Shown: one piece after another, positions 1 to 32,095 of the stretch
Layout: each line of letters opens with the position of its first letter
Numbering within the stretch: position 1 is the first letter of the stretch
Virus record (IMG/VR): IMGVR_UViG_3300020196_000149
Coordinates: 1-32,095 of that record
Source: a virus
Length of the DNA stretch: 32,095 bases
Direction: 5' to 3' (one strand)
Program-made: the position numbers and the translations under genes
Notes under the pieces: generated by a model
Databases searched by the model: none
The model's input: the letters and a program-made list of their open reading frames with translations, nothing else
Told to the model about the DNA's origin: nothing

Positions 1-2
1 AA

Positions 3-83
3 CAGCAAATGCAACAACAACCTCAACAATACAATGAGACCTATCGTGGGGTCAAGTTTGTAAAAGAGGGGACCAAGGGATGA
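3..83 (+). CDS. DUF4278-like small protein, 3' part only
   Basis: The frame is open from the left edge of the window to a TGA at 81-83, so the true start probably lies upstream, although an in-frame ATG is present at 9. The visible end is Gln/Asn-rich and then carries TYRGVKF...EG. The YRGV(x)Y/F signature followed by an EG motif is what I remember of DUF4278, a short family common in cyanobacteria and their phages. The next gene repeats the same signature and overlaps this one by four bases (ATGA), so the two are probably co-translated and paralogous. Function unknown. Confidence 0.5.
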   Translation, partial: QQMQQQPQQYNETYRGVKFVKEGTKG

Positions 84-241
84 CAGCAACCTATCGTGGT
101 GTGAAGTATAATACTCACACTCCGAAACTAGAATATCGTAAGTGGTATTCTGTAACACATGCTCCATCGCATCCATCAAATAAGTATCGTGGTGTTGCTT
201 ACCGTCCTTGTAACAACTGGAACTGGGAGGAGAAGAAATGA
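80..241 (+). CDS. DUF4278-like small protein (53 aa)
   Basis: A 53-residue ORF opens with MTATYRGVKYN and carries a second copy of the motif near its end (KYRGVAYRPC, residues 35-44). Two YRG(V)xY elements about 30 residues apart are the pattern I associate with DUF4278 of cyanobacteria. The protein is basic and rich in Tyr and Trp and has no membrane segment. The start overlaps the previous stop by ATGA, and its own stop overlaps the next gene in the same way, so this is a tightly coupled micro-operon. Function unknown. The reading frame is well supported by the motif and the overlaps. Confidence 0.6.
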   Translation: MTATYRGVKYNTHTPKLEYRKWYSVTHAPSHPSNKYRGVAYRPCNNWNWEEKK

Positions 242-336
242 AAAAACTTAACTTCCTGCAATTGATTAAGGAGCAAAAGCAAAGAGAGGAGCGTCGTCAT
301 CAAGCACAACTAGCACAACTAGTAGGAGCAAAGTAA
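238..336 (+). CDS. Tiny basic helical protein (32 aa), unknown
   Basis: This 32-residue ORF starts MKKLNFLQLIKEQKQRE and continues with Arg/Glu and Gln-Ala-Gln-Leu stretches, so it is probably one amphipathic helix. GGAGGAG lies just upstream of the ATG, an excellent ribosome-binding site with good spacing. It overlaps the previous gene by four bases and the next start by one base (TAATGG). I do not recognise the family. The case for a real gene is the ribosome-binding site and the overlaps, not homology. Confidence 0.5.
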   Translation: MKKLNFLQLIKEQKQREERRHQAQLAQLVGAK

Positions 337-425
337 TGGCACAAATCGTCGTATCTTTAACTGCCGCAGCAGCTCTGGGAACAATCTTACTTTCAACCTA
401 TATTCAATGGTTGTATAAGTATTAA
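336..425 (+). CDS. Tiny hydrophobic membrane peptide (29 aa)
   Basis: This 29-residue ORF is almost entirely one hydrophobic helix: residues 4-24 run from IVVSL through AAAALGTILLSTYI, followed by QWLYKY. That suits a single-pass membrane peptide with a short aromatic/basic tail. It starts one base inside the stop of the preceding gene and is followed within six bases by an intrinsic terminator, so it is the last gene of its little operon. Many cyanophages carry such peptides, generally uncharacterised. Function unknown. Confidence 0.5.
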   Translation: MAQIVVSLTAAAALGTILLSTYIQWLYKY

Positions 426-430
426 TCACC

Positions 431-449
431 GGGGGCAACCCCCCTTTTT
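431..449 (+). terminator. Intrinsic terminator after the tiny-gene cluster
   Basis: GGGGG, a CAA loop, CCCCCC and TTTTT form a short GC-only stem with a following T run, six bases after the stop at 423-425. It closes the operon of four small genes at 1-425. Confidence 0.75.
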
Positions 450-496
450 AATAGGCATAAATTTTTATTGCGTAATATCAGAAAATCAACACAATC

Positions 497-516
497 ATTC
501 TACATAGTAGTAGAAT
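497..516 (+). promoter_or_regulatory. Small inverted repeat ahead of a ribosome-binding site
   Basis: ATTCTAC (497-503) and GTAGAAT (510-516) are perfect inverted repeats around a six-base loop. They end four bases before a strong SD (GAGGTGAT, 521-528). In RNA this would be a 7-bp hairpin in the leader, which could protect the 5' end or tune translation. It is AT-rich, and no regulator can be named. Confidence 0.3.
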
Positions 517-532
517 ATCTGAGGTGATACAA

Positions 533-631
533 ATGAACGAAAACTTCTTTGTTATGATATTCTTTGTGCGTGGAGGGCATTATGCACAACTTAATTTCTT
601 ACAATCAACTAGCTGGATGGAAACAATTTGA
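533..631 (+). CDS. Possible tiny hydrophobic protein (32 aa)
   Basis: An ATG at 533 sits five bases after GAGGTGAT (521-528), one of the best SD sequences in this part of the window. The ORF reads MNENFFVMIFFVRGGHYAQ and ends at 631 after 32 codons. The first part is hydrophobic. It overlaps the next ORF (start 582) by 50 bases in another frame, which is unusual even for a compact phage. Either both are translated, or the SD here serves as the entry site and the second ORF is reached by reinitiation. No family recognised. Confidence 0.35.
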   Translation: MNENFFVMIFFVRGGHYAQLNFLQSTSWMETI

Positions 632-758
632 GGATACCATAGATAGATGTAACGAACAAAATGAATTAATTAATGACTATTTTAATTGTTTGATTGAGCG
701 CAATGAGAATCGACAACACTGTAAAAGGGTATGTCTAGAGATGTTGAGTAAACCATAA
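582..758 (+). CDS. Small cyanophage protein, unknown (58 aa)
   Basis: I chose the ATG at 582 because TGGAGGG (571-577) lies about five bases upstream; an in-frame start at 564 has no comparable site. The product (MHNLISYNQLAGWKQFEDT...) is a short soluble protein with Asn/Glu-rich helices and two Cys in the last 12 residues. It is followed by a strong intrinsic terminator at 767-792. No domain is recognised. The ribosome-binding site and the terminator support a real gene. Confidence 0.6.
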   Translation: MHNLISYNQLAGWKQFEDTIDRCNEQNELINDYFNCLIERNENRQHCKRVCLEMLSKP

Positions 759-766
759 CGTTCATT

Positions 767-792
767 GGAGGGGTTGATCCCCTCCTTTTTTT
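767..792 (+). terminator. Intrinsic terminator
   Basis: GGAGGGG (767-773), loop TTGAT (774-778), CCCCTCC (779-785), then seven T (786-792). This is a textbook rho-independent terminator, nine bases after the stop of the preceding gene. Confidence 0.85.
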
Positions 793-802
793 ATGTTATG
801 AT
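774..802 (+). promoter_or_regulatory. Putative sigma70 promoter overlapping the terminator
   Basis: TTGATC (774-779) and TATGAT (797-802) are separated by exactly 17 bases. The -35 box lies in the loop and right arm of the terminator hairpin. The expected start site near 809 would give a leader of about 15 bases before the ATG at 824. It would drive the small gene at 824 and thyX with the host RNA polymerase. The -35 is imperfect, so confidence is moderate. Confidence 0.4.
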
Positions 803-823
803 AATTCAAGAAAATACTATCTT

Positions 824-1006
824 ATGGACAGAGAGAAACTAAAATTAATTATCAGAAATCTTGAATCTCTTGTAGAATGTTTGAAGTCAGAAGTTTATTC
901 TGATGCTTCAATGTATACTTCGAAAGATATAAGATACGAAGAAATTACATCACACATTCACGACTACGACGAAATTTTTTATGACGATGATGGATATCCC
1001 GACTGA
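824..1006 (+). CDS. Small acidic protein upstream of thyX (60 aa)
   Basis: A 60-residue acidic protein whose first half (MDREKLKLIIRNLESLVECL) is a likely amphipathic helix and whose last third is dominated by Asp, Glu and Tyr (HDYDEIFYDDDGYPD). No clear SD is present, but a sigma70-like promoter lies 22-50 bases upstream. The 3' end overlaps the longest thyX start by 26 bases, so the two genes are probably translationally coupled. I recall similar short acidic ORFs near thyX in other cyanophages. Function unknown. Confidence 0.6.
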   Translation: MDREKLKLIIRNLESLVECLKSEVYSDASMYTSKDIRYEEITSHIHDYDEIFYDDDGYPD

Positions 1007-1709
1007 GTTCGAGTTTATGAAACCAGAAGTTAAACTCATTAGTGTTACTCCTGATGCTGAAAAACACATGGCATATTGTGCTCGTGTCAGCAATCCAAGT
1101 AACCAAGAAAACGAGAAGTTTGCTGGTCTCTTAAAGTATTGTATTGCCCATCAGCATTGGAGCATCTTTGAGCAAGCTTCAATGACCGTTGAGATCAATA
1201 CAACAAGAGGTATAGCGGCTCAAATTCTTCGACACCGCTCATTTACATATCAAGAATTTTCTCAACGATATGCTGATACAAACCTTCTAGGTGGAACGAT
1301 TCCTCTTCCAGAACTTCGTAGGCAAGATGACAAGAATCGTCAAAACTCAATTGATGATATTCCTGACTATCTGAAACTAACTTTACTTGAAGACATTCGC
1401 ATTCTCTTTGAGCACTCTCAGAGGGTCTACAACCGCCTTCTGGAAAAAGGAGTGGCAAAGGAATGTGCAAGGTTTGTATTGCCCTTAGCGACGCCCACAA
1501 GACTCTATATGACTGGCTCTGTAAGGTCATGGATACATTACATTGATTTGCGTTCTGCACACGGTACACAGAAGGAACATATGGAGATTGCAGAGTTAGT
1601 TCGCTGCATCTTTATTTGCCAGTTCCCTGCCGTATCTGAGGCACTTGGTTGGTCTCGTAATGAAAACTGCTCAGAATGTAACGATGCACCATCGATTACT
1701 ATTGAATAA
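981..1709 (+). CDS. thyX: FAD-dependent thymidylate synthase ThyX
   Basis: ThyX makes dTMP from dUMP using methylene-tetrahydrofolate and reduced flavin, feeding phage DNA synthesis. The diagnostic motif RHRx7S is present as RHRSFTYQEFS at residues 84-94, followed by QRYAD. The N-terminal core (VKLISVTPDAEKHMAY, then CARVSNPSNQ) and the late SVRSWIHYIDLR block also match the family. The total of 242 residues is slightly above the usual 210-230. The start is uncertain: ATG 981 overlaps the upstream gene by 26 bases, while an in-frame ATG at 1017 starts just before the conserved core and ten bases after that gene's stop. Neither has a strong SD. No frameshift or missing motif is seen. Confidence 0.95.
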   Translation: MTMMDIPTEFEFMKPEVKLISVTPDAEKHMAYCARVSNPSNQENEKFAGLLKYCIAHQHWSIFEQASMTVEINTTRGIAAQILRHRSFTYQEFSQRYADTNLLGGTIPLPELRRQDDKNRQNSIDDIPDYLKLTLLEDIRILFEHSQRVYNRLLEKGVAKECARFVLPLATPTRLYMTGSVRSWIHYIDLRSAHGTQKEHMEIAELVRCIFICQFPAVSEALGWSRNENCSECNDAPSITIE

Positions 1710-1712
1710 ATA
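1705..1712 (+). promoter_or_regulatory. Late-type promoter element AATAAATA
   Basis: AATAAATA overlaps the thyX stop and lies 27 bases ahead of the TTG start at 1739. NATAAATA is the form of the T4-like late promoter described for cyanophages. Such AT-rich octamers also arise by chance here, so the call rests on its position. Confidence 0.4.
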
Positions 1713-1738
1713 TCAACATATAAAATGGAGGAGTAAAC

Positions 1739-1987
1739 TTGGCAACTTATCCTGTTATTCATAAACAAACTGGTGAACAAAAAGAAGTTACCATGAGTAT
1801 TCATGATTGGGACCAATGGAAAAGAGACAATCCCGAATGGGACAGAGATTGGTCAGATCCATCAACTTGCCCCGCTTCGGGAGAAATTGGTGAGGTCTAT
1901 GACAAACTTAGAAAGTCTCATCCAGGATGGAATGATGTCCTTCGTAAGGCATCCAAAGCACCTGGGTCAAACGTAAAACCAGTCTAA
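1739..1987 (+). CDS. Conserved small cyanophage protein, TTG start (82 aa)
   Basis: The start is TTG at 1739, chosen because GGAGGAG (1726-1732) lies at ideal distance and no in-frame ATG exists before residue 19. The protein begins ATYPVIHKQTGEQKEV and contains HDWDQWKRDNPEWDRDWSDP, then GEIGEVYDKL and PGWNDVLRKASKAPGS. I recognise this as a protein conserved in T4-like cyanophages just before phoH, always annotated as hypothetical. It is Trp- and Asp-rich, with no membrane segment and no metal-binding cluster (a single Cys). It may be a late protein given the NATAAATA element upstream. Function unknown. Confidence 0.75.
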   Translation: MATYPVIHKQTGEQKEVTMSIHDWDQWKRDNPEWDRDWSDPSTCPASGEIGEVYDKLRKSHPGWNDVLRKASKAPGSNVKPV

Positions 1988-2004
1988 ATTTTTTATAAAA
2001 CCAT

Positions 2005-2757
2005 ATGGCAAGAAGAAGAAAGGATGATCAACCGATTGGTGTCGGAATGACCGCAAAGCAAATGAAGCGTAAGAAGCCAATCAATCTTGATTTAATGAGA
2101 GAGATTGAACCTTTAACAGAAAATCAAAAACTTCTGTATGAAGCGTATGAAGCAAACAAAAACATTGTTGCATATGGATGTGCCGGAACTGGTAAAACTT
2201 TCATCACATTGTATAATGCCCTTCAAGACGTTTTAGACGATAGAGCACCTTACGAAAAAATTTACATCGTTAGATCTCTTGTTGCCACTCGTGAAATTGG
2301 ATTTCTTCCTGGCGATCATGAAGATAAATCCTCACTTTATCAAATCCCATATAAGAACATGGTGAAATTCATGTTCCAAATGCCAGATGATGCATCGTTT
2401 GAGATGCTTTATGGCAATCTTAAAACGCAAGGAACGATCAGCTTCTGGTCTACTTCCTTTATTCGCGGAACGACTCTTGATAATTCTGTTATTATCGTTG
2501 ATGAATTCCAAAACTTAAACTTCCACGAACTTGATAGTATCATTACTCGTGTAGGTGAAAACTCTAAGATTATGTTTTGTGGCGATGCCACTCAAAGTGA
2601 CCTAATTAAATCGAATGAAAAGAATGGTATCGTTGATTTCATGAAAATCCTTCGTATCATGCCGTCTATCGATATCATTGAATTTGGTGTTGATGATATT
2701 GTTCGTTCAGGTTTAGTTAAAGAATATATTCTCGCAAAAATGGAAGTTGGTGCATGA
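2005..2757 (+). CDS. phoH: PhoH-like P-loop ATPase
   Basis: This is a PhoH-family ATPase, a RecA/SF1-type fold found in most marine cyanophages and named from phosphate-starvation genes of bacteria. Its role in phage is unsettled (phosphate stress or RNA/DNA helicase-like activity). Walker A is GCAGTGKT at residues 58-65, Walker B is VIIVDE at 162-167, and a sensor-like GDATQSD lies at 193-199. The length of 250 residues fits phage PhoH. The N-terminus is basic (MARRRKDD). It overlaps the following nuclease gene by ATGA, so the two are co-translated. No Pho box is visible upstream; the 17-base gap holds only an AT-rich stretch. Confidence 0.95.
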   Translation: MARRRKDDQPIGVGMTAKQMKRKKPINLDLMREIEPLTENQKLLYEAYEANKNIVAYGCAGTGKTFITLYNALQDVLDDRAPYEKIYIVRSLVATREIGFLPGDHEDKSSLYQIPYKNMVKFMFQMPDDASFEMLYGNLKTQGTISFWSTSFIRGTTLDNSVIIVDEFQNLNFHELDSIITRVGENSKIMFCGDATQSDLIKSNEKNGIVDFMKILRIMPSIDIIEFGVDDIVRSGLVKEYILAKMEVGA

Positions 2758-3434
2758 CATTTATTCATCATAATTACTTAGGTGAACTCGAACTAGAAAA
2801 GAAAGAAACAAATGGCATCCGTCTCTATAATCTCCCGAATGGAGACTGGGTGCCATCAATTACCTCTGTAACCTCTTTCTACAATCGACAGATCTTTACC
2901 GAATGGAGAAAGAGAGTTGGTCTTGAGAAAGCAAATGCAATTACAAGAAAAGCAACCGCAAGAGGAACTGACTTTCATCAAGTCTGCCAAGATTATTTGG
3001 AAAACAAAGAACTCAACTGGGATGATTATCAACCTCTGACAAAGTTTATGTTTTATCATGCAAAGCCTTATCTTGATAAGATAAATAATATTCATGCAAT
3101 TGAAAGAACTCTTTATTCCGAATACTTAGGGCTTGCTGGAAGAGTTGATTGTATTGCAGAGTATGATGGCGAGCTCGCTGTCATTGACTTTAAGACATCA
3201 GAAAAAATAAAACCAGAAGAGTGGATCGAAAATTATTTCGTTCAAGAAACATTTTACGCAGCAGCGTATTATGAGTTGACAAAAATCCCTCCCGTCAAAC
3301 TCATCACATTAATGGTTACTCCTGGTGGCGAAGTTAAAGTATTTGACAAAAGAAACAAAGGGGATTATATTAGACTATTAGTTCGCTATATCAAAGAATT
3401 TGTACGTCACAATACTAGGTCAGATGGAGAATGA
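2754..3434 (+). CDS. PD-(D/E)XK nuclease (RecB/Cas4-like exonuclease)
   Basis: A 226-residue protein with the motif series of RecB-type PD-(D/E)XK nucleases: RGTDFHQ (residues 70-76), GRVDCIA (129-135, acidic D132), the core DFKTS (145-149, D145 and K147) and the trailing QETFYAAAYY (164-173), which corresponds to the Q-x3-Y motif. All expected metal- and DNA-binding residues are present, so the enzyme is probably active. It likely acts in phage recombination, repair or degradation of host DNA. The start overlaps the phoH stop (ATGA) and the end overlaps gp33 by 11 bases, so it belongs to the same replication/transcription operon. The exact T4 counterpart is not identifiable. Confidence 0.85.
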   Translation: MTFIHHNYLGELELEKKETNGIRLYNLPNGDWVPSITSVTSFYNRQIFTEWRKRVGLEKANAITRKATARGTDFHQVCQDYLENKELNWDDYQPLTKFMFYHAKPYLDKINNIHAIERTLYSEYLGLAGRVDCIAEYDGELAVIDFKTSEKIKPEEWIENYFVQETFYAAAYYELTKIPPVKLITLMVTPGGEVKVFDKRNKGDYIRLLVRYIKEFVRHNTRSDGE

Positions 3435-3681
3435 GTTAGAAAAAGTATTAGAGAGTAAATTTTTCTGTCCCTCAAGATTTGCACAGGAGATTGAAAATCT
3501 TGTGCAAGTAAATACTGAGATGAATTATATTGATGCGATTGTTCATTTCTGCGAGCAGAACAACATTGACTTAGAATCAGTTCCTAAACTTATCTCAAAA
3601 CCGTTAAAAGATAAAATTAAATACGAAGCGATGGAACTTAACTTTCTTAAAAAGAGTTCCAGAGCAAAATTGCCTTTATGA
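3424..3681 (+). CDS. gp33: gp33-like late-promoter transcription coactivator
   Basis: The protein has 85 residues from the ATG at 3424, which lies inside the end of the upstream gene with AGG a few bases before it. It begins MENELEKVLESKFFCPSRFA and has a central NYIDAIVHFCEQNNIDLESV helix pair and ISKPLKDKIKYEAMELNFL near the end. This matches the gp33 family of T4-like cyanophages. In T4, gp33 bridges RNA polymerase and the sliding clamp to activate late promoters recognised by gp55. Its position just before gp59 and gp32 is as expected. The NATAAATA elements elsewhere in this window are its presumed targets. Confidence 0.85.
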   Translation: MENELEKVLESKFFCPSRFAQEIENLVQVNTEMNYIDAIVHFCEQNNIDLESVPKLISKPLKDKIKYEAMELNFLKKSSRAKLPL

Positions 3682-3735
3682 TCCATTTTTGGGGGAAAAA
3701 ATCCCGGCAAAAAAATCCCTATATTACTTTTTTGA

Positions 3736-4332
3736 ATGATGCCATATGATGCCTATAAGTGTTATCTGTCTTTGAAAAATCACTTCACCAAGGACAGTTA
3801 TGACTACCACAAATATTGTGGTAAAAGTCGTGCAACTCTACAATCATTCTATAAAAGAAAGGATAGAATGTGGTTTGAAAAAGTATCACGACAAAAAACA
3901 GACAAGGAAGTAGAAGAATTTTTCGTAGCAAATTTTGTCACATGTAATGATCCAGAAACTCTCTGGATCGGAGAAATGATCAAAGAAGGTGAAGATCGAT
4001 ACAAAAATTGGCAGAAAAAGGTTCAGTCCCTCTCCTATATCTTTAAAGAAGAAAGTCGATCTTTGTTTGAAGAAAATAAATTTGAAGATATTTTTAATTG
4101 TTCCAAAGGGCATCCCGTTCTTTTGAAAAAGTTCCTGAGCGGGAAAATTAGCCTAGAAACAATGGTCATATACGATAGAATATTCCTGTACGGGAAGAAG
4201 TTTGATAGCAAACTTAAAGACCCGGTGTGGGAAACCGTCAGTCGTCGGATTAAAAAATATAATCCGTTTCTAAATATTGATGTATTTTGTTTTCGTAAAA
4301 TCTTGAAAGAAATTATTTTGGAGGATTCATGA
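3736..4332 (+). CDS. gp59: gp59-like loader of the replicative helicase
   Basis: A 198-residue, mostly basic and helical protein opening MMPYDAYKCYLSLKNHFT, with YCGKSRATLQSFYKRKDR and a later FVTCNDPETLWIGEM block. These are hallmarks of the gp59 family. In T4, gp59 loads the gp41 helicase onto gp32-coated forks. The length fits (T4 gp59 is about 217). Two adjacent ATGs at 3736 and 3739 are possible starts. The 54-base gap upstream is AT-rich with two copies of AAAAAATCCC and no clear SD. The stop overlaps the next start by ATGA. Next to gp33 and gp32, its assignment is secure. Confidence 0.9.
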   Translation: MMPYDAYKCYLSLKNHFTKDSYDYHKYCGKSRATLQSFYKRKDRMWFEKVSRQKTDKEVEEFFVANFVTCNDPETLWIGEMIKEGEDRYKNWQKKVQSLSYIFKEESRSLFEENKFEDIFNCSKGHPVLLKKFLSGKISLETMVIYDRIFLYGKKFDSKLKDPVWETVSRRIKKYNPFLNIDVFCFRKILKEIILEDS

Positions 4333-4673
4333 GTTTCTTCAATTCGGAAGTTGTCCGATCAGAGATGACTGAAATTGCAGACCTTCAAGAAGAGATTTAT
4401 TCAAATGTCTTCAAATTTCCTGCGATGTCAAAAGAAGAAAAACTTGAACATGTGGAACTTCTGGAAAGACTTTTGGATAAGCAAAAAGTTCTTTACACAA
4501 GAATGAGTTTATCTGATGATCCAGAAGCGAAAGAAATGAAAGATAAAATTATGAAGTCTGCTATCATGATGGGTATGCCACCTGGAACTGACATGAATAT
4601 TATTCTTAACAACATGTCTCAGATGCTCGATGTGATGAAAGAGCAGATTGACAAAACAGGTTCAGACCTGTAA
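4329..4673 (+). CDS. DUF1825 family protein
   Basis: A 114-residue helical protein starting MSFFNSEVVRSEMTEIADLQ. The FF(N/D)SE opening, a middle helix ending in an LDKQKVLYTRMSLSDDPEA-like stretch, and a Met-rich C-terminal half (MMGMPPGTDMNIILNNMSQML) match DUF1825, a family known in cyanobacteria and common in their phages. GGAGGAT just upstream of the ATG gives an excellent ribosome-binding site, and the start overlaps gp59 by four bases. Being between gp59 and gp32 suggests co-expression with replication genes, but the function is unknown. Confidence 0.75.
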   Translation: MSFFNSEVVRSEMTEIADLQEEIYSNVFKFPAMSKEEKLEHVELLERLLDKQKVLYTRMSLSDDPEAKEMKDKIMKSAIMMGMPPGTDMNIILNNMSQMLDVMKEQIDKTGSDL

Positions 4674-4722
4674 AATAACAAAGTACACAAAAGCCAAATC
4701 CATACAAATCCGAGGTAATCTG

Positions 4723-5667
4723 ATGTCTTTTGCAGATCTTAAAAAGCAATCCAAACTTGGTTCTCTCACTTCTAAACTGGTGAAAGAAGTTGAGAAGATG
4801 AGTGCAACTTCCAGTGGCGCAGATGAGCGTCTTTGGAAACCAGAAATGGACAAAACTGGAAACGGTTTTGCAGTGATCCGTTTTCTTCCTGCACCCGAAG
4901 GGGAAGATGTTCCCTGGGCAAAAATGTATTCCCATGGTTTCCAAGGTCCTGGTGGTTGGTATATTGAGAACTCTCTGACCACTAGTGGACAAAAAGATCC
5001 TGTCTCTGAGTACAACCGTAAATTGTGGAACAGTGGTAGCGATAAAGATAAAGAAACTGTTCGTAAACAGAAGCGTAAACTATCTTACTATTCCAATATC
5101 TATGTTGTAAAGGATCCAACTAATCCTTCTAACGAAGGTAAAGTCTTCCTGTTCAAGTATGGCAAGAAGATCTTTGACAAGATCATGGAAGCAATGCAAC
5201 CTGAGTTTGAAGATGAAACTCCCATCAATCCCTTTGATTTCTGGCAGGGTGCTAATTTCAAACTCAAAATCGTAAAGAAAGATGGGTATTGGAACTACGA
5301 CAAATCTGAGTTTGGTTCAGTTGAACCACTACTTGATGATGACGATGCTCTGGAAGCTCTTTGGAAAAAAGAGTATTCTCTGGCAGCAGTCACCGCTCCC
5401 GACCAGTTCAAAACTTATGAAGAACTCGAAAATCGTTTGAATGCTGTTCTAGGTCTTCAAACAACTCCTTCACGTTCTCGTGAAGTCATGGAGCAAGAAG
5501 AAGATTATGATTCCTATCTTTCAAAACCAACCGGTGAGACCAAAGTAGTAGAAGAGTTGGAAGAGTCTTATGCTCGTTCCAAATCCCCTTCACTTCCCGC
5601 AATTAGTACTGCTGATGAAGATGAAGATGACGCTTTGAGTTATTTCCAGCGTCTTGCTGAGGAATGA
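4723..5667 (+). CDS. gp32: gp32-like single-stranded DNA-binding protein
   Basis: The protein has 314 residues from the ATG at 4723, chosen because GAGGTAAT (4712-4719) lies just upstream and the product then begins MSFADLKKQSKLGSLTSKL, as cyanophage gp32 proteins do. The core region GFAVIRFLPAPEGEDVPWAK is characteristic of the gp32 OB-fold. The C-terminal tail is strongly acidic and ends DEDEDDALSYFQRLAEE; in T4 gp32 the acidic tail recruits replication partners. It coats ssDNA at forks and during recombination and is the assembly platform for gp59. It is the last plus-strand gene before the convergent baseplate block. Confidence 0.95.
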   Translation: MSFADLKKQSKLGSLTSKLVKEVEKMSATSSGADERLWKPEMDKTGNGFAVIRFLPAPEGEDVPWAKMYSHGFQGPGGWYIENSLTTSGQKDPVSEYNRKLWNSGSDKDKETVRKQKRKLSYYSNIYVVKDPTNPSNEGKVFLFKYGKKIFDKIMEAMQPEFEDETPINPFDFWQGANFKLKIVKKDGYWNYDKSEFGSVEPLLDDDDALEALWKKEYSLAAVTAPDQFKTYEELENRLNAVLGLQTTPSRSREVMEQEEDYDSYLSKPTGETKVVEELEESYARSKSPSLPAISTADEDEDDALSYFQRLAEE

Positions 5668-6684
5668 TCACTCAAAAAGTCTAATATTATCTGCTTTTTT
5701 AAGGGTGCTGTTCAGATATTGGGCAGCACCTATTTTATATGGCATAATACTATTGATATCATCGAGTACGATACGCAAATATGCTGATTTAAGAACGAAT
5801 ATATTTCTCTTTTCTGCTTCAATTTGAGACTCGTATTCATAGTTAGTCACAGGAGTTAATATACTTGATGCAGGAAGAGTCGTGTAATACCCAAATCCAT
5901 CATCATAATATTCATAGTAATATGCGTTTCCTATGTTAATATCTCCATCAACAGTAAAAATAACTTCCTCTCTTCCAGATGTGCTCATAACGGGATTTGC
6001 TACTAAAGCAACTACTGGAAGTTCATAACTGAAAGAAATTACTATATTATCAATTGCTGCGTTGATAGATGTAACAGTAAATCTTCCATTAAATTCTGAT
6101 TCTGATACATTATTGATATAAACTTGATCTCCAACTTTTAGATCAAGAATACCATTGTTCATCGTAACTGTAACTGTTCTTGATGGTTCACCGGCACTTC
6201 CAGCAAAAATTTGATTTATGCGAGTATTGATTACTTGTATAAAGTTTCCTTCGGTTCTCCATGTATTTGGAGATCTCAATCCAGCAGGCAGAACAACTGC
6301 TCCCGAAGAGTTTCTAATTTCTATTGTTTCATAATGGTGAATTCCAGAATATAGATTTTCATAGGATCCATACTTTTCCAACATAACCTTATCAAAAGTA
6401 TTTTGTTGTAATGGCCATTCACTTTGAACACTTAGAATATTATTAGAAAGCAAGACAATCCAATCTAAGGTATCATCTTCATAAAATTTGTATGCAACAT
6501 TGTCAGGTCTTTCGTCGCCAAGAATTGTATATTTTTCAAAGAATGATAAATTTCCAAAAATGTCTTCTCTCAGTTTTCCTCTCTTAAAGAAATTTTTTAC
6601 ACTAATATAATCAGATATATTTTGTTTTTCTCTGCCTCTTGAAACATATGCAAAATTGGGGACTTGTCTAAAATAAGATGCCAT
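5668..6684 (-). CDS. gp53: gp53-like baseplate wedge protein
   Basis: A 338-residue minus-strand protein beginning MASYFRQVPNFAYVSRG. The N-terminal block around DNVAYKFYEDDTLDWIVLLS (about residues 61-80), followed by NNILSVQSEWPL, is typical of gp53, which in T4 completes the wedge and helps wedges join around the hub. T4 gp53 has 196 residues. The extra length here is a middle section rich in Val, Asn and Ser, probably an inserted beta domain (about residues 120-260). It abuts the gp32 stop with no gap, and its start is three bases from the end of gp48. A hairpin at 5704-5730 lies within its last codons. Confidence 0.88.
   Translation of the reverse strand: MASYFRQVPNFAYVSRGREKQNISDYISVKNFFKRGKLREDIFGNLSFFEKYTILGDERPDNVAYKFYEDDTLDWIVLLSNNILSVQSEWPLQQNTFDKVMLEKYGSYENLYSGIHHYETIEIRNSSGAVVLPAGLRSPNTWRTEGNFIQVINTRINQIFAGSAGEPSRTVTVTMNNGILDLKVGDQVYINNVSESEFNGRFTVTSINAAIDNIVISFSYELPVVALVANPVMSTSGREEVIFTVDGDINIGNAYYYEYYDDGFGYYTTLPASSILTPVTNYEYESQIEAEKRNIFVLKSAYLRIVLDDINSIMPYKIGAAQYLNSTLKKADNIRLFE
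5704..5735 (+). terminator. Possible terminator inside the convergent gp53 end
   Basis: GGTGCTG (5704-5710) and CAGCACC (5724-5730) form a perfect 7-bp stem with a 13-base loop, followed by TATTTTAT on the plus strand. It lies 36 bases past the gp32 stop, within the last codons of the minus-strand gp53 gene. It could end plus-strand transcripts from the replication operon. The T run is broken, so this is tentative. Confidence 0.4.
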
Positions 6685-6686
6685 TT

Positions 6687-8060
6687 TTAGTAACCTATCG
6701 ATGTATCGTTATCTGAATCATAATCGTCATCATAGATTGGATCAAGTTCACTGAATGTTAGTGAAAGATCGTATTGAACCATTGCACCATCTTCATACGT
6801 CGCATAATTTCCAGCAGGAGTATAATTAACATTGCATGATGTAAGCGCACATTCTTTAATTTTATTCAACCATGGATGATCTTTATCTTTTCCGTCTTGC
6901 CCATAAATGTAAGAAATTCCAAATGTGTTTGGAGACTTTAAATATAAAGAACTCTTTGCTCTCTTTACGGACATTCCTTGTTTAAAGAATCTAATAATTT
7001 CTCTGATTGCCGCCGCCTCTAGTTTCTCTCTTGCAGACATTGAGAATGTAAAACTAAATGATCTGAGTGAAGGACCATCGAAGAGTAGTTCTAAGTTTGG
7101 ATTGACGATTGCTCCAGTTAATCTTGTAAAAAGGTTTTTATTTGTCCCAACGGCGGCTGATGCTAGACTAGTCGTTAATAATGTTTTTGCTGCTTGTGGA
7201 TCTGATGTTAATGGTCCAGTAACTGCCGCAGCAGCAGCTTCCGTATTGCCTCCCATTAATGATAAAGATACTCTTGTTCCAGTTTCTGCAAGTGCATTGA
7301 GTTTATCTTCTCCCCAATTTACATTATTTGAATCTGTGATGGATGGTTGAATTGGTAGAGATACTGATCCTAAAATCTTTCTAGTATCACCGCCAATTCT
7401 TTCACCTAATTCATCCCCTGCTGCTGTCGTTGAAACTTTCTTAGGAGAGTATCGATACATTGAAAATTTAATATAATCCTGTTTGGGATCTTTACTGATT
7501 GGATACGTTAAATTTTGTTTATACTTTTCTCTAACTCCACCATCTTGAATATCATCTCCCTTTAAAACTTCATCTTGTGTTAATGGTTTTGTTTGCCCCT
7601 GTGGAGATCCGGTTGCTCCATCAGATGGATTAGTTTGTGCGTTAGATTGAATTACTTTTTGAGCTTGATCTGGTCTTACACCAGCAGCAGTTAAAGTTTT
7701 TGTTGTATTTGCTGCTACATTTTTATTCAAATTTCCATTTGTTGATACTAATGATTTTTCAGCATCAGCACCTAAGATTTGCTTTCCGTTAGAGTCTTTT
7801 AAAAGTTCCCATTTTTTACCATCATTTGTTCTAGCTGCTGGTTTCCAACTTCCTTGACCTGTTCCATAAGTAAGTTCACTTGTTGTATCTGAAACCCAAG
7901 TATATAATGTTGTTGTTCCACCAGAAACTTCTGTTCCTCCACTAGCCTGTCTTATTGCAGTGGAAGTTCTGACAAATAGATTAGTATTTCTTGGTCCGAC
8001 AGCAGTTCCATATTCTTTGCTGCAAATTTGCCCCTGTGGGCACTGGAAATTTCCCGCCAT
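6687..8060 (-). CDS. gp48: gp48-like baseplate tail-tube cap protein
   Basis: A 457-residue minus-strand protein. The second half carries the tube-like signature FSFTFSMSAREKLEAAAIRE, then IIRFFKQGMSVKRAK, LKSPNTFGISYIYG and YDLSLTFSELDPIYDDDYD, matching gp48 of cyanophages. In T4, gp48 caps the baseplate hub and, with gp54, starts tail-tube polymerisation. T4 gp48 has 364 residues; the extra here is a low-complexity N-terminal half (Thr/Gly/Asn-rich, about residues 25-180). A strong SD (GGAGGTAG on the minus strand) precedes the ATG, and a late-type promoter lies about 80 bases upstream. Confidence 0.85.
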   Translation of the reverse strand: MAGNFQCPQGQICSKEYGTAVGPRNTNLFVRTSTAIRQASGGTEVSGGTTTLYTWVSDTTSELTYGTGQGSWKPAARTNDGKKWELLKDSNGKQILGADAEKSLVSTNGNLNKNVAANTTKTLTAAGVRPDQAQKVIQSNAQTNPSDGATGSPQGQTKPLTQDEVLKGDDIQDGGVREKYKQNLTYPISKDPKQDYIKFSMYRYSPKKVSTTAAGDELGERIGGDTRKILGSVSLPIQPSITDSNNVNWGEDKLNALAETGTRVSLSLMGGNTEAAAAAVTGPLTSDPQAAKTLLTTSLASAAVGTNKNLFTRLTGAIVNPNLELLFDGPSLRSFSFTFSMSAREKLEAAAIREIIRFFKQGMSVKRAKSSLYLKSPNTFGISYIYGQDGKDKDHPWLNKIKECALTSCNVNYTPAGNYATYEDGAMVQYDLSLTFSELDPIYDDDYDSDNDTSIGY

Positions 8061-8136
8061 TAGACTACCTCCTCAATCAAAAGAAGATTCATCATCTCAA
8101 TTTTTTGTAGAGTATGAGACATTTATGAAGAGATTT

Positions 8137-8529
8137 TTATTTATTTAGACGGAATTTTGCATATGGTATCGCAAGTAACTCATCAAGTTCATTAAATTTG
8201 ATAGTATGAAGTTTACCCGCAACTTCATTCCAAGTATATTGTCTCCCTTGCTGCCAGTGAAAGTTGATTGCTTTAAATCCCCATCGTTCTAATGAAGTGC
8301 AGGCAATCAGTGGGTGTTGATCATACTCAATACCTGGTGTTTTGGGATTGTAAATGAAGGTATAAAACTTTCCTGGTTCTGGATATAATACTTCTTCTGT
8401 AAACAATTCTGTGATGATGAGCATCAAATCTTCTGGATCATTCGTTCCAGATTCTAAAATTCTTTTTTTGAGTTCTCTAACTCGTGCTGTTGTGCTAGTA
8501 TCTACATATTGACCGAAACCTTCTGCCAT
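8137..8529 (-). CDS. Conserved T4-like cyanophage protein (130 aa)
   Basis: A 130-residue minus-strand protein containing YPEPGKFYTFIYNPKTPGIE followed by YDQHPLIACTSLERWGFKAI and NFHWQQGRQYTW, ending IPYAKFRLNK. I recognise the pattern as a protein of marine T4-like phages encoded next to gp4, usually called a structural or hypothetical protein. The start overlaps the gp4 stop by one base (TAATG), so translation is coupled. No catalytic motif or membrane segment is evident. Neighbours argue for a role in head or baseplate assembly, but this is only inferred from position. Confidence 0.75.
   Translation of the reverse strand: MAEGFGQYVDTSTTARVRELKKRILESGTNDPEDLMLIITELFTEEVLYPEPGKFYTFIYNPKTPGIEYDQHPLIACTSLERWGFKAINFHWQQGRQYTWNEVAGKLHTIKFNELDELLAIPYAKFRLNK
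8138..8145 (-). promoter_or_regulatory. Late-type promoter element (AATAAATA, minus strand)
   Basis: The plus strand reads TATTTATT, giving AATAAATA on the minus strand. It overlaps the last codon of the 130-aa gene and lies about 78 bases ahead of the gp48 ATG, in the only real gap of this minus-strand block. Confidence 0.5.
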
Positions 8530-8972
8530 TATTTGATACCTAATTCTTCTTCGGTAATGACTTTAAATTCTAACATTCTATCAGCACACCATTCTTTTGC
8601 AGCTTTCCACTTTGCTTGATTGACTGCATATGTTTTACATTCATGTAGATAAGATTTAGTTGCTCTCGATTTTTGTTTGGGTGGAATAGTCTGTTTTTTT
8701 GGTTTTACTTCAATTACATAAGTCTTGATATTTCCAGATTGTTCCTTAACTTTGATCAAATAATCTGGAAAATAACGATGAATTCTGTTATCTACTGGTG
8801 AAATATAACCTATTGAAAATTCCTCAGATGCCCAAGAAACTATACTTGAATTATGGTCACACCAATAGCAAAATTTTCTTTCCCAACTACTTCTGCAAAT
8901 GATATTATTAGCATTTCCTTGATACTTTTCTGGATAAGAAGGCTTATAAATGCTTTTAATACTTTCTGCCAT
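8529..8972 (-). CDS. gp4: gp4-like head completion protein (nuclease fold)
   Basis: The protein has 147 residues from the ATG at 8972 (minus strand), chosen because AGGG lies just upstream and the product then begins MAESIKSIYKPSYPEKYQGN. An upstream in-frame start at 9002 would sit too close to the promoter. The sequence has RSSWERKFCYWCD (E31), HRYFPDY (D70) and YVIEVKPKKQ (E88, K90). That is a PD-(D/E)XK layout as in the gp4 head completion family and TnsA-like nucleases. In T4, gp4 (gp50) finishes the packaged head before tail joining. All presumed catalytic residues are present. A late promoter precedes it at 9007-9014. Confidence 0.88.
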   Translation of the reverse strand: MAESIKSIYKPSYPEKYQGNANNIICRSSWERKFCYWCDHNSSIVSWASEEFSIGYISPVDNRIHRYFPDYLIKVKEQSGNIKTYVIEVKPKKQTIPPKQKSRATKSYLHECKTYAVNQAKWKAAKEWCADRMLEFKVITEEELGIK

Positions 8973-9006
8973 TATCCCTACTACATAATATATAAAGGTC
9001 AAAAAG

Positions 9007-9014
9007 TATTTATA
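9007..9014 (-). promoter_or_regulatory. Late promoter TATAAATA for the gp4-gp53 block
   Basis: On the minus strand the sequence is an exact TATAAATA, the T4 late consensus, 35 bases ahead of the gp4 ATG. It lies in the divergent gap between gp4 and gp54 and overlaps a plus-strand TATAAATG (9011-9018) whose last three bases are the gp54 start codon. Confidence 0.7.
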
Positions 9015-9015
9015 A

Positions 9016-9993
9016 ATGACTCAACCAAGACCAGCTGCGCCAAAAATAAGAACTATCAATGATATAAAAGGTAGTTTACTGCATCCAGCCCTTACGTCTC
9101 ATTTTGAATGCTTTTTCAATATTCCAAATACCTTTTTGTCTGATAGACAAGGAAAAGTAAAAGATTTTATTCAAAAATCTGTTCCAGTAAATACAGAACT
9201 TTTAATATTATCCTGCTCTGAGGCATCTCTTCCTGGATCAAATCTCGCTACCGTTGAATTAAATAATGATTTCACTGGTGTTACTCAAAGACATGCATAT
9301 AGAAGATTATATGACGATAGAGCAGATTTTACATTTTATGTGGATACAAGTTATAATCAAATACTAGTATTTGAAAGATGGATGCAATTTATAACAGGGG
9401 AGCAAATATCTGAGTCTGCTCGATTGACGAATCATTATAGAATGATGTATCCAAAAACTTATAAAACAACCATTTATATAACAAAATTTGAAAGAACTGC
9501 AAGATCAAAAACAGGAAAGGATAGACAAAATGAAACAAATGGTTCCTATCAGGGATCAAGCATTTATTACAGTTTTTTTAATGCCTTTCCAACATCAATA
9601 ACATCAATGCCAGTCTCTTACGATACATCTTCGCTTTTAAAATGTACTGTATCGTTTACATATGACAGATATGTTGTTGACAGTAAACCACTTACAGGAC
9701 AAGAAAGAGAGCCCTCACAAACTCCTGCTATTGGTGTTGCAAATCCAAGTGATGTTGCATATGCTAATGGAAAAGCACTTACCAATGCATTTTCTGGAGT
9801 TTCACCAATTTCTGGAAACTTTTTTAACAATATTTCTCCAAACCAATTTAATCTTTCTCCTGGGTCTTTAACTGAAAGTGGAGAAGGTGGAGAAATTATA
9901 AATGCTATCACTGCAAATAATAGACAAGTTGAGGCAGGTTTGCCTTATGTTGGAAGAAATCGTGGACCAATCTCACGATTTTCTGGTATCTAA
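9016..9993 (+). CDS. gp54: gp54-like baseplate tail-tube initiator
   Basis: A 325-residue protein. Residues 20-180 carry a tube-protein-like pattern: LHPALTSHFECFFNIP, SCSEASLPGSNLATVELN, GVTQRHAYRRLYDDRADFTF and ERWMQFITGEQ. This matches gp54 of cyanophages, which sits on gp48 and nucleates the tail tube. T4 gp54 has 320 residues, so the length fits. The C-terminal third is Ser/Asn/Gly-rich. The only plausible start is ATG 9016, which lacks a nearby SD (the closest is AAAGG at 8995-8999) and lies inside a TATAAATG late-promoter-like element. Transcription must therefore begin further upstream, or the message is practically leaderless. Confidence 0.88.
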   Translation: MTQPRPAAPKIRTINDIKGSLLHPALTSHFECFFNIPNTFLSDRQGKVKDFIQKSVPVNTELLILSCSEASLPGSNLATVELNNDFTGVTQRHAYRRLYDDRADFTFYVDTSYNQILVFERWMQFITGEQISESARLTNHYRMMYPKTYKTTIYITKFERTARSKTGKDRQNETNGSYQGSSIYYSFFNAFPTSITSMPVSYDTSSLLKCTVSFTYDRYVVDSKPLTGQEREPSQTPAIGVANPSDVAYANGKALTNAFSGVSPISGNFFNNISPNQFNLSPGSLTESGEGGEIINAITANNRQVEAGLPYVGRNRGPISRFSGI

Positions 9994-9999
9994 TAAATA
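9992..9999 (+). promoter_or_regulatory. Late-type promoter element AATAAATA ahead of gp26
   Basis: AATAAATA overlaps the gp54 stop and ends 25 bases before the gp26 ATG, with the SD AGGAGA (10017-10022) between them. Position and spacing fit a late promoter for the hub/tape-measure operon. Confidence 0.55.
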
Positions 10000-10024
10000 A
10001 AGTAACTGAATTGTATAGGAGATT

Positions 10025-10744
10025 ATGCCTTTACCAAAAATTGCTACGCCAACTTATGAGTTGGAATTGCCTTCAACTGGAGAAACAGTAAAATATAGAC
10101 CTTTCCTTGTCAAAGAAGAAAAACTTCTTGTTATTGCATTGGAATCTGAGGATACAAAACAGATTACTACTGCAATTAAAACAGTTATTAAAAACTGTAT
10201 TGAGACAAAAGGAATTAAAGTAGAATCTCTACCAACTTTTGATATCGAGTATTTGTTTTTGAATATTCGTGGCAAGTCTGTTGGTGAAGATATTGAAGTA
10301 AATATTATCTGCCCAGATGATGGTGAAACATCCGTTCCTATCAAGATCAATGTAGATGATATTCAAGTCCAAAGAAATGATGAGCACACAAATAAAATTA
10401 AACTAGATGATAGTTTAATGATGCAAATGAAGTATCCATCTTTGGATCAATTTATTAAGAGTAACTTTGATTTCTCAAATGACAATGCAATGGAACAGTC
10501 ATTTGAACTTGTTGCATCTTGTGTCGATAAAATCTTTAACGAAGAAGAGGCTTGGTCTGCATCTGATGTGACCAAAAAAGAACTCATGGAGTTCTTGGAT
10601 CAAATGAACACAACACAATTCAAACAGATTGAGAAGTTCTTTGAAACTATGCCAAAACTTTCTCATACTGTAAAGGTTAAAAATCCAAAAACAGAAGTTG
10701 AAAGTGAAGTTGTTCTTGAAGGGTTATCAAGTTTTTTCGCATAG
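10025..10744 (+). CDS. gp26: gp26-like baseplate hub assembly protein
   Basis: A 239-residue acidic protein starting MPLPKIATPTYELELPSTGE, with KYRPFLVKEEKLLVIALESE and a FDIEYLFLNIRGKSVGE block. This is the T4 gp26 family, involved in hub assembly. The SD AGGAGA lies just upstream. The gene ends ...LSSFFA with the codons AGT TTT TTC GCA TAG. The last codons contain the canonical -1 slippery heptamer T TTT TTC, and the downstream ORF is in the -1 frame. A shift would give a fusion of about 301 residues. With the tape-measure-like gene following, gp26 occupies the position of a tail-assembly chaperone of the lambda G type. Confidence 0.88.
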   Translation: MPLPKIATPTYELELPSTGETVKYRPFLVKEEKLLVIALESEDTKQITTAIKTVIKNCIETKGIKVESLPTFDIEYLFLNIRGKSVGEDIEVNIICPDDGETSVPIKINVDDIQVQRNDEHTNKIKLDDSLMMQMKYPSLDQFIKSNFDFSNDNAMEQSFELVASCVDKIFNEEEAWSASDVTKKELMEFLDQMNTTQFKQIEKFFETMPKLSHTVKVKNPKTEVESEVVLEGLSSFFA

Positions 10745-10765
10745 GGATGGTCCATATGGACCTCC
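10718..10765 (+). promoter_or_regulatory. Candidate programmed -1 frameshift signal
   Basis: Three elements line up. GAAGGG (10718-10723), an SD-like stimulator, lies eight bases upstream of the slip site. T TTT TTC (10732-10738) is in register with the gp26 codons AGT TTT TTC. A hairpin GGTCC-ATAT-GGACC (10749-10762) can be extended by GGA/TCC (10745-10747 with 10763-10765) across one bulged T, leaving a six-base spacer. After a -1 shift the reading is CGC ATA GGG ATG GTC with no stop, continuing into the ORF that ends at 10929. Spacing is as seen in dnaX-type and tail-gene frameshift sites. Efficiency cannot be judged from sequence. Confidence 0.6.
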
Positions 10766-10929
10766 AAAACTACTTCCGTCTTAATTTTTCGTTGATGCAG
10801 TACCATAAATATTCATTGACGGAAATTGAAAATATGATACCTTGGGAAAGAGACGTATACGTTGAACTTCTCAAGCAACATATAGAAGAAGAAGAGTTCA
10901 AGCAGAATCAACAAACTAATGGCTGGTAA
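10747..10929 (+). CDS. Small ORF after gp26, probable frameshift extension
   Basis: A 60-codon ORF in the -1 frame relative to gp26. The product contains YFRLNFSLMQYHKYSLTEIE then NMIPWERDVYVELLKQHIEE, a short helical, acidic protein resembling the T-type part of tail-assembly chaperones and the small ORF found here in other cyanophages (position of T4 gp51). It can be read as a C-terminal extension of gp26 by frameshift at 10732-10738. It can also start independently at ATG 10756, which has AGGGATGG five bases upstream, or at ATG 10747, which has no spaced SD. It overlaps the next gene by 11 bases. No enzymatic motif is present. Confidence 0.65.
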   Translation: MVHMDLQNYFRLNFSLMQYHKYSLTEIENMIPWERDVYVELLKQHIEEEEFKQNQQTNGW

Positions 10930-13177
10930 TTTTAATTTACCCACAGAGAATATTGATGAGGTAATTTTAAGATTACTAGCCTTAGAGCCTAATGAAATTG
11001 AAGAACTTGATTATGAAACTTATAAAAGTAATCTAAGAGAACTTTTAGCAGAAATTACTACTGGATCAAGAAAGATTGATGGTAGTGAGGTAGAAGGAAT
11101 AAAAGCGGAGTTTAAAAGAGTTAGAGGGAAAAAAGGTAGATTTAAAATTAAAAAAACCAAGATCAGTGCTACTGGATTGGGTCTTGGTGGAATTAGAAAG
11201 CAAGTAAGAGGAACTCAAAAGAGACTAATGCTTGCTCCTTCCGGAGGTGTTGGGGCAGGGCAAAAAGATAAAATTGATGCGATCTCACAAGATAAAGTAG
11301 GAGAAGAAAATCCTCTGCTCACAATCAGCAAAACTCTTGATTCTATTTTAAACACTCTGATTGGAATAAACAAACAAAACCAAAAAGAGAATGAAAAAAG
11401 AAGAAGAGGTGATGAGCAGAAAAAAAGAGCGGAAAGAGAAACTGGTTTAGAATCAAAAACTTTCGATGGTCTTAAAAAAGCAGTTGCTGCTGTAACTAAA
11501 CCATTCCAATCGATCTTTGATAAGATCATGAACTTCATTTTCTTCACGCTACTTGGTAGAGTAGTAGTGAAGTTGTTTGATTGGTTTAGTAATAAAGAAA
11601 ACCAGAAGAAGATACAAAGTTTAATAAGATTTTTCAAGGATCATTGGCCAACAATTTTAGCATTATATTTAAGGTTTGGAACTGGTCTTGGTAGATTTGT
11701 CGGAGGATTATCCAGACTTTTAATCAAAGGTTCTTTAAAACTCATTCAAATTACTGCAAGTATTGCAGCAAAAATGGGTCTTAAAAAAGCAGGAAAACTA
11801 GCAAGTTTTCTTGGTGGTAGAGGAGGAAGACTGCTTGGTGCTGGATTAGCAGTTGGTGCAGATGTTGCTATAACAGCAGGAGCATCAGGTACTATTGAGG
11901 GTCTTGCAGGCGGTGATTTTAAAGTTCCTGGATTCTTTGGCGGTGGTTGGGCAGGAGGAATTAAAAATTTCTTCGGTAATATGTTTAGCGGTCTTGTAAA
12001 AGGACCAAAAGGAAGAGATAAAGTTCCTGCGATGTTAACGGACGGAGAGTTCGTGATGTCAAAAGGTGCCGTGCAAAAGTATGGTATTGATACTCTTGAA
12101 TCAATGAATGCTGCTGGGGGTGGAACTAATATTCCACAGATTACTGATGGAGTTACTTATGCTCAGGGAGGAGGGTATATTGGATCTCAGGAGGAAAAGA
12201 AAGAGAAAATTAAGGATCCCATTTTAGAAAAAAGAGAAAGACTTGCAAAGTCTCAACTACAAGCACAGAAAGCACTATCCTCTGGATCTGGACTATCGTT
12301 AAAGGGAGAAAGCACCGGTAGAGATCTTGGAACAGGTTATGGTGCAAAAAATCAAGGACGTGATGCAGTTGTAGTCAAAGGTGGTGCTGAGAAAATGGAT
12401 TTATCCATTACTTTAGGTGGCAAAAGATATTATGGAATGAGAAGAGGTAATGATGCGGTGTATGTTGCATTAGATCGTAGAGACAGAGCTGTCCCTAGTG
12501 GAGGATTATTTCAACCAGGAGGATTATTTGGTGGTCCAAGAATGTCAGCAAGAATGGATTATGCGGCATCAAAGAACAGATATTATTCATCATCAGATCA
12601 AAAAACATATAGAAATTATAATGATGCAGAAGCAGCAAGAAAATCAAGAATGACTTCTCTTGCATCTCAACAAAGACTTGATAAGTTAAGTTATGCTGGT
12701 GCTCGGGGAGGCAGCCGCACTCAATCAACATCAAGAGGAGTTAGATTTGATGCGGAAGATAAAGTAAGACGTGAAGATTTTGAGAAGAGAGGTGGACTCC
12801 TGGGTCAAATAGGAAGAAGTTTGACCTCAATGTTTGGATCTCAAAAAGATATTGATAAAAATAAAGCAGCAGACGCAGCAGCAACATTTAAAATGAAACA
12901 AGCAGGTGCTGCTTCCATTGGGAGATATTTTTCCTCTTCAGACGGGAAATATTATAAAGATTATAATGCAGCAAAACTTGCTCACGAACAAAGAAAAAAA
13001 TCAGGCGTAAAACCACTCCCCAAACCAAAACCAAAGTATAACCCTGCTGGTGGTGGTATGGGAGGTATGCGAGGTAGTGGATCCAGTTCATCAAAATCTC
13101 AAACAGCTCCAAGTCCTTCACCAAGGCATAAAGCTGGTACAAGACTTGCTCAAACTGCATCTGGAACTAAGAGATAA
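10919..13177 (+). CDS. Large tail protein, tape-measure-like (752 aa)
   Basis: Residues 1-180 are charged and partly coiled-coil. Residues 198-223 form a hydrophobic segment (FDKIMNFIFFTLLGRVVVKL). Residues 250-360 are Gly/Ala-rich and hydrophobic. Residues 368-400 (KVPAMLTDGEFVMSKGAVQK, then YGIDTLESMNAAGGG) are the element seen near the C-terminus of many tape-measure proteins. The C-terminal part is Ser/Lys/Gly-rich with an internal repeat (554-577 and 669-692) and a PKPKPK stretch. The protein probably sits in the tail lumen or hub and may enter the host envelope. It starts inside the preceding ORF and shares its hydrophobic segment with the next gene. The T4 equivalent (gp29) is not demonstrable. 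Confidence 0.7.
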   Translation: MAGNFNLPTENIDEVILRLLALEPNEIEELDYETYKSNLRELLAEITTGSRKIDGSEVEGIKAEFKRVRGKKGRFKIKKTKISATGLGLGGIRKQVRGTQKRLMLAPSGGVGAGQKDKIDAISQDKVGEENPLLTISKTLDSILNTLIGINKQNQKENEKRRRGDEQKKRAERETGLESKTFDGLKKAVAAVTKPFQSIFDKIMNFIFFTLLGRVVVKLFDWFSNKENQKKIQSLIRFFKDHWPTILALYLRFGTGLGRFVGGLSRLLIKGSLKLIQITASIAAKMGLKKAGKLASFLGGRGGRLLGAGLAVGADVAITAGASGTIEGLAGGDFKVPGFFGGGWAGGIKNFFGNMFSGLVKGPKGRDKVPAMLTDGEFVMSKGAVQKYGIDTLESMNAAGGGTNIPQITDGVTYAQGGGYIGSQEEKKEKIKDPILEKRERLAKSQLQAQKALSSGSGLSLKGESTGRDLGTGYGAKNQGRDAVVVKGGAEKMDLSITLGGKRYYGMRRGNDAVYVALDRRDRAVPSGGLFQPGGLFGGPRMSARMDYAASKNRYYSSSDQKTYRNYNDAEAARKSRMTSLASQQRLDKLSYAGARGGSRTQSTSRGVRFDAEDKVRREDFEKRGGLLGQIGRSLTSMFGSQKDIDKNKAADAAATFKMKQAGAASIGRYFSSSDGKYYKDYNAAKLAHEQRKKSGVKPLPKPKPKYNPAGGGMGGMRGSGSSSSKSQTAPSPSPRHKAGTRLAQTASGTKR
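12578..12994 (+). repeat. Internal repeat encoding RYxSSSDxKxYxxYNxA
   Basis: Residues 554-577 and 669-692 of the 752-residue tail protein match over 24 positions (RYYSSSDQKTYRNYNDAEAA against RYFSSSDGKYYKDYNAAKLA, both ending in Arg). The DNA copies are at 12578-12649 and 12923-12994. It looks like a duplicated short module in an otherwise low-complexity tail. Confidence 0.65.
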
Positions 13178-13179
13178 TA

Positions 13180-16113
13180 ATGGCAAACTTAGTTCCTTTC
13201 AATAAATCTAGTTCTTCTATTATTAAACGATCAAAACTTCTTTCAAGTTCTCTTGTAAAGAAAGATGATTCTGCAATTATTGCAAAATCAAACTCTGATG
13301 GGAAGATTCTATTTACAATCAAGAATAAAGTAATCAAAATTGATAAACTTTTAAAAAGTTCTTTGCTAACCACTAAAAAAGATACTGAGAAAAAAAGAAC
13401 TTTAACAGAACAAGAGAAGTTTAAGAATAGAGAAAAGGAATTAGAGAAACAAAAACCAAAAGCAATCCAAGGAATCAATATTCCAACCCCACCTAGATTG
13501 GGGGTATTTGACTGGATTAAAAACTTTGTTTTCAATACATTTTTAGGATTTATTGCAGTAAGATTATTTGATCATCTACCAAAACTAATAAAAATAGTTC
13601 CTATTATTTTCTCAGCTGGTGAATTCATCATTGATATGGGAGGAAAACTCCTAGATGGATTGGTAACTTTTGTTGATAAAGCATACGATGTTGTAGATAA
13701 AAGTCGTGAGTTTGTAAAAAATATTGGTGGCAATGGACTCGCACAAAATTTCGATAGGTTTAATGGAGCACTGAGCAAAATGTTGGATATTGCAGTTATT
13801 GCTGCAATATCTGCTGCCACAATGGGTGATGATTTTGGATCTCCTGGTGGTCCTGGTGCAACAGACTTTCTAAAAGTTGGTGGAAAACGTGGAGTCAATC
13901 CGCAAGTTGTAAGAAGATTTATACAAAGATATGGAATAGATGCCGCAAGACAAAAATTTGGTCAAGAAGGGATTAAATCATTAGGTGGAAAATTTGCTAG
14001 ATCAGGAGTTACAAATCTAGCAAGAAAAGGTGCTGTTGGTGTTCTTGGTAAAGGTGGAGTAAAAGCAGCAATAAAAATTATAAAACCACTAACAAAAGCA
14101 ATACCAGTTATTGGTGGACTGATTGAGTTTGGACTCGCTCTAATGGAAGGAGACAGTCCTGGTAGAGCTGGATTTAGAGCAGTTGGGTCAGTTTTATTTG
14201 GTGCCATTGGTGCCGCATTAGGTGGACCATTTGCCTTATTCACTGGTGGATTGGGAGCATATTTAGGTGGTGAAGCGGCTGGAAAACTATATGATTTTAT
14301 GTTTTCCGGTGGTAAAAAACCAACTCAAAAAACAGCAAAAGCAGCGGGTGGTGGAAAACCTGCAACTCGTGGTGGAAAATTAGTTAGTGGTCCTGCAAAA
14401 AGAACGGTAAAGAAAAAGAAAACTCCAAGAACAGTTAAAGCAACTGCACCAAGATTAAGACCGGGTGGTGCTGTTGGTGGTGAAAAGAATATTAAGAAAT
14501 TATTCCCTGATTCGAAAAACAAAAAAGAAATGAACTCTTTTGAGTTCCTGAAAAAGACATATGATATTTTCTCAAAATCTACTGGACTTGGATCATTAGT
14601 TGCTCTTGCAATGAAACCCGTACTGGGAGATAGACCAACCACAGCAGATTATAAAAATGCTGGTGTCGGCATCAACAACTGGATGAATAGATCAATCGCA
14701 TCAGGAACTCTTGCATATGCAGGTGGTGGCGAAGTTAAAATGGAGAGCATTGTCTCAGGTGAAGATTATAGTGATGTAATAGCAAGATCAGTTAAAGATT
14801 CTGTTTCATCTGAGGTTGATAAGGCTATTCAAGACTTGATGCGTCAGTTGATGCTACAACCATCTTCTCAACCTGCTGGTGTTCCTGGACCAACTAAACC
14901 TGGGGATCCAAGCACGGTTAATATACAAGGTGGTAGTGCTGATTTTTGGACTCTCGTTGCTATTGTATCAAGAGAGGATGCAGATCCTCAAGGGTCTGCT
15001 GACGTTGCACAGTCAATCTATAACAGACTTGCATCGGGAGCATATACAGGAAAAACAATTAAGGATTTGATTACTGCCGGTGGTCAGTATGAACCAACCT
15101 GGCAGTATCCTAAGGGAGCTCCTAACATTAAAAATAAACCGAATCCAGAGTGGTTTGCGATTAAGGACGCTGCAAGTGCTGCAGCTGCCTCTGGAATGTC
15201 AGAAGAAGCGATGAAATCGGTCGCAGCTTCAATTTTAAACCCAACCCTACAGGAAAATGCAAGACAATTTGTTCAGGGAAGAACTGATTTTAAAGGTGCT
15301 AATTCGGGTGGACCTCCAAGTATTCAGAGAAAAGGTGGAGATAATTGGTTTGGATGGGAATATAATTATAAACAAAATAAAATAGGTTCTGTCCCAAACT
15401 TTGGAGCAACAGCGACTGCTGGTGGAGCTGGTCCAGGAGGATCTTTCGTTGGTGGAGAAATTGCCTTAGGAAAGGGATATGGCAGCGAGGGAAGTAAAAT
15501 TGCAGGTGAACTTGGTAGATATATAAAAAGTAAATTAAAATCACCGCAAGATTTTTCACTAGTTCATCGTCATCCAGAGCACCCACCTTATAGTTTAACT
15601 TCTGGACATAGTTCTGGATCTTTACATTATCAAGGCAGGGCACTTGATATTGGTGCTTTTACTCATGAGCAAGGTCCAATTTTAAATGTAATATCTGAGT
15701 TTAATAGAATGAAAGGTGTAAAACCTGTGCAACTGTTACATGGAAAAAATGAACCAAATTATCATCATAATCATGTTCATGTCGCATATTTTAAAGGTGG
15801 CAGAGTTCGTAAATTAACAAGAGCTATTCTGGGAGAAAGGGGTCCAGAGTTTGTCTTTGATGCTGATACAACTGCTGGATTGGATAGACTCGCGCCACAA
15901 CTCTTAGACAAATTGAATATAGCAAAAACTGAAAAACAAGTTGAAAATATTCTTCAATCATACATGTCGTATAATGCACCTTATGGTGAAGAACCTGAGA
16001 TTGTTTATATAACAATCGAAGTTCCTGCTGCAGTTCCCGTTCCTATTAGTAGGGGAATGGGAATGTCTGGTGGCGGCGGCATAGATAATACATACGATAT
16101 CCTAACCCTATAA
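13180..16113 (+). CDS. Tail protein with two peptidoglycan-hydrolase-like domains (977 aa)
   Basis: Basic, Ser/Lys-rich N-terminus (1-100). A hydrophobic segment at 110-133 is shared with the preceding gene. Ala/Gly-rich hydrophobic stretches follow (200-370), then a basic linker (378-425). Residues 588-735 resemble SleB-type cell-wall hydrolases: a Glu at 599 (VSREDADPQG), QSIYNRLASG, GGQYEPTW and later FGWEYNY. Residues 755-872 resemble M15/DD-peptidases, with H816 and D823 in HYQGRALD (HxxGxAxD) and H865/H867 in HNHVHV. After that comes GERGPEFVFDADT, a tape-measure-type end motif. It probably combines a tail-lumen role with local digestion of the cell wall at infection. T4 instead carries a lysozyme in gp5. 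The hydrolase calls are by motif only. Confidence 0.75.
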   Translation: MANLVPFNKSSSSIIKRSKLLSSSLVKKDDSAIIAKSNSDGKILFTIKNKVIKIDKLLKSSLLTTKKDTEKKRTLTEQEKFKNREKELEKQKPKAIQGINIPTPPRLGVFDWIKNFVFNTFLGFIAVRLFDHLPKLIKIVPIIFSAGEFIIDMGGKLLDGLVTFVDKAYDVVDKSREFVKNIGGNGLAQNFDRFNGALSKMLDIAVIAAISAATMGDDFGSPGGPGATDFLKVGGKRGVNPQVVRRFIQRYGIDAARQKFGQEGIKSLGGKFARSGVTNLARKGAVGVLGKGGVKAAIKIIKPLTKAIPVIGGLIEFGLALMEGDSPGRAGFRAVGSVLFGAIGAALGGPFALFTGGLGAYLGGEAAGKLYDFMFSGGKKPTQKTAKAAGGGKPATRGGKLVSGPAKRTVKKKKTPRTVKATAPRLRPGGAVGGEKNIKKLFPDSKNKKEMNSFEFLKKTYDIFSKSTGLGSLVALAMKPVLGDRPTTADYKNAGVGINNWMNRSIASGTLAYAGGGEVKMESIVSGEDYSDVIARSVKDSVSSEVDKAIQDLMRQLMLQPSSQPAGVPGPTKPGDPSTVNIQGGSADFWTLVAIVSREDADPQGSADVAQSIYNRLASGAYTGKTIKDLITAGGQYEPTWQYPKGAPNIKNKPNPEWFAIKDAASAAAASGMSEEAMKSVAASILNPTLQENARQFVQGRTDFKGANSGGPPSIQRKGGDNWFGWEYNYKQNKIGSVPNFGATATAGGAGPGGSFVGGEIALGKGYGSEGSKIAGELGRYIKSKLKSPQDFSLVHRHPEHPPYSLTSGHSSGSLHYQGRALDIGAFTHEQGPILNVISEFNRMKGVKPVQLLHGKNEPNYHHNHVHVAYFKGGRVRKLTRAILGERGPEFVFDADTTAGLDRLAPQLLDKLNIAKTEKQVENILQSYMSYNAPYGEEPEIVYITIEVPAAVPVPISRGMGMSGGGGIDNTYDILTL

Positions 16114-16127
16114 TATAATATAAGATA

Positions 16128-17651
16128 ATGTCATTAGATGCTAATTCAAAAGCCGATATTAAAAAGTTTAATATTTACCCAAATGCAGGCGGAAAGGAAA
16201 TAAATGTTGCAGGTGGTGTAGTTGAATTGAGTTACTATGAAGATATTATGTCACCAACTGTTCGAGTTACCACAGGATTTATAGATACTGGTCGTGCAGC
16301 AGGGGCAAATGACGGTAGTGGTGCAAAAATAACAGCGGCAGAAAAGATAAAACTTACTGGAATGGAAAAGTGTGAGATTGAACTAGAAGATGCTCTTGGG
16401 CAAAAAATTACACTCAAAGACATTCATGTTGGTTCAAGACAAAGATTAACTGAGAAATTAAATGATCTAGAAATTTTAGAGATAGTTTCAAAAGAAAATC
16501 TTAGAAATGAAAGTGTTAGAGTCATAAAGAAATATGAAGGCAAAATATCCGACTCTATTAAAAAAATATTGCAAGAAGTTTTACAAACTACAAAACCATT
16601 AGATATTGAATCTACAAAGAATCAAAGAGCCTTTATTGGTACGACTAAGAAACCATTTTGGTTTATCTATTGGTTAGCATCTCAATCAATTCGTGAGAAT
16701 ACAAGTGCTTTGGGTTTAACTGCTGGTTATTTTTTCTTTGAAACAAAATCGGGATATAAATTTAAATCCATAGATGCTTTACTTGGACAGACTCCAACAA
16801 AAAAATACATTTATAATAACACAACTTCATCAAAGATTCCTAAGGGATATACTGGCAAAATTATTAATTATGATTCAAACTTTACTTCTGATATGAATGA
16901 TAAGTTGATGATGGGAGCATTTAATTCATCTGTAAATTTGTTTAATTCATTTGAAAGTGCTTTCAATTGCAATCCACTTAACATTGGAGCGCAAGAATCT
17001 GCTATCAAGTATCCAGGAACCGAGTATGGAAAAAATTTGAATTCATTTTTTATCAAAGATCCATCTCGTTTTTTTACTGGAAATGAAGCAATAGGAGCAT
17101 TGACTGATATTGATCGTTCACACGAGTATGATGTACAAAAGTCTCAAATTTTATCAACATCATCATCACGATATAATCAGTTCTTTACAAACAAAGTTAA
17201 TATTACAATCGCTGCTGATTTTAGTTTGGAAGCAGGGCAAGCAATATTTGTTGATTTTCCAGAGCAGTCTTCTAAAACAAATCCAGATAATAACTCAAGA
17301 ATGAGTGGAATTTATATTATTTCAGCACTTTGCCATAAAGTTACCCCAGGAACAAACAATTCAGGATTTCAGGGAATAACATCATTAGAATTGGTTCGTG
17401 ATTCTTATGGAAGAAAACCAAGCGGAATGGCATCGTCAAGTAAGGAAACAGCATCCTCACCATCAGGATCATTAGTTAGTGGGCAAACTGGAATTCCAGA
17501 TGCAGATGCGATTCAAGCAGCTGCTGGTGAAAGAAAACTGTTGAGTGATCAAGCTGCTGCAAACTCTACCAGCAATAGAAATCAAGAAAATTTGACAAAT
17601 GCTGATATTTTAACACCAGAAGAAGCAGAAGCACAATTTAGATTTAGATAA
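16128..17651 (+). CDS. gp27-like baseplate hub protein (507 aa)
   Basis: A 507-residue protein opening MSLDANSKADIKKFNIYPNA, with VVELSYYEDIMSPTVRVTTG at about residues 32-51. The pattern 'YEDI.SPT' followed by a polar beta-rich domain and KLNDLEILEIVSKENLRNES is what I associate with the hub protein (gp27-like, gp44-of-Mu fold) of cyanophages. The last 100 residues are Ser/Ala/Gln-rich. In T4, gp27 forms the trimeric hub ring that joins the gp5 spike, and here a gp5-like gene follows after one small gene. The identification with gp27 rests on position and general pattern; a different hub or structural protein is possible. Confidence 0.6.
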   Translation: MSLDANSKADIKKFNIYPNAGGKEINVAGGVVELSYYEDIMSPTVRVTTGFIDTGRAAGANDGSGAKITAAEKIKLTGMEKCEIELEDALGQKITLKDIHVGSRQRLTEKLNDLEILEIVSKENLRNESVRVIKKYEGKISDSIKKILQEVLQTTKPLDIESTKNQRAFIGTTKKPFWFIYWLASQSIRENTSALGLTAGYFFFETKSGYKFKSIDALLGQTPTKKYIYNNTTSSKIPKGYTGKIINYDSNFTSDMNDKLMMGAFNSSVNLFNSFESAFNCNPLNIGAQESAIKYPGTEYGKNLNSFFIKDPSRFFTGNEAIGALTDIDRSHEYDVQKSQILSTSSSRYNQFFTNKVNITIAADFSLEAGQAIFVDFPEQSSKTNPDNNSRMSGIYIISALCHKVTPGTNNSGFQGITSLELVRDSYGRKPSGMASSSKETASSPSGSLVSGQTGIPDADAIQAAAGERKLLSDQAAANSTSNRNQENLTNADILTPEEAEAQFRFR

Positions 17652-17657
17652 TAAATA
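17650..17657 (+). promoter_or_regulatory. Late-type promoter element ahead of the CP12-like gene
   Basis: AATAAATA overlaps the stop of the hub gene and lies 23 bases before the ATG at 17681. No SD is seen before that ATG. If active, the element would put the CP12-like gene and the gp5-like gene under late control. Confidence 0.5.
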
Positions 17658-17680
17658 AGTTAAGTATATTTTGTGTCCCT

Positions 17681-17896
17681 ATGGACAGAACAATCCAACA
17701 ACACATTAATGATAATAAAGACGAACTAGACAATTCAAATACAAGTAGTCAGCGGCGTCGTCACTTAGAGGGTGAATTAAATTCTTTAAAAGTTTATCAT
17801 ACAAGTCATCCAGAAGATGATCACGACCCAACTCCATTGGAACTTTATTGTAACGAAAACCCAGGCGCAATAGAGTGTAAAATTTATGAAGATTGA
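17681..17896 (+). CDS. cp12: CP12-like Calvin-cycle regulator (71 aa)
   Basis: The C-terminus reads LELYCNENPGAIECKIYED. The pattern C-x3-P-x4-C (C57, P61, C66) followed by (K/R)-x-YED is the GAPDH-binding end of CP12, including the exact nine-residue Cys spacing. The middle (HLEGELNSLKVYHTSHP) takes the place of the AWD.VEEL core and is weakly similar. The N-terminal Cys pair of plant CP12 is absent, as in several cyanobacterial and phage forms. CP12 shuts down GAPDH and phosphoribulokinase. Cyanophages are known to carry cp12 and are thought to divert carbon toward the pentose phosphate pathway. The gene sits between two baseplate genes, two bases from the next start. Confidence 0.75.
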   Translation: MDRTIQQHINDNKDELDNSNTSSQRRRHLEGELNSLKVYHTSHPEDDHDPTPLELYCNENPGAIECKIYED

Positions 17897-17898
17897 TT

Positions 17899-19794
17899 AT
17901 GTCTGATGTAACCACTGGAACTACATTTAATCCTCAATTTTTCATGAATCCACCTTGGTGGATTGGAAGAGTTGAGGATAAAGAAGTATGGAAAGACAAT
18001 ATTCAAGGAAAGACCTTTACTAATGTTGCAGATATTAAAGGTTGGGGGCATCGATATAAAGTAAGAATTTTTAACTGGCATACTGGTGATGTAAGCAAAC
18101 TTCAACCTAAAGAGATGGCATTCTGTCAGGTTATCCTACCTGTCACTGCTGGATCTGGACATGGTGGAGCAGCACAAACACCGTCTATTGAAGCAGGATC
18201 CATAGTATTTGGATTTTTCATGGATGGGATGGCAGGTCAAGAGGGATATATTGTAGGTCTTGTCGGCAACTCAAATAATAATGTTCCCAAAGAAAGAGGA
18301 AAATCTGCTCCCAATCAACCACAAACATCTGTACCACCAACAGCAACGACAGGTGGAAAACCAACACCAACAAAAACAAATCCCCCAACACCACCAACAG
18401 GACCTGGAAGTGCCGCTACTCAACCAGTTCCCCAAAATGTTGATCAGTTAAGTACAAATCAACTTAAAAAACTATTAGATCCATCAAAAACACCCTCATC
18501 AGCAGTTTTCAAAGAAGCATCTAAGGCAAGACAAAAAGCAAAGGCAGCAGGTTTACCAGAGGCAGAAGTTGAAAGACTGGTATTAGCAGCTACTGTAAAG
18601 GCATCTAGACAACCTGGTGCTGACGCAGGAACAAATGCCAATTGTAATCTGGGATATCAACAATTTAATAATACATTCAGAGATGGTTCAGAAGAAAAAT
18701 CTTCAAAAGTCCCCGATAATCTGGTTTTAAATTCTACTCCACTTTCAACAACAGAAGCACTCCATATTGGCGTAAAGTCAACCAAAGATCTAAAAAAAGA
18801 TCAAAAAGTAAAAATTCCTCTACTCGACGTATCAAAAAAGAATAATAGCAATATAACAGGAATTCAACGTTCAATTAAGAATTTAATCAATACTGTTGAA
18901 GAACTGAAAAAGACACACAACCAAGTGTCTGCACTTGCGACAGAAGCAAAAGAATTTTCAAATAAGATTGAAAGTCAAATAAATGGTATTGTAGGTGAAA
19001 TTTCTGGATTTACAAAAAATATAATGGGAGGAGTTCGCTCTTATACTCTATCCAAACTATCGGATCAAGCTAAAAAAGCAGCAGGAAATCTTTTTCCATC
19101 AGAGGTTCCAAAATTTTATAAAAAGATAGAAGAAGGAATTGCTTTGATGAATTGTGTATTCAATAAAATTACTGCAAATATGCCAGGACTTTTGAAAGAT
19201 TTGCTTAAAGGTCTTCTTGATAAAATGATCAATGCTCCATTATGTGCGGCAGAAAATGTTTTGTCTGCAATTATGAATAATGTTATAAAAAAACTTACTG
19301 ATGCTCTGAGCAAAGTTTTTTCAATGATTAATTCAGCTCTTGCATCAATAACAGGAACTCTTGGTGCTATTGGAGGGGTTCTTGGTTCAGCATCTAGTGC
19401 TCTTCAAAAAGCATCTAGTGCTGCGGATACAGTTAGTGCTATCGGATCTTCCCTAAAAGGATTTGAATTGGATGGTGGAGAATTTGGAAATATGTTTAAT
19501 GCTCTTGACTATGTAAAGGGAATTAAACAATTCTTCTCTTGCGATGATGAAGAAAGTCCTGTAAAATATACAGAAATATCATTAGATGGACCTGCAATTC
19601 CGGGTGGAGATGCTGCGGCATCTCCAACTCAGGACGGAGGAGCACCAGTTGGAACAGGAGATCCTTCTGCATCTGCGGCAAACGTAGTGAATAATGTTCC
19701 AAGTCAAAACAATATAGATACTCCTACAACAGATAATTTTAGAGAAGCTGTTAGATCAGGAGACTCTGAAACAACAGGATTTACACTTTTTTAA
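17899..19794 (+). CDS. gp5: gp5-like baseplate hub protein, OB-fold without lysozyme (631 aa)
   Basis: I chose ATG 17899; an upstream TTG at 17893 adds only two residues. Residues 19-124 (PWWIGRVEDKEVWKDNIQGK..., GWGHRYKVRIFNWHTGD, FCQVILPVTAGSGHGG, AGSIVFGFFMDG, GYIVGLVGN) match the gp5 OB-fold that plugs the gp27 ring. A Pro/Thr-rich linker follows (130-180), then a long helical region (about 300-470) and Ala/Ser/Gly-rich tail segments. T4 gp5 continues with a lysozyme and a beta-helix; neither is visible here. A spike-like beta-helix is encoded separately at 20892. The gene belongs to the late hub cluster. Confidence 0.82.
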   Translation: MSDVTTGTTFNPQFFMNPPWWIGRVEDKEVWKDNIQGKTFTNVADIKGWGHRYKVRIFNWHTGDVSKLQPKEMAFCQVILPVTAGSGHGGAAQTPSIEAGSIVFGFFMDGMAGQEGYIVGLVGNSNNNVPKERGKSAPNQPQTSVPPTATTGGKPTPTKTNPPTPPTGPGSAATQPVPQNVDQLSTNQLKKLLDPSKTPSSAVFKEASKARQKAKAAGLPEAEVERLVLAATVKASRQPGADAGTNANCNLGYQQFNNTFRDGSEEKSSKVPDNLVLNSTPLSTTEALHIGVKSTKDLKKDQKVKIPLLDVSKKNNSNITGIQRSIKNLINTVEELKKTHNQVSALATEAKEFSNKIESQINGIVGEISGFTKNIMGGVRSYTLSKLSDQAKKAAGNLFPSEVPKFYKKIEEGIALMNCVFNKITANMPGLLKDLLKGLLDKMINAPLCAAENVLSAIMNNVIKKLTDALSKVFSMINSALASITGTLGAIGGVLGSASSALQKASSAADTVSAIGSSLKGFELDGGEFGNMFNALDYVKGIKQFFSCDDEESPVKYTEISLDGPAIPGGDAAASPTQDGGAPVGTGDPSASAANVVNNVPSQNNIDTPTTDNFREAVRSGDSETTGFTLF

Positions 19795-19803
19795 TTAAAA
19801 CAT

Positions 19804-20886
19804 ATGCTTTCCACTAGTATACCATTTGATTCTGCTATTAAAGTATCTTTTTTTGACAAGGATGGTCAAAAAGTAGAAGGGTTGAGTATTAAACAAGCTG
19901 TTAAAGTTTGGGAACGTAATAATGAAACTCTGTTTTATTTTAAAACAGGTGATGGTACAGAACAAGAACTCACTATTAAGGAGGTTAAAAAACTTCCAAA
20001 TAAGAAAAATATACTTCCTTCCAAATCAAATTGCAATACTGGACCAGTAAAATGTGGACCGCCCGTGGTTAAGTTTTTTGGTGGTGGTGGATTTGGAGCA
20101 GCTGCAAATGCAATCATTAGTCCCATTTCATCTTCTGTAATTGGATTTGATATTGTCAATCGTGGAAAGGGGTACAAGTCTCCGCCAAATGCAGAACTTA
20201 TTGATCCATGCGGAAAGGGCGCAGGATCCAGTGTAAGAGTTAATATTAAAAATGGTCAAATTCAAGATATGGTTCCTGTTGCACCAGGAGATGGATATAT
20301 TGCTTCACCTGACGGTAGTTTAGGTGGCAATGAAAGAGTTTGGAAAGAACCTGATGAAGGATATGTTGAAACAGAAGATGGTCGTTATTATGTTGTGCAA
20401 CCTTATAGACCAATTCAAGTTAAAAAAGGTAGCACCTATTATCCTCCCGATGGTCCACCAAGAGTTCTTGAAACAGATGAGGTTATCAATTTACCATTAG
20501 TTCCAGTAGACCCACCAAAAGCCACAACATATCCAACTTATTTGTGTTTAGAAAAAATAGAAGTTCTTGATCAAGGATTTGGATATAGGCAAGGAGATAG
20601 ATTAATCATTACACCAAACAATGGAACTGAGACTGAACTTGTAATAAATGAGTTTGGTCAAATTGCAGAAGTAAAAGTTCTGAGAGTGGGATGTGGTTTT
20701 AATGATATTCCTGATATGAGAACTGATTCCCCAACAGGATTTAATGCAACATTCACACCAATTTTCAAAGCAACTCCAAGACCAAAAGATCCATTTATTG
20801 TTCCTGAGGGTGCAAATGTGGTTGAAGTTGTTGATTGTGTAGGAAAAATTCCACCCAAACAAATTTTCGATATTGTACCGAGGTAA
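19804..20886 (+). CDS. Cyanophage baseplate/spike-associated structural protein (360 aa)
   Basis: A 360-residue protein. It contains repeated elements built as 'G(F/Y)DIVNRGKGYKSPPNAEL...' (about residues 115-135), 'PVAPGDGYI' and 'IEVLDQGFGYRQGDRLIITP', a beta-repeat pattern (I.V.N.G.GY..PP) found in several cyanophage virion proteins. Three Cys-containing turns (NCNTGPVKCGPP, DPCGKG, VGCGF) and a Cys near the end are notable for a virion protein. It sits ten bases after the gp5-like gene and just before the spike-like gene, so it is probably part of the central spike complex. No T4 counterpart is recognised. Confidence 0.65.
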   Translation: MLSTSIPFDSAIKVSFFDKDGQKVEGLSIKQAVKVWERNNETLFYFKTGDGTEQELTIKEVKKLPNKKNILPSKSNCNTGPVKCGPPVVKFFGGGGFGAAANAIISPISSSVIGFDIVNRGKGYKSPPNAELIDPCGKGAGSSVRVNIKNGQIQDMVPVAPGDGYIASPDGSLGGNERVWKEPDEGYVETEDGRYYVVQPYRPIQVKKGSTYYPPDGPPRVLETDEVINLPLVPVDPPKATTYPTYLCLEKIEVLDQGFGYRQGDRLIITPNNGTETELVINEFGQIAEVKVLRVGCGFNDIPDMRTDSPTGFNATFTPIFKATPRPKDPFIVPEGANVVEVVDCVGKIPPKQIFDIVPR

Positions 20887-20891
20887 CTAAA

Positions 20892-21488
20892 ATGGCACGT
20901 TCAGAAAATTTAGAAACAAAAGACGTAAGAACAAAAGATGGAAATCTAAGATTTGGTCATATTCATGAAGACCAAGTAAAGTCTTCGATTATGATGCAAG
21001 GTCAAGGTGGTCTTGAATATGTAACCATTGACCAAACTGGAAAAAGAAAAGCATGGATCACTTCTAGGTGTAGAGGTCGATATCAGATTAAATGTGGAGA
21101 TAACATTCCAGAAGGAGATGTTGCAATTTTCATAAGTTCTGCTGGTGAAAATGGTTTGAATCTAGGAAATATTGAGATTCATACAAAAGGTGTCTTCAAA
21201 GTTAATGCAAAGGAAATTCAATTAATTGCAACTGGAACAGATAATAGTACTGGTAGGATTACTCTTCAATCCAACGAAGAAATAAAATTAGATTCAAAGC
21301 AGATTAATATCAATGCCGCTGAGGCAATGAGCATACTTTCTGACGGAGAACTAAATACTACTGCCAAAAATATTATGAAGATGACCGCAGGATCTTTTCA
21401 AAAGTTAAGTTCTGCTAGTACATTAAAGTCACCAGTAATCCCAGTTAATTCAAGATTATTGGGTTCATCTAAACCAGGTTCAAATTAA
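20892..21488 (+). CDS. Membrane-piercing spike-like beta-helix protein (198 aa)
   Basis: The protein has 198 residues from ATG 20892, chosen for GAGGTAA (20880-20886) upstream and the MARSENLETKDVRTKDGNLR start. The second half (about residues 98-170) is a run of short beta-strands such as NIEIHTKGVFKVNAKEIQLI, then ITLQSNEEIKLDSKQININ and GELNTTAKNIMKMTAGSF. This resembles the triple-stranded beta-helix needle of gp5 C-terminal domains and VgrG spikes. No lysozyme motif is present. It is most likely the needle that accompanies the OB-fold hub protein encoded two genes upstream. The gp5 function would then be split over two polypeptides. Confidence 0.7.
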   Translation: MARSENLETKDVRTKDGNLRFGHIHEDQVKSSIMMQGQGGLEYVTIDQTGKRKAWITSRCRGRYQIKCGDNIPEGDVAIFISSAGENGLNLGNIEIHTKGVFKVNAKEIQLIATGTDNSTGRITLQSNEEIKLDSKQININAAEAMSILSDGELNTTAKNIMKMTAGSFQKLSSASTLKSPVIPVNSRLLGSSKPGSN

Positions 21489-21502
21489 AAGGAGAGATAA
21501 TT

Positions 21503-22279
21503 ATGTCATCGTTTAGTGACTCTGAATATATTAATCAATTATTTGTTGCGAAGGATGAGGTAAAACCAAATCTTTTTGGTAGAGGGAAAAAGAAAATTAA
21601 TGGATCAGCTTATCTACAAAGTCCTGTTCTAGCTGGAAAGGATAGTAGTTTCTCCGAAGTAAAAGCGACTGTAATGATCGGTCAGATGGAAAATAGTGAT
21701 ACATCATCTGATAGATCTCTTTATGTAAAAGGAGATGTAAAAATTGAGGGAGACCAAAGATCTGGAATTAATGTTCTTGTTATCGATGGAGATGTTCTTG
21801 TTAATGGTAAGGTTGATTGTGGAAATAAAGGTGCATTAGCAGATAGATTTAGCCAGGCAGATGCAAGACCAAAACCTTTTGATATGGTTCATCCATCTTT
21901 GGGTGAAGGAAATCGTCTCCGTTACGCATGTATTGAGGGACCAGAGGTTGGCGTATATTTTAGAGGTAGACTAAAAAATAAAACAGAAATTAAACTTCCT
22001 TGGTATTGGAAAGATTTAGTGCATACTGATAGTATCTCAGTTCAACTCCAACCAATTGGATCCCATCAGAATGTGATTGTAAAGAGATGGGATGATTCAA
22101 AAATTTATCTTCAATCAAATGGCGGTATGCCAATCGACTGTTTCTATCATGTATATGCCGAAAGAAAGGATGTGAATGCTCTGGTCGTTGAATATGAAGG
22201 CAACGAATGGAGTGATTATCCAGACAAGGATTACAACGATCCTCAGTATGCAAATAAAGTGAATACCAAAACACTATGA
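21503..22279 (+). CDS. Baseplate/tail-fibre structural protein (258 aa)
   Basis: A 258-residue protein with a strong SD (AGGAGAG) before the ATG. Residues 60-105 are short beta-strand repeats (SLYVKGDVKIEGD, then VLVIDGDVLVNGKV). Residues 130-148 read HPSLGEGNRLRYACIEGPE, followed by VGVYFRGRL. This 'HP..G.....L.Y..(I/V)EGPE..VYFRG' motif is common in tail and fibre proteins of marine phages, usually near a C-terminal beta domain. It overlaps the 2OG oxygenase start by four bases (ATGA). The role is inferred: a structural component at the tail tip or a short fibre. Confidence 0.7.
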   Translation: MSSFSDSEYINQLFVAKDEVKPNLFGRGKKKINGSAYLQSPVLAGKDSSFSEVKATVMIGQMENSDTSSDRSLYVKGDVKIEGDQRSGINVLVIDGDVLVNGKVDCGNKGALADRFSQADARPKPFDMVHPSLGEGNRLRYACIEGPEVGVYFRGRLKNKTEIKLPWYWKDLVHTDSISVQLQPIGSHQNVIVKRWDDSKIYLQSNGGMPIDCFYHVYAERKDVNALVVEYEGNEWSDYPDKDYNDPQYANKVNTKTL

Positions 22280-22875
22280 AAAAATTGATTTACATTGAAG
22301 AAAATTTTTTAGATCCTTTTTTGTGTAAATCATTCATCAATTTTGCAAAAAGTAACAGGGAAGAAATACCATACGGAGACGAGAGTAGAGGTGGAGACAC
22401 ATTTCTTACCACAGTAACTCATTCAAATCCCAATGAATCCTTACCCAAAGAACCAATGGTTCCAGAACCAGATGGCAATTATGGTGCGATTTACTTGGGA
22501 GGAAACGTAGATCCAACTAATATTGAAATTAATAATGATGATTTACATGCAGAAGTTGTAAATGCTATCACAAAAATATGCAAATCCTTTGATAAAGAGA
22601 TCATTTTAGATTATGTTGGTGTTGTAAGGTGGCCTTCTGGAACTTTCATGAAACCTCACTTTGATAAAAATGATGTACATGGACAGGATGTATTTGCAGC
22701 AATGCTTTATCTAAACGATGATTTTGAAGGTGGTTATACCTGTTTTGAAAATTTTGAAGTTAAACCAGAACCAGGCAAACTCATAATATTTTCAAACTCC
22801 TTATATTTGCATCATGTTTCAAAAGTTGAAAATGGAGAAAGATACGTTTTATCACTTTGGTACAAAGAAGATTGA
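22276..22875 (+). CDS. 2OG-Fe(II) oxygenase, prolyl-4-hydroxylase-like
   Basis: A 199-residue dioxygenase. The iron ligands are visible as HFD (H128, D130) in MKPHFDKND and a distal His (H180) in LYLHHVSKV. R189 in GERYVLSLWY binds 2-oxoglutarate. The linking segment LNDDFEGGYTCFENF is typical of prolyl-4-hydroxylase-type enzymes. Cyanophages carry many such genes; substrates (virion proteins or nucleic acid) are unproven. Translation is coupled to the tail gene upstream (ATGA overlap), which argues for modification of a late structural protein. Its stop lies inside the -35 box of the next promoter. Confidence 0.9.
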   Translation: MKKLIYIEENFLDPFLCKSFINFAKSNREEIPYGDESRGGDTFLTTVTHSNPNESLPKEPMVPEPDGNYGAIYLGGNVDPTNIEINNDDLHAEVVNAITKICKSFDKEIILDYVGVVRWPSGTFMKPHFDKNDVHGQDVFAAMLYLNDDFEGGYTCFENFEVKPEPGKLIIFSNSLYLHHVSKVENGERYVLSLWYKED

Positions 22876-22900
22876 CACTGCGCCCAAGCGGTGCTATGAT
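22872..22900 (+). promoter_or_regulatory. Strong sigma70-type promoter for the early island
   Basis: A perfect TTGACA (22872-22877), a spacer of exactly 17 bases and TATGAT (22895-22900). The -35 overlaps the 2OG oxygenase stop codon. The expected start near 22907 gives a leader of about 19 bases before the ATG at 22926. It should drive the small genes, tRNAs and Mom-like gene up to 24719 with host RNA polymerase. Confidence 0.8.
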
Positions 22901-22925
22901 ACCTGGGTAATCAAAAAACGAACTA

Positions 22926-23108
22926 ATGCAAGATGAGTACCTGTCACGATGCGTGATTGATCCAGTGAGACGAACCGTGTATCTGTATTCTAATGAAGGT
23001 GATAGTAAAGAAGTCATCTGTGATACTGTCGAAGAGTTTATGAACGTTCTAACTTATGTTCGTTCTGTTGTTGATGAAGATACTCTTTCTTATGCAAGTC
23101 CTCTATGA
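22926..23108 (+). CDS. Small cyanophage protein, unknown (60 aa)
   Basis: A 60-residue protein, MQDEYLSRCVIDPVRRTVYL... then EGDSKEVICDTVEEFMNVLT. It looks like a small beta-alpha domain: a short beta-hairpin, then a helix starting at DTVEEF. It follows a near-consensus promoter with a very short leader and no obvious SD. The last four bases overlap the next start (ATGA). Similar small proteins occur in other cyanophages, in my memory, without known function. Confidence 0.65.
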   Translation: MQDEYLSRCVIDPVRRTVYLYSNEGDSKEVICDTVEEFMNVLTYVRSVVDEDTLSYASPL

Positions 23109-23284
23109 GACCTGAAACTAGACAATCAATGGAAATGCTTTTCACTGCAAAGTGGAATGTTCCAACCGCAGCAGTAAACTGTGGTCTTACTAACAAAGAG
23201 ATGAAGATTACGTTTAATGAATACTGTCGGTTACATCTACCCACTTATGTGGTAGAATCAAACGATCAACTCAGTCTTCCCTGA
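23105..23284 (+). CDS. Small helix-turn-helix-like protein (59 aa)
   Basis: The ATG at 23105 overlaps the preceding stop (ATGA). The 59-residue product reads MRPETRQSMEMLFTAKWNVP then TAAVNCGLTNKEMKITFNEY. The stretch from about residue 16 to 40 (helix, 'AAVNCGLTNKEMK', helix) fits a helix-turn-helix with the usual 'A...CGLT..E' pattern, so it may bind DNA. I recall close relatives in other cyanophages. It is followed directly by an intrinsic terminator whose hairpin starts within the last codons. A role as an early regulator is plausible but unproven. Confidence 0.65.
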   Translation: MRPETRQSMEMLFTAKWNVPTAAVNCGLTNKEMKITFNEYCRLHLPTYVVESNDQLSLP

Positions 23285-23291
23285 GTTTTTT
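23268..23291 (+). terminator. Intrinsic terminator before the tRNA-Leu
   Basis: AACTCAG (23268-23274), loop TCTTCC, CTGAGTT (23281-23287) and a T run to 23291. The hairpin includes the stop codon of the 59-aa gene. It ends three bases before the tRNA gene, so tRNA synthesis depends on read-through or another promoter. Confidence 0.75.
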
Positions 23292-23293
23292 AT

Positions 23294-23366
23294 GCCCGTG
23301 TAGTCCAACGGCAGAGACAGAGGACTTAAAATCCTCCCAGTGTCGGTTCGAATCCGACCACGGGTA
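23294..23366 (+). tRNA. tRNA-Leu(UAA): tRNA with UAA anticodon (Leu), short variable loop
   Basis: A 73-base cloverleaf. Acceptor GCCCGTG pairs with CACGGGT (first pair G-T) and the discriminator is A. The anticodon stem GAGGA/TCCTC has loop CTTAAAA, so the anticodon is TAA at positions 34-36. The T stem GTCGG/CCGAC has loop TTCGAAT. CCA is not encoded. The variable loop is only five bases (CCAGT), whereas bacterial tRNA-Leu normally has a long variable arm and about 85 bases. The codon served would be UUA, which is abundant in AT-rich phage genes. The charging identity is therefore less certain than the anticodon suggests. Confidence 0.9.
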
Positions 23367-23407
23367 TGCGGTACTCCCTCTAAATAATCAAAAGTGGGAA
23401 ATGTCAT

Positions 23408-23677
23408 ATGAAGTACCGTATCGATACTGCATATGTTTGGTACAATGAAGGCAAGATGATTGTCTTAATGTATTTCATAAACAACGTTCCTTTTACTTTT
23501 GATGAACTTCCAGATTGTGCAATGCAAGATTTGGAAATCATTCATCTAGCAAACAACGAAAGAAGATATGAACCAGAGGATTTATACCGAACATCTTTCT
23601 ATTTGATTGATGAAGAGTGCCATCCTTTGATGTTTGAACTTGAACTGGAAAATCCAGAAATGTTGCCTGTTGATTAA
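23408..23677 (+). CDS. Small acidic protein between two tRNAs (89 aa)
   Basis: An 89-residue protein, MKYRIDTAYVWYNEGKMIVL then MYFINNVPFTFDELPDCAMQ, with an acidic C-terminal half (HPLMFELELENPEMLPVD). It looks like a beta-rich small domain with a helix after FDEL. GTGGGAA upstream of the ATG is a weak SD. It lies 41 bases after the tRNA-Leu and ends three bases before the tRNA-Thr, so all three are probably one transcript cut by tRNA processing. No family recognised. Confidence 0.6.
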   Translation: MKYRIDTAYVWYNEGKMIVLMYFINNVPFTFDELPDCAMQDLEIIHLANNERRYEPEDLYRTSFYLIDEECHPLMFELELENPEMLPVD

Positions 23678-23680
23678 TTT

Positions 23681-23753
23681 GCCTCTAAAGCATTAAGTGG
23701 CGATGTACCGCTCTTGTAAAGCGGAGAGGACGGTTCAATTCCGTCTGGGGGCT
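23681..23753 (+). tRNA. tRNA-Thr(UGU): tRNA-Thr with UGU anticodon
   Basis: A 73-base cloverleaf. Acceptor GCCTCTA pairs with TGGGGGC (two G-T pairs) and the discriminator is T. The D stem is GCAT/ATGT. The anticodon stem CCGCT/AGCGG has loop CTTGTAA, giving TGT. The variable loop is AGAG, and the T stem GACGG/CCGTC has loop TTCAATT. CCA is not encoded. The codon served is ACA, an A-ending codon favoured in AT-rich phage genomes. Confidence 0.88.
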
Positions 23754-23774
23754 CTGAGTTCTATAAACTCCAAA

Positions 23775-23930
23775 ATGTCATTAATTTCCCAACAAGATCG
23801 TGAAAACGTTATTGAATCCCTTGACTTTTATCTCTTCAGCAAAGGACAAGACTTCAGCGAAGAAAAGCGAGCAGAATTCAACGCACTTCTCAACTGGATA
23901 CGACTGGAATATTTCAAACATGAAAATTAA
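23775..23930 (+). CDS. Small helical protein after tRNA-Thr (51 aa)
   Basis: The start was set at ATG 23775, because the longer frame from 23697 runs through the tRNA-Thr. The product is 51 residues: MSLISQQDRENVIESLDFYL then FSKGQDFSEEKRAEFNALLN, two probable helices with a mixed charge pattern. No SD is evident before the ATG. The 3' end overlaps the next ORF by 11 bases. Function unknown; it is a short member of the early island. Confidence 0.55.
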   Translation: MSLISQQDRENVIESLDFYLFSKGQDFSEEKRAEFNALLNWIRLEYFKHEN

Positions 23931-24093
23931 TCTTTGGTATTGCAAGGATATGAAGCAGTGGCGTTGGGTTCTTACTGATGATGCACATCCCATTCTCAAA
24001 CAAGAATCTGGGCAACAACCATTTCTTCGTGATGCTATGAATGATGTAGCAAATACGGTAGAATATATGATGGAATGTAAGCAACTTGAATGA
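23920..24093 (+). CDS. Small protein, unknown (57 aa)
   Basis: A 57-residue product: MKINLWYCKDMKQWRWVLTD, then DDAHPILKQESGQQPFLRDA and a C-terminal helix ending MMECKQLE. The opening (LWYC...W.W.L) suggests a small beta-hairpin followed by a helix. It overlaps its upstream neighbour by 11 bases and the Mom-like gene by ATGA, so it is co-translated with the latter. No motif or family is recognised. A role as a partner of the modification gene is only a guess from coupling. Confidence 0.6.
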   Translation: MKINLWYCKDMKQWRWVLTDDAHPILKQESGQQPFLRDAMNDVANTVEYMMECKQLE

Positions 24094-24719
24094 AGTCTGA
24101 CTTCTATATTGATAAAGTAACAAAAAAACAAGCAGAAGAACTTTTACTTCAATATCATTATCTTAAAGATATTTCTAAGGGTTTCAAATCAGGTTGGAAC
24201 TATGGACTCTTTAAGAAGAATGAGTTCTCTCCTTTGAATATTGGTGGACTTCAAGGAGTCTGCATTTTTACTGGATTACCTGTACCTGAAATTGCGAAAG
24301 GAGCATTTGAACTTGAAAGACACGAACAACAAGGACTCTTTGAACTCTCAAGACTTTGTATCGAACCTAGTACGCAGTCATGCGAATATAACATCACTTC
24401 TTGGTTTGTGTCAAAAACGATTAGACAATTTCGGAGAGATACTGAAGTTAAAGCAATCCTTTCTTATGCTGATTCAGATCACCATTCTGGTACAATTTAT
24501 CGCGCTTGCAACTTTAAGTATTACGGTCTCACGGATAGAAAAAAAGATTTCTATTATTCAGACGGAACTAAACACTCTCGTGGGCAAGTAAAAGGTTTCG
24601 AAGGAGAATGGAAAGAACGTTCAAGAAAGCATAGATACCTCTTGGTTTTTGATAAAGAGTTACAAAAACGCTTGACATGGAAAGAAGAAAAGTGGTATAA
24701 TAATAGAGGTGATACTTAA
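24090..24719 (+). CDS. Mom-like DNA-modification protein (GNAT fold), 209 aa
   Basis: The sequence carries LLLQYHYLK (H23, Y24), LFELSRLCIEP (R88), a Ser at 104 in ITSWFVSKT, ILSYADSDHHSGTIYRACNF (D128, Y137) and a late RKHRYLLVF. This HY...LSR...S...SYAD...G.IY.A.N pattern is that of the Mom family, whose Mu member converts adenine to N6-methylcarbamoyl-adenine and blocks restriction. From memory, the Mu Mom residues H48, Y49, R101, S114, D139 and Y149 fit with similar spacing. The gene may protect phage DNA. It is coupled to the small gene upstream. A consensus promoter is embedded in its last codons. An unrelated GNAT transferase remains possible. Confidence 0.7.
   Translation: MKSDFYIDKVTKKQAEELLLQYHYLKDISKGFKSGWNYGLFKKNEFSPLNIGGLQGVCIFTGLPVPEIAKGAFELERHEQQGLFELSRLCIEPSTQSCEYNITSWFVSKTIRQFRRDTEVKAILSYADSDHHSGTIYRACNFKYYGLTDRKKDFYYSDGTKHSRGQVKGFEGEWKERSRKHRYLLVFDKELQKRLTWKEEKWYNNRGDT
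24672..24701 (+). promoter_or_regulatory. Perfect-consensus sigma70 promoter inside the Mom-like 3' end
   Basis: TTGACA (24672-24677) and TATAAT (24696-24701) match the sigma70 consensus at all 12 positions, with an 18-base spacer. It lies within codons for RLTWKEEKWYNNRG. GAGGTGAT follows at 24706-24713, but no ATG stands at usable distance. Confidence 0.6.
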
Positions 24720-24766
24720 ACCAGACCCTTCCGTGTGCTTCAGAACTCTCTTCGGAGGGTTTTGTT
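24708..24766 (+). ncRNA. Candidate short early RNA between promoter and terminator
   Basis: The presumed start is about seven bases past the -10 at 24701, and an intrinsic terminator ends near 24763, so the transcript would be about 55-60 bases. It contains no convincing ORF; a GTG at 24709 opens only 25 codons, and those would run through the terminator. It could be a regulatory RNA, a terminated leader, or the remnant of a lost early gene. Confidence 0.3.
24725..24763 (+). terminator. Intrinsic terminator before the tail-fibre gene
   Basis: ACCCTTCCG (24725-24733) pairs with CGGAGGGT (24753-24760) with one bulged T, closing a 19-base loop and followed by TTTT then GTTGT. It separates the early island from the tail-fibre gene. 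Confidence 0.6.
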
Positions 24767-24770
24767 GTAT

Positions 24771-24778
24771 GATAAATA
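24771..24778 (+). promoter_or_regulatory. Late-type promoter element GATAAATA for the tail fibre
   Basis: GATAAATA (NATAAATA form) lies 31 bases before the ATG at 24810 and just after the terminator, the expected place for a late promoter of the 1932-residue fibre gene. Confidence 0.55.
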
Positions 24779-24809
24779 ATCCATAACGGAAACTATAAGT
24801 ATTAATAAG

Positions 24810-27800
24810 ATGGGTCTCTCCAGATTAGATAATTTTCTGAAATCAGTTCGCGGTACTATTCTTTACGTTGATCCCAATAGTATCGACTCCACTGATAGTG
24901 TTGATAATCAAGGTAATAGTCTTACCAGACCTTTTAAGACTATCCAAAGAGCTCTAATTGAAGCAGCAAGATTCTCATATCAGGGTGGACTAGATAACGA
25001 TAGATTCGGTAGGACAACTATTCTACTTTATCCGGGAGACCACATCGTTGACAACCGCCCAGGATGGATTCCTGATGGGGCAAACAATTTTAGACTCCGA
25101 AATGGTCTAACATCCAATGACTTTCCAGAATGGGATGCTACGACTAATTACGATTTAACAACTAATAATAACGCACTATACAAACTCAACAGTGTTCATG
25201 GTGGAGTTATCCTTCCAAGAGGAACTTCAATTGTCGGTCTTGATCTTAGAAAAACAAAAATCAGACCAAAATATGTTCCAGATCCAGAAAATAATAACAT
25301 TGAGAGATCTGCAATTTTCCGTGTAACTGGTGGATGCTATCTCTGGCAGTTCTCAATATTTGATGCAGATCCAAATGATATCTGCTACAAAGATTATACA
25401 ACCAATATTTTTGTTCCTAATTTTTCACACCACAAACTTACAGTATTTGAGTATGCAGATGGTGTGAATCATGTCGTTATTAATGACGACTTCAATACAT
25501 TCTCAACAGATAAAACCGACCTAGACCTTTACTATGTAAAGGTAGGTCTTGCATATGGTGCTTCCTCTGCTCGTGAAGTTCAACCAGACTATCCATCAGA
25601 TGCACTTGATATTCAAACAAAAATTGATGAATTTCGTATCGTTGGATCTCGCGGTACAGAAGTTGGAATCACCAGCATTAAAGCAGGTGATGGCGTAATC
25701 TCCTCAACAACAATTACCGTTACTCTTGCACAACCAGCAACTGAATTTGATGTAGATACTCCATTCAAAATTGATGGTGTTGGAGCATTTGGATATGATG
25801 GTCAATTTGTCGTTTCTGAAAAACTAGATTCAACTAATATTCGATATAAAGTTCAGAATGCTCCTATAAATGCACTACCAACACTTGCAGGTGCAACAAT
25901 TAGTATTTCTGTTGATACGGTAACATCAGCATCACCCTACATCTTCAACTGTTCCCTACGTTCTGTTTATGGAATGTGTGGACTACATGCAGATGGTGAT
26001 AAAGCATCTGGATTTAAGAGTATGGTTGTGGCTCAATACACTGGAATTGGTCTACAAAAAGATCCCAATGCTTTTGTCAGATACGATCATATTACTGGCA
26101 CGTATGAGGATAGAACTGCTGCGGAAAATCAAAATATTCAATCAGAGTCTTCTTCCAGATTTAAACCATCATATTCAAACTATCATATTAAAGCTTCAAA
26201 TGATGCGTATCTTCAAGTAGTATCTGTATTCGCAATTGGTTATGCAAACCAGTTCCTTTCAGAAAATGGTGGCGACCAATCAATCAACAACTCAAACTCA
26301 AACTTTGGTAGTGTTGCTCTAAAAGCATCTGGATTTAAGGAGAGTTCTTTCCGAAGAGATGATATAGGTTATATCACTCACATTGTTTCTCCAAAAGAGA
26401 ATGAGTCTTCTGAAATCAGCATTGAGTATTACTCTATTGATGTAGGTAGAACTGTTGGTGTGGGATCTACAACCAAACTATATCTCTATGGCCAAACTAA
26501 TTCATCAATCGCACCAGATTCTGTTATTGATGGATATAGAATTGGTGCAAGAGAAAATGATAAACTGAATATCTTACTTACTCAGAGTGGAGTATCAACA
26601 GAGTATTTGGCAAGAATTGTCATGCCTCATACTCAATTCACTTCTGAAAAGAGATCAACTGTTGGAAGAAGTGCTGTTGGTATCAACAGTATTGCAAGTA
26701 ATGTTCTCACTTTAACATCAAATCACAGTTTCATTAATGGCGAATCAATTCGTGTTATCAGTGAAACTGGAAACCTTCCTGATGGTATCGGAAATAATTT
26801 CGTTTATTATGCAATTACATCTGGTGTAGGATTAAATCAGATCAAGATTGCACAAACTCTAACAGATGCATTAATTGATAATCCTGTTAACATTAACAAT
26901 AAAGGATCTGCTTTAACTGTTGTAAGTAGAGTCAGTGATAAAAAAGCAGGAGACCTAGGACACCCAGTACAATATGACGTATCTCATAATCAATGGTATG
27001 TAAATGTTGCATTAGCATCAACTGAAAATACTCTTTACAGCACAATAACTGGTCTTGGTCTTTCTGGTCTTGGTGTAGCTACTCCAAGAACTTATATCAA
27101 GCGTAAACCAGATACAAGAAATCTAAATGACACGATCTATCGTTTACGTTATGTAATCCCATCTGATTCAGAGGAAACAGCAAAACCACCAACTGAGGGA
27201 TATGTAATTCAAGAATCTAATGTTTCTATTGCATCTACATTAGAAACAAATGCTCTTTATAATCCGACATTTACATCGTTTTCCAACTCAAACCAGTTGA
27301 GAAATCCAAGATTTATTGCAGGTGCAAGTTGGAGTGGTGGAGCTGCAAATGTTACAACTGAAATCCCACACGATTTACTAGTTGGATCTCAGGTAGAAAT
27401 TTTAAATGTAAAGAGCACCAATAATACAACAGGTATTGCAAACTCTGCTTACAACGGAATCTTTACAGTTTCTGGAATAAGCAGCGCGAAGAATTTTAGT
27501 TTCGCACTTGCAGCAAATCCAGGAACTTTTGCAAATGATACTGCAACCAGAACTCCAAGTCTTCCATATTTCAGAAAGAAGAAAACTTCCGGAACATATT
27601 ATATTTACAAAGTTGATGAGATTCAAAGATTTGTTCCAGCTAAGCAAGATGGCATCTATTACTTAACAGTTTTAAATTCATCAAATACACCAGGCGCAGC
27701 GCCATTTAATGTAGAAAAGTTTTCACAACCAGTTCAGAATCTCTATCCACAAGCAAACAGAGATAATCCAATATCAGATCCACAAGCATCTGTATCCATA

Positions 27801-30608
27801 GCACTGCCCGATATTGTTGGACAAGTTGTTGTCAATGATCCACAAAAATCAATTACAAAAGAGACTTTACACAAAAGTCTAGTTGATATTGGTGTAGGTG
27901 TTGGTCTAACAAATATTGTATCCAACACAGTTGGAACTTCTCACACTTTAAGTACAAGAGTTGATCATGGATTTAATAGAATCACTGGTCTCACTATCAC
28001 TAATGCAGGTACAAATTATATTAATGGTAGTTACTATAATGTAAATCTTGTTGGATTTGCAGGATCTACAACAGGATCTCATGCTACTGCAAGAGTTACA
28101 GTTTCTGGTGGAACTATAATCTCTGTAAAGATTATTGATGGTGGCAGTGCATATGGTGTAGGAAATACTCTTACAGTCGTTGGTGTTGCAACTACGACAT
28201 CAAACACACCCGCACTTTTCACAGTCAGCAACATCTATAATAATGTTGAAGACACTTTAAGTGTTGATGGAATCACAAGAGATGGTTATACTGAATATAA
28301 TACTCTTTATAGAATCGCAGAAGTAAGAGATCCAAGACAAATTGTTGTTTCTTCTGCTGCGACGATCGCACCAGCTTACACTTCTGGAATCGGATCTGTT
28401 ATTACTTCAAATTCAAATGCAATTCTTCTTGGCAGAACTTTAAATGTTCATTCTATCATCTATAATCATGTAACAGGAATTGCTACGGTTGCGACAGTTC
28501 AAACTCATGGATTGCAGATTGACAATAAGATTAGTCTTAGTGGTGCAAATGATTCATTCTTTAACAATCACTTTGTAATTAAAGCAGTTGGAACTACAAC
28601 ATCATTTACGATTAACCCAGGAACTAGCACAACTTCTCGCTCTACATTAGGAACAATCTTTACTCATCCACCAAAATATTCTTCAAGTGGCGGAAATATT
28701 GTTCCTACAACTGAGGATACTTCTGGTCGCTTAGTTGCAGAATATGCGGGTATCACCACAACTCTATCATCTGCTATTGGAGTTCTTGATACAACTATCT
28801 CCATTACAAATATCACTAATTTTGATTTTAATATTGGAGATTATCTCCTAGTTGATAACGAAATTATAAGAGTTAGGTCCACAGTTTTTGGAAATCCAAT
28901 TACAGTTTTCCGTAGTGTTCTTGGAACAAAAACAACGACTCATAATTCTGGTGCTGTTATTAAGAGAATTACTCCACGTCCAATTGAACTTCGTAGAAAT
29001 TCATTAATTCGTGCGTCTGCACATACCTTTGAATATCTTGGTTTTGGTCCTGGAAACTATTCAACAGCACTACCGGATAGACATGATAGAAACCTAACAC
29101 CACAAGAAGAAATTCTTGCTCAGGCAACTAAGAGTGAAGGTGGTATTGTTGCATTCACTGCTATGAATGATAAGGGTGATTTCTATATTGGTAATAAGAA
29201 AGTCAGCCCATCAACAGGAAGAGAAGAAGTATTCGATATTCCTATTCCTACCGTAACAGGAGAAGATGTAACTCCTGGCGAAACTGTTGGATTTGATGTT
29301 CAAACTACATCCGAATCTAAGATCGGTAGATCAATAAGAGTTGAAGGTGGCCCTGATTCTAATATAATCAGCCAATTTGATGGTCCAGTTATTTTCAATA
29401 ATAAAATTACTTCTAACTCAACAAAAGGTATTGAAGCAACATCACTCTACTTACAAGGTGATACAACTGTTTCAAGAAAGTATACCGTTGGTATTGCAAC
29501 ACCTGTTCTTGCAGGAAATCCTGGCGATGTTCATTATAATGGAGTTCCTGTCAGTGAAGACTTTATTGGATGGGTATATACCAATAATAATCGTTGGGAA
29601 CAGTTTGGTTATATTGGAGATCCTGGGGAAAAGGGTGTTGGCGTATCTTCTAACGGATCTTATCTAGGATTCTCTACGGCAATTAATTTTGTTGCAGGTG
29701 TTGGTGCAACTCTTACAAGTGCATTTGACACTACAACCGGAATTTCTACATTTACATTCCAGGCAAGCCCGCTTCAAGTTGGAGTTTCAACTGGTCTTGG
29801 ACTCAGCAAAGTATTTGCTGGTATCGCTACTGAAATTAACTTTATTGGTTATGGAATAACAATTACTGCTTTCCAAAATGCAGGAATTGCAAGTATCACT
29901 TTTGATGCATCTGGTTCCGCAGGAAATCCTCCTGGTCTCCCTGCGAACTCACTACAATATAATGCTGGGGGATTCCTTGGTGGAAGTTCTGCACTACTTT
30001 TTAATGGTACAAGTCTTATTGCAGGAAACTCTATTGGTATCAATAGTTCAACACCTTCTGCAAGACTTGAAATTGTATCCTCAACCACTGAGGCACTTCG
30101 CATTAAGTCAACTAACAACGACCAAACACCAGTTATTGTAGATGCTAATGGTAATGTTGGTATCGGAACAACGACTGCGATCGGAGCACTTGATGTTGTA
30201 GGTAATGCCGCTGTTACTGGTGAATTAAGAGTCTATAATAATAGCAGAGATTATTATGTTGGTCTACAAGCAACAACTCTCAATGCAAATGTAAATCTAA
30301 CTCTACCACCAGTCGTTGGTGCTGCTAGCAGCATTCTCTATACAACTGGCAGTGGAATTCTAAATTGGATTTCCCCACAAGCATTAGTTGCTCTTGCATA
30401 TACAAATACTGATGGTCTCCCAGAGGGTTCTACCAATCTATACTTCACTGCTGAGAGAGCCCAGGATGCGATTGGTGCTGCAATTACTTCCGGTATTCAA
30501 ACAGGAATTACTGTTACATATGATGATGTAAATAACCGCATTAACTTTAACAGTTCAGCGGCTACACCATTCCCATTCACAACTCGTGGATTTAGTATGC
30601 CTATTTGA
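24810..30608 (+). CDS. Large tail-fibre / virion structural protein (1932 aa)
   Basis: A 1932-residue beta-rich protein. The start (MGLSRLDNFLKSVRGTILYV then DPNSIDSTDS..., TRPFKTIQRALIEAARFSYQ) is a conserved N-terminus in cyanophage fibre-like proteins, with a pectate-lyase-like 'RPFKTIQRALIEA' segment. Later parts are Ser/Thr/Asn/Gly-rich repeats. Near the end come VGIGTTTAIGALDVVGNAAV, an EGSTNLYFTAERAQDAIG motif typical of phage fibre trimers, and a short GDPGEKG stretch. No chaperone domain is visible. It probably forms a long fibre or baseplate-attached adhesin that decides host range. It stops one base before the minus-strand gene's stop, so the two genes abut tail to tail. Confidence 0.8.
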   Translation: MGLSRLDNFLKSVRGTILYVDPNSIDSTDSVDNQGNSLTRPFKTIQRALIEAARFSYQGGLDNDRFGRTTILLYPGDHIVDNRPGWIPDGANNFRLRNGLTSNDFPEWDATTNYDLTTNNNALYKLNSVHGGVILPRGTSIVGLDLRKTKIRPKYVPDPENNNIERSAIFRVTGGCYLWQFSIFDADPNDICYKDYTTNIFVPNFSHHKLTVFEYADGVNHVVINDDFNTFSTDKTDLDLYYVKVGLAYGASSAREVQPDYPSDALDIQTKIDEFRIVGSRGTEVGITSIKAGDGVISSTTITVTLAQPATEFDVDTPFKIDGVGAFGYDGQFVVSEKLDSTNIRYKVQNAPINALPTLAGATISISVDTVTSASPYIFNCSLRSVYGMCGLHADGDKASGFKSMVVAQYTGIGLQKDPNAFVRYDHITGTYEDRTAAENQNIQSESSSRFKPSYSNYHIKASNDAYLQVVSVFAIGYANQFLSENGGDQSINNSNSNFGSVALKASGFKESSFRRDDIGYITHIVSPKENESSEISIEYYSIDVGRTVGVGSTTKLYLYGQTNSSIAPDSVIDGYRIGARENDKLNILLTQSGVSTEYLARIVMPHTQFTSEKRSTVGRSAVGINSIASNVLTLTSNHSFINGESIRVISETGNLPDGIGNNFVYYAITSGVGLNQIKIAQTLTDALIDNPVNINNKGSALTVVSRVSDKKAGDLGHPVQYDVSHNQWYVNVALASTENTLYSTITGLGLSGLGVATPRTYIKRKPDTRNLNDTIYRLRYVIPSDSEETAKPPTEGYVIQESNVSIASTLETNALYNPTFTSFSNSNQLRNPRFIAGASWSGGAANVTTEIPHDLLVGSQVEILNVKSTNNTTGIANSAYNGIFTVSGISSAKNFSFALAANPGTFANDTATRTPSLPYFRKKKTSGTYYIYKVDEIQRFVPAKQDGIYYLTVLNSSNTPGAAPFNVEKFSQPVQNLYPQANRDNPISDPQASVSIALPDIVGQVVVNDPQKSITKETLHKSLVDIGVGVGLTNIVSNTVGTSHTLSTRVDHGFNRITGLTITNAGTNYINGSYYNVNLVGFAGSTTGSHATARVTVSGGTIISVKIIDGGSAYGVGNTLTVVGVATTTSNTPALFTVSNIYNNVEDTLSVDGITRDGYTEYNTLYRIAEVRDPRQIVVSSAATIAPAYTSGIGSVITSNSNAILLGRTLNVHSIIYNHVTGIATVATVQTHGLQIDNKISLSGANDSFFNNHFVIKAVGTTTSFTINPGTSTTSRSTLGTIFTHPPKYSSSGGNIVPTTEDTSGRLVAEYAGITTTLSSAIGVLDTTISITNITNFDFNIGDYLLVDNEIIRVRSTVFGNPITVFRSVLGTKTTTHNSGAVIKRITPRPIELRRNSLIRASAHTFEYLGFGPGNYSTALPDRHDRNLTPQEEILAQATKSEGGIVAFTAMNDKGDFYIGNKKVSPSTGREEVFDIPIPTVTGEDVTPGETVGFDVQTTSESKIGRSIRVEGGPDSNIISQFDGPVIFNNKITSNSTKGIEATSLYLQGDTTVSRKYTVGIATPVLAGNPGDVHYNGVPVSEDFIGWVYTNNNRWEQFGYIGDPGEKGVGVSSNGSYLGFSTAINFVAGVGATLTSAFDTTTGISTFTFQASPLQVGVSTGLGLSKVFAGIATEINFIGYGITITAFQNAGIASITFDASGSAGNPPGLPANSLQYNAGGFLGGSSALLFNGTSLIAGNSIGINSSTPSARLEIVSSTTEALRIKSTNNDQTPVIVDANGNVGIGTTTAIGALDVVGNAAVTGELRVYNNSRDYYVGLQATTLNANVNLTLPPVVGAASSILYTTGSGILNWISPQALVALAYTNTDGLPEGSTNLYFTAERAQDAIGAAITSGIQTGITVTYDDVNNRINFNSSAATPFPFTTRGFSMPI

Positions 30609-31007
30609 TTATCCTGCTTCTGGGATGACTACGATATTATATGCACCAGATGGGAATGATGAGTTTGACGTAGTTACTGAAAAGGTCTGTCCAGCTGCTA
30701 ACATCAATTCTGTTGGAACTCCAAAATCCACACCTGATCCCTGTATGGATACATATGAACCGTTGTTACTAGTTACTGCAGGAGTAAATTGACTTTGACC
30801 GGCGAATGTGAAGTTAGCAAAAGCAAGATTTCTTCCAATTCTAACTCCCTGAGGAATCGCAACACTTCCACCATTTCCCCATGACATGGTATCAAAAGCC
30901 CCTCCACCACCAGGAGCCTGCAAATAATTAATCACAATTCTAACATTTTGACCAGTGTTATTGGTATATGAAACATTACCAGTTCCACTTAATACTTCTG
31001 CTGCCAT
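30609..31007 (-). CDS. Small Gly-rich structural-type protein on the opposite strand (132 aa)
   Basis: The ATG at 31007 (minus strand) was chosen for CAGGTAAAT just upstream; an in-frame upstream start would lie beyond the promoter. The product is MAAEVLSGTGNVSYTNNTGQ, then NVRIVINYLQAPGGGG and further beta-strand-like segments, ending GAYNIVVIPEAG. It has no Cys, many Gly/Asn/Ser/Thr residues and predicted beta-strands throughout, suggesting a small beta-sandwich. It lies between two fibre genes, with its own late promoter shared head-to-head with the second fibre. It could be a fibre tip, decoration or chaperone; nothing distinguishes these. No family recognised. Confidence 0.7.
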   Translation of the reverse strand: MAAEVLSGTGNVSYTNNTGQNVRIVINYLQAPGGGGAFDTMSWGNGGSVAIPQGVRIGRNLAFANFTFAGQSQFTPAVTSNNGSYVSIQGSGVDFGVPTELMLAAGQTFSVTTSNSSFPSGAYNIVVIPEAG

Positions 31008-31033
31008 ATTTACCTGAAAAAATACTTTTCTTG

Positions 31034-31045
31034 TATTTATAAATA
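31034..31045. promoter_or_regulatory. Palindromic double late promoter TATTTATAAATA
   Basis: TATTTATAAATA is its own reverse complement. It holds an exact TATAAATA on the plus strand (31038-31045) and another on the minus strand (31034-31041). It sits in the divergent gap, 27 bases from the minus-strand ATG (31007) and 28 bases from the plus-strand ATG (31073). The two late promoters share four bases. Confidence 0.7.
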
Positions 31046-31072
31046 AGTAAAAAGGGTGGAGAGTGAAACCCC

Positions 31073-32095
31073 ATGGCAATCAATAAGAATTTCATAATAA
31101 AGAACGGTCTTGAAGTAGGAACAGACCTTATTTTTGCCAATGACATCACGAATACAATTGGTATTGGTACTACCAATGTAAGGCATACTCTACATGTTAA
31201 TGGTGGTATTGGAGTAACAAACCTTGTTGCCACAGGTATTGCTTCACTCACTTCATTAGCAATATCTGGATCTGTTGCTGTTGGTGCAACAAGTTTTACA
31301 GGTTTAAGTGGGCAATATTTAAAATCAACAGGGACTGGTGTTGCGTGGGAAAATTTTCCAGTGGGAAGAACATCCACATCAATTATTGCAACTGCTGGTC
31401 AAACTATTTTTAACACAGCATATTCGGTAGGACTTGTTGATATTTTTATCAACGGTGTTAAGTTAACCCCATCAGAATTTGTTGCAACAGATGGAGTTTC
31501 AATTACATTAAATGAAGCATGTTTTGGTGGAGAGAATGTTGATATTCTTGCATATGCAGTTCAAGGTCTTGGTATTGGTGCAACAGGAATCACTGGTTTA
31601 ACAATCCAAGACGACGGCATACTAATTGGCAATCCACAAGGAGTTACTTCGATCAATTTTGTTGGAACAGCAATTACAGCAGCTGCATCAGGAGCAGGAG
31701 TAACAATAACAGTTTCTGGAACTGCTAGTGGACAATCTTCTCAGTTTGTAACCAATTCTGCTGGTATTCATACACTTTCTAATGTCGGCATAGGAACCAC
31801 AAATCCAACATCAAAACTCACTGTGACTGGTGATGGAACTTTCACTGGTGTTGTAACTGCCACATCTTTTGTTGGTGCTCTGACTGGTAATGTCACTGGT
31901 AATGCAACGGGTCTTTCTGGAACTCCTAACATCAATGTAGGAACCATTGCGGCAACAAGTCTCAATGCTTCTGGTGTTGTTACGGCGACATCTTTTGTTG
32001 GTGATGGATCTGGAATAACTGGAATTATTGCATCTGGAGCAGGAATTATTATCAGAGATGATGGTGCATTAGTTGGAGCAGCTGGTTCCATTGAT
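31073..32095 (+). CDS. Tail-fibre-like protein, 5' part (341+ codons)
   Basis: The ORF is open from the ATG at 31073 to the right edge, so only 341 codons are visible. GGAG (31058-31061) is 11 bases upstream. The product starts MAINKNFIIKNGLEVGTDLI and contains GIGTTNVRHTLHVNGGIGVT, a 'FINGVKLTPSEF' block and, from about residue 235, NVGIGTTNPTSKLTVTGDG with repeats of GVVTATSFVG (42-residue period). Such 'GIGTT.P...L.V.G' and 'TATSFVG' repeats are typical of trimeric fibre shafts in marine phages. The N-terminus differs from the other fibre, but both share the GIGTT motif. Host-binding role inferred. Confidence 0.78.
   Translation, partial: MAINKNFIIKNGLEVGTDLIFANDITNTIGIGTTNVRHTLHVNGGIGVTNLVATGIASLTSLAISGSVAVGATSFTGLSGQYLKSTGTGVAWENFPVGRTSTSIIATAGQTIFNTAYSVGLVDIFINGVKLTPSEFVATDGVSITLNEACFGGENVDILAYAVQGLGIGATGITGLTIQDDGILIGNPQGVTSINFVGTAITAAASGAGVTITVSGTASGQSSQFVTNSAGIHTLSNVGIGTTNPTSKLTVTGDGTFTGVVTATSFVGALTGNVTGNATGLSGTPNINVGTIAATSLNASGVVTATSFVGDGSGITGIIASGAGIIIRDDGALVGAAGSID
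31847..32002 (+). repeat. Two copies of a GVVTATSFVG-encoding repeat
   Basis: GVVTATSFVG is encoded at 31847-31876 and again at 31973-32002, a spacing of 126 bases (42 residues). Between them is the pseudo-repeat LTGNVTGNATGLSG. The window ends within the fibre, so more copies may follow. Confidence 0.7.

Follow-up and report, generated by a model that had tools for sequence, protein, structure and literature searches.

A conserved slippery heptamer points to a programmed -1 frameshift between gp26 and a gp51-like frame

Results

The gp26 gene and the overlapping gp51-like frame

The window analysed here is a stretch of 32,095 nucleotides from a T4-like marine phage (IMG/VR record IMGVR_UViG_3300020196_000149), and all features described below lie on its plus strand. 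A gp26 homologue of 239 aa, putatively the short form of a tail assembly chaperone (TAC-N), is encoded at 10025..10744. It belongs to the T4 gp26 family, as it matches Pfam PF12322 (T4_baseplate) with an E value of 9.5e-77 and 258 bits, well above the curated cut-off of 24.5, and phrog_150 with an E value of 3e-82. The 3' end of the gene reads GAA GGG TTA TCA AGT TTT TTC GCA TAG, with the 0-frame stop codon TAG at 10742..10744. This end contains the heptamer T TTT TTC (10732..10738), which is in the correct phase for a -1 slip. An SD-like GAAGGG (10718..10723), a candidate 5' stimulator, is located eight bases upstream of the heptamer, and a hairpin of -12.5 kcal/mol (10745..10765), a candidate 3' stimulator specific to the lineage of the window, starts six bases downstream of it. 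The -1 frame contains no stop between 10720 and a TAA at 10927-10929, and a ribosome that slips on the heptamer would join 238 residues of gp26 to an extension of 63 aa (10738..10929), giving a fusion of 301 aa. In all these points, sequence reading and folding agree with the original prediction, which had described the in-frame heptamer, the SD-like sequence, the hairpin and the open -1 frame, and had put the fusion at about 301 residues.

The segment encoded in the -1 frame (TAC-C, gp51-like) matches phrog_634, annotated as baseplate hub assembly catalyst, with an E value of 2.8e-28. In addition, it matches positions 239-280 of the phrog_150 profile of the gp26 family. This suggests that phrog_150 includes members that were recorded together with the extension.

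The heptamer is conserved at the end of gp26

For a comparison of this junction, 351 loci were gathered in addition to the window (160 from a first search, 22 regions of named phages and 169 from a further search). Five T4- or Ackermannviridae-type loci were excluded from the junction count after they had been seen to be heptamer-free, and 347 sequences were scanned. After dropping 85 duplicates over the 300-base junction, six sequences without a gp26 stop, three with a short 3' sequence and one without a gp26 match, 252 distinct junctions were obtained; that of the window is identical to the junction of locus L081, which stands for both.

The heptamer was found at the last Phe-Phe of gp26 in 251 of the 252 distinct junctions, as T TTT TTC in 237 and as T TTT TTT in 14 of them. 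When the excluded phages YC, phiA8-29 and K355 are included, the count becomes 251 of 255. The only heptamer-free junction among the 252 is that of L265, an HTVC008M-like contig with a premature in-frame gp26 stop well before the usual end. As only 2 of the 265 Phe-Phe pairs at other places in these genes formed the heptamer, its presence at the junction is not due to chance. Among the 251 junctions there was none in which Phe-Phe was encoded by TTC TTT or TTC TTC next to an intact -1 frame.

The codons themselves were equally invariable. The first Phe codon of the heptamer was TTT in all 251 cases, compared to 70% of the 2745 Phe codons elsewhere in the gp26 genes. In ACP17, with a gp26 gene of 59% G+C, the slip codon is the one TTT among 14 Phe codons. 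The base 5' of this codon was T in 251 of 251 junctions, whichever residue the preceding codon encodes (Ser in 193, as AGT or TCT, and otherwise Asp, Asn, Ala, Thr, Gly or His). On a gp26 tree, a quick tree calculated with the last 12 residues removed, this preceding codon changed at least 48 times and the T was always kept, while control Phe columns switched between TTT and TTC at least 43 and at least 15 times, respectively.

Virtual fusions could be derived from 250 junctions and formed 177 clusters at 90% identity, 101 at 80% and 31 at 60%. The heptamer and the open -1 frame are kept across the 31 clusters at 60% identity, which supports the frameshift that had been predicted from the window.

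The -1 frame is conserved across the gp26 stop

In 250 of the 251 heptamer junctions, the -1 frame ran on for 45 codons or more without a stop, and all 45 of the -1 extensions that were scanned matched phrog_634. Across the gp26 stop, the codons are kept as residues of the -1 frame, with changes at the third base as in CTN for Leu or CAT/CAC for His. An Arg at 10738 was present in 204 of 221 junctions, a Met or Leu at 10747 in 219 (as ATG, CTN, TTA or TTG) and a His at 10753 in 209 (as CAT or CAC). The phase of the heptamer, its codon choice and the fact that the -1 frame is kept as protein on both sides of the gp26 stop all point to a -1 frameshift. From these sequence comparisons we consider it highly probable that a programmed -1 ribosomal frameshift joins gp26 to the gp51-like frame.

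The one exception is S-SCSM1 (L164:3215-3240), which is the only one of the 251 junctions where extra bases right after the gp26 stop close the -1 frame. Since this frame contains a stop, a simple -1 shift cannot reach the gp51 of this phage; the closed frame may be a real loss or a sequence error. Stops between the two frames had been named beforehand as evidence against frameshifting, and such a stop is thus present in one homologue, whereas 250 of 251 junctions are open.

Alternatively, gp51 could be a separate small protein that is made by re-initiation past the gp26 stop, at the ATG at 10747 or the ATG at 10756 (10747..10758), with the heptamer as a by-product of Phe-Phe. An ATG is found at 10747 in 115 of 221 junctions and at 10756 in 141 of 221, 16 of the 20 named records examined outside the T4 type list a gp51-like gene of its own, and in R10Z, V07 and Mendera an ATG overlaps the gp26 stop. 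However, with an ATG in these 141 of 221 junctions, 10756 lacks the general conservation as a start that the original prediction had named as a result against frameshifting. Moreover, neither ATG, GTG nor TTG is present in the first 14 shifted codons of 55 of 250 junctions, and this start-codon-free state has a minimum of 22 changes along the tree. The residues 5' of both ATGs, Arg at 10738 and His at 10753, are kept in the -1 frame as described above, and neither the invariant TTT nor the invariant T preceding it is explained by re-initiation. As a replacement for frameshifting we regard re-initiation as very unlikely, but it could also operate alongside it.

The annotated starts of gp51 vary among the public records. 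In HTVC008M, Melnitz, S-B64, S-RIM2 and Syn1 (L162, L174, L179, L181 and L182), gp51 is annotated to begin within the conserved domain, 51-54 bases past the gp26 stop. No gp51 is annotated in AS-zj, ACP17 and LPCS28 (L168, L169 and L173), yet the -1 frame is open there.

Sequence elements flanking the heptamer

Upstream of the slippery site, 225 junctions have a Glu codon in the SD-like element, and the Glu-Gly pair is encoded by GAG-GGN in 166 and by GAA-GGG in 39 of them. GGG was used after GAA in 39 of 59 cases and after GAG in 15 of 166 (naive p 5e-17); elsewhere in gp26, it represents 70 of 1499 Gly codons. A tree-aware test of the link between GAA and GGG gave the same direction and was borderline (12 supported independent pairs, median p 0.0625). 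This linked choice of GAA-GGG or GAG-GGN suggests an SD contact.

Slippage could also take place during transcription, with RNA polymerase slipping on the T run and producing a mixed mRNA. The 14 sites with T TTT TTT and the run of eight T in HTVC008M would be suitable for this. On the other hand, 237 of the 251 sites have six T followed by C and the X XXY YYZ phase is always kept, although Phe-Phe itself partly fixes this phase, and the codon choice in the SD-like element suggests contact with the ribosome within the borderline outcome of the tree-aware test. Taken together, polymerase slippage instead of ribosome slippage appears extremely unlikely to us.

The hairpin of the window is built from GGA, one bulged T, GGTCC-ATAT-GGACC and TCC, with z values of -1.99, -2.64 and -2.52 on 52, 30 and 24 bases, respectively. 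Of 222 junctions with the same spacing, 83 had all five core pairs, and each of them belongs to the lineage that has His-Met at 10753-10758 (83 of its 138 junctions, compared to 0 of 83 others). A universal hairpin at the junction was rejected, as the core pairs are confined to this His-Met lineage. The alignment of the junctions thus confirmed only one half of the original expectation that heptamer and hairpin are both conserved: the heptamer is kept in 251 of 252 junctions, whereas the hairpin is lineage-specific. The 45 bases 3' of the heptamer folded better than shuffled sequences, with a mean z of -1.34 over 250 junctions compared to -0.29 to -0.57 for four control stretches, and the stems differ among the examples displayed. 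Within the His-Met subset, the pair 10750-10761 was present in 105 of 138 junctions compared to at most 103 in 2000 shuffles, and the pair 10752-10759 in 112 of 138 compared to at most 104, with relatedness uncontrolled in both cases; the other two of the four hairpin pairs tested did not exceed all 2000 shuffles. A second, longer stem is found at 10781-10829 in the gp51-like frame, and the region 10739-10830 of the window folds better than all 200 shuffles (z -3.15).

Comparison with T4-type phages

In T4, genes 26 and 51 are separate and lie on opposite strands, and T4 gp26 matches the model of the N domain with 77.2 bits. When the profile of the virtual fusions was compared to T4 gp51, it matched residues 15-246 and therefore nearly the whole protein (42.6 bits, E 1.3e-12). 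The gp51 of Klebsiella phage P545 was matched at residues 64-251 with 43.1 bits, and the best of 600 shuffled sequences reached 6.6 bits. The composition of the T4 gp51 family, a gp26-related N domain together with the C domain, is found in the window only in the form of the frameshift product. As the virtual fusion spans residues 15-246, T4 gp51 is likely the equivalent of the gp26-gp51 frameshift product. This match agrees with the work of Vladimirov, Gautam and Davidson (2022), in which frameshifting is reported to be apparently maintained in several groups of T4-like phages, with T4 itself using 26 and 51 as two separate genes.

The heptamer was absent from all 11 T4-type gp26 genes, a control that is small (6 loci in the T4-type scan and 2 in the KVP40-type scan) and partly redundant, T4, L353 and L355 being near copies and P545 and MY02 having the same gp26 end. 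Of the 11, the eight examined for it (all but the contigs L353, L355 and L357) have a full-length gp51 annotated beside gp26. A search with T4 gp51 gave a query coverage of at least 80% in 1334 phage records, and Synechococcus was not among the ten commonest first words of their organism names, besides which 26 further words exist. Eight of the 11 T4-type genes also have Phe-Phe near the end of gp26 (TTC TTT, TTC TTC or G-TTT-TTT), as expected if gp26 needs these residues and the T run is without a role, but none of the eight uses the heptamer codons and other Phe-Phe pairs hardly ever form the heptamer, so that chance or an amino-acid constraint has a negligible probability.

The three excluded phages YC, phiA8-29 and K355 (L171, L172 and L175), which are distant and Ackermannviridae-like or unclassified, have no canonical heptamer, and their -1 frame is open. 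The C-domain model gave no match to the -1 ORF of phiA8-29, which scored 6.6 bits, less than the best shuffle (8.1). Homologues without the heptamer, which had been put forward as a finding against frameshifting, are therefore a divided result: 251 of 252 junctions keep it, whereas the 11 T4-type genes and these three distant phages are without it.

The predicted fold of gp26

The predicted model of the window gp26 has a mean pLDDT of 88.3. In structural alignments, residues 1-96 matched 3fgx with a Z of 8.0, 2ob9 (the HK97 tail assembly chaperone) with 7.9 and 3klu (YqbN) with 7.2, where a Z under about 8 may reflect only a common arrangement; the next row had a Z of 4.9. We take 3fgx and 3klu to be phage chaperone-like proteins. 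A Foldseek search of the model against the PDB gave no significant match (best E 0.68), with HK97 chaperone chains at ranks 2 and 4. No useful relative came out when gp26 was compared by sequence with solved structures. Among the 50 matches listed for predicted viral structures, the named ones near the top were mostly baseplate hub proteins of the gp26 type, which is of little further help. According to the model, the first domain of gp26 would moderately resemble tail assembly chaperones.

Discussion

From the data presented above we infer the occurrence of the shift, its frequency and its function in tail assembly as follows. Most ribosomes would reach the gp26 stop and produce the 239-residue chaperone TAC-N. 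A minority would slip back by one base on T TTT TTC, probably aided by the SD-like sequence on the 5' side and, in the lineage of the window, by the hairpin on the 3' side. The slipped ribosomes would continue in the -1 frame and produce the 301-residue gp26-gp51 fusion (TAC-NC). By analogy with gpG and gpGT of lambda, binding of the tape measure protein would fall to the gp26 part, and recruitment of tail tube subunits to the short C-terminal part.

The slippery heptamer of lambda is G GGA AAG. In phage P2, which has a contractile tail, the E/E+E' frameshift takes place on a run of T located 5' of the tape measure gene. P2 resembles the window in its contractile tail and its T run and possibly in the position 5' of a tape measure gene, a likeness of general description. 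The lambda G/GT frameshift belongs to a -1 shift that is described in PMC5009743 as widely conserved in long-tailed phages except T4. The same source places it near the 3' end of the chaperone gene, where it leads to a minor long form as proposed here, but the heptamer of the window is T TTT TTC and not that of lambda, so that this likeness is one of layout. A conserved -1 frameshift is also reported, in PMC12846349, for the tail chaperones of the Vandenendeviridae and Andersonviridae, where TAC-N ends in a GTTTTT motif. These are families other than that of the window, and they are likened to it by description.

The original prediction knew of no such report for the T4 gp26/gp51 region. This no longer holds, as Vladimirov, Gautam and Davidson (2022) have already published on genes 26 and 51 as tail chaperone genes of T4-like phages, at least as far as that work is cited elsewhere: it is cited in PMC12846349 for poly-T slippery sequences in TAC-N genes of T4-like phages, and in PMC10885494 for T4-like phages with a short gene and a fused long gene. 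Our literature searches, with subscription journals mostly outside them, found no title or abstract opening that describes a gp26/gp51 frameshift in cyanophages. The mechanism is thus known in kind. The window adds one more member, for which conservation has here been tested broadly.

The gp51 of cyanophages was described in PMC3037559 as having a length of only some 20% of that of other gp51 proteins, and a short gp51 was also noted there for marine vibriophages; the word "frameshift" is absent from the main text of that paper. If the fusion is the counterpart of T4 gp51, the truncated-looking gp51 of cyanophages would be the C-terminal part of a frameshift product. Frameshifting would explain its shortness, as the missing part would be gp26, joined by the shift. 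Several public records carry a gp51 with a late start or none at all. If confirmed, an abundant family of marine phages would gain a testable translational control of tail assembly, and gene 51 of T4 would represent a separate-gene solution to the same need.

A review lists gp26 and gp51 as hub assembly chaperones and describes gp51 as required for assembly and absent from the particle. The same review states that genetic studies support gp26 as a part of the hub. The requirement for gp51 together with its absence from the particle fits a chaperone, whereas gp26 in the hub does not, since a pure chaperone gp26 would not be part of the T4 hub. This passage and the heptamer-free loci that were left out of the junction count are points against frameshifting and slightly lower our confidence in it.

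Tentatively, and with the balance of probability somewhat against it, frameshifting may be the older route to the long chaperone across the T4 superfamily. The heptamer and the SD-like element would then have been frozen, and the stem would have been swapped by lineage. The route would have been given up on more than one occasion, in T4-type phages for a separate full-length gene 51 and in S-SCSM1 for some other route, if the sequence of the latter is right.

Downstream of the junction, the start of the next ORF (10919..13177, 752 aa) overlaps the end of the -1 ORF. It matches phrog_35029, a family of unknown function, with an E value of 6.9e-66, and tail tape measure families only weakly (best E 3.2e-4), so it is possibly tape-measure-like. 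The following ORF (13180..16113, 977 aa) has a cell-wall-hydrolase-like region that matches PF07486 with an E value of 5.6e-5 and 24.1 bits, under the Pfam cut-off of 27. In HTVC008M and phiM12, an annotated tape measure or tape-measure-like gene is located one small gene further on. The two ORFs of the window adjoin each other (10919-16113), and either of them is a candidate for the tape measure gene.
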